From NCBI GenBank assembly GCA_025462645.1, contig JAOAPB010000069.1, positions 124,001 through 188,000 on the forward strand: 64,000 nucleotides of DNA. Reading direction: 5' to 3'. Made by a program: the position numbers and the translations under genes. Under the pieces are notes generated by a model. The model did no database searches. It was not told the DNA's origin and saw only the letters and a program-made list of their open reading frames with translations. This stretch comes from Edaphobacter sp. Its GTDB lineage: Bacteria > Acidobacteriota > Terriglobia > Terriglobales > Acidobacteriaceae. Positions 1-64,000 of this stretch are shown here, one piece after another; the stretch's first letter is position 1; each line of letters opens with the position of its first letter.

Positions 1-53
1 TAGAGGACGAGAGGTGGCCGGGAACAGCCGTAAGGTGAGCCACAGCTTATCCC

Positions 54-93
54 TGTGAACCTGTGAACCTGTGAACCTGTGAACCTGTGAACC
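54..93. repeat. Five perfect tandem copies of the 8-mer TGTGAACC
   Basis: Read directly: TGTGAACC x5, contiguous, immediately 5' of a terminator hairpin. Confidence 0.95.
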
Positions 94-103
94 ACGCTAA
101 AGG

Positions 104-133
104 AAGCCCCGGCACATGACCGGGGCTTTTTTT
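104..133 (+). terminator. Rho-independent terminator
   Basis: AAGCCCCGG-CACATGA-CCGGGGCTT followed by a T-run. The T-tract is on the + strand, so it probably serves a + gene upstream of the window and possibly acnA from the other side. Confidence 0.8.
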
Positions 134-155
134 CAACAGAGATGCAGCCGCAGAT

Positions 156-3056
156 CTATCCCCTGGCTGCCAGCTGCCGCAGTACATATTGCAGGATGCC
201 ACCGTTCTGGTAGTAGAGAATCTCCTGCGGCGTATCGATCCGAACCGTCGCAGAGAACTCGATCGTCTTCCCCAGATCCGACTCGGCAAAGACCGTAACG
301 ACCTTCCCGTCGGCGAACTTGCCGTCGAGCATGGCCTTAAGCTGTCCGCGAGTATCTCCGATTGCGTATACCTCTTCGCCCGTCAGGCGCAGCGACTCGG
401 CGTTCTGACCCGGCAGGAACTGCAGGGGAAGAATGCCCATGCCGACCAGGTTCGACCGGTGGATCCGCTCATAGCTCTCCGCGATGACGAACCGAATGCC
501 CAGCAAACGCGGCCCCTTGGCAGCCCAGTCTCGCGACGACCCCGACCCGTACTCCTTGCCGGCAAGGATCGCGAGCGGCGTTCCCCGCTTCGCATACTCC
601 ACCGAGGCGTCGTAGATCGACATCGGAAGGTCTTCTGGAAGCAGGCGCGTAACGCCGCCCTCAGTCCCCGGAGCCAGCTTGTTCCGCAGCCGCACATTCG
701 CGAACGTGCCGCGCACCATGACCTCATGGTTGCCGCGCCGCGAGCCGTAGCTGTTGAAGTCGGAAGGCTTCACACCGTGGTCGATGAGGTACTTGCCCGC
801 AGGTCCATTCAGCTTGATTGAGCCAGCCGGGGAGATGTGGTCGGTCGTGACCGAGTCGCCAAGGACTGCTAGAACGCGGGCTCCGTGGATGTCCTCCACC
901 GGCTCGGGCTGCGCCTTCATGCCGTCGAAGTAAGGGGCCTTGCGGATGTACGTCGAATCCGGCTCCCAGCCATACGTCTTCCCGTCGGGGAACTTCAGGT
1001 TCTGCCAGTTCTGGTCGCCATCGGAGACGGTCGAGTACTCGTGCCGGAACATCTCCGAATCGATTGAGCTCGCAACGGTAGCAGAGACCTCCTGCTGCGT
1101 GGGCCAGATGTCCCTGAGGAACACCGGCTGGCCGTCCTTATCCTTGCCTAACGGCTCCGTGTCGAAGTTATGGCCGATATGCCCCGCCAGCGCATAGGCC
1201 ACCACCAGCGGCGGGCTCATCAGGTAGTTCGCCCGAACCTCGGAGGAGATGCGTCCCTCGAAGTTCCGGTTCCCCGACAGCACCGACACCGCAACTAGCC
1301 CGTGATCCTCAATCGCCTTCGAAACGTCCGAGGGCAGGGGTCCAGAGTTGCCGATACAGGTCGTGCATCCATAGCCAACCACCTGGAAGCGAAGCTTGTC
1401 GAGGAATGGCATCAGACCCGACTTGATGTAGTAGTCCGTCACCACGCGCGACCCGGGAGCGAGCGAGGTCTTCACCCACGGAGGCGTGCTAAGGCCCTTT
1501 TCTACTGCCTTCTTGGCCAGCAAGCCAGCGGCGATCATCACATAGGGGTTCGACGTATTGGTGCACGACGTAATCGCTGCAATCACAATCGAGCCGTGAT
1601 CAAGATAAGGCTCCGGATCGACACCGAAGCGGCTCCGGATCGATACTGGGGGAGCCTCGAGCGTCGCCACGCCGCCACCCTCTGCCTGCAGCGTCGCAAC
1701 CTGAACTGTAGGCGCTTCGACGACTGCCGCCCGCACCGCGGGGTGGCCGCCCTCGCTCTCCCATCGAACGAGCTGGCGGGCTACCTGGCTATTGGAATTG
1801 GGTCCAAGCAATCCGGGCAACTGCTCCTTGAAGCTGGCTCCCGCCTTCGAGAGCAGCACTCGGTCCTGAGGGCGCTTCGGTCCCGCTACGCTCGGCTCAA
1901 CCGTCGCGAGATCCAGCGAGATCGTCGCCGAGTACTCGGCCTCCGGCGCATCCGCCGTATGGAAAAGTCCCTGCTCGCGGTAATAAGCCTCGACCAGCGC
2001 GATCTGCTCCTCGGTCCGGCCCGTCAGCCGCAGGTAGCGCAGCGTCTCGGCATCCACCGGGAAGATCCCGCACGTAGCGCCATACTCTGGAGCCATGTTG
2101 GCAATGGTCGCGCGATCGGCTAGCGGCAGCTCGGCGATTCCCGGTCCGTAGAACTCGACGAACTTGCCCACAACGCCAAGCTTGCGCAGCGCCTCCGTAA
2201 CGGTCAGCACCAGGTCAGTCGCTGTCGTCCCTTCCTTCAGCTTGCCCGTCAGCCTGAACCCGACCACCTGCGGCACCAGCATCGAGACCGGCTGGCCCAG
2301 CATCGCCGCCTCGGCTTCGATGCCGCCAACACCCCAGCCCAGCACACCCAGGCCATTGATCATCGTCGTATGCGAGTCCGTTCCCACCAGCGTATCGGGG
2401 TAGGCGTGGACGTTGCCCTCCGCATCCGGCTGCGTCGTGAATACTACCCGCGCCAGATACTCCAGATTCACCTGGTGGCAGATTCCCATCCCCGGCGGTA
2501 CCGCCGAGAAGTTCCGAAACGCCGTCTGTCCCCACTTCAGGAACGCATACCGCTCACGGTTCCGCTGAAACTCCAGAGCGGCGTTGAGGTCGTAGGCTCG
2601 CTCCGTACCGAACTCATCCACCTGCACCGAGTGGTCGATCACCAGCTCCGCGGGCTGCAGCGGATTGATCTTCTCCGGATCGCCGCCCAAAGCACGCATG
2701 GCATCGCGCATGGCGGCGAGGTCGACCACCGCCGGAACGCCGGTGAAGTCCTGCATCAGGACTCGCGCGGGCATATAGGCGATCTCGCGCGAGGGCTCCG
2801 CCTTGGGATCCCAGTTGGCAAGAAATTTGATATCGTCGTCTGTGACGGTACGGCCATCCTCATGACGCAGCAGGTTCTCCAGCAGGATACGCAGCGAGAA
2901 CGGAAGCCGCGTCAGGTTGATGCCCGCCTCTGCCAATGATTGCAGGCGGAACATGTGGACAGTCTTCGAGCCCGATTTCAACTGGGACTTGGCTTTAAAG
3001 GAGTCAGGGTAAGTCTGGGCAATCTCGGGGTAGGTCTGGACAATCTTGGTCGACAT
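156..3056 (-). CDS. acnA: Aconitate hydratase A
   Basis: 966 aa with aconitase motifs (VGTDSHTTMINGLGVLGWGVGGIEAEAAMLGQP; TSCTNTSNP; GYGCTTCIGNSGPL; swivel-domain YGSRRGNHEVMVRGTFANVRLRN and GSSRDWAAKG). Confidence 0.97.
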   Translation of the reverse strand: MSTKIVQTYPEIAQTYPDSFKAKSQLKSGSKTVHMFRLQSLAEAGINLTRLPFSLRILLENLLRHEDGRTVTDDDIKFLANWDPKAEPSREIAYMPARVLMQDFTGVPAVVDLAAMRDAMRALGGDPEKINPLQPAELVIDHSVQVDEFGTERAYDLNAALEFQRNRERYAFLKWGQTAFRNFSAVPPGMGICHQVNLEYLARVVFTTQPDAEGNVHAYPDTLVGTDSHTTMINGLGVLGWGVGGIEAEAAMLGQPVSMLVPQVVGFRLTGKLKEGTTATDLVLTVTEALRKLGVVGKFVEFYGPGIAELPLADRATIANMAPEYGATCGIFPVDAETLRYLRLTGRTEEQIALVEAYYREQGLFHTADAPEAEYSATISLDLATVEPSVAGPKRPQDRVLLSKAGASFKEQLPGLLGPNSNSQVARQLVRWESEGGHPAVRAAVVEAPTVQVATLQAEGGGVATLEAPPVSIRSRFGVDPEPYLDHGSIVIAAITSCTNTSNPYVMIAAGLLAKKAVEKGLSTPPWVKTSLAPGSRVVTDYYIKSGLMPFLDKLRFQVVGYGCTTCIGNSGPLPSDVSKAIEDHGLVAVSVLSGNRNFEGRISSEVRANYLMSPPLVVAYALAGHIGHNFDTEPLGKDKDGQPVFLRDIWPTQQEVSATVASSIDSEMFRHEYSTVSDGDQNWQNLKFPDGKTYGWEPDSTYIRKAPYFDGMKAQPEPVEDIHGARVLAVLGDSVTTDHISPAGSIKLNGPAGKYLIDHGVKPSDFNSYGSRRGNHEVMVRGTFANVRLRNKLAPGTEGGVTRLLPEDLPMSIYDASVEYAKRGTPLAILAGKEYGSGSSRDWAAKGPRLLGIRFVIAESYERIHRSNLVGMGILPLQFLPGQNAESLRLTGEEVYAIGDTRGQLKAMLDGKFADGKVVTVFAESDLGKTIEFSATVRIDTPQEILYYQNGGILQYVLRQLAARG

Positions 3057-3336
3057 TTTTCTTTCTCCGGGAGAGCGCTTATCGAGCGCGAAGTAAGGGC
3101 TGGGGACGCGACTTGCGGCCTCAAGCGACGACGGGTGAAGCCTATCAAATTTTCAGGGGATGAGTAGTATTTAGGAGCGACCGCGGTCAGGGCGACCGTG
3201 GCGAAAGCGCTTCGTCTTGGGAAGGCAGCCAGCCATCTTTTTCATTTTACGTCGGTTCGACAAGATGCGAAAGTATCACGTTGTAAAAAACGCATCTCAT
3301 GTCAGAAGTGTGGGTTAATCAATACGAGGAGCCACG

Positions 3337-4947
3337 ATGCACACAATGGGATCCAGGTTCGGCCGTAACATATTGCGCTTGGCAATTGGCATTACGGCAC
3401 TAGCAACAATCTTTGGTATCTCCGGCTGCCATAAGGCTCCGAGCTTCACCTCCGCCGCAGTCCAGGACTCGGGGCCAGATCCAACGGACGTGAACATGGC
3501 ACCGGTAGATGGCGGTCAGCAGCAGCAGCCAGTTGCTCCCGTCCCGGTACAGAGGCAGAGCGCACCGGCACGGGCCCAGGGCCAGCCCATTCAGAACGAG
3601 AGCCAGCAGCGCGCCCAGGAGTATGCGCAGACCGGAGCCCAGTCCGGAGCACCCGCCGAACCCCAGCAGGACCAGTCCTACGCACCTGAGTCCCCGAACT
3701 CCAACGACCAGTACGACCCGAACGCGGAAGATGATATCGACGCGGGGCAGCAGGCACTCGAAGCCGAAGCTCCTCCCCCGGCGCTCCCCGTCTATCAGCA
3801 ACCCGAAGCTCCAGCGCCCAACTACATCTGGACTCCCGGCTACTGGAGCTACGCCCCCATCGGCTACTACTGGGTTCCCGGAGCCTGGGTCGCCGCTCCA
3901 TACCCGGGTGCTCTCTGGACCCCCGGCTACTGGGGCTACTTCGGCAATCGCTATCGCTTCCACCGAGGTTTCTGGGGCTTGCACATCGGCTTCTACGGCG
4001 GCATCAACTATGGCTTCGGCTACATCGGCTCGGGCTATCGCGGAGGCTACTGGAACGGCAACAACTTCTACTACAACCGCGCCGTCAACCGCATCAACGT
4101 AACCCGCATCACCAACGTCTACAACCGCACCGTCATCGTCAACAACAACTACAACCGAATCTCCTACAACGGGGGACGTGGCGGTATCCCGGTAAGGCCG
4201 CAGCCTGCGGAGATCGCGGCCATGCGCGGTCCCAGAGTTCCGCCCATGTCCGCCCAGATCCAGAACCAGCATCAGGCCTCGCAGAATCGCCAGCAGTTCT
4301 TCAATCAGAACAAGGGCCGCCCCGCAATCATTGCAGCGCCAAGGCCGTTCGTTGCAGACAAGGGCATCACTCGCCCGGTAGCCCGTCCGATGCCAGTGAA
4401 CCAGCCGCAGGTACGACCCGGCCAGCCCAACGGCCCACAGGTACGTCCGGGACAGCCGCAGATCCAACCGGCGCGTCCAGGTCAGCCGCAGATAAGGCCC
4501 GGACAATCCCAGATAAGGCCAGCGGAGCCATCTGCTCGCCCAAGCCAGCCTCAACTGAGACCTACGCAACCACAGGTACGTCCCACCCAACCGGAGACCC
4601 GGCCTATTCAGCCGCAGGTCAGGCCCACGCAACCGCAGATAAGGCCTACCCCTGAACCACAACCCAGACCCGCCCCCCAGCCGCAGATCAGACCTACCCC
4701 TCAACCTCAACCCCGGCCCATGCAGCCGCAGATGCCTCGGCCCCAACCAGCCGAGCGTCCCGTACCGCAACCGCGACCTATGCCACAGCAGCCCCGGCCT
4801 ATGCCACAGCAGCAGCAACCGCGGCCCATGCAGCAGCAGCCACGGCCAATGCCACAAGCCCAGCCACAGCAGCAGCAGCGAATGGCTCAACCCACGCAGC
4901 AGCCACGACCCATGCAGGCTCCCCGGGAAGAAAACCGTCCTCGCTAA
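3337..4947 (+). CDS. YXWGXW-repeat secreted/lipoprotein with long Pro/Gln/Arg-rich C-terminal repeat region
   Basis: Lipoprotein-like signal (..IFGISGCHK), repeated aromatic motifs (YIWTPGYWSYAPIGYYWVPGAWVAAPYPGALWTPGYWGYF), then about 180 aa of PQ(V/I)RPxQP repeats. Confidence 0.85.
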   Translation: MHTMGSRFGRNILRLAIGITALATIFGISGCHKAPSFTSAAVQDSGPDPTDVNMAPVDGGQQQQPVAPVPVQRQSAPARAQGQPIQNESQQRAQEYAQTGAQSGAPAEPQQDQSYAPESPNSNDQYDPNAEDDIDAGQQALEAEAPPPALPVYQQPEAPAPNYIWTPGYWSYAPIGYYWVPGAWVAAPYPGALWTPGYWGYFGNRYRFHRGFWGLHIGFYGGINYGFGYIGSGYRGGYWNGNNFYYNRAVNRINVTRITNVYNRTVIVNNNYNRISYNGGRGGIPVRPQPAEIAAMRGPRVPPMSAQIQNQHQASQNRQQFFNQNKGRPAIIAAPRPFVADKGITRPVARPMPVNQPQVRPGQPNGPQVRPGQPQIQPARPGQPQIRPGQSQIRPAEPSARPSQPQLRPTQPQVRPTQPETRPIQPQVRPTQPQIRPTPEPQPRPAPQPQIRPTPQPQPRPMQPQMPRPQPAERPVPQPRPMPQQPRPMPQQQQPRPMQQQPRPMPQAQPQQQQRMAQPTQQPRPMQAPREENRPR

Positions 4948-4961
4948 CATCCACCCATCCA

Positions 4962-5001
4962 CCAAACAAAAGACCCGCGATGAGGCGGGTCTTTTGTTTG
5001 G
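4962..5001. terminator. Bidirectional terminator between convergent genes
   Basis: 17-bp perfect stem CCAAACAAAAGACCCGC / GCGGGTCTTTTGTTTGG. Confidence 0.85.
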
Positions 5002-5012
5002 TTCCGTATCGC

Positions 5013-5606
5013 TTACGCAATAGACGCGGGATCGCTCTCCAACCAAACCCGATCGCAGACCTCGCATCGCCACTGATTCGTCGGTTCGATGGACTCCAGC
5101 AGGGGATCGGCAGCGCCGCATCCCGGACAGATCGGAACAACGAACTGGTCCCGTGTCCGCACCAGGATCTTGAACTCCTCCGGAATCGGCTGCGACAGAA
5201 TAGCTGTGGCCCTCGCAATATCCTCCGGTACGACTGCCAGTCTCGGCGCTCTCCAGTCGAATCGCTCCGCGCCGGGGAGGATGACTTCGCACTCGATCCC
5301 CGCAGCTCGCAACGCCTCACCGGCAGCCAGAGCATCTTCGTTCTCGGCAAACTCCCAGACGCAATCCTCCGGGGCTACCGAGCCAAAGCGATTGCTAGAA
5401 GTCGTATCGTCTACGGCAGCATCAGCCGCCAATCCACTCACCTGAGGAGGAAGATCAAGCCGACGATGCGCTATCTCGGCCCGTAACACCTCCTGAGCCG
5501 TCTCCGTGAGATCGCTCATATCGCGCGCAAGGGCCAGCAGCTCCTTATCGCCAAACTCGCCATACAGCCGGGTGAGCCGTTCATACTGCTCCGCATCGCC
5601 GATCAA
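5013..5606 (-). CDS. Conserved hypothetical protein, DUF2007-like with C-terminal zinc-ribbon-like CxxC pairs
   Basis: VWEFAENEDALAAGEALRAAGIECEVILPG.. resembles DUF2007; CPGCGAADP...WRCEVCDRVW zinc-ribbon pattern. Confidence 0.6.
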   Translation of the reverse strand: MIGDAEQYERLTRLYGEFGDKELLALARDMSDLTETAQEVLRAEIAHRRLDLPPQVSGLAADAAVDDTTSSNRFGSVAPEDCVWEFAENEDALAAGEALRAAGIECEVILPGAERFDWRAPRLAVVPEDIARATAILSQPIPEEFKILVRTRDQFVVPICPGCGAADPLLESIEPTNQWRCEVCDRVWLESDPASIA

Positions 5607-5636
5607 AGTTGTCTCCAGATGGGTAGGAATTCAACG

Positions 5637-7037
5637 CTAGTCGCCAAAGGCAATCTGCCCCAGCAGAACCACGTTCAGCGTAAGGATAATCCCCACAGCA
5701 GCCCACCCCGCAATACGCGTTCGCAGAGCGCTGGCAAACGTGTCCATCACCGATCGCTTGCTGGTCAGCACTAGTAGAGGAATCAGCGCGAAGGGCAACG
5801 TAAAGCTCAGCACCACCTGCGAGAGAATCAGGATCTTCAAAGGATCGAGCCCAACCGCAATCACGATCAGCGCCGGAATAATGGTGATCAGCCGTCGCAG
5901 GAAGATCGAGAACTTGACGTCGAGAAATCCCTCGATGATCACCTGCCCTGCCATCACACCCACCGTCGAAGACGACAGCCCCGAGCACAGCAGAGCCACC
6001 GCGAACACAGTAGCGGACATCGGCCCTAGCAGCGGCCCCAGCGTGTGGTACGCATCCTCGATGCTCGGTGCCTTGCCGCTATGAACGAACGCCACCGCCG
6101 CCATCACGATCATCGCCGAGTTGATCAGCCACGCCCCGTTCATCGCCACAAAGACGTCGATCAGCTCAAACCGCAGATAACTCCGTCGCACGCCATGTCC
6201 TACCGTCTTCGGAGGCTTCGCCATCTGCTTCAGCCGTGGCTGCACCAGCGCTGAATGCAGGTAGATCACATGCGGCATCACGGTCGCTCCCAGCATCCCC
6301 ACGGCGACATACAAGCTACTGTGGAAGTCTCCCCGATCGAGTGTCGGTACAAGCACATGAAACGCCGCTAGCCTCCAGTCAGGATGCACCAGGAATATCT
6401 CGAATCCATAGCAGAGCCCGATGATCCCAACGAATGCCATGATGCCTCGCTCCAGCCAGCGAAAGCCGGCCAGATCCAGCGCCAGGATGAGAAACACCAG
6501 CACCGAGGAGACCAGCGCCGCGATAAACAGCGACCCCGTCCGCGACCATCCGTGCGCCAGCATAGCCGGACCCACCAGCAGATAGAATCCCAACGCCGCA
6601 CCAAGGAACTCCGCGAGGTCCGTGGCAATCGCCGAGCATTCGGCGGCTACCCACAAAAAAATCGTCAGCGGCCGCGAGAAGTGCCTTCGGCAGTTCTGCG
6701 GCAGCGTAAGCCCCGTCACGATGCCCAGCTTCGCCGACAGGTACTGGATCAGGATGGCCATCGCGTTCGACCACAGCAGCACCCACAATAGGCGATACCC
6801 AAATCGGCTGCCACCCTCAATATTCGTAGCAAAGTTGCCCGGATCGATATAAGCGACTGAGGCCACAAACGCCGGCCCAAAGTACGTCCACATCTCGTTG
6901 CGACGAAAACTGAACCTGCGCGGAGCAGCAACGGTGCTCGTCGCAGCAGTCAATGCCGCCGGCGAGTCAGTGAGCGATTCCGTCTCCACCTCAGGAAAAT
7001 CAGTCTCGGCCGAATGCGATGATCGAAGATCCACCAT
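5637..7037 (-). CDS. mntH: NRAMP-family divalent metal (Mn2+/Fe2+) transporter
   Basis: FGPAFVASVAYIDPGNFATNIEGGSRFGYRLLWVLLWSNAMAILIQ (DPGN motif) and MPHVIYLHSALVQ (MPH motif). Confidence 0.95.
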   Translation of the reverse strand: MVDLRSSHSAETDFPEVETESLTDSPAALTAATSTVAAPRRFSFRRNEMWTYFGPAFVASVAYIDPGNFATNIEGGSRFGYRLLWVLLWSNAMAILIQYLSAKLGIVTGLTLPQNCRRHFSRPLTIFLWVAAECSAIATDLAEFLGAALGFYLLVGPAMLAHGWSRTGSLFIAALVSSVLVFLILALDLAGFRWLERGIMAFVGIIGLCYGFEIFLVHPDWRLAAFHVLVPTLDRGDFHSSLYVAVGMLGATVMPHVIYLHSALVQPRLKQMAKPPKTVGHGVRRSYLRFELIDVFVAMNGAWLINSAMIVMAAVAFVHSGKAPSIEDAYHTLGPLLGPMSATVFAVALLCSGLSSSTVGVMAGQVIIEGFLDVKFSIFLRRLITIIPALIVIAVGLDPLKILILSQVVLSFTLPFALIPLLVLTSKRSVMDTFASALRTRIAGWAAVGIILTLNVVLLGQIAFGD

Positions 7038-7110
7038 GCCACTCCATTCAGTTCAGTCAATCGAGTCGTCGGTTCATTCAGGTCGGGCAAGTTACCCTTC
7101 GTCCCGATAA

Positions 7111-7124
7111 TTAGGTATACCTAA
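7111..7124. promoter_or_regulatory. DtxR/MntR-type operator palindrome upstream of mntH
   Basis: Perfect 14-bp palindrome TTAGGTATACCTAA located about 75 bp upstream of the mntH start. Confidence 0.7.
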
Positions 7125-7298
7125 ATTAAAAAGACGAGTCAATGATGTTTTCGTTTTTATCGTGTCACTGCTGCGAACTGGTGCTCGGCCTCTGTCTTTC
7201 TCATAAGATAGCGATAGCGCAACTGCGCCCGAAGCTCATCGCGTACACCACGCCCGGTAAAGATCAACAAGACCAGCCGTCTGCACAGGAGTTCGCCC

Positions 7299-7799
7299 AT
7301 GCCTCTCGCCGAAGACCTCGCCGCCATCATCCACCAGGAAGCTGAGCTCCACTTTCCCCACTTCGACCACAACACCGCCTGGAGCCTCGGCCTCACCCTC
7401 CGTGAGCTGGCCGTCTCCCGCAAACACCCAATCGTCATCGACGTCCGCCGCTTCGGCCAGCCCTACCAGCCTCTCTTCTACACCGCCCTGCCCGGCACTA
7501 CGCCCGACAACGCCCGTTGGGTTCAGCGAAAATCCAACGTCGTTGCCCGCTTCCACCGTAGCTCGTATCAGCTAGGACTCTACCTGCAGCAAAACAAGAT
7601 CACCTTCGCCGAGAAATATTCCCTGCCCGACGCCGACTATGCCACCCATGGCGGCAGCTTCCCCATCCACATCACCGGCTCTGGCATCATCGGCAGCGTC
7701 ACCGTCTCCGGCCTCCCGCAGCGAGAGGACCACAACCTCGTCGTCGAGGGCCTCTGCATCGAACTCCGCCGAGACCACAACTCCCTCCGTCTCGCCTAA
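7299..7799 (+). CDS. UPF0303 / heme-degrading-domain (HbpS/GlcG-like) family protein
   Basis: AWSLGLTLRELA...PIVIDVRRFGQPLF..; GGSFPIHITGSGIIGSVTVSGLPQREDHNLVVEGL is typical of the family. Confidence 0.85.
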   Translation: MPLAEDLAAIIHQEAELHFPHFDHNTAWSLGLTLRELAVSRKHPIVIDVRRFGQPYQPLFYTALPGTTPDNARWVQRKSNVVARFHRSSYQLGLYLQQNKITFAEKYSLPDADYATHGGSFPIHITGSGIIGSVTVSGLPQREDHNLVVEGLCIELRRDHNSLRLA

Positions 7800-8938
7800 T
7801 TCGAGCACGTTGATCTCGCCAACTCTCCGCGTACCTTCTTCATGGTATCCAGATAAAATGCCAAGTTGTGGACGCTATTCAACACCGCGCTCAGCGGCTC
7901 CCCCGAAGCATAGAGATGCCTTAGATAGGCTCGCGTATACCGCCCACAGACCATGCATCCACACCCTGCATCGATTGGCCTCTGATCCTCTGCGTACTCC
8001 AGCTTCTTGATATTCAGCCGCTGCACCTTGCCTGCTTCATCCCGTAGGAACAGCAGCCCATGCCGTCCGGCTCGGGTCGGCAGCACGCAGTCCATCATGT
8101 CCACGCCCATCTTCGCGTACTCTTCAATCTCATCGGGATACCCCACCCCCATCACATAACGAGGCTTGTCCTTGGGCAGCCACTCCAGCGTCCGCGCAAT
8201 CATCTCGCGAGTCACCTCGCGCGGTTCGCCAACAGCCAATCCGCCAATCGCATACCCCGGCAGCTCCATCTCCACCAGACGCTCCGCCGACTCCTTCCGC
8301 AGATCGGCATACATTCCACCCTGCACGATCCCGAAGAGACTCTGCGTCTTCCCATCCTTCTGAGAGAACCAAGGCACCAGATGCTTGTTCTCCTCAAAGT
8401 GATTGCGCGACCGCTGAGCCCACGCATGAGTCAGCCCCATACTCTCCCGCGTCCGCTCATATGTCGCCGGATGCTCGACGCACTCGTCGAACACCATCGC
8501 AATATCGGCCCCCAGAGCGATCTGCACATCCATCGAGTGCTCCGGCGAGAAGAAGTGCTTGCTCCCATCAAGATGCGACCGGAACTCCACGCCTTCCTGC
8601 GTAATCTTCCGCAGCCCGCTCAAGCTGAACACCTGGAACCCACCTGAGTCCGTCAGCATCGGACGCTCCCAGCTCATGAACCGATGCACCCCACCCATCC
8701 GTCGCACCAGCTCATGTCCTGGCCGCAGATACAGGTGATACGTATTCGCCAGAATGATCTGCGCGCCTTCGCCATCCGCGCCAATCTCCTCCAGCAGACT
8801 CTGCGGCACGGCCTTCACCGAGGCTGCCGTTCCCACCGGCATGAACACCGGAGTCTGCACCACACCATGCGGCAGCGTCAGCGCTCCCCTGCGGCCCCCA
8901 CCCTCTGCCGCTGCCTGAATCTCAAAAGAAAGTCCCAT
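7796..8938 (-). CDS. tgt: tRNA-guanine transglycosylase (queuine tRNA-ribosyltransferase)
   Basis: RGALTLPHGVVQTPVFMPVGT, LTDSGGFQVFSLS, GGLAVGEPREVTREMI and the zinc site CGCMVCGRYTRAYLRHL. Confidence 0.97.
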   Translation of the reverse strand: MGLSFEIQAAAEGGGRRGALTLPHGVVQTPVFMPVGTAASVKAVPQSLLEEIGADGEGAQIILANTYHLYLRPGHELVRRMGGVHRFMSWERPMLTDSGGFQVFSLSGLRKITQEGVEFRSHLDGSKHFFSPEHSMDVQIALGADIAMVFDECVEHPATYERTRESMGLTHAWAQRSRNHFEENKHLVPWFSQKDGKTQSLFGIVQGGMYADLRKESAERLVEMELPGYAIGGLAVGEPREVTREMIARTLEWLPKDKPRYVMGVGYPDEIEEYAKMGVDMMDCVLPTRAGRHGLLFLRDEAGKVQRLNIKKLEYAEDQRPIDAGCGCMVCGRYTRAYLRHLYASGEPLSAVLNSVHNLAFYLDTMKKVRGELARSTCSN

Positions 8939-8962
8939 TAATCAGATTGTAGAAGCCCGCCT

Positions 8963-9790
8963 TCACTTCAGCAGCAGCGCCACCGCCTGACCTACCGTAA
9001 TGTCATCAGGCAGCTGCCTGAAATCGCTATGCGCCGCATGCTGCTTCCTGCCAATCGCCTTGAAGAAGATAGCCCGCCCGTTGATATCGGTATCCAGCAC
9101 CGCAGTCTTCCACTCATCCGCTCTTACCCGGTCGCGCGTCGTGCTGAAGTTGCTGCCGGCCTTGATCGTCGCCACCAACCCAAATCCGATACTCACATCC
9201 GCTGGCAGCCGCCCCTCGATCTCATGCAGCCTCGTAGCCCCCTCATCGACCAGTAGCGATCCCGCCATGCCATGCAGCACCCGCTCCTCCAGCGACTGCG
9301 GGGCATAAGAGTCATTCGGCTTGAAGTCGATCCTCCAGAACCCGTTCTCCTCGCGCGGCCCACTCAACTCAAATGCCTTCGTCAGCATCTCCAGCATCTG
9401 CTTCGCGTGCTTCTCGTCATTCTTCAGTGCAAGCTCTCTTCTCTCGAAGACGTCCGGATGCGCCGCAATATCCGCCAACCGAGCCCTTTCCATCGCCGCG
9501 CGGTCACCGCTCAACGGCTGACCGTCCTCCGCCATCAGCATCCGCACCTTGCCTACGGACGTCTCTGCCACGCGCTCCCGCCACAGATGTCCGCCCGTCC
9601 GCTCCGAACGCTCCTCCGACACATACAGATAACGCCCGCGATGCAGCTCCGCCGCATTCTCATTCCCAACCATCGCGTCCACAATCTGCCGAGCCGTCCT
9701 GCCACTCTGCGCAACCGCCGCAGCCGACCCCAGTAACATCAAGCTAACAACCAAGCCAAAACGCATCCTGATTAACTCCACTCGTCTCAA
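8963..9790 (-). CDS. Secreted protein of unknown function
   Basis: Signal-peptide-like N-terminus (MRFGLVVSLMLLGSAAAVAQSG); LolA-like-sized secreted domain, no confident family. Confidence 0.6.
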   Translation of the reverse strand: MRRVELIRMRFGLVVSLMLLGSAAAVAQSGRTARQIVDAMVGNENAAELHRGRYLYVSEERSERTGGHLWRERVAETSVGKVRMLMAEDGQPLSGDRAAMERARLADIAAHPDVFERRELALKNDEKHAKQMLEMLTKAFELSGPREENGFWRIDFKPNDSYAPQSLEERVLHGMAGSLLVDEGATRLHEIEGRLPADVSIGFGLVATIKAGSNFSTTRDRVRADEWKTAVLDTDINGRAIFFKAIGRKQHAAHSDFRQLPDDITVGQAVALLLK

Positions 9791-9938
9791 ATCAGACCTC
9801 TACTCCCTTTGACGCACATAGACCATCATCAGCGACCAATAGACGCGTTCGCGTCGAAATCTCCAACAAACCATGCCACCAACTCACGTAACCTAACCCT
9901 CAGTTCCAGGCTAAATTCTTCGTAAACTCCGCGAAACC

Positions 9939-11495
9939 TCATCGATCCTGAGAATCCGCTCCACCCTCCGTCCGCAAGATCAGGCCGCCACTCACAGAGG
10001 CAGCCACCGCTAATCCAGCAGCCAACCATAACACCACGCGAAAGCTGGTGACGAAAGCCTCATCCACCGCAATACGCCCACGCGCATCGCCCGTCTCGAT
10101 CGCAGCCAGCCTGCCCCGCTGCTCCTCGATCTGCCGCGCCTCCTCTACCGGTACACCAGCTCTCTGCAACCGCCTGTCCAGTGCCCGTTCAAACACGCAA
10201 AAAAAAATCAGCCCAAACAAAGCAATGGCCAGCAGACCGGCCACCCGCGACACTGCATTGTTCACCCCCGATGCCACACCCGCTCGGCTCTGATCTACTG
10301 AGCTCATCACCACCGTCGTCAGCGGAGCCACGCTCACCGCCATCCCAAACCCAAGCACCACGACCGCCGGGAAATACGTCGTCCAGTACGATCCTCCGAT
10401 CCCAGGCCGTGTCAGCAACGCAAACCCCGATCCCGCGATCAATGGCCCAACAATCAACGGTACTCGCGCTCCGTATCGGGCCACCAACCCACCCGACCAT
10501 CGAGACAACACAAAGATCAGCAGAATCAGCGGCAGCAGCGACCCTCCAGCCGCGGTGGGCGAATAGTGCTGCACTTGAATCAGGTTCAGCGGCAGATAGA
10601 ACATCGCACCACTCAACGCCGCATACAGAAAGAGCGTAAGCAGATTCGCTCCCATGAAGTTGCGAACACGAAACAGACTTAGAGGCATCATCGGCGCAAC
10701 CGACCGCCTCTCTACAAACACAAACCCCACCAGCAACATCACTCCGCCAATGCCCGCGACAAGAACAAGCCACCCACCTCGCACCCATTCAATCAGTGCA
10801 AACGTAATACCGCTCAGTCCAGTTGTCACCAGCGCAGCACCCACCCCGTCCAGGCTCTGAGAATCCTCCTCGTCTCTGCTCTCCGGCACCTTCCACAGAG
10901 TAATCAGAACCGTCACCACCGCCAGCGGCACATTCAGAAAGAACACCCACCGCCACGATCCATGCTGCACCAGCCACCCGCCCATCACCGGCCCGAACGC
11001 CGTCGTAATCGCTGTGAAGCCCGACCACGTCCCGATCGCGCCCCCCCGCTTCTCTGTAGCAAACGAAGCGCTGATCAGCGCCAGGCTGCCCGGAACCAGT
11101 AATGCCCCGCCAATCCCCTGCAAGCTCCGCGCCAGAATCAGCTGTCCGATGCTCTGCGCCATCCCACACCCCACCGAAGCCAGCGCAAACACAAACACGC
11201 CCACGGTAAAGACTTTTCGCCTTCCATAGATGTCGCCCAGCGACCCACCCACCAGCAACAGCGCCGACAGAAACAGCGCATAGGCCTCCACCACCCACTG
11301 CACACCCGCTCCACTCGCGTGTAGTCCTGTCTGCAGCGCCGGCAGAGCGACATTCACCACGGTGCCGTCGATGAATGCCATGCTGGACCCCAGCACCGTC
11401 GCCACCAGTACCCAGACCCCACCGTCCGCCGCTGGCCCCGCAGCCCGCCTCGAGACGATCGCAGCTCCATCATGCGGCCTATCCACGCAGTTCAC
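9939..11495 (-). CDS. MFS transporter, DHA2 (EmrB/QacA-like) drug efflux family
   Basis: Multiple TM segments; [24 protein letters not shown] and [18 protein letters not shown] motifs. Confidence 0.92.
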
Positions 11496-11566
11496 CTCAC
11501 CCGCACAGACACAAGCACCTTCACCCTACACCATCGCAATGCCGGTTCGATCCCGCTTCGATCCAA

Positions 11567-11608
11567 AGAAAAATGCCAGCCACCCGGAAGGGCAGCTGGC
11601 ATCGGTAA
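11567..11608 (-). terminator. Terminator downstream of the TonB-dependent receptor
   Basis: On the minus strand, ATGCCAGC...GCTGGCAT stem followed by TTTTTC. Confidence 0.7.
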
Positions 11609-11622
11609 GTCTCTCTGAGAGT

Positions 11623-14600
11623 TTAGAAGAGCACCTTCAAACCAAACTGAGCGATGCGCGGATCGAACGTATTGGTGATCGTTCCACCAGTAAGTCCATT
11701 GGCCGATGTTCCGATGCCGCCGCCGGGCGTAGTGAAGTTGGTATGGTTGAAGGCGTTGTAGAGCTCCCCGCGAAACTCTACCTTCAGCGTCTCCACTGGA
11801 GTATCGAACCGTTTGTTGAAGGCGATGTTGAGGTTGTTGTAGATGGGGCTGCGGCCTGGATCGCGCGACATATTGCCGAACGGGCTGGCGAGAACTCCAT
11901 TGACAAGGCTGGGTGGCAGAGAGACCGCAGCCAGGTTGATGTACTGCAACGAGGTTCCCGTCGACTTCGACTTGTCTATCGAATTCAGCGCGACACCAGG
12001 CACACGGTTAGGCCGATAGAGATTGGAGCCGCGATAGCTCGCCGCAATGCCCGAGACCTGGTTTTGCGTGGAAGGGCTGTAGTTGATCTGGTATGGGAAA
12101 CCCGACTGCGCCTGGTTGACGGCAGAGACCTGCCACTGGCCCAGAACCTGGTTGAGGATGCCGCCTGTATTCATGAAGCGGCGGTTCCGGCCGAAGGGCA
12201 ACTCGTAGACCAGCGATGTTGTGTTGATCAATGGCTGGTTGTACTCCGACTGGCCATAGTCTGCGGCGGGATTGCGATAGTCCTGCATCGAGGGCGTATT
12301 CGCTTCGAGCGAGGCTCCCGCGTTATCCAGCGCGTGCGACCACGTAAACGAATTCAGCAGCGTGAGCCCGGCCACCATGCGCTGCTCGTAGCGCACCTGC
12401 AATGCGTCATAGTGCGAATAGGCCTCGTGGAGGGCAATCGTGATATCGCCATAGGTGGGGATGGGGCGAGTGAACTTTCCAGCCGTAATCACATTCGGAT
12501 TAGCCTGGTTGTAGTTGGCGAACTGCAGCAGCTTCAAACCGTGGTTGCCGACATAAGCGATGTCCAGCAGCGTGTTCTTCATCAACGTGCGCTGCACGTC
12601 CAGATAGTAGTTATGGACGTAGCTGTCGCGGTAGCGGTTCGAGTCGATATAGCTGATGTTGTCCGTAATCGGATTGAAGGTCAGTGTGCTCGACGGGAAG
12701 CCCTGATCGATCGGAGTATAGGTACCCGCACCTCCAGCACGCGTTGGAGCCTGCGTCACCGTGACGAACAGCGCCTCCGGCGGATTGATCGCGAGGATGT
12801 TGCCCGAGCCAGCGCGATCGTAGTGCGAGAAGCTGATACCGTAACCGCCGCGAATCGCCGTCTTGTCGTCGACGGTATAAGCAAAACCAAACCGTGGCGC
12901 GAAGTCGTTGCGGTCCGGATTGTAGCCATACTTGTTGCCACTCATTGAGACGGGCACAATTGCCGACAGCGGGTTGGGCCCCATCGCGACGGTTGGGTCA
13001 AAGTTCGACTGCAGGTTCTTCTGCTCGTAGTACGGCGTCGAGTACTCGTAGCGCAAACCTATATTGAGTGTCAGCCTCGGCGACACCTTCCAATCATCCT
13101 GCACGTACGCAAAGTGCGACTGGTTCCGCAGGTGAGCAACAAAGTACGACGAGAGGGAGTACGCGCTCGACGCTCCCCACAGGAAGTCCGCAAAGTAGTT
13201 GTCTGTCGTAGCTGTCTCCGAGTTGACCACTTTGCCACCAGCATATTGCCGGCTATAAGCGCCACCGAAGGTGAATCCCCCATACAGCGGATTCGTATCC
13301 TGCACCGCCATCCAGGTGTGCTGATACTCGTAGCCCGTCTTCAACGAGTGGTTGTGAATCACCCACGAGTAGTTGATCTTGGGATTGAGCAGTGCCGGAT
13401 TCTGGAACTGTGGATTCGTCGTCTGGCGGCCAAGGGCAGCGATGCCCGTGATACCGATGCCCGGGATACCTCCCGCAACGATAGGATCGGTAGGCAGCCC
13501 AGGAAAGTTGATGCCTGCATTCGTCCCAATCGAGGTCGAGAACTTTCCGGCCTTCGTCCGAGACAGGCCGAAGCGCGCATCCAGCAGTTGGTTCGAGCTG
13601 ATCACACGCGTATAGCCAACCGCAACCTGCTGATCGAGAATCCGCTGCTTGCCGTTCGAATTGCCGTCCAGGGGGAGCCCGAAGATCGGAAAGTCCGTCG
13701 CATTCTGCTTCAGGTCAGACACGCGCAGGAAGAACGAATTGCGCGAATTCATGGTGTAGTCGAGCCGAAGGTCTCCCTTATCCGAAAAATTCTGCGAGCG
13801 CTGCAGCGTTGTGAAGTTGCTCGTGGTCGCTCCGGTGTTCGGCAGCTGACTGATCAGGCCTGCAATCGTCTTCGCCGCCGGAGAGATATCGGACGCATTC
13901 AGAATCGACGTACCGGCGGTGTATGGAGTTCCGGTGTAAGGATCGTAGACCGTCTTGCTGAACTTTCCCAGAAGCTGATTCGGCGTCGGCAGCGTAGCGG
14001 TAGACACCTGCTTACGAATCTGCCGGAAGCCCTCGTAGTCAAGGAAGAAGAACAGGCGATCGTGAAGGATCGGGCCGCCGATATTGCCGCCAAACTGGTT
14101 GCGATTGAACTGAGGCTTCTTGGTTCCCGCGGGGCTGAAGAAGCCCCTGGCATTCAGGTCTGTGTTGCGGAGAAACTCGTACACGCGTCCGTGGAACTGA
14201 TTCGTTCCCTGTGCGAACGCCACGTTGATCACGGCGCCCGACGCACGTCCATACTCAGCCGATTCGTTGTTCGTCACCACTTGAAACTGAGCAATGGAGT
14301 CCGGCGCAGGCTGAATGATCTGGTTCGAAAATCCCTGATTCGACTCGCCGTACGCATTATTGTCCATACCGTCGAGCAGGAAGTTGTTGAAGATCGAGCG
14401 TTGTCCGTTCACGTTGAACGAGCCCTCACGCAGCAAACCTGTGTTCGACGCGGTGGACATCGAGCCTGTCGTCTGACGAACACCCGTCGTCAGCCCGATC
14501 AGGTCGGAGTAGTTACGGCTCACCAGCGGCAGCGCCGCCGTCTGGTACTGCGTTATGATCTGTCCGCGCTGGCTCGTATCCGTCTCCACCTGCAACGACA

Positions 14601-14970
14601 CACCCGAGACCTCGACGGTCGTATTCGTGTCTCCAACCTTCAGCGTCAGATCGATGCGCTGACGGCTTGAGACCGATACCGTGATGTCCGTTGCATTCGC
14701 CGGAGAGAAGCCCTCATGCGTGACCTTAACGTTGTACTGACCCACACGCAGCGCTGGCACCTCATAGTCGCCGCTGTCATTGGTCGTACGCGTGCTTACG
14801 ACACCCGTGCTGATGTTCGTTACCGCTACCGTAGCGCCGGAGACAACCGCTCCTGTTCCATCATGAATCGTTCCTACGATGCTGCCGTTTTCAAACTGAG
14901 CAAGCAGGACTGCCGGGAACAGAAACAGGCACAGCATAACCGCAAGGAGGGCTCCAGAAAATTTATGCAT
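11623..14970 (-). CDS. TonB-dependent receptor, Oar-like, with N-terminal carboxypeptidase-regulatory-like domain
   Basis: GSIVGTIHDGTGAVVSGATVAVTNISTGV..., plug LPLVSRNYSDL.., FLLDGMDNN, barrel ending in ARIAQFGLKVLF. Start placed at MHKFSGALL. Confidence 0.93.
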   Translation of the reverse strand: MHKFSGALLAVMLCLFLFPAVLLAQFENGSIVGTIHDGTGAVVSGATVAVTNISTGVVSTRTTNDSGDYEVPALRVGQYNVKVTHEGFSPANATDITVSVSSRQRIDLTLKVGDTNTTVEVSGVSLQVETDTSQRGQIITQYQTAALPLVSRNYSDLIGLTTGVRQTTGSMSTASNTGLLREGSFNVNGQRSIFNNFLLDGMDNNAYGESNQGFSNQIIQPAPDSIAQFQVVTNNESAEYGRASGAVINVAFAQGTNQFHGRVYEFLRNTDLNARGFFSPAGTKKPQFNRNQFGGNIGGPILHDRLFFFLDYEGFRQIRKQVSTATLPTPNQLLGKFSKTVYDPYTGTPYTAGTSILNASDISPAAKTIAGLISQLPNTGATTSNFTTLQRSQNFSDKGDLRLDYTMNSRNSFFLRVSDLKQNATDFPIFGLPLDGNSNGKQRILDQQVAVGYTRVISSNQLLDARFGLSRTKAGKFSTSIGTNAGINFPGLPTDPIVAGGIPGIGITGIAALGRQTTNPQFQNPALLNPKINYSWVIHNHSLKTGYEYQHTWMAVQDTNPLYGGFTFGGAYSRQYAGGKVVNSETATTDNYFADFLWGASSAYSLSSYFVAHLRNQSHFAYVQDDWKVSPRLTLNIGLRYEYSTPYYEQKNLQSNFDPTVAMGPNPLSAIVPVSMSGNKYGYNPDRNDFAPRFGFAYTVDDKTAIRGGYGISFSHYDRAGSGNILAINPPEALFVTVTQAPTRAGGAGTYTPIDQGFPSSTLTFNPITDNISYIDSNRYRDSYVHNYYLDVQRTLMKNTLLDIAYVGNHGLKLLQFANYNQANPNVITAGKFTRPIPTYGDITIALHEAYSHYDALQVRYEQRMVAGLTLLNSFTWSHALDNAGASLEANTPSMQDYRNPAADYGQSEYNQPLINTTSLVYELPFGRNRRFMNTGGILNQVLGQWQVSAVNQAQSGFPYQINYSPSTQNQVSGIAASYRGSNLYRPNRVPGVALNSIDKSKSTGTSLQYINLAAVSLPPSLVNGVLASPFGNMSRDPGRSPIYNNLNIAFNKRFDTPVETLKVEFRGELYNAFNHTNFTTPGGGIGTSANGLTGGTITNTFDPRIAQFGLKVLF

Positions 14971-15070
14971 GTGTGCTAAGTTAGCGATGAAATATTTACA
15001 TGCTGTTACTGAACGATGAACAAACGATTTCAGGAGATGACCTCGTTTCGAACCTCGGCCTGCCGATCCA

Positions 15071-16252
15071 TCAAGGTTGAGAAGCTGTCTGGCCGGAGGC
15101 CTTCTGGCGCAGACTCTCCGGAACGAATTCACTGCTGAGCGTACGGCTACCACCGGTCAGATAATACGTCGGGATGCCGGGGTGCTGTTCCTCCACCAGA
15201 ATCAACGTACGAAAATCAAAGCTCTGCACCTCGGCGCGCGACTCCATGTGGTTGCGAACAATCGCCCCGCACAGAGTATCGACAAACACCTGCGGCGCCA
15301 CGGAGTGCTTCTTAGAAAGCTCGGCAGAAGCCTTCGTAGCCTGTCCTCCCGAAACCGCCGGAGGCAGCCGATCCGGAAGAATCTTCGTCTCCAGATTGAA
15401 CCGCACCCGATCCGCGTTGGCAGCCCGCTCTTTCGCCTGGGGCTGTCCCTTGCCCACGCCCTTGCGATAGTAGACCGCATAGAACTTTGCAAAGCGGAAG
15501 AGCGGCTCGGCATAAGTCGGAACATAGGGGCTAATCAGCTTCTCCTGCTTCGCAAAGGCTACTGCCACCGGCGAAAGCGCAAGGTCGTTCTTCTGATCCG
15601 GCCCAAAGTGCACCTTGTCGCAGATAAACGTCTTCTGCGCGTCGACGCTCGAGATGTCCTGAACGTAAACGCGGTTCTCCATCGTGTACGCGGACCCATC
15701 CGCCTTGCGGCACGACTCCGGATTTAGAAACTGATCGTGCCAGATCAGCGAGACCCCATCGGTAGTCACACCCGTATCCGTCTCGAGCGTTGTGCTCAAC
15801 TGGTCCAGTCCCGACTCAAACGAAGGCAGCGTGTTCTCCGGACGCAACCCTCGCCCGCCCCTGTGTGCCGACACATCGAAGCGAGCCAGCCTCTCCCGCT
15901 GCGCCGCCGTCGTAGCCGCCGCCCGCTCTTCCTGCAGCACCTGCTGCAGAATATCCGGCCAGTCAGTAATGATCCCATCGACTCCAAGCTTGATCTGCGC
16001 CCGGATCTTCTCCGCATCATTCGTCGTCCACGGAACGACCCGGAAGCCAGCCGCCTGAAGCGCATCGACCGGCACCTCATGATTCAGGACCGTGCCATCC
16101 ACCGGTGACAGCACCGGCCGCACCCCCACGCCATGCGTCTTCGCATGGTCCCATGCCTGCTGCATCAATCCGTTGTAAGGGTTGCTCTCCTGACCGTGAA
16201 GCATGGCTGCGGAAGCAAGGGCGAGGGAGACGATCCACGAAGCTCTATTCAT
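15071..16252 (-). CDS. Secreted glycerophosphodiester phosphodiesterase (GDPD)-like protein with apparently permuted barrel order
   Basis: Start at MNRASWIVSLALASAAMLHG (signal peptide). N-terminal AAGFRVVPWTTNDAEKIRAQIKLGVDGIITDWPD precedes SAHRGGRGLRPENTLPSFESGL and ETDTGVTTDGVSLIWHD. Confidence 0.85.
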   Translation of the reverse strand: MNRASWIVSLALASAAMLHGQESNPYNGLMQQAWDHAKTHGVGVRPVLSPVDGTVLNHEVPVDALQAAGFRVVPWTTNDAEKIRAQIKLGVDGIITDWPDILQQVLQEERAAATTAAQRERLARFDVSAHRGGRGLRPENTLPSFESGLDQLSTTLETDTGVTTDGVSLIWHDQFLNPESCRKADGSAYTMENRVYVQDISSVDAQKTFICDKVHFGPDQKNDLALSPVAVAFAKQEKLISPYVPTYAEPLFRFAKFYAVYYRKGVGKGQPQAKERAANADRVRFNLETKILPDRLPPAVSGGQATKASAELSKKHSVAPQVFVDTLCGAIVRNHMESRAEVQSFDFRTLILVEEQHPGIPTYYLTGGSRTLSSEFVPESLRQKASGQTASQP

Positions 16253-16307
16253 AGCGGTACCGCCAGCTTCTACGGTTTTGGTTACACACGCATGAAGACT
16301 CAGGCTC

Positions 16308-16337
16308 ACAAAAAAAGAGGCGCCGAATGGGCACCTC
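16308..16337 (-). terminator. Probable terminator for the upstream outer-membrane gene
   Basis: Minus strand GAGGTGCC-CATTC-GGCGCCTC (one mismatch) followed by TTTTTTT. Confidence 0.6.
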
Positions 16338-16447
16338 CTGGAGAGCAATACGATAACGAAACCAGAATAAGGTCCGCAGTCACCGCTGTCATGGCCCTAA
16401 AGACCGGCTTTCGCCTCCATCATTAGGTGGAGACAACGGCCAAGCCC

Positions 16448-17503
16448 CTAAAAATGGTGGGACAGACTCACAATCACCGTGTAGTCGGCAAAGAACGCGT
16501 CGCCATTCTTCGTATTGTTCTGTATCTCCGGCACGCTTGGCGGGCGATCGCGACGCAGCGCCCACGGCCCATTCACCGATAACGTCGTCCTACGCACATT
16601 AAACATCAACCCCGGGTCCAGCGACAGAATCGATCCCGGTCGCCGGAACCCGTCGCTGTCTCCCAGCAGATCCCGCACCGGCACGCCCTCGCCGCGAACC
16701 CCAAGGCTGAACGCCAGCCCACGCACCTTTGGCACGCCCTGTGTAACCCCGACGCGATACAGGTACTGGTCCGTCACCGACATCACGCTCTGCCCCGGCT
16801 GGCTCCGAAACGTCGCCACGCCATTCGTATTCCTCGGGTTGAATAGATACTGCGCCTGGTAGTACGCATCCGCCCGATGCCACATCGACTTATACCCCTG
16901 CGTCCCCAGCGAGAACCCCCATCCGCCATCGCCCGGCTGCATCGACTGGTCCGCCGTAGCCTTCACCATCTGGCCCTTGTACAGAGCCGTCCCCGTCGCA
17001 TCGTTGATCCCCGTCGGAATCTTCAGCGACGCGCTCACGGCGATATTCCCGCCGTTCTCCGTAGGTGGCCGGAAGATCCACGCCTGCCCTCCCACCGTCA
17101 TATCGCCCAACCCACTCACCTGAAACACACCCGTCGGCGGATACAGCTGATTGCGCGAGCCGTTATAGACCGGCACATCGGCAATAAAGCTCCAGCGCGG
17201 CGTAAACCTGTACTCCACCCCCACATCGAAGATGTTCTGGTGGTTCCGGATCGCATTCGCCCGCGGCAGCTCCGCGTCGCCTACAAAATACTTGTTCGAA
17301 TTGAACATCCGATAGCCGATGTCCACCGTCAGGTTATGAATCGACCAGCCCCCAAAGGAGCCTCCGTCATAGGTCTTCACCAGCTCGCTCATCGTGCGCT
17401 GATTCGTATGCGCCGCAACGCATCCCTGTGCTGACGCTCGCACGCCGGCAAGACCCACCGACGCAACCATAGCCGCCAAAATTATCTTCTGTATCTTTTT
17501 CAT
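16448..17503 (-). CDS. Outer-membrane beta-barrel protein of unknown function
   Basis: Signal peptide MKKIQKIILAAMVASVGLAGVRASAQ; alternating-strand sequence; terminal VIVSLSHHF. Confidence 0.65.
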   Translation of the reverse strand: MKKIQKIILAAMVASVGLAGVRASAQGCVAAHTNQRTMSELVKTYDGGSFGGWSIHNLTVDIGYRMFNSNKYFVGDAELPRANAIRNHQNIFDVGVEYRFTPRWSFIADVPVYNGSRNQLYPPTGVFQVSGLGDMTVGGQAWIFRPPTENGGNIAVSASLKIPTGINDATGTALYKGQMVKATADQSMQPGDGGWGFSLGTQGYKSMWHRADAYYQAQYLFNPRNTNGVATFRSQPGQSVMSVTDQYLYRVGVTQGVPKVRGLAFSLGVRGEGVPVRDLLGDSDGFRRPGSILSLDPGLMFNVRRTTLSVNGPWALRRDRPPSVPEIQNNTKNGDAFFADYTVIVSLSHHF

Positions 17504-17861
17504 GAGAATTCCTCGAAGCAACTGGCCCCGCAAAACACTGTCCCGGAAAACGCTTTAGTAGGAGCGCACCCACTCTAAGTGGAGCGTATCCTTGCTGTCT
17601 TCCACCTTTAGATGGAACTCCGCCCCAACCCACCAGTTTCGTTACCCCTGGCCGAAGTACACCTTCCCGCTACCTGGAGCCGTTCCCAGATCAAATTAAA
17701 GTCTCATCGGCAAAAAAATCGGCGTACACTTCCGCCGGGACCCCTCCATCGAAGTACCGGTTCTCACTGCTCGAGTACGCCCTCATGCGTCTCGCGGATT
17801 CGATCTCTGTCGCCGGTAGTCGCTGCACCACAAGTCTCTCCAGCCCAGGAGGCTGACATCC

Positions 17862-18728
17862 ATGAAAACTTCACCCACGCTCTCTCTCGGACTGTGTCTT
17901 CTCTTCGGCAGTCTCAGCACCCTCAACGCACAGGAAGCCGCACCCGCCATGCCGGGTCCGCCCAAGGTCCTCGTCGTCACCCGCGAGTTCCTCAAGCCCG
18001 GCAGATCCGGAGCCGCGCATCAAAAGACCGAAAGCGCCTTCGTCAACGCAATGACAGCCGCCAAGTGGCCCGTCCACTACTTCGCCATGAACTCCCTCTC
18101 CGGAGCCCCGCGCACCCTCTTCTTCATCGGCTACGAGTCCTTCGCCGCATGGGAGAAGGACAACCTCGCCACCGCCGGCAACCCCACTCTGGCCGCCGCT
18201 ATGGACCACGCCTCCGCCGCCGACGGCGATCTGCTCAGCAGCTACGACTCCAGCACCTTCATCCTCCGCGAAGACCTTAGTCTGCGCCAGGCCGTCGACA
18301 TCGCCCACATGCGCTACTTCGAGATCTCCCGTTTCGTCGTACGCCCCGGCCACATGAAGGAGTTCGAGGAGCTTGGCAAGCTCTACGTCGGCGGCTACGA
18401 GAAGACCATCCCCGACGCCCACTGGGCCACCTTCGAGAGCCTCTACGGCACAGACAACGGTGGAGTCTTCGTCGTCATCAACCCCATCAAGTCCATGGCC
18501 GAGATCGACCAGTCCCTTCCTCAGTCAAAGCAGTTCATGGATGCGATGGGCGAAGACGGCATGAAGAAGCTGGAGACGCTCTCAGCCTCCTGCATCGAGT
18601 CCGTCCAAACTAATCTCTTCGCCTTCACCCCCGACATGAGCTACCCGGCCGAAGAGTGGATCAAAGCCGACCCCACCTTCTGGAAGCCCAAGCCACGCAT
18701 TCAAACAAAGACACCCGCGACCCCCTAG
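17862..18728 (+). CDS. Secreted protein, NIPSNAP/antibiotic-monooxygenase-like ferredoxin-fold repeats (tentative)
   Basis: Signal peptide MKTSPTLSLGLCLLFGSLSTLNAQ; TREFLKPGRSGAAHQKTESAFV / RFVVRPGHMKEFEELGKLY repeated pattern. Confidence 0.5.
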   Translation: MKTSPTLSLGLCLLFGSLSTLNAQEAAPAMPGPPKVLVVTREFLKPGRSGAAHQKTESAFVNAMTAAKWPVHYFAMNSLSGAPRTLFFIGYESFAAWEKDNLATAGNPTLAAAMDHASAADGDLLSSYDSSTFILREDLSLRQAVDIAHMRYFEISRFVVRPGHMKEFEELGKLYVGGYEKTIPDAHWATFESLYGTDNGGVFVVINPIKSMAEIDQSLPQSKQFMDAMGEDGMKKLETLSASCIESVQTNLFAFTPDMSYPAEEWIKADPTFWKPKPRIQTKTPATP

Positions 18729-18839
18729 CGCTCAACCGTCGCTTCCAGTGCAGCGCTGAAAATCGACAGGATCCAGCATGGGAACACCAGGCCCTTCTTC
18801 AAAAGTCTCACACTCAACAACGAAAGCACGTGCGCCACT

Positions 18840-19829
18840 ATGCTGACGTTTGAGCGCATCAACCTGAAGCCTGTCGACTGGGACAGAGCTCTGGCACGGT
18901 TCCCGGATCGCACTCTGTGTCAGAGCTCCGCCTGGTTGGCGTTTTTGGAGGAGACGCAAAAGGGTGAGAGGGTCATTGCGGTTTTACGCGAAGGCAATGC
19001 AGTACTGGGCTACTTCGCAGGATTAATGGTTCATAAGTTTGGGATAAGCATCTTGGGAAGCCCCTTCCCAGGCTGGACGAGCTCGTACATGGGGCCTGTG
19101 CTGGAACCCGATGTCTCCCGAGCGGATGCTCTTGAAGCCTTACGGCGCTTTGCCTTCCGCGATCTCAAGTGCCTTCATTTAGAGCTTATGGATAGGTATC
19201 TTTGTACTAGCGCCATCAGGGATCGTTATCTGTTCACCAACTACAACGGATTTGAAGTCGATCTCTCGTTGGATGAGGATGTTGTCTTCAAAAACATGAG
19301 TAAAACCTGCCGCCAAAGTATTCGACACGCCGTTCGCTCCGGCATCGTCATTCAGGAGGCGTGCGATGCCGGGTTCATAGATGATTATTACGAGCAGCTC
19401 ACAGATGTCTTTGCCAAGCAACATCTGGCGCCTACATATAGCAGAGAACGCGTAGCCGCGCTGATTCGCCATCTGCAGCCCACGGGCAGTCTGTTGCTGT
19501 TGCGAGCGATCAACGCGGAAGGACGGTGCATCGGAACTGCTATCTCCGTTGGCATGAATAACCGTGCCGAGTTGTGGGGTACAGCAAGTTGGAGAGACTA
19601 TCAGCACCAGCGCCCGAACGAGGTAATGTTCTGGCATATGTTTCGTTACTGGAAGCAACAAAACATGAACGTCTTCGATATGGGTGGAGGCGGAGAATAC
19701 AAGAAGAAATACGGAAGCTACGCCATCTCCGTGCCATGGATCCGGATCTCCCGCTATCCCGTGCTACCCCTGCTGCGCAACACCGCAGCCCTGATGGTAA
19801 AAACCCGACAGAAGTGGCAAGCAGCGTAG
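18840..19829 (+). CDS. FemAB-like / GNAT-superfamily acyltransferase
   Basis: SKTCRQSIRHAVRSGI..., YEQLTDVFAKQHLAPTYSRERV..., HMFRYWKQQNMNVFDMGGGGEYKKKYG are characteristic of the FemAB-like fold. Confidence 0.75.
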   Translation: MLTFERINLKPVDWDRALARFPDRTLCQSSAWLAFLEETQKGERVIAVLREGNAVLGYFAGLMVHKFGISILGSPFPGWTSSYMGPVLEPDVSRADALEALRRFAFRDLKCLHLELMDRYLCTSAIRDRYLFTNYNGFEVDLSLDEDVVFKNMSKTCRQSIRHAVRSGIVIQEACDAGFIDDYYEQLTDVFAKQHLAPTYSRERVAALIRHLQPTGSLLLLRAINAEGRCIGTAISVGMNNRAELWGTASWRDYQHQRPNEVMFWHMFRYWKQQNMNVFDMGGGGEYKKKYGSYAISVPWIRISRYPVLPLLRNTAALMVKTRQKWQAA

Positions 19830-19984
19830 CACTCGATTGCGCGTCCTGCAGGGTGCCCCATCCATCGCGTCTTTTGCGAAGGGCGGGTATTCGCGCCCAC
19901 GCGAACCCGAGAGCCCAAAATCCACCTCTGCCGCTCGGGTTAGGCGACACCATAACGAAGCACAGTCGGCCGCTTCATCACCTT

Positions 19985-20016
19985 TAGTAGCTATAACTGC
20001 TAGTAGCTATAACTGC
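19985..20016. repeat. Two perfect tandem copies of a 16-mer (TAGTAGCTATAACTGC)
   Basis: Read directly. Confidence 0.95.
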
Positions 20017-20103
20017 GAACCCGCCTCCGGATCCAGTAACGCCTCTAACGCTCCTCACGCCAAACGCTACCGCCGCCAAAAATTACTCATCATCACCAAA
20101 ATC

Positions 20104-20200
20104 CTTGTCATTCTGAGCGCAGCTCCATTTCTGAGCGCAGCTCCTTTGTCATTCTGAGAGCAGCGAAGAACCCCCGCATTTACGAGGGGAGCGCAGCGAC
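20104..20200. repeat. Three degenerate copies of a (GTCATT)CTGAGCGCAGC(TCC/GAAGAACCCCCG) intergenic element
   Basis: TTGTCATTCTGAGCGCAGCTCC, ATTTCTGAGCGCAGCTCC and TTTGTCATTCTGAGAGCAGCGAAGAACCCCCGC read directly. Confidence 0.75.
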
Positions 20201-20277
20201 CCGAGTGCCGCTTCTTGTTCCCTATCCCAACCCAACAACAACGTCATCCCGACCGTAGCAACGGACACCCGTTTCCG

Positions 20278-20947
20278 CTAATGGGCACCACTCGCCTCGA
20301 CGAGCTCCTCAACCGCATCCGGGACATCCGCTCCAGCGAGCGCCTCTTCTACCAGAAGATCACCGACATCTACGCTCTCAGCATCGACTACGACAGCGAC
20401 GCCAACCTCACCCGCACCTTCTTCCAGACCGTCCAGAACAAGATGCACTTCGCCGCCCACGGACACACTGCCGCCGAAGTCGTCCGCAAACGTGCCGATG
20501 CCAATCGTTCCAATATGGGCCTGACCAATTGGAAGATGCGTCCGCTGGCCAATCCGCAAGACCGATGTATCCGTCGCGAAGAACTATCTCACTCAATCTG
20601 AGCTGCAGTCCCTCAATCTTGTTGTGTCAGCTTATCTCGACTTCGCCGAGCTCCAGGCAAGCAATCACCGCCCTATGTACATGCGCGACTGGATTGCCAA
20701 ACTGGATGACTTCCTTCGCCTGAGCGAACGCGAGATCCTAAGCAACGCGGGCACCATCTCCCACAAAACTGCCGAACTCCACGCCGCACGTGAGTTCCAG
20801 AAATACGACGACCTCCGGCTCCAATAAGAAGCCGATACGCCAAGCCACTTCGATCACGTCGTCACAGAAGTCAAGCAACTAGCCGCTGCGCCCAAAGCTC
20901 CGCAGCCTCGACGGAAAGTACCCTTCAAACGGCGTAGTACCACGTAG
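20278..20947 (+). pseudogene. RhuM-family (virulence protein RhuM-like) pseudogene, 5'-truncated, frameshifted, with an in-frame stop
   Basis: LDELLNRIRDIRSSERLFYQKITDIYALSIDYDSDANLTRTFFQTVQNKMHFAAHGHTAAEVVRKRADANRSNMGLTNWK | frame change | KTDVSVAKNYLTQSELQSLNLVVSAYLDFAELQA..HRPMYMRDWIAKLDDFLRLSEREILSNAGTISHKTAELHAAREFQKYDDLRLQ * EADTPSHFDHVVTEVKQL. Confidence 0.85.
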
Positions 20948-20985
20948 AACACGCACCGCGCGGTACTCTCGTGCTCCCTCGTACC

Positions 20986-21465
20986 TCATGCGGAACTTAC
21001 CCGCGCCAACATCTCCCCCACCGTTCGCCCCAGCACAGGATGCATCATCTCCGGCGCGATCTCCGCCAGAGGCTCCAGCACAAACCTTCTCTCCTGCATC
21101 GCAGGATGCGGGAGCGACAACTCCTCCGTCGCCATCACCGCCTGCCCATACAGCAGCAGGTCCAAATCGATCACTCGAGGCCCCTTCTCCACCGCCCCCA
21201 CCCGGTCCCGCCCCATCGACTGCTCCACCTCAAGCAACCCACGCAACAATTCATGCGGCGGCAGCTCCGTCTCCAGCAGCAGCGCCGCATTCAGAAACCT
21301 CGGCTGATCCCGATACCCCACCGGCTCCGTGTCGTACATCGACGACACCGCCCTCACCTCGCCGAGCCCCCGAAGCCGCTTCACCGCCTCCCGCAGATTC
21401 GCCTCTCGGTCGCCAAACCCCGACTCCAGATTCGACCCCAGCGCAATCGCAGCAAGCTCCCTCAC
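20986..21465 (-). CDS. folK: 2-amino-4-hydroxy-6-hydroxymethyldihydropteridine diphosphokinase
   Basis: AIALGSNLES..., YDTEPVGYRDQPRFLNAALLLET, GPRVIDLDLLLYG. Confidence 0.95.
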   Translation of the reverse strand: MRELAAIALGSNLESGFGDREANLREAVKRLRGLGEVRAVSSMYDTEPVGYRDQPRFLNAALLLETELPPHELLRGLLEVEQSMGRDRVGAVEKGPRVIDLDLLLYGQAVMATEELSLPHPAMQERRFVLEPLAEIAPEMMHPVLGRTVGEMLARVSSA

Positions 21466-21570
21466 CGCTGCACCAGAAATGGTGCACGCGAAGCAAAATC
21501 AACCATACAAATCACCACACCTTGTCCATGATCTCCAACCAGACAACCACCCGCTGCACCACGAAAATGA

Positions 21571-22485
21571 CTAGGCATGCATGGGTTGCAGCGCAGCCGC
21601 CACCATCTCCGGCTCAACTACTTCATCATACCCATGCGCCAGCTCCCACGCCGAGCGGTCCCGCATAAGTCGTTGCACAAGAGCAGTATGCATCGCATGA
21701 CCCGCTCTCTCGGCCACCACCCGGCCCTGTATCCGCCGTCCCGCCAGCGCCAGATCCCCAATTAAATCCAAAACCTTGTGTCTCACAAACTCATCTGCAA
21801 ACCGAAGTGGCCCATTTTCAATACCTTGCCGCGAAAGAATAATGGCACTCTCGTCCGAAACCCCACGAATCAGCCCCATATCCCGCAACATAGCCTCATC
21901 CTCTTTAAACCCGAAGGTCCGCGCCGGTGCAATCAACCTCACATAGTCCCCAGTCGCCAGATCACCTGTAAATGTCTCATAACCAATGGGTTGAGGGAAG
22001 TCAATCGTATACTGAATCCCATATCCCGAGCCCGGATAGACCCCGATAAACTTCGACCCCTCCCGAACCTCCACCTCCTTCAAAATTTTAAGGTACTCCC
22101 GCTTCCGCCGCTGCTGCTTAAGTCCAACAGAATGAAAGGCTTGCACATACGGCAGAGCGCTCCCATCCAGGATCGGAACCTCCAGATTGTCCACCTCGAC
22201 AATCACGTTATCCACACCAAACCCAATTAAAGCCGAAAGCAGATGCTCAGTCGTTGAAATCAGGACACTTCCGCGCATCAGGCTCGTCGCATAACTCACC
22301 TTGGCGACATTCCGCCCGGTCGCGGCAATTTCAAAATTATCTAAGTCTGTGCGTCTAAAGACGATACCGGATCCAGCCGGGGCTGGCACCAATCGCATCG
22401 AGACCAGCGCCCCACTATGCAGGCCAACGCCACTGAACTCTATCTCGGATCGAATTGTTCGCTCAAAATGAGCTTCGAGTGCCAC
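21571..22485 (-). CDS. lpxC: UDP-3-O-acyl-N-acetylglucosamine deacetylase
   Basis: ERTIRSEIEFSGVGLHSG, TEHLLSALIGFGVDNVIVEVD, FADEFVRHKVLDLIGDLALAG. GTG start at VALEAHFERT inferred, preceded by GGGAGAT; the given ORF extends to 22575. Confidence 0.95.
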   Translation of the reverse strand: MALEAHFERTIRSEIEFSGVGLHSGALVSMRLVPAPAGSGIVFRRTDLDNFEIAATGRNVAKVSYATSLMRGSVLISTTEHLLSALIGFGVDNVIVEVDNLEVPILDGSALPYVQAFHSVGLKQQRRKREYLKILKEVEVREGSKFIGVYPGSGYGIQYTIDFPQPIGYETFTGDLATGDYVRLIAPARTFGFKEDEAMLRDMGLIRGVSDESAIILSRQGIENGPLRFADEFVRHKVLDLIGDLALAGRRIQGRVVAERAGHAMHTALVQRLMRDRSAWELAHGYDEVVEPEMVAAALQPMHA

Positions 22486-22637
22486 GAATCGAGATCTCCC
22501 GCAAATCCATTTTGTCGAGATTACAAGCAGATCGCTATCTGTCGATGTGGTAAAAAAACCACACTTTGTCGACATCGCTCACTTTTTCTCTTCGCCAACT
22601 TTAAGACTAAGCCATTCATCTGCTATAACATACGTCC

Positions 22638-23771
22638 ATGGACTCCAAAGCGATTCTCCATCATGTCGAAACGAAGTCGGAGTGGATACGGACTAGTCTT
22701 CGCGAGCTTGTACTCCAGGAATCGCCAAGTGAAGACAGGATGGCAGTTAACGCTGCAATGGCGATTGCCGAGCGTCTAGCCGCGGATTTCGGGGGGAGGG
22801 TTAGACGGCATAAACAAAAAAATTTTGGCGACGTTTTTGAGCTCCGTTTTGGCTCCCGCTCTTCCCGTAAACCATTGCTTTTATTAGGACATCTGGACAC
22901 AGTGTGGCCGATGGGGACGCTTGCGGAGATGCCTTGGCGGGAAGAAAAAGGGCGGTATTGGGGGCCGGGAGTGCTCGATATGAAGGCCGGGGTCGTGATG
23001 GCTCTTGCCGCCGTAAGTACATTACAGGAGTTGAAGTTAGCCCGTCCTATCACCCTGCTTTTGAATAGCGAGGAGGAGGTGGGGAGTCCGGTTTCTCGGG
23101 CAATTACGGAAAAATTGGCGTTGGAGTCGGCTGCGGTATTTGTTCTTGAACCGGCGCAGGGGCTGGCCTACAAGACCGCTCGCAAGGGCGTAGGCCATTA
23201 TAATGTTGAAGTTACGGGTGTTGGAGCACACAGCGGCGTCGACTTTCAGAAGGGTCACTCCGCGGTTCTGGAGCTGGCGAAGCTAGTCCAGACCATGTCA
23301 AACTTCACCAATTTAGAGCGCAAATTGACGGTCAATTGTGGTGTTGTTGCTGGTGGAACGCGGTCAAATGTCGTCGCTTCGCACGCACACGCAGAGGTCG
23401 ACGTCCGAATCGCGAAGGCGAGCGATGCCGCTTATGTGGAAAAGCTGTTTCGCGGCCTCAAGGTCTCCGACCCACACTGCAAGCTGACCGTTACAGGCGG
23501 AATCAACAGGCCTCCGATGGAGCGCAAGACCGGGACGATCGCCCTGTTCAAGAAGGCGCGTAAGCTGGCCGCCGAGATCGGCTTCGAACTCGACGAGGCT
23601 GCGACGGGCGGCGGCTCGGATGGCAACTTCACAGCCGCACTGGGCGTTCCGACGCTCGATGGAATGGGCGCTGTCGGCGAGGGAGCCCATGCCTCGCATG
23701 AGCACGTTGTGATTGAGCACCTTGTCCCACGGACGGCTCTGCTGGCCGCGATGATCGCCAGCGTTGAGTAG
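22638..23771 (+). CDS. M20 family metallopeptidase (carboxypeptidase G2-like)
   Basis: LLLGHLDTVWPMGTLAEMPW, GVLDMKAGVVMAL, LNSEEEVGSP, GVGAHSGVDFQKGHSAV, GGGSDGNFTAALGVPTLDGMGAVGEGAHASHEHV. Confidence 0.93.
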   Translation: MDSKAILHHVETKSEWIRTSLRELVLQESPSEDRMAVNAAMAIAERLAADFGGRVRRHKQKNFGDVFELRFGSRSSRKPLLLLGHLDTVWPMGTLAEMPWREEKGRYWGPGVLDMKAGVVMALAAVSTLQELKLARPITLLLNSEEEVGSPVSRAITEKLALESAAVFVLEPAQGLAYKTARKGVGHYNVEVTGVGAHSGVDFQKGHSAVLELAKLVQTMSNFTNLERKLTVNCGVVAGGTRSNVVASHAHAEVDVRIAKASDAAYVEKLFRGLKVSDPHCKLTVTGGINRPPMERKTGTIALFKKARKLAAEIGFELDEAATGGGSDGNFTAALGVPTLDGMGAVGEGAHASHEHVVIEHLVPRTALLAAMIASVE

Positions 23772-23798
23772 CAGGACACTCACTTAGCCTGGGTTCGA

Positions 23799-24383
23799 TC
23801 AGCCCAGTTTGGCGCGGGCCTCTTCGAGGAGAGTGATCGTACGTGCTATGGGCAGGCCGACGACGTTGAAGTAGCAGCCCTCGATACGCGGAATCCAGCG
23901 CGCCGCATAGCCCTGGATCGCGTAGGCTCCGGCCTTGTCGAGCGGTTCGCCGGTGGCGACGTACTCGGCGATCTCCGACTCCTTCAGAACGTTGAATGTG
24001 ACCTGGGTGATCTCCACGTCACTGATGGTTTTAGACCGACTGGCGGCGCCTATGCCGGTGAGGACGGCATGGGTGCGGCCTGAGAGGAGCTGCAACATGC
24101 GATAGGCATCCTCAGGGCTGGCAGGCTTGCCCAGGATGTGGCCATCGCTAACGACACAGGTATCGGCACCGAGGACGATGAGCGGGTCGGCAGGGGTGTC
24201 TGCCGACTGATGGAAGGCCCAGACTGCCTGGGCCTTCTCTTCCGCAAGGCGTTGGACGTAGGCAGCGGCGATCTCGTGCGGCAGGTGGTCTTCATTGATA
24301 TCGGCGGACTCTACCGTGAAGGTCAAGCCTGCCTGCGCGAGCAGTTCACGACGGCGAGGAGAAGATGAGGCGAGGATGAGCAT
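23799..24383 (-). CDS. maf: Maf-family nucleotide pyrophosphatase
   Basis: LILASSSPRRRELLAQAGL; VLGADTCVV; SGRTHAVLTGI; YAIQGYAARWIPRIEGCYFNVVGLP. Confidence 0.96.
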   Translation of the reverse strand: MLILASSSPRRRELLAQAGLTFTVESADINEDHLPHEIAAAYVQRLAEEKAQAVWAFHQSADTPADPLIVLGADTCVVSDGHILGKPASPEDAYRMLQLLSGRTHAVLTGIGAASRSKTISDVEITQVTFNVLKESEIAEYVATGEPLDKAGAYAIQGYAARWIPRIEGCYFNVVGLPIARTITLLEEARAKLG

Positions 24384-24409
24384 GGCAGTTTAATGTTCGT
24401 GGTACGGGA

Positions 24410-25318
24410 CTATGCTTTGGTCTTTTCGACGGTAATGTGAGCCTGCATGATATGGGTTTTGCCGGGTGCGAGTGTGACGGCATTCGCCGCGGCGTTGACG
24501 GTCTCTACGCAGACCATCTCGTGCCACTCATCGGGGCCCATGTCGGGCAGCTCCTTCCATGGGTTGAAGACGACCGTGGTGTTGGAGTCTGTCTTAGCCA
24601 CGGTGATGTTGCGTCTGCCGGCGACGTCGTGGATCACGCAGGTAGCTGCCGTATTGCAGTAGACGCGGTCTGTGAAGCCGGTAAAGGTGAGGGGAGCATT
24701 AGCCGAAGGCTTCTCGCGCATGTTGTCGGTCTTGTCGATGAAGGGCGTTGGCTCAAGCCCGGTGACAGTGACCTCATGAACATCGACGACTTCAAAGTAG
24801 GTGTGGAAGGCCTCTTCGAAGACCAGCGGGGCGGCTGCGTCGTTGGCAACAGCGAGCTGCATGGTGAGGCTATGGCCGATGGTGAGTTGAAAGGCGAGGC
24901 GGAAGTGGTCGAAGCCCATGTCACGGCTCATCTGCGTTGGGGTGAGCGTGAAGGTGAGGTGGAGGTCGTCGCCCGAGAGCGCGGCGAAGGCCAACGTCCA
25001 ATCCTGCAATCGAGCGAAGCCGTGGGAGGGCCCGGGCTGACCTTTGTAGCGGTTGGGGTTTCGATCTATCGCAAACCAGGGGAATGCGATAGGCACGCCT
25101 CCGCGGATGGGTTTGCCAGGTTCGAAGTCGCTCTTGCGGCTCATGAAGATGACCGGCTGCTGGCCGGTTGGCTGCCATGCGGCAAGGTGTGCGCCTTGCA
25201 GATAGATGGTGGCCTTTGCCGCAGGTGTAGTCACGTTGGCACGGGTGAGACCGTTATGCTCGTCGAAGGAGAGGATGCCTGGGATGGCGAAGTGATCATT
25301 GAGTTGAGTGAGATCCAT
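24410..25318 (-). CDS. D-hexose-6-phosphate mutarotase (aldose 1-epimerase-like)
   Basis: QGAHLAAWQPTGQQPVIFMSRKSDFEPGKPIRGGVPIAFPWFA; SHGFARLQDW; EEAFHTYFEVVDVHEVTVTGL. Confidence 0.92.
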   Translation of the reverse strand: MDLTQLNDHFAIPGILSFDEHNGLTRANVTTPAAKATIYLQGAHLAAWQPTGQQPVIFMSRKSDFEPGKPIRGGVPIAFPWFAIDRNPNRYKGQPGPSHGFARLQDWTLAFAALSGDDLHLTFTLTPTQMSRDMGFDHFRLAFQLTIGHSLTMQLAVANDAAAPLVFEEAFHTYFEVVDVHEVTVTGLEPTPFIDKTDNMREKPSANAPLTFTGFTDRVYCNTAATCVIHDVAGRRNITVAKTDSNTTVVFNPWKELPDMGPDEWHEMVCVETVNAAANAVTLAPGKTHIMQAHITVEKTKA

Positions 25319-25488
25319 ATAGATAGCCAGTGTAGATGACTGCAGGGATTCAGGTCAGCAAGCGACCTTTGACTAGAGCCCGGCGAACCGGCGACCACTT
25401 ATGGTTCCACTTTGCGATGCTGGACTATCATTTGTTCTGAGATTGCTCTGGGAATTGTTCTGGGATCTGCTCTGGCGGAGATTCTCTT

Positions 25489-26082
25489 ATGAGACAAGCT
25501 GCTTTGGGTTTTCGCGCTCATTCGGGATGGACCGCCCTCGTAGCGATATCACTCGACGAGGGCTCTCCTCAAGTTCTTCTTCGTATGCGTCCTCACCTCG
25601 TTGAGACCTTCACCTATGAATTTCGCCAGCCATATCACACTGCGGAGAAGATGCCGATTGCCGAGGCCCGAGCGTTCCTATTGCGCGTACAGGCCGAAGC
25701 AAGACATCTGGCCTACAAGGCTGTCCACTCCGTCCAGACGAGCCTTCAGAAGCAAGGCTATGAACTGAGGCATTGCGGCCTTCTTCTCGCCTCCGGAAGG
25801 CTACTCCCGAGTCTCGCTCAAATTCTGGCATCTCATGCCCTGATTCACACTGCCGACGGGGAACTCTTTCGTGAAGCACTGCTCCACGCAAGTAAGCGCT
25901 GCGGCTTCGAGGTGTTTATCGCTAAAGAGAGAGAGTTGCTCGAGACGGCCTCCCATGCTCTTCACCAACCGTCTAAAGAGCTTGCTCCTCGTCTTGCCGA
26001 TCTCGGATTCCCTCTTGGTCCTCCGTGGTCGCAAGACGAAAAATTCGCTGCCCTTGTCGCCTGGCTCTCTCTCTTATCGTGA
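25489..26082 (+). CDS. Conserved hypothetical protein
   Basis: 198-codon ORF with coherent protein-like composition; no recognised family. Confidence 0.6.
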   Translation: MRQAALGFRAHSGWTALVAISLDEGSPQVLLRMRPHLVETFTYEFRQPYHTAEKMPIAEARAFLLRVQAEARHLAYKAVHSVQTSLQKQGYELRHCGLLLASGRLLPSLAQILASHALIHTADGELFREALLHASKRCGFEVFIAKERELLETASHALHQPSKELAPRLADLGFPLGPPWSQDEKFAALVAWLSLLS

Positions 26083-26124
26083 AGCGATATCGTCACAGCA
26101 GGGACTGCTGGCGAGCAACTAAAT

Positions 26125-26931
26125 CTAGATCTGAGAGTAAGTCGTCGGACTCAGGATCAGGTTCGAGACATTGCTCACGATCGATTCGAAGTTATATCTG
26201 GGCGAGCCCGATAGCTTCTTCCAGTCGGGATCGTTGCGGAAGTGATCCCAACCAGCGTTCAGCTCTGCCATGTCGGCGAAGGTGAGCATATAGGTGAGAC
26301 TAGGCATGCGGGGACCGATGAGCGTGTCGCCGTAGAAGACCTGTCCACAACCGGCGCGCTGGAAGAAATCGAACTCTCCGTGGTGGAACATCTCGACCTT
26401 GCGGATGTGGTCCTGGCTGCTGGGGCTCTCGTAGGTACGGAGCTGGAAGATGCGCTTACCCTGCTTCGCCGTGGCTGCGGGTACCGTCAGCTTCGGCCAG
26501 CCTTCGAAGGCGATGAGCAGCGAGCTCTCGGCCCGCTGGAAGGCAGGCGCGGTAGCGGGCGCATTCCAGAAGGGCTCGGCGGCTTTCATGAAGACTTCAT
26601 CTTTCGTGAGCCGCAGCTCGGCTGTGGCCAAAGCTTCGAGGTTGGCGCTGGGGAGCAGCAGGTACAGCGTAGGTGTCTCGGGACCGAAGTCAAGGTGGAA
26701 TGCACCAACTGGCGCGATGCCGAGCCGGTTGAGCGCCGGGATGAGAGCGTTGGCCACGTAGCCCTCGGTGAGCTTGGTCTGCGGACCGGACTGCAGATGG
26801 TACTTGCGAATCTCGTAGTACTCGCGGGGTTTGCCAGCAGACGTTTGGGCTTGAGACTGGGCCGAAGCCTGATTGGTGAGAGCAAAAGCCGATGCAGCAA
26901 GGGACGTGGTCAAAAAGTCACGTCTTTCCAT
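26125..26931 (-). CDS. NIPSNAP-family protein, Tat/Sec-exported
   Basis: MERRDFLTTSLAASAFALTNQASAQ signal; YEIRKYHLQSGPQTKLTEGYV and FQLRTYESPSSQDHIRKVEMFHHGEFDFFQRAGCGQVFYGDTLIGPRMPSLTYMLTFADM. Confidence 0.85.
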   Translation of the reverse strand: MERRDFLTTSLAASAFALTNQASAQSQAQTSAGKPREYYEIRKYHLQSGPQTKLTEGYVANALIPALNRLGIAPVGAFHLDFGPETPTLYLLLPSANLEALATAELRLTKDEVFMKAAEPFWNAPATAPAFQRAESSLLIAFEGWPKLTVPAATAKQGKRIFQLRTYESPSSQDHIRKVEMFHHGEFDFFQRAGCGQVFYGDTLIGPRMPSLTYMLTFADMAELNAGWDHFRNDPDWKKLSGSPRYNFESIVSNVSNLILSPTTYSQI

Positions 26932-27056
26932 GAAACCTCCAGGTAGATAGGCGTACCGCAAACACAGGATAAGAGTTCCTCTGAAGGATACAGATTTATG
27001 TGAGCGTGTGTGGCAGGGGCGAGAAAATATCGAATCGACCACCATAAGCAGCCTTT

Positions 27057-27671
27057 ATGCTTAAAGGCATCATGCGTCGTCTATTGCTCGGTTTGCTGCT
27101 TCTCTTTGCAGTTGTGTTCACCACGGTTTGCACGGCCTCTGCCACGGAGATGAAGATCTCAGCGAAAGCTTTGGAGCGCACACTGCGGACTCAGCTCTTC
27201 AATGGACCGGAGGGTCGATACTATATGCGAGGCGACGCCAGCTCGACCTGCTATGTCTACGCCGACTCTCCGCACGTCTCATTCGTGCAGGACCGCATCG
27301 TGGTCCATGTCCACACGAAAGCCAAGCTTGGGACCGGTGTGCGTGGTGCCTGTATCGGCGTCTCGCTCACCAGGGATGCCGATGTCTCCATGATTCCAAA
27401 TGCGGAGGGCGAGACGATCGGCTTTCGCGACGCTCGCATCGAACAACTCAGCGATTCCAGAGAGCTGAACTTTCTGCTCGTCCCATTTTTGAGCCGCAAG
27501 CTGCCACAGCAGATGAAGGTGAATGCGGCAGACCTGATGCGGCAACTACTCAGTCGCTCCGCCGAAACCACCGGCTACGCGCTCTCGCTGAGCTCGCTCA
27601 AGATTCATTCCATGATCGTTCAAGGGGAGTTGCTGGTCGTCGACATCGACGCGGGAATGAACGTCAATTGA
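27057..27671 (+). CDS. Secreted protein of unknown function
   Basis: Signal peptide (MRRLLLGLLLLFAVVFTTVCTASA); Cys pair; no family recognised. Confidence 0.6.
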   Translation: MLKGIMRRLLLGLLLLFAVVFTTVCTASATEMKISAKALERTLRTQLFNGPEGRYYMRGDASSTCYVYADSPHVSFVQDRIVVHVHTKAKLGTGVRGACIGVSLTRDADVSMIPNAEGETIGFRDARIEQLSDSRELNFLLVPFLSRKLPQQMKVNAADLMRQLLSRSAETTGYALSLSSLKIHSMIVQGELLVVDIDAGMNVN

Positions 27672-28709
27672 GTCCGGTAGCTTCTCCTGCTCCGAGCTGA
27701 GTTTTGCCAATGTCTTTGCATCCTCGCCAGGCAACATCATCTGCACCGTGTCCTTGGGCATCGCAAAGCGGCCGTTGGTGAGGTAGGTCACCACCATCAC
27801 CGCTGTGAGCTCCGGGTGCAGCGCCGCCAGGGGAACAACGTACTTCTTAGACTTCACCAACGCCTCCACGACGCCATCGGTGGAGTGGCTGCGTGTGATG
27901 CTTCCGGGCACCTGCGGAATTACGAATGTCGAAAACGCGAGATCCGGATGGCGCTTTGCGAACTTCGTCAGGGACCGCGCTACCTGCTTGGGGGTCGTCA
28001 TCCCCAGGTCCACTAAAAAGTTCCGGCGTATCGCGTGGGGATAGTACGTGTTCAACAGGGTGCGTGAGAAATCGGCGCAGTTGTGAAAAAACAGATTGAA
28101 GTGGCTCACATTGCGGCTGTCATTGAACTTCGCGATGAAGTGCTCATCTTGCTGCTGCGTCGTCTCGATCTGAAAGCCGTAGATCTTCCGGTCGTAGGAT
28201 GAGCCGACGAGCTGAACCCATTCGCCTTCAGAAACCTTGCCTGCATCCTCCCCCTTGGTCACAACATCCGGCGCGAAGTGCAGCAGATACCTGCGACGAT
28301 AGGCATCGCGTAATTGCTCCCGGAGTAGTGCGTCGGCTGAAGCGGGCACATCTTCGAGACGCTCTACCGCATACAGATAAGGAAGGAGTGGAATCGCGAG
28401 CCAGTCGTAGCCATTGATCTTGTGGTAGCGGCTGATGACGACGCCAGCCTCGTCGGACCGACAAGGTCGCAGTTGTGTGGGTGAGGCAGCACAGATATGG
28501 TTCAGATATACAGCCGCATGTCCTGTCGGATTGATGCTGCCGAACCCGCCATAGGGCTCTTCCATCAAGAAAGCCGCATCGGCCCTGGCTCGCGCTGCAT
28601 TGCACACTAACAGCAGCAAAGAAATGAATGCCACACCTGACCGGTGTTTAAGTTTTCCCGGCATTGTCATTAGACGCAAATTACGCAGGCGCGGTTTGCC
28701 CGGTTCCAT
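27546..28709 (-). CDS. Secreted protein of unknown function, possible DUF4105-like papain-fold domain
   Basis: AAFLMEEPYGGFGSINPTGHAAVYLNHIC, ..RNVSHFNLFFHNCADFSRTLLN (His/Cys-containing motif). 3' end overlaps the convergent ORF 27057..27671. Confidence 0.6.
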   Translation of the reverse strand: MEPGKPRLRNLRLMTMPGKLKHRSGVAFISLLLLVCNAARARADAAFLMEEPYGGFGSINPTGHAAVYLNHICAASPTQLRPCRSDEAGVVISRYHKINGYDWLAIPLLPYLYAVERLEDVPASADALLREQLRDAYRRRYLLHFAPDVVTKGEDAGKVSEGEWVQLVGSSYDRKIYGFQIETTQQQDEHFIAKFNDSRNVSHFNLFFHNCADFSRTLLNTYYPHAIRRNFLVDLGMTTPKQVARSLTKFAKRHPDLAFSTFVIPQVPGSITRSHSTDGVVEALVKSKKYVVPLAALHPELTAVMVVTYLTNGRFAMPKDTVQMMLPGEDAKTLAKLSSEQEKLPDSIDVHSRVDVDDQQLPLNDHGMNLERAQRERVAGGFGGATE

Positions 28710-28726
28710 GGGGCAGCAAACCGTGT

Positions 28727-31700
28727 TTAGAACGATAATCGCGCTCCGAATTGGAACTGGCGAGGGTCGGAGGCGGCAGTCTCCCGTCCGGCATTGGTGT
28801 ATAGAAGGTTCACGTCGAGGGTGTTGTTTTTATTGATTAGATTGAAGACGTCGGCGGTAACCTGGAGCGTCACCTCGCGCGGGAAGCTGAAGGCCTTGGC
28901 GATGCGCAGGTCGGTGAAGACGGTGTAGGGCTTGATGCCCGCGTTGCGGCCGAGCGTGCCGGTGAAGTATCCGCTGCCGGTACCGACTGCAGGAGCATCG
29001 ATGTAGCAAGGCAGATTGAACGCGCCGGTAGGGGAGTATTTGGATGCGACAGGAGAGTTTCCGCAGCTGGTCGGGCCGCTGTTTAGCGCGACGGCGTTTG
29101 GCCGGTCGGTGAGTGGATCGAAGTCGAAGTTGGTATCGGTGCCAGTGAGGACGTTGAAGGGACGACCGGAAGAGATCTCAAAGATGGGAGCGACGGTGAT
29201 GCCAGAGAAGACAGAGGGAACGAAGCCTGTGCCTCCAATATGTCCGGAGTTGTAGACGCCGCTCAGGACGAAGCGATGGCGCTGGTCGAAGGTGGAGGTG
29301 CTGCGCTCGGCATTGGGGTTGAAGTTGCTCTGGGGAGCGTCGGAGGTGGAGACGACATCGGTGGAGTCGTCGATGGCATGGGACCAGGTGTAGCTGACGA
29401 GGAACTCGTAGTTCGAGGAGAAGCGCTTCTTCAGGTTCACGCTTAGCCCGTTGTAGCTGGAGGTGCCACTGGTGAGGTTGGGTGACATGTCGCCGAAGGG
29501 AACGGGAAGCCCTACACCGAGGCCATCGATGGCCGCGACCTGGCTGGCGAGGGCAACGCACTGGCCTGCTCCCTGGCTGACGAGGAACTGGGCGAGCGAG
29601 GTATTCAGCCCGGATCGTCGGAAGAAGTTGAGCAGGGGCGGCGCAACGTAGGGGCCACTGGGCCCAAGGCCGCAGGGGATGGTCCCGCTGGCGGTGGCCA
29701 CGGTCAGTGGGTTCGATGTTGGTCCGGCAACAGCAGACTGCGGTGTTCCAGGCAGAACAGAGGCACTACCAGCCTTGACCGCGGCGACGGCGCTGCGCCA
29801 GTTGCCGACAAGCAGCGCAGGGTTGACCGGATTCACGTTGATGGGGCGGTTGAGATGGCGACCTCCGGTGGAGTTGTACGCGATGTTCAGCGAGAAGTTG
29901 TTGCCCAAGTCCTGCTCGATGCCAAAGGAGATCTGCTGGACATAAGGAGTGACGTAGTGGAGGTCGGCGGGAAGCCCCGACGGCAGGATCGCCAGCGGAA
30001 ACCCGGCAGCGAGGTAAGCCTGGTTTACGAAGATCGAGTTTGGATTATTGGGATCGAAGCGCTGCTCGCCTGCAAGATAGTTGAGGCTGGGGAGAGGCAG
30101 ACAGTTGGGATTCGAGAGCGAGCCTTGAAAGGTATTGGTGGCATTCAGATTCAGCGGGCTCACACTGCTGGCAGCGGTACAGGGCGAACCGCCTGCGAGG
30201 ATGATCAGTGGAACTCTGGTGGAGTTGAAGACGCTGGACTGCGATACGAGATTGCCGGGTGCCCGGTCATAGAAGAGGCCATAGTTGGCTCGGATAACGG
30301 TCTTGCCATCGCCGCGCGGATCGTAAGAGAGACCAATCCGCGGTGCGAAGTTGGTTGCCTGCAACCGGATACCCTGACGAACTCCATAGGCGCGCTCCGC
30401 GGCTTGCGTGTTGGCATTGAGAGCCCCCTGTGTCGGAAAGGCCTCGATGTCGTAGCGGATACCAGCGTTGAGTGTGACCTTGCTGGTCATGCGCCAGCTA
30501 TCCTGCAGGAAGGCGCCTAAAGTTTTGAGGTTGTACTTGAATGTCGTGATCCCGATGCCCTGGGCGAACGACTGCGGAATGCCGAGCCCGTAGGCCTGAA
30601 TCGGCGAGAAGCCAGGAAGCCCAGCCAGCGCGGGGGAGATACTGCTGGCCCCGAGTGCTGCGAAGGTGTAGTCACCGCCCCCATAGAGTTGACCTTGCTT
30701 CAGGTTGATCGGAATGTAGCGCAGATCGACGCCGGCCTTGAAGGTGTGACTGCCGTGCGTCACGGTGAAGTTGTCCTGTAGCTGCGACTGGTCTTCGATG
30801 CGGTCGACGACGGAGAAGGGGGTCTTGCCGAAGTAGGCAAAGCCTGGAATGTTGACGGCCACGCCGCTGCCGCCCGGAGAGTTCGAGTTGGCGAAGCGAA
30901 TGGGGTGCCGGGCAAACTGGATGCGCAGCTCGTTGACCTTGTTGCTGCCCATTAAGAGTGTGTGCTGGCCAACGATGGAGTAGTCATGGAATCTCTGCGT
31001 GGCGGTGCGAGAGAAGGAGTTTTCGCCAAGGTTTTGATTTGCCGCGCTCTCCTGAATACCAGTTACAAAACTTGGGCTGACGCTGGCACGAATGAAGAGC
31101 TGCTGGTTATTCGTCAGCTTGTGATCGAGACGCAGTGAGTAGATCTCCGTCTTCTCCGAGATTGGGAAGTTGCCGACCAGTTGGTTGAGCGGCGTGAACG
31201 AGGTCGGGGTAGCCTGGCCTGACGTGACGAATCTGCTTGCCCCAATAGTGGGTTGCAGAAAGCCCGGATTCTTTCCTGTGAGAGCAAGGGAAGAACTGGA
31301 GCCAACCAGCGCGACGTACTGTTGAATGCCCGGTGTAGCCGAAGGTACAGCGGCGAGAAAAGCCTTCTGCTCGGCTGTGCCCTGTATGGTGAGCACCCCG
31401 GCAGGAGCACCGTAGAATTTGCTGACGTCGATGCTCGTGAGGCCGAAGTTATTTGTGCCTATGACCGAGAAGCCCGTCTCCTGGCGGCGCGTGATCTCGG
31501 TCGAGAAGAAGTAGAACGTTTTGTCCGGAATAATCGCACCGCCGATGGTGAAACCTGCCTGCACCCGCGTATACGCAGGCTGGTAGACGGTCGAGAACGG
31601 ATTGGTGGCCTGGATGTAGCGATTTCGCAGGAAGCCGAAGGCGCTGGCGTGCGTTGCATTTGTGCCTGATTTGGTTACGATATTCACGACGCCGCCTGCT

Positions 31701-32416
31701 GCCCGTCCATATTCTGCGGCAAAGCCGTTGGTGATGATCTGGAACTCCTGCACCGCATCCTGTGAGACTGTAGCGCGAGTTCCGCCCGAGACATAGTCAC
31801 CGGCGTCAGAGCCATCTACATTGATAGAGTTCGACCGTGCGCGAACGCCGCCAAAGTTCAGCCCGGAGGTAGGGATGGCTCCAACCGACGGCGCCGCGTC
31901 ACGGGCGATCTGCGAGTTGGTCAGGGTGAAGTTGATGTAGTTGCGGCCATTGATGGGGAGATTGTTGATGCGCACCTGATCGACCGTGGTGGCCTGTGAA
32001 CTGCGCTGCGTCTCGATAATGTCGGCGCCGGAGGTGACAGTGACGGTCTCGCTGCCGCTGATGGAGAGCGTAAGCTGCAACCCTGCCTGTTCGCCGACGG
32101 TAAGAATGACGTTGGTGGCAGTCAGCTTAGCGAATCCAGGAGCGACTGCCGTAACCGTGTAGTTTCCCGGCGGCAGTAGCAGGATCTGGTAGCTGCCCTG
32201 GCCATCGCTGGTCGTTGTGCGGGAGATGCCCTTCGAGGCATCCGCAGCTGTCACGGTCGCATTTGGGAGGACTGCCCCCGTAGGATCGTGCACCGTGCCG
32301 TTGAGTTGCGCGGTGGAAATGTTCTGGGCCCCCATAGAGATGGTGAGGGCACACGCCAAGATCAACAGTGAGGCGATACAAGCGGGGGGAAGAAGCCGCG
32401 TTTTGCGAATAGGCAT
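28727..32416 (-). CDS. TonB-dependent receptor, Oar-like, with carboxypeptidase-regulatory-like domain
   Basis: TAQLNGTVHDPTGAVLPNATVTAADASKGISR; LPINGRNYINFTLT; barrel ending in QFQFGARLSF. Start at MPIRKTRLLPP inferred. Confidence 0.93.
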   Translation of the reverse strand: MPIRKTRLLPPACIASLLILACALTISMGAQNISTAQLNGTVHDPTGAVLPNATVTAADASKGISRTTTSDGQGSYQILLLPPGNYTVTAVAPGFAKLTATNVILTVGEQAGLQLTLSISGSETVTVTSGADIIETQRSSQATTVDQVRINNLPINGRNYINFTLTNSQIARDAAPSVGAIPTSGLNFGGVRARSNSINVDGSDAGDYVSGGTRATVSQDAVQEFQIITNGFAAEYGRAAGGVVNIVTKSGTNATHASAFGFLRNRYIQATNPFSTVYQPAYTRVQAGFTIGGAIIPDKTFYFFSTEITRRQETGFSVIGTNNFGLTSIDVSKFYGAPAGVLTIQGTAEQKAFLAAVPSATPGIQQYVALVGSSSSLALTGKNPGFLQPTIGASRFVTSGQATPTSFTPLNQLVGNFPISEKTEIYSLRLDHKLTNNQQLFIRASVSPSFVTGIQESAANQNLGENSFSRTATQRFHDYSIVGQHTLLMGSNKVNELRIQFARHPIRFANSNSPGGSGVAVNIPGFAYFGKTPFSVVDRIEDQSQLQDNFTVTHGSHTFKAGVDLRYIPINLKQGQLYGGGDYTFAALGASSISPALAGLPGFSPIQAYGLGIPQSFAQGIGITTFKYNLKTLGAFLQDSWRMTSKVTLNAGIRYDIEAFPTQGALNANTQAAERAYGVRQGIRLQATNFAPRIGLSYDPRGDGKTVIRANYGLFYDRAPGNLVSQSSVFNSTRVPLIILAGGSPCTAASSVSPLNLNATNTFQGSLSNPNCLPLPSLNYLAGEQRFDPNNPNSIFVNQAYLAAGFPLAILPSGLPADLHYVTPYVQQISFGIEQDLGNNFSLNIAYNSTGGRHLNRPINVNPVNPALLVGNWRSAVAAVKAGSASVLPGTPQSAVAGPTSNPLTVATASGTIPCGLGPSGPYVAPPLLNFFRRSGLNTSLAQFLVSQGAGQCVALASQVAAIDGLGVGLPVPFGDMSPNLTSGTSSYNGLSVNLKKRFSSNYEFLVSYTWSHAIDDSTDVVSTSDAPQSNFNPNAERSTSTFDQRHRFVLSGVYNSGHIGGTGFVPSVFSGITVAPIFEISSGRPFNVLTGTDTNFDFDPLTDRPNAVALNSGPTSCGNSPVASKYSPTGAFNLPCYIDAPAVGTGSGYFTGTLGRNAGIKPYTVFTDLRIAKAFSFPREVTLQVTADVFNLINKNNTLDVNLLYTNAGRETAASDPRQFQFGARLSF

Positions 32417-32507
32417 GGGGAGTTCTCCCTTGCCGACGAACGCCCCCGAGGTTGGCAGCAGCAGCGACGGCAATCTTAGCGACGCGATGTTCTACGTGAA
32501 TGGGTAT

Positions 32508-33296
32508 TCATTTTGCAAGAGGTTTTGCGAACGTCTCTGATGTAGCTTTACCGGCTGGATGTTTTGTACGGTTGCGGGTCGAGAGGTTGCTGCTGCCGGT
32601 GGGGCATTGTTCCTGTAGTGGGCAGACGGCGCACTTTGGATCGGCGAAGGTGCACAGGCGCTGGCCGTGGAGCTTGATGAGCATGTGGTGCTCATCCAAC
32701 ATCGGGGCCGACCACGTAGGCGGGGCCATCTCCATCAAACGTGCCTCCGTCTCACGGGCGTCCGCGCTCTTCGCCACGAATCCCAGGCGCTGGGTCACGC
32801 GCAGGTGGTGGCTGTCGACACAGATGGCACGCCGTCGCAGGGTGCTGAAGTTGACGACCGCAGCGCTGGTCTTGGGTCCGACGCCCTCAAAGTGCTCGAG
32901 CCATGCGCGTATCTTCTCGGTTTGATAGCGCCTTAGAAAGTCCAGGGAGAGGCTTCCATAGCGCTCCGTAATCTGCTGCAGCGCCGTCTTGAGCTGGATA
33001 GCCTTGCGCTCGGCAAAGGTAATAGCCTGGAGAGCATCTTCAATCTCCGCAATGGGCGCGTCACGTAGCGTCTCCCACCTCTGAAACCGTGACTGTAGAT
33101 GTCGCAGAACCTGGTGTGTCGTCTCCGTCTTGGTACGCGAGGAGAGCAGGGAGTAGATGAACTGCGTAAGCGGATCCCACACCTCTCGCTCCGGCGGCCT
33201 ACCGTAGTGAACAAGCAAGCGCTGGTGAAGCTCCTCGAGCCGGACATCTGGAAAAAGCGGGGCCGCCTGCATTGTGTAAATTTTATTTGATTTCAC
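32508..33296 (-). CDS. nth: Endonuclease III-like HhH-GPD DNA glycosylase with 4Fe-4S cluster
   Basis: FIYSLLSSRTKTETTHQVLRHL; HFEGVGPKTSAAVVNF (HhH, catalytic Lys retained); VDSHHLRVTQRLG (catalytic Asp retained); CTFADPKCAVCPLQEQCP cluster. Confidence 0.88.
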   Translation of the reverse strand: MKSNKIYTMQAAPLFPDVRLEELHQRLLVHYGRPPEREVWDPLTQFIYSLLSSRTKTETTHQVLRHLQSRFQRWETLRDAPIAEIEDALQAITFAERKAIQLKTALQQITERYGSLSLDFLRRYQTEKIRAWLEHFEGVGPKTSAAVVNFSTLRRRAICVDSHHLRVTQRLGFVAKSADARETEARLMEMAPPTWSAPMLDEHHMLIKLHGQRLCTFADPKCAVCPLQEQCPTGSSNLSTRNRTKHPAGKATSETFAKPLAK

Positions 33297-33336
33297 AGAT
33301 ATCTATGTGGCGCGCTATTCAATCGAACGGCCTCAC

Positions 33337-34263
33337 CTAGTTACGGGTAACGCCTGACTCTAACCCGGCCGGTGTCCGAAGTCCCCAGGCCATGCGTGGC
33401 GTGTTGTGCGCCAATCCAATGCGGCCGTCCGGCGACAACAGGATGATGCCACCGTGACCGCCCAGCCGTGCAAACAAGTAGTCGATGGCAGCCTGCGCGG
33501 ACTCCTGCGGACTGGCTCCGGCAGCAACGCGGTCGACGGCCCATTTGCCGAGCACAAGCTTCATGATGGGCTCTCCCCAACCGGTAAGCGAGACGGCAGC
33601 GGAGAGATTATCCGCATAGCAGCCGCAGCCTATCAGCGAAGAGTCGCCCACGCGGCCGGGAGCCTTGTTCAGGGTTCCGCCCGTACTGGTGCCAGCAGCG
33701 ATATTGCCGTGAGTGTCCAGAGCCACCGCTCCCACAGTATCGTGAGAGGCTGAATCCAACGGGCCGGAGAAGGTCGTGTCGCTGTGCCCGGCCAGTTCAG
33801 CGGCCTGGGCCTTGTAGAGCCGCTCCTGTTCGCGTGGGATCACGAGATCCATATTGTCGCAGAGCGCCATGCCGTGCTGGCGTGCGAATCTCTCCGCTCC
33901 CGTGCCGACGAAGTAGACATGGGGGCTGTGGTCGAGGACGAGGCGCGCGGCATGGATGGGGTTCCGTAGCCGTTCGACACAGGCCACACCGCCTGTACGG
34001 AGATTCTCTCCATTCATGAGAAGGGCGTCCATCTGCACACGGCCATCCTGCGTAAGGAAGGAGCCTCGCCCCGCGTCGAAGGTCTCGTCGTCCTCCATCA
34101 CCGCGACGGCGGCTTCAACAGCATCGACGGCGCTCGCGCCTCGTTCAAGCAGGGCATAGCCTGCGGCCAGAGCATTGGCGATGCCTGCTTCGTGGGCGGC
34201 GATAGCTTCGTCGGGCATCGCCCAGGCACCGCCGTGGATGAGGAGAACGGGTTGCGTCTTCAT
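33337..34263 (-). CDS. Isoaspartyl peptidase / L-asparaginase (Ntn hydrolase, type 2)
   Basis: LLIHGGAWAMPDEAIAAHEAGIANALAAGY; HDTVGAVALDTHGNIAAGTSTGGTLNKAPGRVGDSSLIGCGCYAD. Confidence 0.95.
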   Translation of the reverse strand: MKTQPVLLIHGGAWAMPDEAIAAHEAGIANALAAGYALLERGASAVDAVEAAVAVMEDDETFDAGRGSFLTQDGRVQMDALLMNGENLRTGGVACVERLRNPIHAARLVLDHSPHVYFVGTGAERFARQHGMALCDNMDLVIPREQERLYKAQAAELAGHSDTTFSGPLDSASHDTVGAVALDTHGNIAAGTSTGGTLNKAPGRVGDSSLIGCGCYADNLSAAVSLTGWGEPIMKLVLGKWAVDRVAAGASPQESAQAAIDYLFARLGGHGGIILLSPDGRIGLAHNTPRMAWGLRTPAGLESGVTRN

Positions 34264-34293
34264 TGCATCCTAAGTTTACGGGAGTGGCAGCCA

Positions 34294-34506
34294 ATGCCAT
34301 CGAGCGTAATCGCCGCCATGAACTACAACGCCGAATCGCTAGTGCTGACCATCGTCTATCGAGGTAAGCGAGGCGTCTATCACTACTTCGATGTTCCACC
34401 GGAGGAGTACACGGCATTCCGCTCGGCTCCCTCCAAAGGGGCCTATTTGAACGAGGTATTTAAAGCCAAAGAATATCGCTATGAGCGTGTCCGCGATAGT
34501 CCTTGA
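34294..34506 (+). CDS. KTSC domain protein
   Basis: MPSSVIAAMNYNAESLVLTIVYRGKRGVYHYFDVPPEEYTAFRSAPSKGAYLNEVFKAKEYRYERV. Confidence 0.85.
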   Translation: MPSSVIAAMNYNAESLVLTIVYRGKRGVYHYFDVPPEEYTAFRSAPSKGAYLNEVFKAKEYRYERVRDSP

Positions 34507-34555
34507 ATCTGCATCACATCATCCAGTTCATCAATAAGAAGATCCGGAGAAGGTT

Positions 34556-36292
34556 ATGGCAAAGACGATCGCGGAGATGATGGTTGAGAGCCTGAAACAG
34601 GCAGGCGTCAAACGGGTCTATGGCTTGCCTGGCGACTCAGTCAACGGTTTTACCGATGCACTGCGCAAGGATGGCACAGTGGCATGGGCACACGTCAGAA
34701 ATGAGGAGGTCGCGGCCTTCGCTGCAGGAGCCGAGGCACATTTGACCGGATCGCTTGCCGTCTGCGCCGCCAGCTGCGGGCCCGGCAACCTGCACCTCAT
34801 CAACGGCCTCTTCGACTGCCATCGCAGCCGCGTCCCCGTGCTTGCCATCGCCGCACACATCCCCAGCCAGGAGATCGGAACGAACTACTTTCAGGAGACG
34901 CATCCGCAGAATCTCTTCAAGGAGTGCAGCGATTACTGCGAGATGGTCGGCGTGCCAGAACAGATGCCGCGCGTGCTGGAGATCGCCATGCGGACCGCGA
35001 TCAACCTGTCCGGTGTCGCGGTCATCGTCATCCCGGGCGATGTATTTACCAAGGACGTTCCCAACGGGAGCTCCGCGCTGCCCATCAGGATGGCTAAGCC
35101 AATCGTGCGGCCGAACGACGAGGAGTTGCGCGAGGCCGCCGAGATTCTGAACGCGGGCAAAAAGGTGACGATCCTGGGCGGGGCCGGATGCAAGGGCGCT
35201 CACTCCGAGCTGATGGCCATCGCAGAGGCGCTGAAGTCTCCCATCGTCCACGCCATGCGCGGCAAGGAGTACATCGAGTACGACAATCCGTTCGATGTCG
35301 GTATGACGGGCCTGATCGGATTCAGCTCCGGCTATCATGCCATCGAAGACTGCGATGTCCTGCTTATGCTGGGGACAGACTTCCCCTATCCGCAGTTCTT
35401 TCCGACGAAGGCCAAGATCATCCAGATCGACATCCGTGGCCACCAGATCGGCAGACGCACCAGGGTAGACCTGGGCCTCGTCGGCTCAATCAAAGACACG
35501 TTGCCAACGTTGCTCCCGCTGCTCAAAAAGAAGACAGAGCGTAACCATTTAGACGAAAAGATCAAGGACTACAAGAAGGTCCGCGAAGGTCTGGAAGAGC
35601 TCGCCGGCGCAGACAACAACCAGACTCCCATCCATCCGCAATATGTCGCCAGGCTGATCGACCAGCTGGCCAGCGATGACGCGATCTTCACTTGTGACGT
35701 TGGAACGCCGACCGTCTGGGCTGCGCGTTATCTGACGATGAATGGCACGCGTCGCCTTCTGGGTTCGTTCTCCCACGGATCGATGGCTGGTGCCGTCCCT
35801 CAGGCCATTGGCGCGCAGTCCGTATTTCCTGATCGGCAGGTGATCACGCTCTCCGGTGATGGCGGCCTGGCCATGATGCTGGGCGATCTGCTGACGTTGC
35901 GACAGCTGAAGCTTCCGGTCAAGATGGTCGTCTTCAACAATCGGTCGCTGGCATTCGTCGAACTGGAGATGAAGGCTGCGGGAATCGTGAACTACGGAAC
36001 CGAGCTGGACAATCCCAGCTTCGCTGACCTGGCCAAAGCCCTGGGGATGCATGCCGTTCGCGTAGAGTATCCCAATGATCTGGAGTCCGCGCTGCAAACC
36101 GCCTTCGCGACCTCTGGTCCAGCACTCGTAGAAGTCATGGTCAATCGGCAGGAGCTGTCCATGCCGCCAACGATTACTTTCGAGCAGGCGAAGGGCTTCT
36201 CGCTATGGATGGCGAAGAATGTCCTGAGTGGGCGTGGAGACGAGATCGTCGATCTCGCGAAGACAAACGTGATTCAGAGAATTTTTTCCTAG
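34556..36292 (+). CDS. poxB: ThDP-dependent pyruvate dehydrogenase (quinone) / pyruvate oxidase
   Basis: GVKRVYGLPGDSVNGFTDALR, ASCGPGNLHLINGLFDCHRSRVPVLAIAAHIPSQEIGTNYFQETHPQNLF, SGDGGLAMMLGDLLTLRQLKLPVKMVVFNNRSLAFVELE. Confidence 0.94.
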   Translation: MAKTIAEMMVESLKQAGVKRVYGLPGDSVNGFTDALRKDGTVAWAHVRNEEVAAFAAGAEAHLTGSLAVCAASCGPGNLHLINGLFDCHRSRVPVLAIAAHIPSQEIGTNYFQETHPQNLFKECSDYCEMVGVPEQMPRVLEIAMRTAINLSGVAVIVIPGDVFTKDVPNGSSALPIRMAKPIVRPNDEELREAAEILNAGKKVTILGGAGCKGAHSELMAIAEALKSPIVHAMRGKEYIEYDNPFDVGMTGLIGFSSGYHAIEDCDVLLMLGTDFPYPQFFPTKAKIIQIDIRGHQIGRRTRVDLGLVGSIKDTLPTLLPLLKKKTERNHLDEKIKDYKKVREGLEELAGADNNQTPIHPQYVARLIDQLASDDAIFTCDVGTPTVWAARYLTMNGTRRLLGSFSHGSMAGAVPQAIGAQSVFPDRQVITLSGDGGLAMMLGDLLTLRQLKLPVKMVVFNNRSLAFVELEMKAAGIVNYGTELDNPSFADLAKALGMHAVRVEYPNDLESALQTAFATSGPALVEVMVNRQELSMPPTITFEQAKGFSLWMAKNVLSGRGDEIVDLAKTNVIQRIFS

Positions 36293-36344
36293 ACCCACCC
36301 GAGTATGGTGGACGCCTGACTTGCTTCGGTATCCGGTCAGCGGC

Positions 36345-37514
36345 TCAGCGCTTCCCTTGCAGATGCCACTGCAGGTTCTCGTCCGAGAGCACCTGCAAGA
36401 GCATATTCTCCGGAGGTAGAAAACATTTTGCCAGTATGGGTATTACCGCAGCAAATGGTGAACGGCGCATCACGATAAGATCGGTGGATCTTTCGGGAAT
36501 GAAGGAGTGATTCATCGAGTGCGTGGTTCCACCCTCGAAGTAAAGTCGTGTGGTGCCTTGCAATATCTCATGCTCGATCAGATAGGCGCGCATGACTGTG
36601 CTGAGAGAATGCTCGGGCAGATCACTGCGATTCATCTGCCAGTGAACCTCCATCCTCGCGTGATGTCTCCGTCCTGCGACCAGGCTAAGCCACCGCCCGT
36701 CCTTATCCCGGATACCCATGAAGAGCGGCGTCTCCAGATCTTTAAGAGAGTCATACCTCCAGCCCGCGACGTCATCGGTCACGGCGTACGCACACCCACG
36801 GCTCAAGGCGAGAAACTCTGTTCGACCCATCTCTACCACCGGGAAGAAACTACACCCCAATTGTGCCTCGGCACGGCGGCGGTAATAGCGCAAATGGTTC
36901 CTGGTGCGCTGACCCATCTTTGCCAGCGTTGCGTCGAAGGTGCCCTCGAGCGGCAGATAACCCACGATCTCTCGCTCCCGAGTGGCCCATCGCGAGACGG
37001 ACGTCGCACTTTGAAGCACGCTTGCGATCGATGGATCGATTGTGGAGGCATCGTGCCGGAAGGAGATGAGAACGCTCCGCGCACCGAGATCCAGGAGCTT
37101 TCGACTGGCAATCATGGCCACCGCCGATCGCAACGATGCCGGGGCAACCAATGTCCTGCGACCAGTAGTGTCATCGGTGGCGAAGATTCCGATACCGTAT
37201 CCGGCCGCCTTGTGTTCGTACAGGAGCAAGGCCGCCACTAATCCGTCGGTAGACAGATTCTCCGCAGACTTTGTCGACGACTCAGAACTCCTGGAGATGA
37301 GAATCAGGTAAGGTATTTTTTTGAGCGCACCAAGCTTGGAAAGAAAATACGCCAGATCGTCCATCGCGCCGATCTGGCCGCAACGGGCGCTCAACTCGAC
37401 GAGAACCTGTTGCATCTGGAGAATAGGTTCCCGGCCTCGTACGATACGAATGCCGTGCCCTGGCATGTCAGGTCGAGACTCGGTGAATGGTCTATCCAAG
37501 ACAGTCGCAGACAT
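36345..37514 (-). CDS. GNAT-superfamily BioF2-like acetyltransferase
   Basis: MGQRTRNHLRYYRRRAEAQLG; LSLVAGRRHHARMEVHWQMN; YLIEHEILQGTTRLYFEGGTTHSMNHSF. Confidence 0.7.
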   Translation of the reverse strand: MSATVLDRPFTESRPDMPGHGIRIVRGREPILQMQQVLVELSARCGQIGAMDDLAYFLSKLGALKKIPYLILISRSSESSTKSAENLSTDGLVAALLLYEHKAAGYGIGIFATDDTTGRRTLVAPASLRSAVAMIASRKLLDLGARSVLISFRHDASTIDPSIASVLQSATSVSRWATREREIVGYLPLEGTFDATLAKMGQRTRNHLRYYRRRAEAQLGCSFFPVVEMGRTEFLALSRGCAYAVTDDVAGWRYDSLKDLETPLFMGIRDKDGRWLSLVAGRRHHARMEVHWQMNRSDLPEHSLSTVMRAYLIEHEILQGTTRLYFEGGTTHSMNHSFIPERSTDLIVMRRSPFAAVIPILAKCFLPPENMLLQVLSDENLQWHLQGKR

Positions 37515-37683
37515 CGAAACCTACCATAGAACTTTAGTTGCCGAATTCCAGGTAAAAGTCATCCGCCGTATCAGAAGAAATTTTCCCAATCAAAATAACT
37601 CCTGCGCCGCGATTATGCAATTAGCGGAAACCAGAGCTACCAATATAGCTTGGCCTGTTCTACCATACCGACCTCGATCTGAT

Positions 37684-38322
37684 CTATAGCGAGCTGGAAA
37701 CTTGGAGCTTCCGCCGCTCCGTTTCAAGGTAGGTATAACGGATGCGGTGGATGACAGTAATTGTCGAGAACAGCGCGAGCACCCACAGAGCGGCAGCCAT
37801 CACACCCCAGCGATTGAACAACGCACCGAGAATCACACAAACGATCCGCTCGGGACGCTCCATGAAACCCACTTTGCACGTGCCGATCAGAGCTTCGGCT
37901 CGCGCACGCGTGTAGCTTACCATCAGGCACGCCGTCATCACGAAGGCTACGAGCCCGACATAGAACAGACGGTTTCCACGCGCATAGTAGACCAGCAGAC
38001 CAAAGAAGATCGCTACATCCGAGTAGCGGTCCATCACGGAATCAAAGAACGCTCCGAACACTGAGACCTGGCCCGTCTGCCGTGCAACGCGACCGTCCAC
38101 CATGTCAAAGATGCCAGCACCGATAATAATCAGCCCGGCATAGAGGAACATGCGGTTGGCATTGCTGCCTCGGGCGAAGCCGAAGAACAGGGCCGCAATG
38201 ATGTTAATGACCAGGCCAATGAAGGTAAGCGCGTTCGGCGAAATACGGGTTAGTGCAAGACCGTTGACGATCTTCTGCAGGAGCCAACCGCTGCCTTTGC
38301 CGAATGCGCTTGTCCAGGTCAA
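37684..38322 (-). CDS. CDP-alcohol phosphatidyltransferase
   Basis: Signature DMVDGRVARQTGQVSVFGAFFDSVMDRYSD (DG(x)2AR(x)8G(x)3D(x)3D). Confidence 0.93.
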   Translation of the reverse strand: MTWTSAFGKGSGWLLQKIVNGLALTRISPNALTFIGLVINIIAALFFGFARGSNANRMFLYAGLIIIGAGIFDMVDGRVARQTGQVSVFGAFFDSVMDRYSDVAIFFGLLVYYARGNRLFYVGLVAFVMTACLMVSYTRARAEALIGTCKVGFMERPERIVCVILGALFNRWGVMAAALWVLALFSTITVIHRIRYTYLETERRKLQVSSSL

Positions 38323-38396
38323 ACCCTTACCTCAGGGGCCTACTTGCCCCGCTCTGCCGCCCCTTTGGATCACACGGTTGCAGCCGCGCCTTGGAC

Positions 38397-38870
38397 CTAT
38401 TCAGCGCCGTCGTGAATAGTAACTAACTTCAGCACTTCAAGATCGCGCTTGCCATTGGGTGTGACAACGGTGGCCGTGTCCCCGACTTTTTTGCCCAGCA
38501 GCGCGCGGCCAATCGGTGAGGTCGTTGAGATCAGTCCTTGGGCTACGTCCGACTCTTCGCTCGTCACCAGCTTGTACTTGATCTCCTCGTCCTTGCTTGA
38601 GTCGAAGACCGTGACCGTGGCGCCAAAGCCCACTTTATCGTGCGGGATATTGACCAGATTGACCATGGCCAACTCTCCCATGCGCTTCTTCAACTGCCCA
38701 AGCCTCGCATTTACAAAGACTTGACGCTGTTTCGCCATATGGTATTCGGCGTTTTCGCTAAGGTCGCCCAGTGCGACGGCCTTCTTGATCTCCGCAGGAA
38801 GCTCGGTCGTCAGTTCGTGTTCGAGCAGCTTAATCTCTTCTTCGAGCCTTTTCTTTACTTGTTCTGGCAT
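38397..38870 (-). CDS. greA: Transcription elongation factor GreA
   Basis: MPEQVKKRLEEEIKLLEHELTTELPAEIKKAVALGDLSENAEYHMAKQRQ; STTSPIGRALLGKKVGD. Start at MPEQ inferred. Confidence 0.96.
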   Translation of the reverse strand: MPEQVKKRLEEEIKLLEHELTTELPAEIKKAVALGDLSENAEYHMAKQRQVFVNARLGQLKKRMGELAMVNLVNIPHDKVGFGATVTVFDSSKDEEIKYKLVTSEESDVAQGLISTTSPIGRALLGKKVGDTATVVTPNGKRDLEVLKLVTIHDGAE

Positions 38871-39229
38871 GGGGCCTTCCGGATGATACTGGCATGCTCG
38901 CAAGACTTTCGTGCGGCAGCACGTTGAAGTGAAAACATGATTATACGATGCAGAGGTGCCAAAGGCGTGTTGGCAGCCCCTTCCGCTGCGATCTCTATTT
39001 GCCTGGAATGCGCTCAAGACGAGGGCATAGCTTGCCCAAGCCTCATAAACGACTGCAAGATAAGGTCTCCGCCGCCCTGGTCGATTGTGCCGACACTACG
39101 GTCTCCGACATCCAATTCTAGAATGCGCGGACCAGACCCTCGGTGCGATCCTGGCACCCACCCTGGTTCTCGCGAGAGGATCGGCTCTGCCTGCATAGTT
39201 CGAGTGTATTGTGTGCACCGTAAAATGGT

Positions 39230-40243
39230 TTGGATAAGGAGGCGTGGATTTTGAAGTTTCTCGGGACCCTGTTGTTGCTCGTCCTCGTCGCCGTGGCTGT
39301 CGCCGGTTATGTAATTTATATCCCGTTCGGCCCTAACGCCGAGACCTTTGTCGATATCACACCAGGCACCGGAACCCAGGCCATCGGCGCGCAACTGGAG
39401 AAGAGCGGGGTCATCCGCAATAAATATGGGTTCGATCTTCTGCGTGAGCTGAAGGGCGGCACGCTGAAGGCCGGAGAGTACCGCTTCGACCATCCAGCCC
39501 CCATGACGGAGGTCTACGCCCGGTTGGTCAAGGGAGACGTTTATACCCGCGCCCTCACCATCCCCGAAGGCTACAACATCTTCGACATCGCCCAGGCCGT
39601 CGAGGCCGCCGGGCTAGGCTCCCGTGATGCCTTTTTATCAGCCGAGCGGCAACACATCGAATTAATTGAAGAATGGAGATCTCCCACCACCGGGCGACCC
39701 GAATCGCTCGAAGGCTACCTCTTCCCTGACACCTACCACTTCTCCCGTCATACCACCCCCGAGCAGATGCTTACTGCTATGGTGCGGCGCTTCCGACAGG
39801 TCAGCACCCAGCTCGGCATCACGGGGGACGTCGCACGGACGGTCATCATGGCCTCGTTGGTGGAAAAAGAGGTCAGCCAGGATGCGGAGCGGCCCTTGGT
39901 CGCCGGAGTCTTCGTCAACCGGCTTGCTCAGGGAATGCCCCTGGCTACCGACCCGACAGTCATCTACGCTGCCATATTGGAAAACCGGTGGCGCGGCACC
40001 ATCTATGCCTCCGACCTGCAATCACCGTCGCCCTACAACACTTACAAGCATGCCGGCCTGCCACCGGGACCAATCTGCAATCCAGGCACGGCGGCACTTA
40101 AGGCAGCTATCGCTCCCGCGAAGACCGATTACCTTTATTTTGTGAGTGATGCGGCCGGTCATAGCCGCTTTTCCGCTGGACTCAAGGAACACGCAGAACA
40201 GGTTCAGGCCTATCGCCAGATGCAGAAGACACAACAGCGCTGA
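39230..40243 (+). CDS. mltG: Endolytic murein transglycosylase MltG
   Basis: TIPEGYNIFDIAQ; LEGYLFPDTYHF; MASLVEKEVSQDAERPLVAGVFVNRLAQGMPLATDPTVIYA; YNTYKHAGLPPGPICNPG. True start may be the TTG at 39251. Confidence 0.95.
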   Translation: MDKEAWILKFLGTLLLLVLVAVAVAGYVIYIPFGPNAETFVDITPGTGTQAIGAQLEKSGVIRNKYGFDLLRELKGGTLKAGEYRFDHPAPMTEVYARLVKGDVYTRALTIPEGYNIFDIAQAVEAAGLGSRDAFLSAERQHIELIEEWRSPTTGRPESLEGYLFPDTYHFSRHTTPEQMLTAMVRRFRQVSTQLGITGDVARTVIMASLVEKEVSQDAERPLVAGVFVNRLAQGMPLATDPTVIYAAILENRWRGTIYASDLQSPSPYNTYKHAGLPPGPICNPGTAALKAAIAPAKTDYLYFVSDAAGHSRFSAGLKEHAEQVQAYRQMQKTQQR

Positions 40244-40364
40244 CTTTGTTACAAATCAGCGAAGCGGTATGCCATCTAATGCATCTAAACAAGATCGTTT
40301 GGAAAATCTTGTCCGATCCGTACGGTTATAGCTACGTGGGCTGTACGCCTGGAGATAGATATAC

Positions 40365-41261
40365 TTGAAGTTTGTGTTAATAAAGATACGACAAGCGTTG
40401 GCCATTGGATTGATCGGGATGGCGCCAGCGTTGACTGGATGCCTGTCGCATACGCGCATTGTGCCTAAGACTCGGCTAGCCGATGTCGTTATGAGTACCT
40501 CGCTCGACGTGATGTCGAGGCAGCTCAACTCGCGTTACGAAGCTATCCAGTCGATGAATGCTTCCGTCTCGGTTATGGCGACGACTGGCGGTGGCCTTCA
40601 GGGCAAAGAAAAGGACTATACAAGCCTGAGCGGCTACATCTTCATGCGCAAACCCGAGAATCTTCGGGTTCTTCTGCGTGTGCCTGTGCTCGGATCGACG
40701 GCCGTGGATATGGTCAGCGATGGCAAGACCTTCAAACTGGTGATCCCTCCCAGGAACAGGGCCATCGAGGGGACCGATGAGGTGACGACACCCTCCAAAA
40801 ACGGACTCGAGAATCTGAGACCGTCGGTCTTCTTCGATTCCATGTTCGTGCGTGGACAAGGGCCCAATCAGATTCTCTCGATGACGACCGACACGCGTGT
40901 AATCGAAAGCGGCAAGAAGAAGAAGGATCTTATCGAGGAGCCCGCCTACGACCTTCAGATCCTGGCGCAGCCCGAAGGCCAGATCGTCCGCACCCTCCGC
41001 GTGGTCCACATCAACAGCACCGACCTGTTGCCTTACCAACAGGACATCTACGATAAGAACGGGCAAGTCGTTACCAAGGCCTTCTACAGCAACTATGAGC
41101 TGTACGGCGACATACCCTTTCCCATGATCATCCAGATCGTAAGACCGCGTGACCACTACAGCCTGACCGTGACGATCACGAAGCTGACCCTGAACCAGAA
41201 GCTCGAAGACGACCAATTCGAACTGAAGATCCCCGATAGTATGTTCGTGGAACACAAATAG
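40365..41261 (+). CDS. LolA-like / DUF4292-like lipoprotein
   Basis: Lipobox-like GMAPALTGCLS; LSGYIFMRKPENLRVLLRVPVLGSTAVDMVSDGKTFKLVIPPRN resembles LolA/DUF4292. Confidence 0.7.
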   Translation: MKFVLIKIRQALAIGLIGMAPALTGCLSHTRIVPKTRLADVVMSTSLDVMSRQLNSRYEAIQSMNASVSVMATTGGGLQGKEKDYTSLSGYIFMRKPENLRVLLRVPVLGSTAVDMVSDGKTFKLVIPPRNRAIEGTDEVTTPSKNGLENLRPSVFFDSMFVRGQGPNQILSMTTDTRVIESGKKKKDLIEEPAYDLQILAQPEGQIVRTLRVVHINSTDLLPYQQDIYDKNGQVVTKAFYSNYELYGDIPFPMIIQIVRPRDHYSLTVTITKLTLNQKLEDDQFELKIPDSMFVEHK

Positions 41262-41364
41262 GGCGATCAGGCTCAGTAGATTGTCGTTCGCCCAAAGCAT
41301 GAATCAACGCGTTATCGAGGTCAATGCATGCATGGCGTGGACAGGCTCTCGACATCGCAAAGAA

Positions 41365-41522
41365 ACCGCCGGTTGCACTCGTAGGCTGCCGTCCTTAGGC
41401 AAAGGAGGGCAGCGTATCCGAATAGTCCCTCCCAGATGAGTCGAGTTTGGCGCAACCGGCCTTTGCACGGTTGAAAAGCTAGAGGCTGTAATGAACTTTG
41501 CGAACTGGCCTGCGCCTCAACC
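41365..41522. other. Nested inverted-repeat element; candidate structured RNA
   Basis: 9-bp GCCGGTTGC (41368-41376)/GCAACCGGC (41452-41460), 5-bp ACTCG/CGAGT nested inside, inner hairpin GCTGCC-gt-CCTT-AGGCA-AAGG-ag-GGCAGC (41385-41413), and a second hairpin GGTTG..GAGGC / GCCTCAACC (41469-41522). Confidence 0.5.
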
Positions 41523-41732
41523 ATTGTGTCTTTTGCTGGTTGACGGCAGTTGTTGTCCTATGCCCCTGAGCCCGACTCCCTGTTTTTCCTGTCAAGCCCC
41601 CGCACCCGAAACTAATACGCAGCTCCGCACGCAAATAAAACAAAAACAAGACCTTAGCCTCCAAAAATGATCTTCCGCAAAGTGGCATATTAGTTTTACT
41701 CAATCGGCTATAGTTAATACAGAGTCAGAAAA

Positions 41733-41757
41733 GCCCCGGCCACCACCGGAGCTTTTT
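41733..41757 (+). terminator. Rho-independent terminator in intergenic region
   Basis: AGCCCCGG-CCACCA-CCGGAGCT followed by TTTTCTCTTT (one mismatch in the stem). Confidence 0.7.
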
Positions 41758-41872
41758 CTCTTTAAACCAATAAACCTTTTAGAAAGACGACTTTAGCCGT
41801 AACCACTTTAGAATGACGAATTTGCAGCGAAAGATTCGCTTAAGTCACTGAATTAAGATCACTTGCAGTCAA

Positions 41873-41900
41873 AGTACCCCCCGGGGGGGAGGGGGGTACT
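41873..41900. repeat. G/C-homopolymer hairpin
   Basis: AGTACCCCCC - GGGGGGGA - GGGGGGTACT, 10-bp perfect arms. Confidence 0.9.
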
Positions 41901-41933
41901 AAGGGAAGCAGTGATCGTAGTTCATAACAAGCT

Positions 41934-44900
41934 CTAGAACTCGTACTTGAGCGCAAACTGCACAAGTCGGGGTTGGTAGGAAGGTAGTGTGGAGGTAAGC
42001 GCACCAAAAGTGGCGGTCGTCGTGATAGAGGTTGTGGGATTAGAGAAGCTTGCCTGGTTCGCGATGTTGAATGCCTCCGCACGAAACTGCAGCTTAGTCT
42101 CCCGGTAGACGGTGAAGTCCTTGAAGGCCGACATATCCAGGTGACGGAAGTGCGGACCATGGTATGGGTTCCGGCGCTCGTTGCCGAGAGTGCCGCTTGG
42201 CTGCACCGCGAACGCTGAAGCATTGAAGAACTGCAAATTAGTAGAAATCGGAGTGATGTTCTTGAACGGATCGCCGACAACGTTGGGCCGATCCGCTGAG
42301 CCGTTCGGGCTGGTGTTACTAATGTTCGAGCCATTCAACACCGTGAACGGCAATCCGGTCGACCAGAGGTTGAGTACATTCAAGTGCCATCCAGCTTCCA
42401 GGGCCCTGCGGAAGCCTGCCGTCCCCTTGCCGAAGGGCAGGGCATAGTTGCCCGTGACAATGACACGGTTCCGGATGTCGAGATCGCCGTTGCCATAGTC
42501 GTCGGAGCTCTGGGTTGCGAGGATCTGGCCAACGCCGTTTCCGCTTTGTCCGTTGATATTCGGAGCGTTATCGAGGAGGTGGGCCCAGGTGGTGTTCACG
42601 TTGAAACCGAGACCGTTCGAGTAACGACGCTCAAAGCTGGCCTGCAGCGAATGGTACGACGACGCACCTTTGCTAAGGGTTTGGGCGATCGTGGTGACGT
42701 TGGGTAGCTGAGAGGCATATCTGCGCAAAGCCTGGCTGCCGGTGGTGTTCAGCGGAGCACGATTAATGTCGAACCCGGTAGAAAGTCTGCGGCCAACGGC
42801 TCCCACGTACGACACTGTCAGGGTGTTGCCGCTGAAGTCCTTCTGAACCGTAAGGTTGAATTGTTCCAGGTAGCCCGATTTGAAATTGAAGTCGATGGTG
42901 GCCGGAATGGAGCCGACAATACCAGCGCCCACCGTGTTCGGGTTCTGATTAGGAAGCGGCATGCCGTTATTGAACCGCGTATAGGCCTTTTGGCAGCCGC
43001 TCGTCCCCGCCGCAGCCTGAACGGAAGAGCAGTTCCCGTAAATGGAGATGTTCGGTGTGTTCTTTAGATTTGTGGGTGACTGATAGTTACTCGGGAAGAA
43101 GGCCAGACCGAAGCCTCCACGAATCACCGTCCCGCGTCCGGGCGAATAGGCAAAGCCCATGCGGGGAGCAAGGTTCGTGTAGTCGGTTTTAACACCTGCC
43201 GTACGTCCGACACCGTTGACGCCGGCCTGGATGATGGTTGCCGTCGCTGGATCAAAGTTGGAGATGTGGTTGTTCTTCTCCGTGAAGGGCGTATAGACAT
43301 CGTAGCGGATGCCGAGATTCAGCGTCATGCTGGAAGCAATGTGCCAGTCATCCTGCACATAGACGCTCGGCTCCCAGGTCTGGTAGTAGGGCGGAAACAG
43401 GTTGTTGTTCCGAGTGGCTGCGGAGAAGATACCCTCAAGCAAGCCGGGAGCACCCGTACGGAAGGTCCAGCTGCCTTCACCCTGATTGTCCTGAATGTTG
43501 AGCGCGATGCGTCGGATGAGCGCTGCGCCCATGCGAACGCTGTGGTTGCCATGGCTATAGATCACGTTGCCGTTGATCTGGAAGGTGTTGTCCTTGTCCT
43601 GCAGCGGCACGAAGTTGCTGCCGTTACCCAGGCCGATGAGACCCGTAGGTAGAGCAAGCGCCAGACCCGAGGTGAGTTGGCTGACGTTCACATTCGGCTG
43701 TCCGAACTTCGTGTTGGGATTGTTGTTGTAGTTCAGTGGGTATGATGCGTTGTTGATGTACGTCCAGGCGGCACCGAATATTGTGAGCAGGTTCGGTGTG
43801 AACGTGTGCGTATAGACCAGTGAAGCATTCCGTGCCAATTGAGGTGACGATCCAAAACCATTGCCAGTTTGAGGATCGACGGGGAAACCGTTCGCGTTCG
43901 AGATGGGCAGCGCCCCGGGCGAAAGGGTGAAGACATCATTGATGATGTATTTCGCGAAAAGAAGATTGGACTGATTGAAGTGATAGTCCACACGGACGTC
44001 ATACACCGTGGAATATTGCTCGTTGTTGCGGACGCCTACGTACCCATTGGTGCCGGTGTTGGGCGCTGGATACAATTTGAAGTACTGCAGACCAACTGAG
44101 TCAATAAAGCCGGCAGGAATGATATTGCTTGGAACTGGAGTTCGAAGGTATTGCGAAGCTCCTGCGTACCCGTTGAGACCGGTCACATGCGTAGGATCTG
44201 GATCGTAGACACAGCCTGTCGTTTGCGTCTGCGTAGGATCGGCGACGCTAGCGGCGATATTGACGCATCCACTCTTCGAACCGTCTATTTGGGTAATGGT
44301 TCCGGCGGGGATGTTCTGCGAGAAGTCACCCGGATGTTGCTGCTGATAGAGGGTAGGCACGGTCAAGGAACTCGGCAGACCGCCACGAATCTGACGGAAG
44401 AACTCCGCATCTCCATAGAAGAAAGCCTTGTCCTTGAAGATGGGGCCACCGAGGCTGCCACCGAACTGGTTCTGCCGCAGGCGTGGCTTCGGAGCATGTG
44501 CGCCGAACTGATATGCGTAGGCGTTCAGCTTGTCATTCCGGAAGAACTCGTAGAGTGATCCGTGGAATCTGTTTGTACCGCTCTTGGTAATGACGTTGAT
44601 GAGAGCTCCACCCGCGCGGCCACCATCGGCTGAAAAAGTATTCGTCAGGATGCGTACTTCCTGAATGGAATCGATGGCCGGACGCACGCCGATCGTTCCG
44701 ATGACGCGCTCATTGTTGTCCAGGCCGTCTACCAATTGGTCGTTAAGCACTTCGGACTGTCCATTGATCGATACCGATGATGTCGGCCGCCTATCGTCAG
44801 GGCGTGTACCGCTGCTGATGCTGTTGGGTGCACCTTCCGCTGCGCCTGGGATGATCTGCGCCAGGTTGATGAAGTTACGGCCATTCAGTGGCAGATCCTG

Positions 44901-45416
44901 CACAGCGCGCTCTGTGACATTGCTACCGATAGAAGAGGCATCGGTTTGCAGCACGGGCGCTACCGTCGTAATTTCCAATACTTCGTTTGCGCGTCCAATG
45001 GCCAGAGCGACGTCGGTGCGGCGTCGATCACCGGCGGAGACTGCCAAATTCGGTACGCTTGCGGTCTGAAAGCCCTGTAGCTTAATGGTGATGGAATACG
45101 ATCCAGGGTTGAGGTTGGGCACCGTGTAGGCGCCTGAATCGGTCGTATGCACGGTAACAACGACGTTAGTCTGCAGACTGGTAACCGTGACGTCCGCTCC
45201 CGACACCATAGCGCCTGACGGGTCGGTCACCGTACCAAGAATGGTTGCCGTCGTGTCCTGTGCGATGACGGTTCTCAGCCCTCCAACGAGTAGCGTGGCT
45301 GCTAACAGAAAGTACGAAAGGAAGGGATACTGCGGGGTACTCCTTTTTTGAGATAGCATTCCAATGGACTCTTGCGCGATCTTTATTGGCCTGAAATCAT
45401 TCAGTTTCATTAACAT
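41934..45416 (-). CDS. TonB-dependent receptor, Oar-like, with carboxypeptidase-regulatory-like domain
   Basis: [49 protein letters not shown]; barrel ending in [11 protein letters not shown]. Translation may start at a downstream Met. Confidence 0.93.
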
Positions 45417-45495
45417 CCCTCACCGAGCGAAGTTTCTTGACGAGCATCTGAACATCTGGCGCTCCGCTTAGCAAGCAAGAATTAACTTAAATATT

Positions 45496-45877
45496 TCATT
45501 TAGCTAAATGTCCCGGATAAATGTCTTCGATACAGTTGACTCGGATCTTCCGATCCTTCGAAATAACCTCTTTGTAGTAGCGCTCTGCGAAATCCTAGAG
45601 TGTGATCTCCCTTGGATCGTCAGACTTCCCAATTTTTTCCGCGGCAGGTGACTTCCCTATCGCCACACGTGTTGCGAGTTCGTCACGCCTGAGTTGTGCG
45701 TCTCTGAGACTGACGGCTGGATAGCGTCCAAGTGCCACCTTCCCGGTCTTACCGCCGAGTTGATACCGGTATCGCCGGATGAAACATCTCGCTCGCCAAT
45801 CCGTGGCCATCGGTCACGTGATACCTCGACGAGTCTCGTGGTTTCAGCACCCTAATCTTCGTATCTGTTAACTTCAT
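45496..45877 (-). pseudogene. Remnant of P4-type tyrosine recombinase/integrase (N-terminal arm and start of core-binding domain)
   Basis: MKLTDTKIRVLKPRDSSRYHVTDGHGL | frameshift | RYRYQLGGKTGKVALGRYPAVSLRDAQLRRDELATRVAIGKSPAAEKIGKSDDPREITL * DFAERYYKEVISKDRKIRVNCIEDIYPGHLAK *. Confidence 0.85.
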
Positions 45878-46053
45878 TTGCCACCTCATTTGTCCACGCA
45901 AACCCTGCGAAGCGGTGCGTGTGGTCAAGATGTGGGACATGACAATATAAACATCAAGCTTGGATGGATTCAGTTAGAGGCAATGGCAATTAAATACAAC
46001 AAAATAAACAATTTCCGTCGGATAGATGTTTCTGGAAGCCCTCGGAAGCTAAC

Positions 46054-47415
46054 TTATTTGCCGATACAAAATTTGCTAAAGATAAGATTGAGAATAGCGT
46101 CACTGGCGGTGGAGCCGGTGAGGGCGTCCAAGGCATTGAGGGATTCGTAGAGATCTAAGAGGATCATCTCGTGCGGAATGGTATTGATGGCGGCTTGCCG
46201 AGCCCGGCCCAGGGCTGCCACGGCAATGGAGACAGCTTGGTGTTGTCGAAGATTGGTGAGGAGAGCAGTGTCGGAGCTGGGCGCAGCTGAGGTTATATGG
46301 GCCAGGATAGCTGCGCGAAGTTCGGCAAGGCCCATACCTGTCAGTGCAGAGGTTTTTATTGTTGAGTGACGGGTTTGCTTTACAGGGAGCGTGTTGGGGG
46401 ATAGATCGCTTTTGTTGACGGCGATGATGAGAGGGCGGGCGGTAAGGGCGGCGATAGTCGCTTCGTCTTCGGGATGGAGTGAAGCGGTGGCGTCGAGGAT
46501 GAGAAGGACGATATCAGCTTCGGCCATGGCTTCGCGGGATTTGGCTATCCCAATGGTTTCAGCCTCGTCACTGGCCTCGCGAAGACCAGCAGTATCAATT
46601 AGTTCTACTGGAATTCCTTCAAAGGAGATGCGTTCGGTGACGAGATCACGGGTTGTGCCAGGGGCGGCGGTGACAATGGCGCGGTCGCGTTGGACTAACC
46701 GGTTGAAGAGAGAGGATTTACCTGAGTTAGGGCGGCCTACGATGGCGAGGGTGAAGCCGCTGTGGACGATTTTTCCGTAGGTAAAAGTTTGTTCGAGGGC
46801 AGTGAGGGGAGCTTGGATTGCTTCTATTTGGGAGATGATTTGCGCGGCTGGGAGGGTGTCGATGTCGTCTTCGGCGAAGTCGATGCCGGCTTCGAGGGAG
46901 GCGATCAGGGTTATAAGTTGTTGTTTTATTGGGGTTATTTGGCGGGAGAGGGAGCCGCCTAACTGTTGTGCCGCGATGCGGGCCTGGTGGAGGGTGGTGG
47001 CTTCGATGAGGTCGTGTACGGCCTCGGCCTGGGTAAGGTCGAGGCGGCCGGAGAGGAAGGCTCGCTGGGTGAATTCGCCGGGTTCGGCGAGGCGGGCGCC
47101 AGCGGTAAGACATTGGCGGAGGAGGTGGTCGAGGAGGACGGGAGAGCCGTGGGCGGCTATTTCTACGATGTCTTCGGTGGTGTAAGAGTGGGGGGCGGCG
47201 AAGTAGGTGACTACGGCTTCATCCAGGGTTTCCCCTGTCAGATCAAGGACTTCAGCGAAGCGCGCCTGGGCGGTGGCGAGGGGATGGCGGAGCTTGAGAA
47301 GGGGCTCGGCAATGGTGCGGGCGGAGGGACCGGAGAGGCGGACGATGCCGATGCCGCCGTGACCGGGAGGGGTGGAGATGGCGACTATAGTGTCCTGATC
47401 CTGATCGAGAGGCAT
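46054..47415 (-). CDS. mnmE: tRNA uridine-5-carboxymethylaminomethyl(34) synthesis GTPase MnmE
   Basis: TIVAISTPPGHGGIGIVRLSG; IVGRPNSGKSSLFNRLVQRDRAIVTAAPGTTRDLV; C-terminal FCIGK. Confidence 0.97.
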   Translation of the reverse strand: MPLDQDQDTIVAISTPPGHGGIGIVRLSGPSARTIAEPLLKLRHPLATAQARFAEVLDLTGETLDEAVVTYFAAPHSYTTEDIVEIAAHGSPVLLDHLLRQCLTAGARLAEPGEFTQRAFLSGRLDLTQAEAVHDLIEATTLHQARIAAQQLGGSLSRQITPIKQQLITLIASLEAGIDFAEDDIDTLPAAQIISQIEAIQAPLTALEQTFTYGKIVHSGFTLAIVGRPNSGKSSLFNRLVQRDRAIVTAAPGTTRDLVTERISFEGIPVELIDTAGLREASDEAETIGIAKSREAMAEADIVLLILDATASLHPEDEATIAALTARPLIIAVNKSDLSPNTLPVKQTRHSTIKTSALTGMGLAELRAAILAHITSAAPSSDTALLTNLRQHQAVSIAVAALGRARQAAINTIPHEMILLDLYESLNALDALTGSTASDAILNLIFSKFCIGK

Positions 47416-47657
47416 GTTTTGAGAATTTTATTCGTTCTTTGTCCGGGAGTTTTTCGGGGATGGTGGGATGGGCGTATTTAGCGGGTTTTTGTGTTCTAGA
47501 CGTGGTGGTTTTGTGGTCAGAAGGTGGTGATTTGTGTGGCAAGACTGGTTAGCGGACGGCCTGTTTTGGGAGGTATGGAAATCGGCAGGTGTTCAAAGCT
47601 TCTCTCACCCGGTAGACTGTTCGGCGGTAGAAGGTAGGACCAAATTTCGGAGGTCGG

Positions 47658-48761
47658 ATGATTTCGAAGCTCGTGTTTTCCGGATGTGTCTTGATGGGTT
47701 GTTTGAGTGTGGCTGGAGCGCAGGGCGTTTCGTCCGTCGATAGCAACTTTACCAATTGGCCAGCAGGCACCTCGCCTCAGGAGGTGGGAAAACAACTGGC
47801 TGACCACTTTGTCACGAGCCCGCACCAGTATACGAAGACGATCCACTACTCCGAGATCTGCACCTGGTATGGTGCGTTGCGGTTCGCGAACCTGACGCAT
47901 GACGATGCATTGCGTGACCAGTTGATCAAGAAGTTCGAGCCTCTGATGTCGGGTGGAGCGGAGGCTGAGCGGAGGCCGGTGCGGCGACATGTGGATGACT
48001 CGATCTTCGGGGTCGCTCCGCTGGAGATGGCACGGCAGACGAAGGATCCGAAGTTTTTGAAGGAGGGACTGTGGTGGGCGGATCGGCAGTGGGAGAATCC
48101 GCAGCCGGATGGGTTGTCGGCAGAGACGCGGTACTGGATCGACGACATGTACATGCTGACCATGCTGCAGCTTGAGGCATATCGCGCTACAGGAGACAAG
48201 AAGTATCTCGACCGGGACGCGAAGGAGATGGTCTCGTACCTTGACAAGCTGCAGCAGCCGAATGGGCTGTTCTACCATGCTCCGGATGTGAAGTACTTCT
48301 GGGGGCGCGGCGATGGTTGGGTTGCAGCGGGTATGGCGGAGATGTTGAGCGAGCTGCCGGAGAACCACCCGGATCGGGCGCGAATCATGAAGGGCTACAA
48401 GCTGATGATGTCCTCGCTGCTGAAGTACCAGGGCAAGGATGGGATGTGGCGCGAGCTGATCGACAAGGACGATGCGTGGCCGGAGAGCTCCAGCTCGGCG
48501 ATGTTCAGCTTTGGGATGATCATGGGCGTGAAGCATGGATGGCTGGATGCCAAGACGTATGGCCCGGCGGCCCGGAAGGGCTGGATCGCCGTCGTAGGAT
48601 ATGTCGACCAGAACCACGATGTGACGCAGGTTTGCGAGGGTACTGGAAAGAAGGACGACCTTGCCTACTACTATGCTCGCAAGCGGCGGACTGGAGACTT
48701 CCATGGACAGGCTCCGGTGCTGTGGGCTGCCGGCGCTTTGTTGGCGGATGAGAAGAAGTAG
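47658..48761 (+). CDS. Glycoside hydrolase family 88/105 (unsaturated rhamnogalacturonyl hydrolase-like)
   Basis: WIDDMYMLTMLQLEAYRATGDKKYLD; GLFYHAPDVKYFWGRGDGWVAAGMAEML; MWRELIDKDDAWPESSSSAMFSFGMIMGVKHGWL. Confidence 0.92.
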   Translation: MISKLVFSGCVLMGCLSVAGAQGVSSVDSNFTNWPAGTSPQEVGKQLADHFVTSPHQYTKTIHYSEICTWYGALRFANLTHDDALRDQLIKKFEPLMSGGAEAERRPVRRHVDDSIFGVAPLEMARQTKDPKFLKEGLWWADRQWENPQPDGLSAETRYWIDDMYMLTMLQLEAYRATGDKKYLDRDAKEMVSYLDKLQQPNGLFYHAPDVKYFWGRGDGWVAAGMAEMLSELPENHPDRARIMKGYKLMMSSLLKYQGKDGMWRELIDKDDAWPESSSSAMFSFGMIMGVKHGWLDAKTYGPAARKGWIAVVGYVDQNHDVTQVCEGTGKKDDLAYYYARKRRTGDFHGQAPVLWAAGALLADEKK

Positions 48762-48783
48762 AAGTTGCTGCTGCCTGTTGTTT

Positions 48784-48823
48784 CAAAGAGAGGTGAAGAG
48801 CCAAGCTCTTCACCTCTCCTTTG
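48784..48823. terminator. Bidirectional terminator between convergent genes
   Basis: GAGAGGTGAAGAGC-CAA-GCTCTTCACCTCTC, 14-bp perfect stem flanked by CAAA/TTTG. Confidence 0.8.
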
Positions 48824-48913
48824 ATTTGCGCCTTTGAAGCCGCGAACAAATGACTTGTCGACTTCTCCATTAGTCGAGCGGTCAGCCCCGATCGCAGAAC
48901 GTGTCCGACAGAC

Positions 48914-49183
48914 TCACACACCGAATCGCTCTGCGGCGCGGGCCTTCGCGCGTGTGGCCTCTTCTTCTCGATTCTTGGGTGCCGCTGTCGTTTCGAGCGA
49001 GCGCAGGAGGCGGGCTGAGACCTCGGCGATCTCGTCGATCGCTGACTGGAAGGCTGCTTCGTTTGCCTTCGATGGCTTGTTGAAGCCGCTGATCTTTCTC
49101 ACGAACTGGAGCGACGCGGCTTGAACCTCATCGCCAGTTACGGGTGGATCGAAGTTGAAGAGTGTTTTAATGTTCCGGCACAT
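48914..49183 (-). CDS. DUF2277 domain protein
   Basis: MCRNIKTLFNFDPPVTGDEVQAASLQFVRKISGFNKPSKANEAAFQSAIDEI.. Confidence 0.88.
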   Translation of the reverse strand: MCRNIKTLFNFDPPVTGDEVQAASLQFVRKISGFNKPSKANEAAFQSAIDEIAEVSARLLRSLETTAAPKNREEEATRAKARAAERFGV

Positions 49184-49501
49184 TCGCTATGACCTCACGA
49201 TCTGAGAGCTATCGAACTGCGTGAAAGACGAGGAGGCTCAGCATTGCAGCCCCTGTCCCTTTCATCGTACGACATAGGCCAAACCTACATCCTTACCTCC
49301 CTATAAGGCCCTATTGCGGTCAACCATCATGCTCCGAAGATGGATATCCGCCGCGGGGAGGTCGCAAGAGACTTGCCGCTGCCGTACCCGGACCACTTCT
49401 GGTTTTCTTCCATGCTTCCGTGACGGAGGCAAGAGACATCTCCCGATTCATCGACCTGCGTAGAAATTCGTAAGCCATCTGGCCTAGATGGGATTGTTAA
49501 A

Positions 49502-49514
49502 ACTGTATTACAGT
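49502..49514. promoter_or_regulatory. Palindromic operator-like site upstream of TonB-dependent receptor gene
   Basis: ACTGTA-T-TACAGT, perfect 6+1+6 palindrome about 106 bp before the ATG. Confidence 0.4.
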
Positions 49515-49559
49515 CCAAGTCAGCAATCCCTCTCTTTAGTTCCAGATAGCACAACGCAA

Positions 49560-49610
49560 CGCAGTGCCATGAGTCCTCGATGGCACTGCGGGCGCTTTTT
49601 CATTTTTTTC
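49560..49610 (+). promoter_or_regulatory. Terminator-like hairpin in the 5' leader of the TonB receptor (candidate attenuator)
   Basis: CGCAGTGCCAT-GAGTCCTCG-ATGGCACTGCG (11-bp stem), then GGCGCTTTTTCATTTTTTTC, directly followed by GGAGG and ATG (49620). Confidence 0.65.
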
Positions 49611-49619
49611 GGAGGTAGT

Positions 49620-52600
49620 ATGCGCAGGTGGCTAGGCTGTTATGCAGTCCTCTTTCTTCTCTCTTTTACGGTTCTGATGGGGCAGACGGTAGATACGTCG
49701 ATCCTGGGATCGGTGACGGACTCTTCGGGTTCGGTGATTGCGGGAGCGACCGTAGTGGTCCATGCGGATGCGACAGGACAGGAAAAGGTGGTGACGACGG
49801 GTAGTAATGGGCAATACGTCGTGCAGTACCTGGTGCCGGGCAACTATACGGTGAGCGTGAACTCGACCGGGTTCGCGGGGTCGGTACATAAGGGGATTCA
49901 ACTGGCGCTGTCGCAGCAGATCCATCTGGACGTGGCGCTGACAGTGGGCGGAACGCAACAGGTGGTGGAGGTGAGCGCGACGCAGGCGCTGATGCAGAGC
50001 GAGAATGCTTCGCTGGGAACGACTGTGGACACGAACCGCACGGTAAACCTTCCGCTGAACGGAAGGAAGTTCAATGACCTTGCCGTGCTTACGCCGGGTG
50101 TGCGGGTATCAAACCCGGACAATCATTCTTCGTCGACGGCGGGATCGACGATTGCGTCGAATAGCGGACGCGGGGACTGGGGCGCAGTGCTGGTCGATGG
50201 AGTAGCGCTGACGAACAACCGGTCTGCGTATGTGAACAACTATCCGTCGATCGATGCGATCGAAGAGTTCCTGGTGCAGACGGGAAACTTCTCCGCGCAG
50301 TATGGATTCTCCGCGGGCAGCAATATCAACGTACAGCTGAAGAGCGGCACAAACCGTTTTCATGGAAGCGTCTTCGAGTTCATCCGCAACGATGCCGTGG
50401 ATGCAAGGAACTACTTCCGTCCGGCTCCCCTGAAGAAGAATGTGCTGAAGCAGAACCAGTTCGGAGCGACGCTAGGCGGGCCAATCCTGCGAGACAAGAC
50501 GTTCTTCTTTGCGAGCTATGAGGGGCTGCGCTCGATTGCAGAGGTTCCGTCGCTGACGAACGTGCTGACCGCGGCACAGCGGAACGGCGACTTCTCTGCT
50601 TCCTCGAAACCCCTGACGAACCCGTATACGGGCGTGGTTTATGCGAACAACCAGATTCCGGTGAATGCGGTATCGCGCAACCTGATCAACGCGTATATGC
50701 CACTGCCAAATGGAACGTTCTCGGGAGGGCAGAACTATGCGGGCGTCCGCATAGGCAACCAGAGCAACAATCAGGGGATCCTCCGTCTGGACCACCGCTT
50801 CAGCGATAAGGATTCTCTGTTTTTGCACTACATCTACACGACGCGCACCTTCCCGAACACGGACGTGAATCCGAACTTCCGCTATACGGGAACGAACCCG
50901 ATGCATAATGCGGCGCTGCAGTATCTGCATGTGTTTTCGCCGACCGTGGTCAACGAGTTTCGTCTGGGCGCGAATCTGGAGCATGTAAAGCTGCTCAGTG
51001 TGCGTACGGGAACCGGTTTCACGATCGAGTCGCTGGGGATCAACGGGTTTCTGGTCGGTGGACCGGCGGGCCGTCCGCTCACCCCGAACGAGGAAGGCTT
51101 TCCGCTGCTGTCGATCAGCGGATTCCTGGGCATGGGCGACTCTCAGGCTGCGTCCAACCTGGACTATAGCCGAACGTTCATGCTGGCGGATAATGTGACG
51201 CTGACGCACGGGAAGCACACGTTACTGTTTGGCACGGATGTCCGCATGGCAGCAGACAATGCGACGACCAACAATACACCGTTTGGACAGATGAGCTTTA
51301 CCGGCGACATGACTGGAAATGGAAACATAGCTGGAAATGCGGCAGCAGACTTCATGCTGGGTGTTCCTCGCACATCGATCACGCCGGAGGGTGTGCCGAT
51401 TACGGCGGCCCGGCAGTGGCGGACGGCTGAGTACTTCCAGGACAACTGGCGGTTGAACGATCGGCTGACACTGAATCTGGGAGTCCGGTACGAGCTCTAT
51501 GCTCCCCCGGTCGATATCAACAACGTGACGCGTACGCTGGACTTCAGCACTCCGCTTCCGCAGTTGACGCCGGCTCCGGGACAACGGCTGAACAACATCT
51601 GGAGCACAACGTATACGGACCTTGCGCCACGCGTGGGGTTTGCGTACAGCGCGCTGCCGAAGACGATTCTGCGCGGCGGATACGGTATTACGTACTATGG
51701 CGGGCAGTTCGACAACATCAACATCATGCAGTTGAATCCTCCGACCGCGGGCAGCCTGACGATCACGAATCCGAACAGCGGCCCGGCAGCTCCACCTGTG
51801 GCAACAATTCAGACACCGGTTCCTGCGTCGTTGTATCCGAACCCTCCGAACTTCAACGTGGTGACGCTGCCGGCGGACAGACGCCGGCCGGATGTCAGGG
51901 TGCAGACGTGGAACCTGACGGTGTCGCAGCAGTTTGGCCGTGCGGTGTTGGATACGTCGTATGTGGGAACCTATGGCTCGAATCTGGATACGAGTATTCA
52001 ATACTTCAACTCGCCGCAGCCGGGGCCGGGTGCGATTCAGCCGCGACGCCCGTATCCGAACTTTGCGCGTATCCGCGCTCTGGACTTCAGCGGTGCGTCG
52101 AACTATAACGCGCTGCAGGAGCACCTGGAGTGGAGGGTGAACTCGCAGTCGAATGTGACGGTGTCGTATGTCTGGTCGCACATGTTCGACAATCAGGGGG
52201 CATCGACGAACGCGGGTGGTTGCCAGTGCCAGGATGTGCGGCATCCGCATGAGTATGCCACGGGATTGAACGATCAGCGGCATAGCTTTGTCCTGGCGTA
52301 TGTCTATCGGCTACGAAACTTCACGCAGAACAAGGCACTAGGGCTGGGAGTCAACGGATGGACGGCCAACGGGCTGGTGAGTCTGTCGAGCGGAATGCCT
52401 GTGAATATAACGCAGAGCACAGATAGTCAGAACGCGGACAATCCGTGGCAGCGTCCAAGCCTGGTGTCTGGGGTAAGTCCGTATGTCGCGAACAAGTCGG
52501 CTGTGAACGGATGGTACAACGCAGCCGCATTCAAGCTGAGCGGACAGGCCTTTGGCACAACTCCAAGAGACTATCTGCTCGGGCCGGGAACAAAGACGGT

Positions 52601-52802
52601 GAACCTATCGTTGATGAAGGACTTCCTGATGCCCTATGCGGAGGCGCATCGGCTGCAGGTGCGGTTTGAGGCATTCAATGCGTTGAACACACCGCAGTTC
52701 TCCAACCCTGGAGCGTCGTTTGGAGCAAGCTCGTTCGGCGCGATCTCCTCGACGAAGATCAACAACCGCGAACTGCAGCTGGCGGTGAAGTACCTTTTCT
52801 AG
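49620..52802 (+). CDS. TonB-dependent receptor, Oar-like, with carboxypeptidase-regulatory-like domain
   Basis: VDTSILGSVTDSSGSVIAGATVVVHADATGQEKVV; LPLNGRKFNDLAVLTPG; barrel ending in LQLAVKYLF. Start chosen at MRRWLGCYAVLFLLSF with GGAGG RBS. Confidence 0.93.
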   Translation: MRRWLGCYAVLFLLSFTVLMGQTVDTSILGSVTDSSGSVIAGATVVVHADATGQEKVVTTGSNGQYVVQYLVPGNYTVSVNSTGFAGSVHKGIQLALSQQIHLDVALTVGGTQQVVEVSATQALMQSENASLGTTVDTNRTVNLPLNGRKFNDLAVLTPGVRVSNPDNHSSSTAGSTIASNSGRGDWGAVLVDGVALTNNRSAYVNNYPSIDAIEEFLVQTGNFSAQYGFSAGSNINVQLKSGTNRFHGSVFEFIRNDAVDARNYFRPAPLKKNVLKQNQFGATLGGPILRDKTFFFASYEGLRSIAEVPSLTNVLTAAQRNGDFSASSKPLTNPYTGVVYANNQIPVNAVSRNLINAYMPLPNGTFSGGQNYAGVRIGNQSNNQGILRLDHRFSDKDSLFLHYIYTTRTFPNTDVNPNFRYTGTNPMHNAALQYLHVFSPTVVNEFRLGANLEHVKLLSVRTGTGFTIESLGINGFLVGGPAGRPLTPNEEGFPLLSISGFLGMGDSQAASNLDYSRTFMLADNVTLTHGKHTLLFGTDVRMAADNATTNNTPFGQMSFTGDMTGNGNIAGNAAADFMLGVPRTSITPEGVPITAARQWRTAEYFQDNWRLNDRLTLNLGVRYELYAPPVDINNVTRTLDFSTPLPQLTPAPGQRLNNIWSTTYTDLAPRVGFAYSALPKTILRGGYGITYYGGQFDNINIMQLNPPTAGSLTITNPNSGPAAPPVATIQTPVPASLYPNPPNFNVVTLPADRRRPDVRVQTWNLTVSQQFGRAVLDTSYVGTYGSNLDTSIQYFNSPQPGPGAIQPRRPYPNFARIRALDFSGASNYNALQEHLEWRVNSQSNVTVSYVWSHMFDNQGASTNAGGCQCQDVRHPHEYATGLNDQRHSFVLAYVYRLRNFTQNKALGLGVNGWTANGLVSLSSGMPVNITQSTDSQNADNPWQRPSLVSGVSPYVANKSAVNGWYNAAAFKLSGQAFGTTPRDYLLGPGTKTVNLSLMKDFLMPYAEAHRLQVRFEAFNALNTPQFSNPGASFGASSFGAISSTKINNRELQLAVKYLF

Positions 52803-52821
52803 CCGCGAGCACATGAAGGAG

Positions 52822-52856
52822 TAGTTGAGAGAGCCTGCGGGCTCTCTCAACTATTT
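52822..52856 (+). terminator. Rho-independent terminator after TonB-dependent receptor
   Basis: TAGTTGAGAGAGCC-TGCG-GGCTCTCTCAACTA then TTTT. Confidence 0.85.
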
Positions 52857-52995
52857 TAAGGATCTCTGAACCTCTGCTATACGCGGCGCATAAGTCGCTC
52901 AGCGCCTGCTTGTTGGATATTCCAGAGGCACCATGTGGAGAGATACAGCGGCTTCTGGGACGAAACTGTCTAGCTTCTCCGCGAAGGTGTGGACG

Positions 52996-53742
52996 CTACT
53001 TCGGAGCAGTTGGGAGGAGAATGCGTAGGATGTGTGCCGGAGATGCAGCATCCCGGGTGATCGTAGCGGCGGCCGATGCGGGGAGCCAGCTAACTGCGCC
53101 AGCATCGAGCCTCTCTCTCTCTTCAGCGGCCTCTGTCTTGATAGATAGCGGAGTGAAGGCAACGATCAGCGAAGGGGCGGGGGAGGGTTTTATCAGGCAT
53201 GGGGAAGAGCCGACGCAGACAACCCTCTCGATTTGAAGGGCAGGATCTGTGAACTCTACTGCGTCTTGATTCTCCGATAGGGTCTGCGGAGCTTTTCCAC
53301 GAAACGGGTCCTTAAGCCCAAGGGAGACCTGCCTGAGTTCGACACGTAGAAAGTCCGAACTCGTGTCTCCCAGGTTTTCGATACTGTGCCGTTCCGCCAT
53401 TCCGGCGATTACGCGAAAGGAGCCTTTTACCGTGGGAGGCCGAAGGATCGACTCCGGTTTTTCTCCAACTTCAGCGTGGTCGATGCGGACCTGACCGGAG
53501 TCGTCCAGATAGACGAAGACCGTCGGGAAGCTGGAGTGATCGTGGACAGGGATCTTTTCGTGTGGCCCATAGTGCGCGCGGATCACCGCCACAGCACTGT
53601 TGTCGAACGCGGAGCTGTAGTTGTTCGGCAAGGTGACGAGAGGATCCTGTGCGCAAGCCGCAACTGACCATAGGCCGAGGACGATGAGCAGGGCGATGCT
53701 ACGGTTTAGACAAGGTCCAAGTGAATGTGGCCGATGAGGCAT
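52996..53742 (-). CDS. Secreted cupin-like protein
   Basis: Signal peptide; HYGPHEKIPVHDHSSFPTVFVYLDDSGQVRI...AERHSIENLG cupin-type motifs. Confidence 0.65.
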   Translation of the reverse strand: MPHRPHSLGPCLNRSIALLIVLGLWSVAACAQDPLVTLPNNYSSAFDNSAVAVIRAHYGPHEKIPVHDHSSFPTVFVYLDDSGQVRIDHAEVGEKPESILRPPTVKGSFRVIAGMAERHSIENLGDTSSDFLRVELRQVSLGLKDPFRGKAPQTLSENQDAVEFTDPALQIERVVCVGSSPCLIKPSPAPSLIVAFTPLSIKTEAAEERERLDAGAVSWLPASAAATITRDAASPAHILRILLPTAPK

Positions 53743-53870
53743 CGTTCGCTCCTGTATGCGTCTCTTGAATGATCATCGGGCATACAGCGCCTTGTCGCAA
53801 TGGCTTCCTGCGACAGAAGTATCGTTGAGGCCGCTCGCGGGTCGATCAGGGAGAGTAATGCAGTCTGCGA

Positions 53871-56800
53871 TTACCTGCTCAGGCGAACTGCAAATTGGGC
53901 GACACGGGGATCGGTGGTTGTGCTGGTGATACTGCCGAATGCGGCTGAGCCGAAGCTTCCATTGGGTTGTGCGAAGGCTGGAGTGTTCGTGATGTTGAAG
54001 ATCTCCGCGCGGAACTCCATGTCTGCTTCGCCGGGAAGTCTGGTGTGTTTTACGAGGGCTATATCGAGGTCGCGATACGCCGGGCCGCGTACCGGATTCC
54101 GCGACGCGTTGCCGATGACGAACTGCGGGGCGGTGGCGAAGGCGCTGGTATTGAAGTAGCGCGCTGGTGTCCGCTGATTCGCAGGGAGGCCTGGGTTGGC
54201 GACGATGTTGGGGCGCTGCAGTGCGAAGCCCGCGAAGGCGTTGTTGTTGGTCGCCTGCGTGACCGTGACGGGCATGCCTGACTGCAACGACATGATGGCG
54301 TTGAGGGTCCAGCCGCCGAGCAGCGAGTTTGCCACGCCAGTGGAGGCGAATCTGTGACCGCGACCGGCAGGGAGATCGTAGATGCCGGTGAAGGAGGTGA
54401 CGTTGGGCATGTCACCGTTCGAGGAGTCGCGCTCGAGGTAGGGCCGGAAGGTATCTGCCGCGATGAGGCTGTTGGAGTTCGGGGAGGAGAGCACCGTTGA
54501 GGAGAAGACGGATGAGGCGTCGTCGATGAGCTTGGAGTGCGTATAGGCGAAGAGGAAGGAGACGCCGTGGGAGAGGCGTTGCTCGACTTTCCCCTGGATG
54601 GCGTTGTAGTTCGTCGTGCCGTTGTTGTTCCGGTAGGTGGCGACGTTGAGGAAGCGCGGATAGGGCTTGAGGAGCTGGGCCTGGCTGACCGTCCTGGTGC
54701 CGATGGAGCTGGAGGAAGGGATCTGGCCGAAGTAGGGGTTGTTGACCTGCGTGAGGAGGGATGGGCCTTGCGCCAGTTGCGCGGCGGTGAGCTGATTGAG
54801 ATTCGAGTCGGGGATGCCGACGTGGACGATGTGCGAGCCTACGTAGGCGATCTCGGCGGAGAGATTGTTGGTGATGGAGCGCTGCACGGCGAGGTTCCAC
54901 TGCTGGACGTAGCCGGAGCCTGCGGATCTGTTCGCGGTGTAGACGCTTTGGCCGAGGCCGGCGTCGGGCGTGAAGGGGATGGGCGCGACAGAGGGGCCGC
55001 TCGAGAGAGCGAAGGCTGCGTTGACGCTGTCCTGCGTCTTCTGTTGGACGTTCTGGATGAAGGGGAACTGCGGCGTGGTGAAGGGAGTTGTGATGCCGGA
55101 CTGGTCGATGAAGACGATGCCGAAGCCGGAGCGGACGACCGTCGTTGGCGTCAGGAGGTAGGTGAAGCCGACGCGGGGAGCGACGTTGGTGTAGTGCAGC
55201 TCGCGGGCGCTGCGGGAGTTTCCATTTTGACCGAGATAGTCGAGCTGCTGGGTTTGGAGGTTGAAGACGGCTCCCTGGTTGGTCTTCTCGGTCGATGGGA
55301 AGTGGAGGGTCCAGCGGGCGCCGATGTTGAGGGTGAGGCGGTCGGTGGCCTTCCAATCGTCCTGCAGGAAGTACTCTTCGATGTGGTCGCGGGGACGGAT
55401 CTTGCTCTCTTGGAGATCGATCTGGAAGGTATCGACCTGGCCGAGCAGGAAGCTGGCGATGGAGTTGCCGCTGTTGGTTACGCCCTGCTGGTTGGTGCCG
55501 GTGGTCGTGAAGGCGAAGGAGCCGGTGGGGTTCGGCGGAGAGACTGCGTTGAGCTGGTACCAGCGGAAGTCGATGCCTGCTTTGAGTGCGTGACGGCCCC
55601 TTGTGAAGACGACGGTATCGACAGACTGCCACACGGCCGTTTGATACTGGGCGAAGGTGCTGGCCGAGGGGCCGAGCTGCTGGAAGCCGGTGAAGGTGAA
55701 GAGGGGCAGCGCGTTGTTGAAGGCGGCGTTGGTCGGGATGCCGGGGATTCCTAATGCAGCCGAGGCGGTGTTGCTCAGGTTGGGCCCGAGAATGCTGTTT
55801 CCTCGACGGGTGTATCCCAGCCTGAAGTCGTTGACGAGGTGCGGGGAGAAGGTGTGGGTCTCGTTGAGGACCGCCTGCTGGCCGAGCACGCTGGAGAGTC
55901 CAACGACGCCACCGGTTCCGAGGACTGCTCCGGTGATGGCTCCGCTGCCATCGGGCAGGGGGGTGACTGGCGACTCAACCTCTTTGTAGTAGGAGTAGCG
56001 GCCGAAGGCGTGGTCGCGGGTGCCGAAGGCTCCGTCGATCCGGACGTCGAATTGGTTTTGATGATCCGCGTCGTTTGCCGTGCGGGTGTAGTTGTTGGCG
56101 GCGTTGTTGGTGGTGGGAGTTGGGAAGCGGGCGAGGAGGGCCTTGGCGGCGGGGTCGAGGGGGATGTTGATGACGTTGTTGGGGAACTGCTGGCGGACGT
56201 TCTTTCCCGCGACGACGGTCGTCGTCTGAGGGTTGTAGATGTTCGAGACGCCGGTGAATATGCCCTGCCGTTCGGCGAGGGTGGGAATGGTGGAGATTCG
56301 CGTGACGCCGATGAGCTGCTTTATGCCCTGATAGTCGCCGAAGAAGAAGAGACGGTCATGCAGGATGGGGGCGCTGAGGGTTGCGCCGTAGAGATTGCGG
56401 CGGTACTCGGGCTTGCGAGCGGTGGGTGAGGCGAAGTAGTTGCGGGCGTTGAGGCTCTCGTTGCGAAAGAACTCGAAGAGGCTGCCGTGAATTGCGTTGG
56501 AGCCGGAGCGGGTGGCTATGTTGACGACACCGCCGTTGAAGCGACCGAACTCCGCCGGGACGTTGTTGGCTTCGATGGTGAACTCGTGAATGTCATCGAG
56601 GATGGGGAAGAAGGCTACCTGGCCCGGTTCGGGCTGCAGGGCGGAGATGCCGTCGTAGAGATATTCGTTTGTCCTGGGGCGGCCGCCGTTGATGCGGGGG
56701 AGGAGGGTGCCGGGAGGGAGCTCGACGCCGGGCGCCAGGGTCGAAAGCTGAACGAAGATGCGGGTGTTGAGAGGCATGGCTACTACCGTCGGTCCCGCGA

Positions 56801-57227
56801 TGTTGGTTTGAATGTTGCTCGTCACTGCCTGGAGAAGAGGGGCATCGCTATCGACTGTTACGGTCTGCTGATCGCCTCCCACAGTGAGGATGAGATCGGC
56901 GCTTACGGTCTGACCTACGATGGCGGTGACTCCGGTGCGGCTGAGGCGATTGAATCCCGTTGCCGTCACGTCCAGGCGATAGGAGCCGGAGTTGAGATGC
57001 GTGAAGAGATAGTCGCCCGAGCTTGAGGAGGTGGTGGCCTGATGGATGTTCGTAGAGGACTGGGTCAGCTCGACCTTAGCATTTGCGATAGCGGCGCCCG
57101 ATGCATCCAGCACACGTCCGCGAAGATCGGCTGCGATCTGGGCGTAGGCAGTTGATCCGGCGATCAACACCGAAAAAAGGATCAACGCTGAAGAGATGAA
57201 GGCGCGAAGAGCCCTGTAAAGCATCAT
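53871..57227 (-). CDS. TonB-dependent receptor, Oar-like, with carboxypeptidase-regulatory-like domain
   Basis: AADLRGRVLDASGAAIANAKVELTQSSTNIHQ; MPLNTRIFVQLSTLAPGVE; NEYLYDGISALQPE; barrel ending in DPRVAQFAVRLSR. Start at MMLYRALRAF inferred. Confidence 0.92.
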   Translation of the reverse strand: MMLYRALRAFISSALILFSVLIAGSTAYAQIAADLRGRVLDASGAAIANAKVELTQSSTNIHQATTSSSSGDYLFTHLNSGSYRLDVTATGFNRLSRTGVTAIVGQTVSADLILTVGGDQQTVTVDSDAPLLQAVTSNIQTNIAGPTVVAMPLNTRIFVQLSTLAPGVELPPGTLLPRINGGRPRTNEYLYDGISALQPEPGQVAFFPILDDIHEFTIEANNVPAEFGRFNGGVVNIATRSGSNAIHGSLFEFFRNESLNARNYFASPTARKPEYRRNLYGATLSAPILHDRLFFFGDYQGIKQLIGVTRISTIPTLAERQGIFTGVSNIYNPQTTTVVAGKNVRQQFPNNVINIPLDPAAKALLARFPTPTTNNAANNYTRTANDADHQNQFDVRIDGAFGTRDHAFGRYSYYKEVESPVTPLPDGSGAITGAVLGTGGVVGLSSVLGQQAVLNETHTFSPHLVNDFRLGYTRRGNSILGPNLSNTASAALGIPGIPTNAAFNNALPLFTFTGFQQLGPSASTFAQYQTAVWQSVDTVVFTRGRHALKAGIDFRWYQLNAVSPPNPTGSFAFTTTGTNQQGVTNSGNSIASFLLGQVDTFQIDLQESKIRPRDHIEEYFLQDDWKATDRLTLNIGARWTLHFPSTEKTNQGAVFNLQTQQLDYLGQNGNSRSARELHYTNVAPRVGFTYLLTPTTVVRSGFGIVFIDQSGITTPFTTPQFPFIQNVQQKTQDSVNAAFALSSGPSVAPIPFTPDAGLGQSVYTANRSAGSGYVQQWNLAVQRSITNNLSAEIAYVGSHIVHVGIPDSNLNQLTAAQLAQGPSLLTQVNNPYFGQIPSSSSIGTRTVSQAQLLKPYPRFLNVATYRNNNGTTNYNAIQGKVEQRLSHGVSFLFAYTHSKLIDDASSVFSSTVLSSPNSNSLIAADTFRPYLERDSSNGDMPNVTSFTGIYDLPAGRGHRFASTGVANSLLGGWTLNAIMSLQSGMPVTVTQATNNNAFAGFALQRPNIVANPGLPANQRTPARYFNTSAFATAPQFVIGNASRNPVRGPAYRDLDIALVKHTRLPGEADMEFRAEIFNITNTPAFAQPNGSFGSAAFGSITSTTTDPRVAQFAVRLSR

Positions 57228-57412
57228 GGAAGCCGCTCCTGAAACGCGGAGGGAGTCTGTACCCGGCGATTCTCGATGAGTTGTGCGAGCAGGATTGACG
57301 AGGTGTGGAGGGCATCTCCCCGCCAAACCGGTATCTTCTCACTATGACGAATCTAGTCGATTTGATTCGTATAGTCAACGATTCTGGTTTTGCGAGGAGG
57401 TGCCGATGGTAT

Positions 57413-57838
57413 TCAGGAGTGATCGTCGAGGCGCTCGATCATCACGTCTGTCGACTTGATGAGAGCAGCTGCGGTATCACCCTTTTTGAGCTGAAGCTCG
57501 CGTACTGCATTTGCCGTAATGATCGCGGTGATGTGGGTGTCGGCTACTGCAAGCACGACTTCGGCAAGAAGACCCTCGATACGGATGCTGACGACTTTTC
57601 CGGCGAGTTGGTTTCTGCCGCTGACACGACGGTACCGCTCACGCGACTCCTGCGGGAGCTTGGCGCGGTCCTTGGCGAGGAAGGGCTTCAGCGTGGCCTC
57701 GGCCAGACGATGATGTCCTCCCGGAGTTTGGACGGTCTTGAGCTTGCCGCTCAAGATCCATTGCTTGATGGTGGGATAACTGATCCCCAACAGGCGGGCG
57801 GCTTCACGAGGCGTCAACATCTGGCTCGGGGTCGGCAT
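57413..57838 (-). CDS. Helix-turn-helix (excisionase/MerR-like) plus TOBE (molybdopterin-binding) domain protein
   Basis: LTPREAARLLGISYPTIKQWILSGKLKTVQTPGGHHRLAE (HTH_17) followed by SGRNQLAGKVVSIRIEGLLAEVVLAVADTHITAIITANAVRELQLKKGDTAAALIKSTDVMIE (TOBE). Confidence 0.9.
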   Translation of the reverse strand: MPTPSQMLTPREAARLLGISYPTIKQWILSGKLKTVQTPGGHHRLAEATLKPFLAKDRAKLPQESRERYRRVSGRNQLAGKVVSIRIEGLLAEVVLAVADTHITAIITANAVRELQLKKGDTAAALIKSTDVMIERLDDHS

Positions 57839-57897
57839 GGCTAAAGTTTTAGCACTTTTTTGCGCTGCGCGCATTCTGCGTGGGTTTAAAGTGCAGC

Positions 57898-59577
57898 TCA
57901 CTGCTGGACGGCGTTAGACTGTTGCGGCCCAAGTGTTGTGTCCGCTGTTCCTATTCGGCCTGAGGCAGTGACTCGCACGACGAAGCGTGCGCGTACGGCC
58001 TTGGGGTCGTGGTCGAGTTTGACCTTGATGTCGAGGCTTCGCTCCAACCTGCCGGTCGGCGGTACGTCGGCTGTAGCGCTGGCATGAATGCTCCTCCCGA
58101 TGCGCTTCAGCTCCTTGCCTTTGCGGTCGAAGGTGGTGAACACAAGGATTACATCCACATGACGCGGCTCGGTGTCGGTGGCGAAGGTCCAGGCCAGTCC
58201 GCGCGCGTCGATATGGAGGGTGAATGAGTCGGGATCGTTGGGCACTGGGGTCAGCCTGAGCGGAACTCCATCGTAGGTCATCGTGCTGTTGTTGGCCGCG
58301 AGCAGGTCGAAGGCGAGGCGGCGAGAGGGGCTCTGCGGGTTGATGCGCGCCGGGGGCGTTTGCAGGTAGTAGCCTTCGCGCGTCGTCGCGATCAGATCGG
58401 GGCGGCTCAGCGTCACCTGGATCTTTCGGAACTTCTGCGGATCGAGCGAGGTGTTGGAGGGCCGATAGGTGAGCGTGTAGAAGCTGGAGCCGTCGCGAAT
58501 GCCCGTGCCGATCTCCGCATCCACATCGTTGCGGCCGTAGAGGGCGCGGCCGCCGGTAGCCTTTGCAAGACGGCTGAACTGATAGTTTCCGCCGAAGGGA
58601 TCGACGAAGGCCGCATCCGCACCGTAGTCGCCGGGGTTCACCTTGAGGCCAGCAGGATCGACGGAGTACAGGGTCACACGCGCATCGCGAAGCATGTTCA
58701 CGCACTCCTGCACGGCGTTGTTGACACGCGACTCCGCATCGACCTGCAGGTTGGCGAAGTTGAGGGCCGGAAAGCCGCGACCGATCCAGATCATGTTCTT
58801 ATGCCCCTGATGCCCGATGGTCGCTTCGGCGATGCGCATCAGCGTGGCAAACGCCGTGGCGAAGCGCTCCGGAATCCAGGAGCTCTGATGAGCCTGCCAG
58901 GGGTATGCCCCGAGATGGTGGTCCAGTGCGGAGAGGATCGCCTGCTTGTCCTGGGTGTAGTCGTGCAGGACGGTGAAGTGCTGCAGATCCACGGCGATGA
59001 GCATGGTCGGCGTGCCGAGCTTGTCCGGCTGCTTCTGAAGGAACTTCTTCAGCGAATAGCGCGCGAAGGCCATGTCTTCAAAGCGGGTGTTGAACTCGTC
59101 CAACAGGACGATGTTTACGGGCGAGCGGGGGGCCAGGCGGTCGAGATCGGCGGTGGAGTTGATGGTGGTCTGAGGGTCTAGTGCGTGGGCACCTGCCTCC
59201 TCGAAGTTCAGAACCGTCTGCGGCTCCTTCGCCTCTGCCACCTTGAAGTCGTCGCGCTTGAGGTCGGTGACGATGTTGCCCTTCTTGTCGGTTACGACTA
59301 CATCCAGTATGACGATGCGGGAGGAGCGGCGAATCGTGTAGACGCCGTTCGCGTCCTTTGTCGGCTCCGAACCAGCAGGCACTTGCCGCTGGGGCGGTGG
59401 AGGCACTTGCGGCGGCTGCGATGGTGCGCCCTGCAACGGCAACGCGGGTGTTTGCACTACCGGGGCGTTCTGCGATGGTGATGAGTCCGGTTGCGCGGGC
59501 TCCTGAGCCAATGCGCAGCACTGCGTAGCGACGGCCAGTGTGGCGAGGAGCAGAGCGCTCGCAATCGGATTTCTCAT
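57898..59577 (-). CDS. VWA (VWFA-related acidobacterial-type) domain protein, secreted
   Basis: RIVILDVVVTDKKGNIVTDLKRDDFKVAEAKEPQTVLNFEEA; VNIVLLDEFNTRFEDMAFARYSLKKFL; LYSVDPAGLKV. Start at MRNPIASALLL inferred. Confidence 0.9.
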   Translation of the reverse strand: MRNPIASALLLATLAVATQCCALAQEPAQPDSSPSQNAPVVQTPALPLQGAPSQPPQVPPPPQRQVPAGSEPTKDANGVYTIRRSSRIVILDVVVTDKKGNIVTDLKRDDFKVAEAKEPQTVLNFEEAGAHALDPQTTINSTADLDRLAPRSPVNIVLLDEFNTRFEDMAFARYSLKKFLQKQPDKLGTPTMLIAVDLQHFTVLHDYTQDKQAILSALDHHLGAYPWQAHQSSWIPERFATAFATLMRIAEATIGHQGHKNMIWIGRGFPALNFANLQVDAESRVNNAVQECVNMLRDARVTLYSVDPAGLKVNPGDYGADAAFVDPFGGNYQFSRLAKATGGRALYGRNDVDAEIGTGIRDGSSFYTLTYRPSNTSLDPQKFRKIQVTLSRPDLIATTREGYYLQTPPARINPQSPSRRLAFDLLAANNSTMTYDGVPLRLTPVPNDPDSFTLHIDARGLAWTFATDTEPRHVDVILVFTTFDRKGKELKRIGRSIHASATADVPPTGRLERSLDIKVKLDHDPKAVRARFVVRVTASGRIGTADTTLGPQQSNAVQQ

Positions 59578-59695
59578 ATTGAGGTACAGACACGGTAAAT
59601 CGCGACAAGATGTTACCGGGAATAGAAAATTCTTCCGATGCGCGTGACCCGCTTCCATGACGGTATGGATGAGGGTGGCCTGGCCTTCGAGCTGG

Positions 59696-60640
59696 TCAGG
59701 GCTGAGCGGATAGCGGCGGGTTGAGCTTGACATCGCCGGTAGGATTGCCGCGGAGTCCAGCGAGAATCTGGGTCAGGAAGTCGTTGGCGGCGCCGGGATT
59801 GTTGGGCAGGAAGAGGGTGTGGGTGCCGGCCTTGGTGCCGATGTCCTTGAGGGTGTCGAAGTATTGGGTGAGAAGGACGAGGGCCATGACATCTTCGGCG
59901 GTGGCTCCGGGGACGGACTCGCGGAAGTGCTCGATGGAGGAGCGGAGGCCGTCTATGATTGCTTGACGCTCGGCGGCGATGCCTTGCCCCTGCAAGGCCT
60001 TGGACTGGGCTTCGGCCTCGGCTTGTTTTACCTTGAGGATCTTTTCTGCCTCACCACGAGCCTGCGCTGCTACCTGCGCGCGCTGGGCCGCGTTGATGTC
60101 GTTCATCGCGGCCTTGACCTTGACGTCAGGGACGATGTCGGTGACGAGCGCGGTGAGGATGTTGAAGCCGAAGCCGGACATGATGGTGTCGAGCTCGGTC
60201 TTGACGTTGATGGAGATACCGGACTGCTGCTCGAAGGTCTCGTCGAGGGTGAGCTTGGGGACGTGGCCGAGGATGCTGTTGAAGACGAAGGACTCGATCT
60301 GCTTCTGCGGGGCGCTGAGCTTGTAGAAGGAGTCGTAGATCTTGTCGTCGAGGACCTGGTACTGCACGGAGACGGGGATCTGGACGAAGACGTTGTCGCG
60401 GGTCTTGGTCTCGACGGAGAACTGCGCCTGCTTCACCTGAAGATCGACGAAGAAGACACGCTCGGCCCATGGGATGAGTACGTGGAGGCCCGGACGCACG
60501 ATGCGGTTGAACTTGCCGAAGCGCTCGACTACGCCTGCGGTGTAGGTTCGGACGGTAAAGAGGGTCTTAAGGATCGTGACGAGCGCGATGATCGCGAAGA
60601 CGATGAGGGCGATGAGCAGAAAAGTGTTCAGTACGTCCAT
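59696..60640 (-). CDS. SPFH/Band 7 (stomatin/prohibitin-like) membrane protein
   Basis: TYTAGVVERFGKFNRIVRPGLHVLIPWAERVFFVDLQVKQAQFSVETKTRDNVFVQIPVSVQYQV; ARGEAEKILKVKQAEAEAQSKALQGQGIAAERQAI. Confidence 0.95.
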   Translation of the reverse strand: MDVLNTFLLIALIVFAIIALVTILKTLFTVRTYTAGVVERFGKFNRIVRPGLHVLIPWAERVFFVDLQVKQAQFSVETKTRDNVFVQIPVSVQYQVLDDKIYDSFYKLSAPQKQIESFVFNSILGHVPKLTLDETFEQQSGISINVKTELDTIMSGFGFNILTALVTDIVPDVKVKAAMNDINAAQRAQVAAQARGEAEKILKVKQAEAEAQSKALQGQGIAAERQAIIDGLRSSIEHFRESVPGATAEDVMALVLLTQYFDTLKDIGTKAGTHTLFLPNNPGAANDFLTQILAGLRGNPTGDVKLNPPLSAQP

Positions 60641-60739
60641 GGGTGATCGAGCCTTTGCAGCGAGGATACATGAGGACGTTTTGCGACGAATAGAAAGAAT
60701 GCACAGGAGCAGCTAACAGTCGCAATTTACGATTGACGT

Positions 60740-61432
60740 ATGGCTACGTACTTTTCTAAAGAGGCTTTGAAGTTTCTGCGGGGGTTGAAACGAAATAACG
60801 ATCGTGAGTGGTTTGCGGAGCGCAAGGCGGTGTACGAGCGAGAGCTGAAGACTCCGATGCTGGCTCTGATCGCTGAGGTGAATGAGGCGATGCTGGCATT
60901 CGCGCCGGAGAACGTGCGACCTCCGCAGAAGGCGATGATGCGGATCTATCGCGATATTCGGTTCAGCCCGGATAAACGGCCCTACAAGATTCACCAGGGC
61001 GCGTGGTGGGCGCGGACAGGATTAGAGAAGACTTCGGGCGGGGGCTTTTATTTCGATGTGAGCAGTACCGAGGTAACGATTGCGGCTGGCGTGTTCATGC
61101 CGGAGCGGGAGCAGTTGCTGGCGATCCGGCGCTATCTGGTAGACCACCATGGGGAGCTGCGGGCCTTGCTGGCGGGGAAGAAGTTGAAGGCGAAGCTGAA
61201 GGAGTTCGATGGACAGAAGCTGACGCGTCCTCCGAAGGGATTCGCAGCCGATGATCCGGCGATAGATCTCCTGCTATGCCGGCAGTGGGGTGTTTCGACG
61301 AGGCTTCCGGTGGAGAGCGCAACGAAGCCAACACTGTTGAAGGAGATCTTGGAGCGGTTCAAGGTGGCGGCTCCGGTAGTGGCACTGCTGAATGCGCCGC
61401 TGGTGAGCAAGCCGCGAAAGCCGATGTTTTAG
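60740..61432 (+). CDS. DUF2461 (TIGR02453 family) protein
   Basis: FSKEALKFLRGLKRNNDREWFAERKAVYERELKTPM; RIYRDIRFSPDKRPYKIHQGAWW; GGGFYFDVSSTEVTIAAGVFMPEREQL. Confidence 0.92.
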   Translation: MATYFSKEALKFLRGLKRNNDREWFAERKAVYERELKTPMLALIAEVNEAMLAFAPENVRPPQKAMMRIYRDIRFSPDKRPYKIHQGAWWARTGLEKTSGGGFYFDVSSTEVTIAAGVFMPEREQLLAIRRYLVDHHGELRALLAGKKLKAKLKEFDGQKLTRPPKGFAADDPAIDLLLCRQWGVSTRLPVESATKPTLLKEILERFKVAAPVVALLNAPLVSKPRKPMF

Positions 61433-61736
61433 TCGATTTTTAAACGAACTGGAATTTGGCTTCAGACTTGCAGGAGGGGCGATTTTCGCGGGTTTTTTGT
61501 AGGCCAATGTACCTAATACCGAACAAAACCGGTAAAAATGGGAAAAAACCTGTGGAAACCAATGAATTCGTGTTGACAAAGAGCTTGGAAAAGCTGAAGG
61601 TGAATTGCGGTACGGTTCTCCGCACCCGCATGAACATTGAAGATTCGCATTGAGAAAAAGGATGCGGTTTTCGATCTTCGAGCAGGTCAGGCGAGCGACC
61701 GATGAACACATTTCTGAAAGCTAGAAGGAGCAATAC

Positions 61737-62033
61737 ATGGCAAAGGGTATGACAAAGACAGCACTGGTACGCCACCTGGCGGAGAAGCTGGAACTGACCA
61801 ACAAGCAGACCGCAGGCTTCCTGGAGCTGCTGGCCGAGACCGCAGTGAAAGAGACCAAGAAGAATGGTGAGTTCACGATTCCTGGCATCGGCAAGCTGGT
61901 GAAGGCAGAGCGCAAGGCTCGGCTAGGTCGCAACCCGCAGACGGGTGAGACGATCAAGATCAAGGCCAAGACCGTGGTGAAGTTCCGCGTGGCCAAGGTT
62001 GCGAAGGACACGATCGCACCTGTGAAGAAGTAG
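61737..62033 (+). CDS. HU/IHF-family DNA-binding protein
   Basis: MTKTALVRHLAEKLELTNKQTAGFLELLAETAVKETKKNGEFTIPGIGKLVKAERKARLGRNPQTGETIKIKAKTVVKFRVAKVAKD. Confidence 0.95.
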   Translation: MAKGMTKTALVRHLAEKLELTNKQTAGFLELLAETAVKETKKNGEFTIPGIGKLVKAERKARLGRNPQTGETIKIKAKTVVKFRVAKVAKDTIAPVKK

Positions 62034-62183
62034 TTTCTTAGCGGCGGAGATGACAGCCTGTGGCTGCATCTCGTCGCCATGCGGAGTGGCCCTCCCTGCA
62101 GCTGGTGCGCACGCGTTCGATGTTGAGCGTGGGTGCAGACGAGAAGCCCGTTGTGCGCTGGCAGTTGCCGGTGTGCAGCGGGT

Positions 62184-62900
62184 TTATCGTTTTGGGAGAA
62201 AGGCTCGAGCCACGAGCGAGATGCCCAGGGAGATAATGACTCCCCGGATGATGAGGAATGAGTTGTAGCGCCAGCCAGCGATGACGAAGGAGAGGAAGAC
62301 TCCCCAGAAGTAGAGTTCTCCCAGAAAGGCCTGGGGCCACTTCGGTTGAATTGGCGATGCGGGAACGCGTGGCGTGAGTGCGGGAAGCAATGATGGAACT
62401 TTTGCTCGATAGGCGAGGTAGGGTTCGCCGAATTTACTGGTGAGGAAGGCTTCTTCGGCGGCTATGAGGCGGAGTTGGAAGAAGCCGATAAGAACGATGG
62501 AGAAGATGGCTCCGCTGGGTGGCATGAGAAGCGCAAGAGCAAGGGTGTGGATGGAGATGCTGAGGTAGAGCGGGTTTCGCAGGAAGCGATAAGGACCGGC
62601 TGCGACTATCAGATCTCCGTGCATGGAGGCAGACTCCACGATCGAGGAGTCGAGGTAGGCTGCGGCCCAGGTGCGAAGGAAGGCTGCCGCGAGAGCGCAG
62701 AGGATGCCGAAGATGAGGAACGCGTCGGTGGCAGCGCTGAAGCCGAGCCAGCCTCGGCGAGCGACTGTTGCCGCCAATAACTGCCATGTGCGAATGGTGT
62801 CATAGTGCAGCCAGTAGTTCCACGGAGCGGAGAAGCCCAGAACGTATATGATCGCGTGGATGAGGAAGCGGAGACGAAACTCAAGCGCAGAGGATTTCAT
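62184..62900 (-). CDS. Isoprenylcysteine carboxyl methyltransferase (ICMT)-like membrane protein
   Basis: GPYRFLRNPLYLSISIHTLALALL; EEAFLTSKFGEPYLAYRAKVPSLLP. Confidence 0.85.
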   Translation of the reverse strand: MKSSALEFRLRFLIHAIIYVLGFSAPWNYWLHYDTIRTWQLLAATVARRGWLGFSAATDAFLIFGILCALAAAFLRTWAAAYLDSSIVESASMHGDLIVAAGPYRFLRNPLYLSISIHTLALALLMPPSGAIFSIVLIGFFQLRLIAAEEAFLTSKFGEPYLAYRAKVPSLLPALTPRVPASPIQPKWPQAFLGELYFWGVFLSFVIAGWRYNSFLIIRGVIISLGISLVARAFLPKR

Positions 62901-62973
62901 AGAGGCGTGCGGCCTTCTTTTTTAATTTATGTAACAGAGTTGGGAACAAATTGTAGGGCGAATCCCTGCGGGT

Positions 62974-63888
62974 TTATTCGTTGCCGCCGATGGCTGTGAT
63001 GATGGAATCGAAGTCTTCGAGGCCGGAGTATTCGATGATGACTTTGCCTTTGCCGTTCTTGTCCTCGATGCGGACTTTGAGGCCGAGGTGGCGACGGAGA
63101 CGATCCTGAGCTTCGCGGACGTTGGGGTCCTCGGGTTGGGTCTCCAGCTTATCCTTTTTCTTTTCTTTGGCTTCCGGGTTGATGAGGCCCTGGACGTAAC
63201 TCTCGGTCTGTCGGACGGAGAGGGAGAGAGCCATGACTTTCTGGGCGGCGGATGTGATGGATTCCGGGGAGTCGAGCGCCAGGAGGGCTCGAGCGTGGCC
63301 GAAGGTGAGGTCGCCGGACTCGACTTTTTGCTGGATCGGCTCTGGCAAGCGTAACAAGCGAAGGAAGTTAGCTACGCTGGCGCGCTCTTTGCCGGTGCGG
63401 GTGGCCATCTGCTCCTGGGTGAGCTTGAAGTCCTGGCTAAGTCTTTGATAGGCCCGGGCTTGCTCCATGGGGTTCAGGTCGGCGCGCTGGAGATTTTCGA
63501 CGATGGTCATCTCAAGTGTTTGCTCATCAGACACTTGGCGGACTATGGAGGGGATGGTGGCTTTGCCGGCTTTGCGGCTGGCGAGCCAACGCCGCTCGCC
63601 GGTGATGAGCTGGTAGCGGCCGCCCGTAAGTGGCCTGACGACAATGGGTTGCACGACCCCTGAGGCGGCGATGGACTGGGCCAGCTCGGTTAATTTGGCC
63701 TCGTCGAACTGGGTTCGGGTCTGGAAGGGATTGCGGTCGATCTGGTCTAGGGCAATCTCGAGAGGCTTTCCTGTTGATTCGACAGGGGATGTTACGGGCG
63801 GAGGGGGAGTTGCCGGGCGGGATGGGAGAAGCGATTCAAGGCCCTTGCCCAGGGCGCGACGTTTGGGATCTGCGGTGGCGGTTGGCAT
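62974..63888 (-). CDS. parB: Chromosome partitioning protein ParB
   Basis: RRALGKGLESLLP; IDRNPFQTRTQFDEAKLTELAQSIAASGVVQPIVVRP; LITGERRWLASRKAG; ENLQRADLNPMEQARAYQRLSQDFKLTQEQMATRTGKERASVANFLRLLRLP. Confidence 0.96.
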   Translation of the reverse strand: MPTATADPKRRALGKGLESLLPSRPATPPPPVTSPVESTGKPLEIALDQIDRNPFQTRTQFDEAKLTELAQSIAASGVVQPIVVRPLTGGRYQLITGERRWLASRKAGKATIPSIVRQVSDEQTLEMTIVENLQRADLNPMEQARAYQRLSQDFKLTQEQMATRTGKERASVANFLRLLRLPEPIQQKVESGDLTFGHARALLALDSPESITSAAQKVMALSLSVRQTESYVQGLINPEAKEKKKDKLETQPEDPNVREAQDRLRRHLGLKVRIEDKNGKGKVIIEYSGLEDFDSIITAIGGNE

Positions 63889-64000
63889 TTTTCGTGGCTC
63901 TCTGCTGGTCAGATTGTGGTATTTCGTGTGGCAATGATGGCTTCTACAACAACGCTATTTGGAGGAAGACCAGAAACGGGATTTCTTCTCGGGTTTGTTG

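Follow-up and report, generated by a model that had tools for sequence, protein, structure and literature searches.

The window, by which we mean the whole 64,000-nucleotide stretch of Edaphobacter sp. DNA that was analysed, carries on its minus strand, at positions 15071 to 16252, a gene for a 393-amino-acid protein (plus stop codon) of the glycerophosphodiester phosphodiesterase (GDPD) family, a widespread and much studied group of enzymes. The gene was delimited from the translated open reading frame and its PF03009 matches. The protein starts with a predicted signal peptide (residues 1 to about 21; 16190 to 16252), recognised by its hydrophobic N terminus and low pLDDT, followed by a segment comprising a helix and barrel strands 6, 7, and 8 that is C-terminal in canonical GDPDs (residues 23 to 106; 15935 to 16186), a new linker, helical in the model, between the old C terminus and the old N terminus (residues 107 to 123; 15884 to 15934), a core with barrel strands 1 to 5, delimited from conservation and the AlphaFold2 model (residues 124 to 368; 15149 to 15883), and a short C-terminal tail without the GDPD tail motif (residues 369 to 393; 15074 to 15148). 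A second gene of identical permuted order is present in the same genome (L007, 1462 to 2673), its product being 63% identical over residues 12 to 384. On the same strand, about 100 bp past the GDPD stop codon, lies a gene for an Oar-like TonB-dependent outer-membrane protein (11623 to 14970). Two neighbouring genes, neither of whose products matched Pfam at an E value of 0.001, encode an exported protein with a resemblance to outer-membrane barrels (16448 to 17509, minus strand) and a 288-residue protein with a signal-peptide-like start (17862 to 18725, plus strand).

The initial annotation had claimed, from the order of the motifs, that the C-terminal barrel segment of a GDPD has been relocated to the N terminus, and we found the same order in the translation of all 393 residues, in the halves of PF03009, and in the blocks aligned with a solved structure. 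The motif block VVPWTTN..GVDGIITDWPD (residues 73 to 100) comes first; only then follow AHRGGRGLRPENT (129 to 141), ETD (157 to 159), WHD (171 to 173), FNLETK (285 to 290), QSFD (343 to 346), and PTYYLT (361 to 366). In the genome scan, the two halves of PF03009 were swapped, with profile positions 165 to 243 ahead of positions 1 to 51 (E values of 1.8e-9 and 6.7e-9), so that the protein departs from the canonical N-to-C segment order of the family. Against the whole protein, PF03009 gave an E value of 5e-22 and, over two stretches, 79.6 bits, against a curated family cut-off of 23.6 bits; the relocated segment, residues 17 to 100, corresponded to profile positions 165 to 243. The best PDB sequence match, 3ch0, aligned in three blocks which covered most of the canonical chain in rotated order (query residues 123 to 194, 321 to 375, and 49 to 102 with residues 7 to 78, 152 to 206, and 217 to 269, respectively). 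Tail, head, and middle profiles built in this analysis and run on the permuted proteins matched once each per protein, revealing neither a hidden C-terminal tail nor a lost N-terminal head. A second tail near the C terminus, sought with these profiles, was not found, in agreement with the earlier observation that the protein ends without a PWTVN/GVDGIITD-type segment, and no HRG motif occurred in the open frame that extends upstream of the start codon. By the 3ch0 blocks and the segment profiles alike, every GDPD segment is present once and the cyclic order is rotated, which is the arrangement of a circular permutant.

We then modelled the protein with AlphaFold2, using as input an alignment of 32 homologues that contained permuted sequences only. 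The model was a single barrel (pLDDT of 91.3, pTM of 0.89) formed jointly and with confidence by residues 23 to 106 and the core. With strand numbers assigned after the family pattern, strands 6, 7, and 8 are predicted at residues 47 to 51, about 71 to 75 (VVPW), and 93 to 96 (IITD), and strands 1 to 5 at residues 126 to 130, 155 to 162, 284 to 289, 340 to 344, and 362 to 366; residues 168 to 170 form a hairpin with the HD motif. All eight strands, running along the chain in the order 6-7-8-1-2-3-4-5, lie in high-pLDDT blocks, and the predicted structure is the eight-stranded TIM barrel of the GDPD family. That the N-terminal segment completes the barrel had been anticipated, and the model agrees, but it was expected to supply strands 7 and 8, whereas in the model it carries three, strands 6, 7, and 8. 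Almost all of the best 50 PDB matches listed by Foldseek were GDPDs, headed by 3ch0 (E value of 1.3e-11, TMt of 0.59). These sequential alignments span part of each barrel, with a best TMt of 0.59, and no solved GDPD among the matches listed followed the query along its whole length, as is expected of sequential matches because of the permutation. Both the segment count and the model bear on another reading of the swapped order, namely, that two truncated GDPD copies have been fused and that the pieces either do nothing or form a full barrel only from separate chains, as a domain-swapped dimer. Since no segment is missing or duplicated and the single-chain model is confident across the whole barrel, we regard this as unlikely.

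The conservation alignment of 32 permuted sequences, which were 35 to 70% identical to the window protein, showed H130, R131, E139, N140, E157, D159, H172, E288, and K290 of the core to be invariant, positions which correspond, by established knowledge of the GDPD family, to its catalytic histidines and to the carboxylates that serve as metal ligands. The motifs HRG..PENT, E-x-D, HD, and E-x-K are all present in the window protein. Invariant together with these core residues were W75, G93, and D97, which lie in the displaced segment, as expected if the two parts cooperate, which argues further against a mere joining of two incomplete copies. After the signal peptide, the mature chain would begin at the helix ahead of strand 6 and run through strands 6, 7, and 8; the new helical linker would then connect the old termini, and strands 1 to 5 would end the chain. 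The barrel would close inside one chain and rebuild the normal GDPD site of two histidines and the E-x-D and E-x-K carboxylates, and with such a barrel and such a site the protein should cut glycerophosphodiesters into glycerol-3-phosphate and an alcohol. The conserved active site thus points to glycerophosphodiester phosphodiesterase activity, and, together with the probable signal peptide, it suggests a periplasmic or secreted location. In soil settings, secreted GlpQ enzymes of Pseudomonas free the phosphorus of glycerophosphocholine (PMC5438359), and by analogy phosphorus scavenging would be the likeliest role of the permuted GDPD.

The gene neighbourhood was considered in this light. An Oar-like receptor gene directly follows the GDPD gene not only in the window but also in several Edaphobacter and Terriglobus relatives (54 to 82% identity), while in other relatives the flanking genes encode glycosidases, RuvB, or GGDEF proteins. 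Because of these unrelated neighbours, a functional link between the GDPD and the Oar-like receptor is suggestive only, and a uniform function deduced from gene context was rejected. The arrangement would also fit a protein that has lost catalysis and whose permuted barrel now serves just to bind a ligand on behalf of the adjacent TonB-dependent receptor; with every catalytic and metal-ligand position invariant and with the neighbours differing between relatives, we consider such a loss very improbable.

To see how far the permuted order extends, we counted the genomes with full-length permuted homologues in three samples: there were 45 among 60 from the genus, 11 among 150 from the family Acidobacteriaceae, and 23 among 347 from the phylum, all 23 being Acidobacteriaceae; one further genome of the phylum was matched by a canonical protein only (L153). 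Among the named carriers are Edaphobacter, Terriglobus, Granulicella, Bryocella, and Acidipila. Beyond the phylum, a stand-alone permuted form is present in Corallococcus, and permuted GDPDs nested in a larger protein occur in Chitinimonas and Chitinibacter (Chitinibacteraceae), a Methylococcaceae MAG, a further relative from the class (L166), Planctomycetota, a Myxococcales MAG (Myxococcota), and a cyanobacterial MAG. No plasmid matched the permuted GDPD. The permuted GDPD of a MAG labelled Rhodanobacteraceae (L081) was placed among Acidobacteriaceae sequences, which is likely due to mis-binning or recent transfer. The search for homologues, which the initial annotation had recommended, thus found the order retained in the genus, in the family, and in other phyla. 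The possibility that the order is an artefact of annotation, of assembly, or of a frameshift in a single genome, for which no support was found, is refuted by this conservation and has a practically negligible probability: dozens of species from several phyla have the order in reading frames without a break, including the named isolates Edaphobacter aggregans, Terriglobus roseus, Granulicella rosea, Bryocella elongata, Corallococcus, and Chitinibacter tainanensis. The complementary segments, the confident single barrel, the invariant active site, and the order kept across phyla all argue for circular permutation, and we put at roughly 90% the probability that the gene encodes a secreted metal-dependent glycerophosphodiester phosphodiesterase with a naturally circularly permuted TIM barrel, the fold being that of the model and both activity and secretion being putative.

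In the nested forms, the host of the GDPD turned out to be a domain of the Phytase-like propeller family (PF13449). In L084, L085, L087, L092, and L096, Pfam matches to PF13449 were split, with the GDPD tail and then its head and middle between the halves; halves flanking the GDPD were present in the relatives L084 to L087, L092, and L096, and local profiles gave the order propeller-N, tail, core, propeller-C for all the complete nested proteins. An AlphaFold model of nested L085 was weak (pLDDT of 65.5, pTM of 0.52), with the strands again in permuted order. PF13449 matched neither the window protein (P0001) in the Pfam search nor anything in the window's genome in the genome scan, and the latter ruled out a split gene with the propeller encoded elsewhere in that genome. 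A contig of a MAG labelled Methanosarcinales (L097) carried a nested permuted GDPD with the first half of the propeller, the frame being cut in the middle region. The linker between the old C and N termini in L084 to L087 and L089 to L095, that is, in nested forms and Corallococcus, reads DANxDGxPGDxLxxDGxID, like an EF-hand or dockerin-type calcium loop; this motif is absent from the linker of the Acidobacteriaceae proteins. Among 194 cyanobacterial genomes sampled, 28, besides or around the nested MAG, gave a related match, mostly to the homologous propeller, which was either split or recognised as two separate halves. Most of the 14 cyanobacterial loci that were read (L178 to L191) encode Phytase-like propellers with a canonical-order GDPD inserted in the same loop region, immediately ahead of the RSPQNP motif. 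The start of a second, tandem GDPD was seen in L179, L186, L187, L188, and L190, while in L183 the propeller is uninterrupted and the GDPD follows it.

For the phylogeny, we first rotated the permuted sequences into the canonical order. The 25 permuted rows all fell into one clade apart from canonical GDPDs (100/100; 99 with the core alone and 87 with the tail alone), and canonical Myxococcota/Chloroflexota GDPDs were the nearest non-permuted group (90/72). With a common cut site and a single clade, the permuted sequences point to one ancient permutation event as most likely, although the AU test does not formally force it: two separate permutations, when enforced, cost about 18 log-likelihood units, with a borderline P value of 0.064 to 0.067. 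Neither the stand-alone nor the nested group was rejected as one clade (AU P values of 0.336 and 0.603). The core and the tail scored best against different canonical groups, a weak hint that the halves of the permuted GDPD might not share one parent.

Permutation classically arises when a gene is duplicated in tandem and the two outer halves are then lost. Canonical GDPDs in tandem do occur, and four from Actinomycetota (L105, L106, L108, and L126) consist of two complete copies; copies 1 and 2 fall into separate clades, and the duplication is therefore old. None of the tandems found was the direct ancestor of the permuted form, and direct descent from the actinobacterial ones, raised by early profile scores, was rejected, as the trees put the tandems outside. 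They show that raw material for a fusion of two shortened copies exists, and the tail's separate best canonical group is also in favour of it, but the actinobacterial tandems are not close kin of the permuted clade. The initial annotation had offered a truncated copy fused to a tail-less one as the alternative to permutation; this survives as a possible route, duplication followed by trimming, by which the permuted enzyme may have arisen, and not as a different protein. We also propose, tentatively and with the odds against it, that the permutation was tied to insertion of a GDPD into a loop of the Phytase-like beta-propeller and that the stand-alone enzymes found in Acidobacteriaceae and Corallococcus arose as domains released from this host later. 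Hints of such a release are that the Corallococcus stand-alone protein keeps the nested-form linker DANxDGxPGD, that the stand-alone chain has NPY at its start, which comes close to RSPQNPY of the propeller, and that canonical or tandem GDPDs sit at nearly the same loop of cyanobacterial propellers.

The permuted branch, with its canonical and tandem-canonical relatives and its stand-alone and nested forms, offers a rare set for studying how TIM barrels are re-cut and reused, and it adds candidate organic-phosphorus enzymes for soil Acidobacteriaceae. It also matters for annotation, in that profile searches split permuted GDPDs into two partial matches and their completeness as enzymes can be missed. 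A search of open-access papers for GDPDs described as circularly permuted returned nothing relevant, which does not imply absence elsewhere. With canonical GDPD/GlpQ enzymes (PF03009; 3ch0 from Cytophaga hutchinsonii), the window protein has in common the motifs, the active-site residues, and the predicted eight-stranded TIM barrel; it differs in having strands 6 to 8 before strand 1, its termini lying between strands 5 and 6 and not, as in the canonical proteins, around strand 1. The Myxococcota/Chloroflexota GDPDs (L127, L129, and L168 to L173) share with the permuted ones a long insert before strand 3 (..CD.NPD..FPDQ...TL..FV..YA....QR.NA..V.FN.ETK) but are canonical in order. The cyanobacterial proteins combining a Phytase-like propeller with GlpQ hold the GDPD where the nested permuted forms do, in the corresponding region of that propeller family, yet their GDPDs are canonical in order and belong to another branch, and the window protein has no propeller. 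A natural circular permutation in another TIM-barrel enzyme family is described for E. coli MalS of GH13_19 (PMC10223318); MalS and the permuted GDPD are both naturally permuted TIM-barrel enzymes, MalS being an alpha-amylase of an unrelated family.
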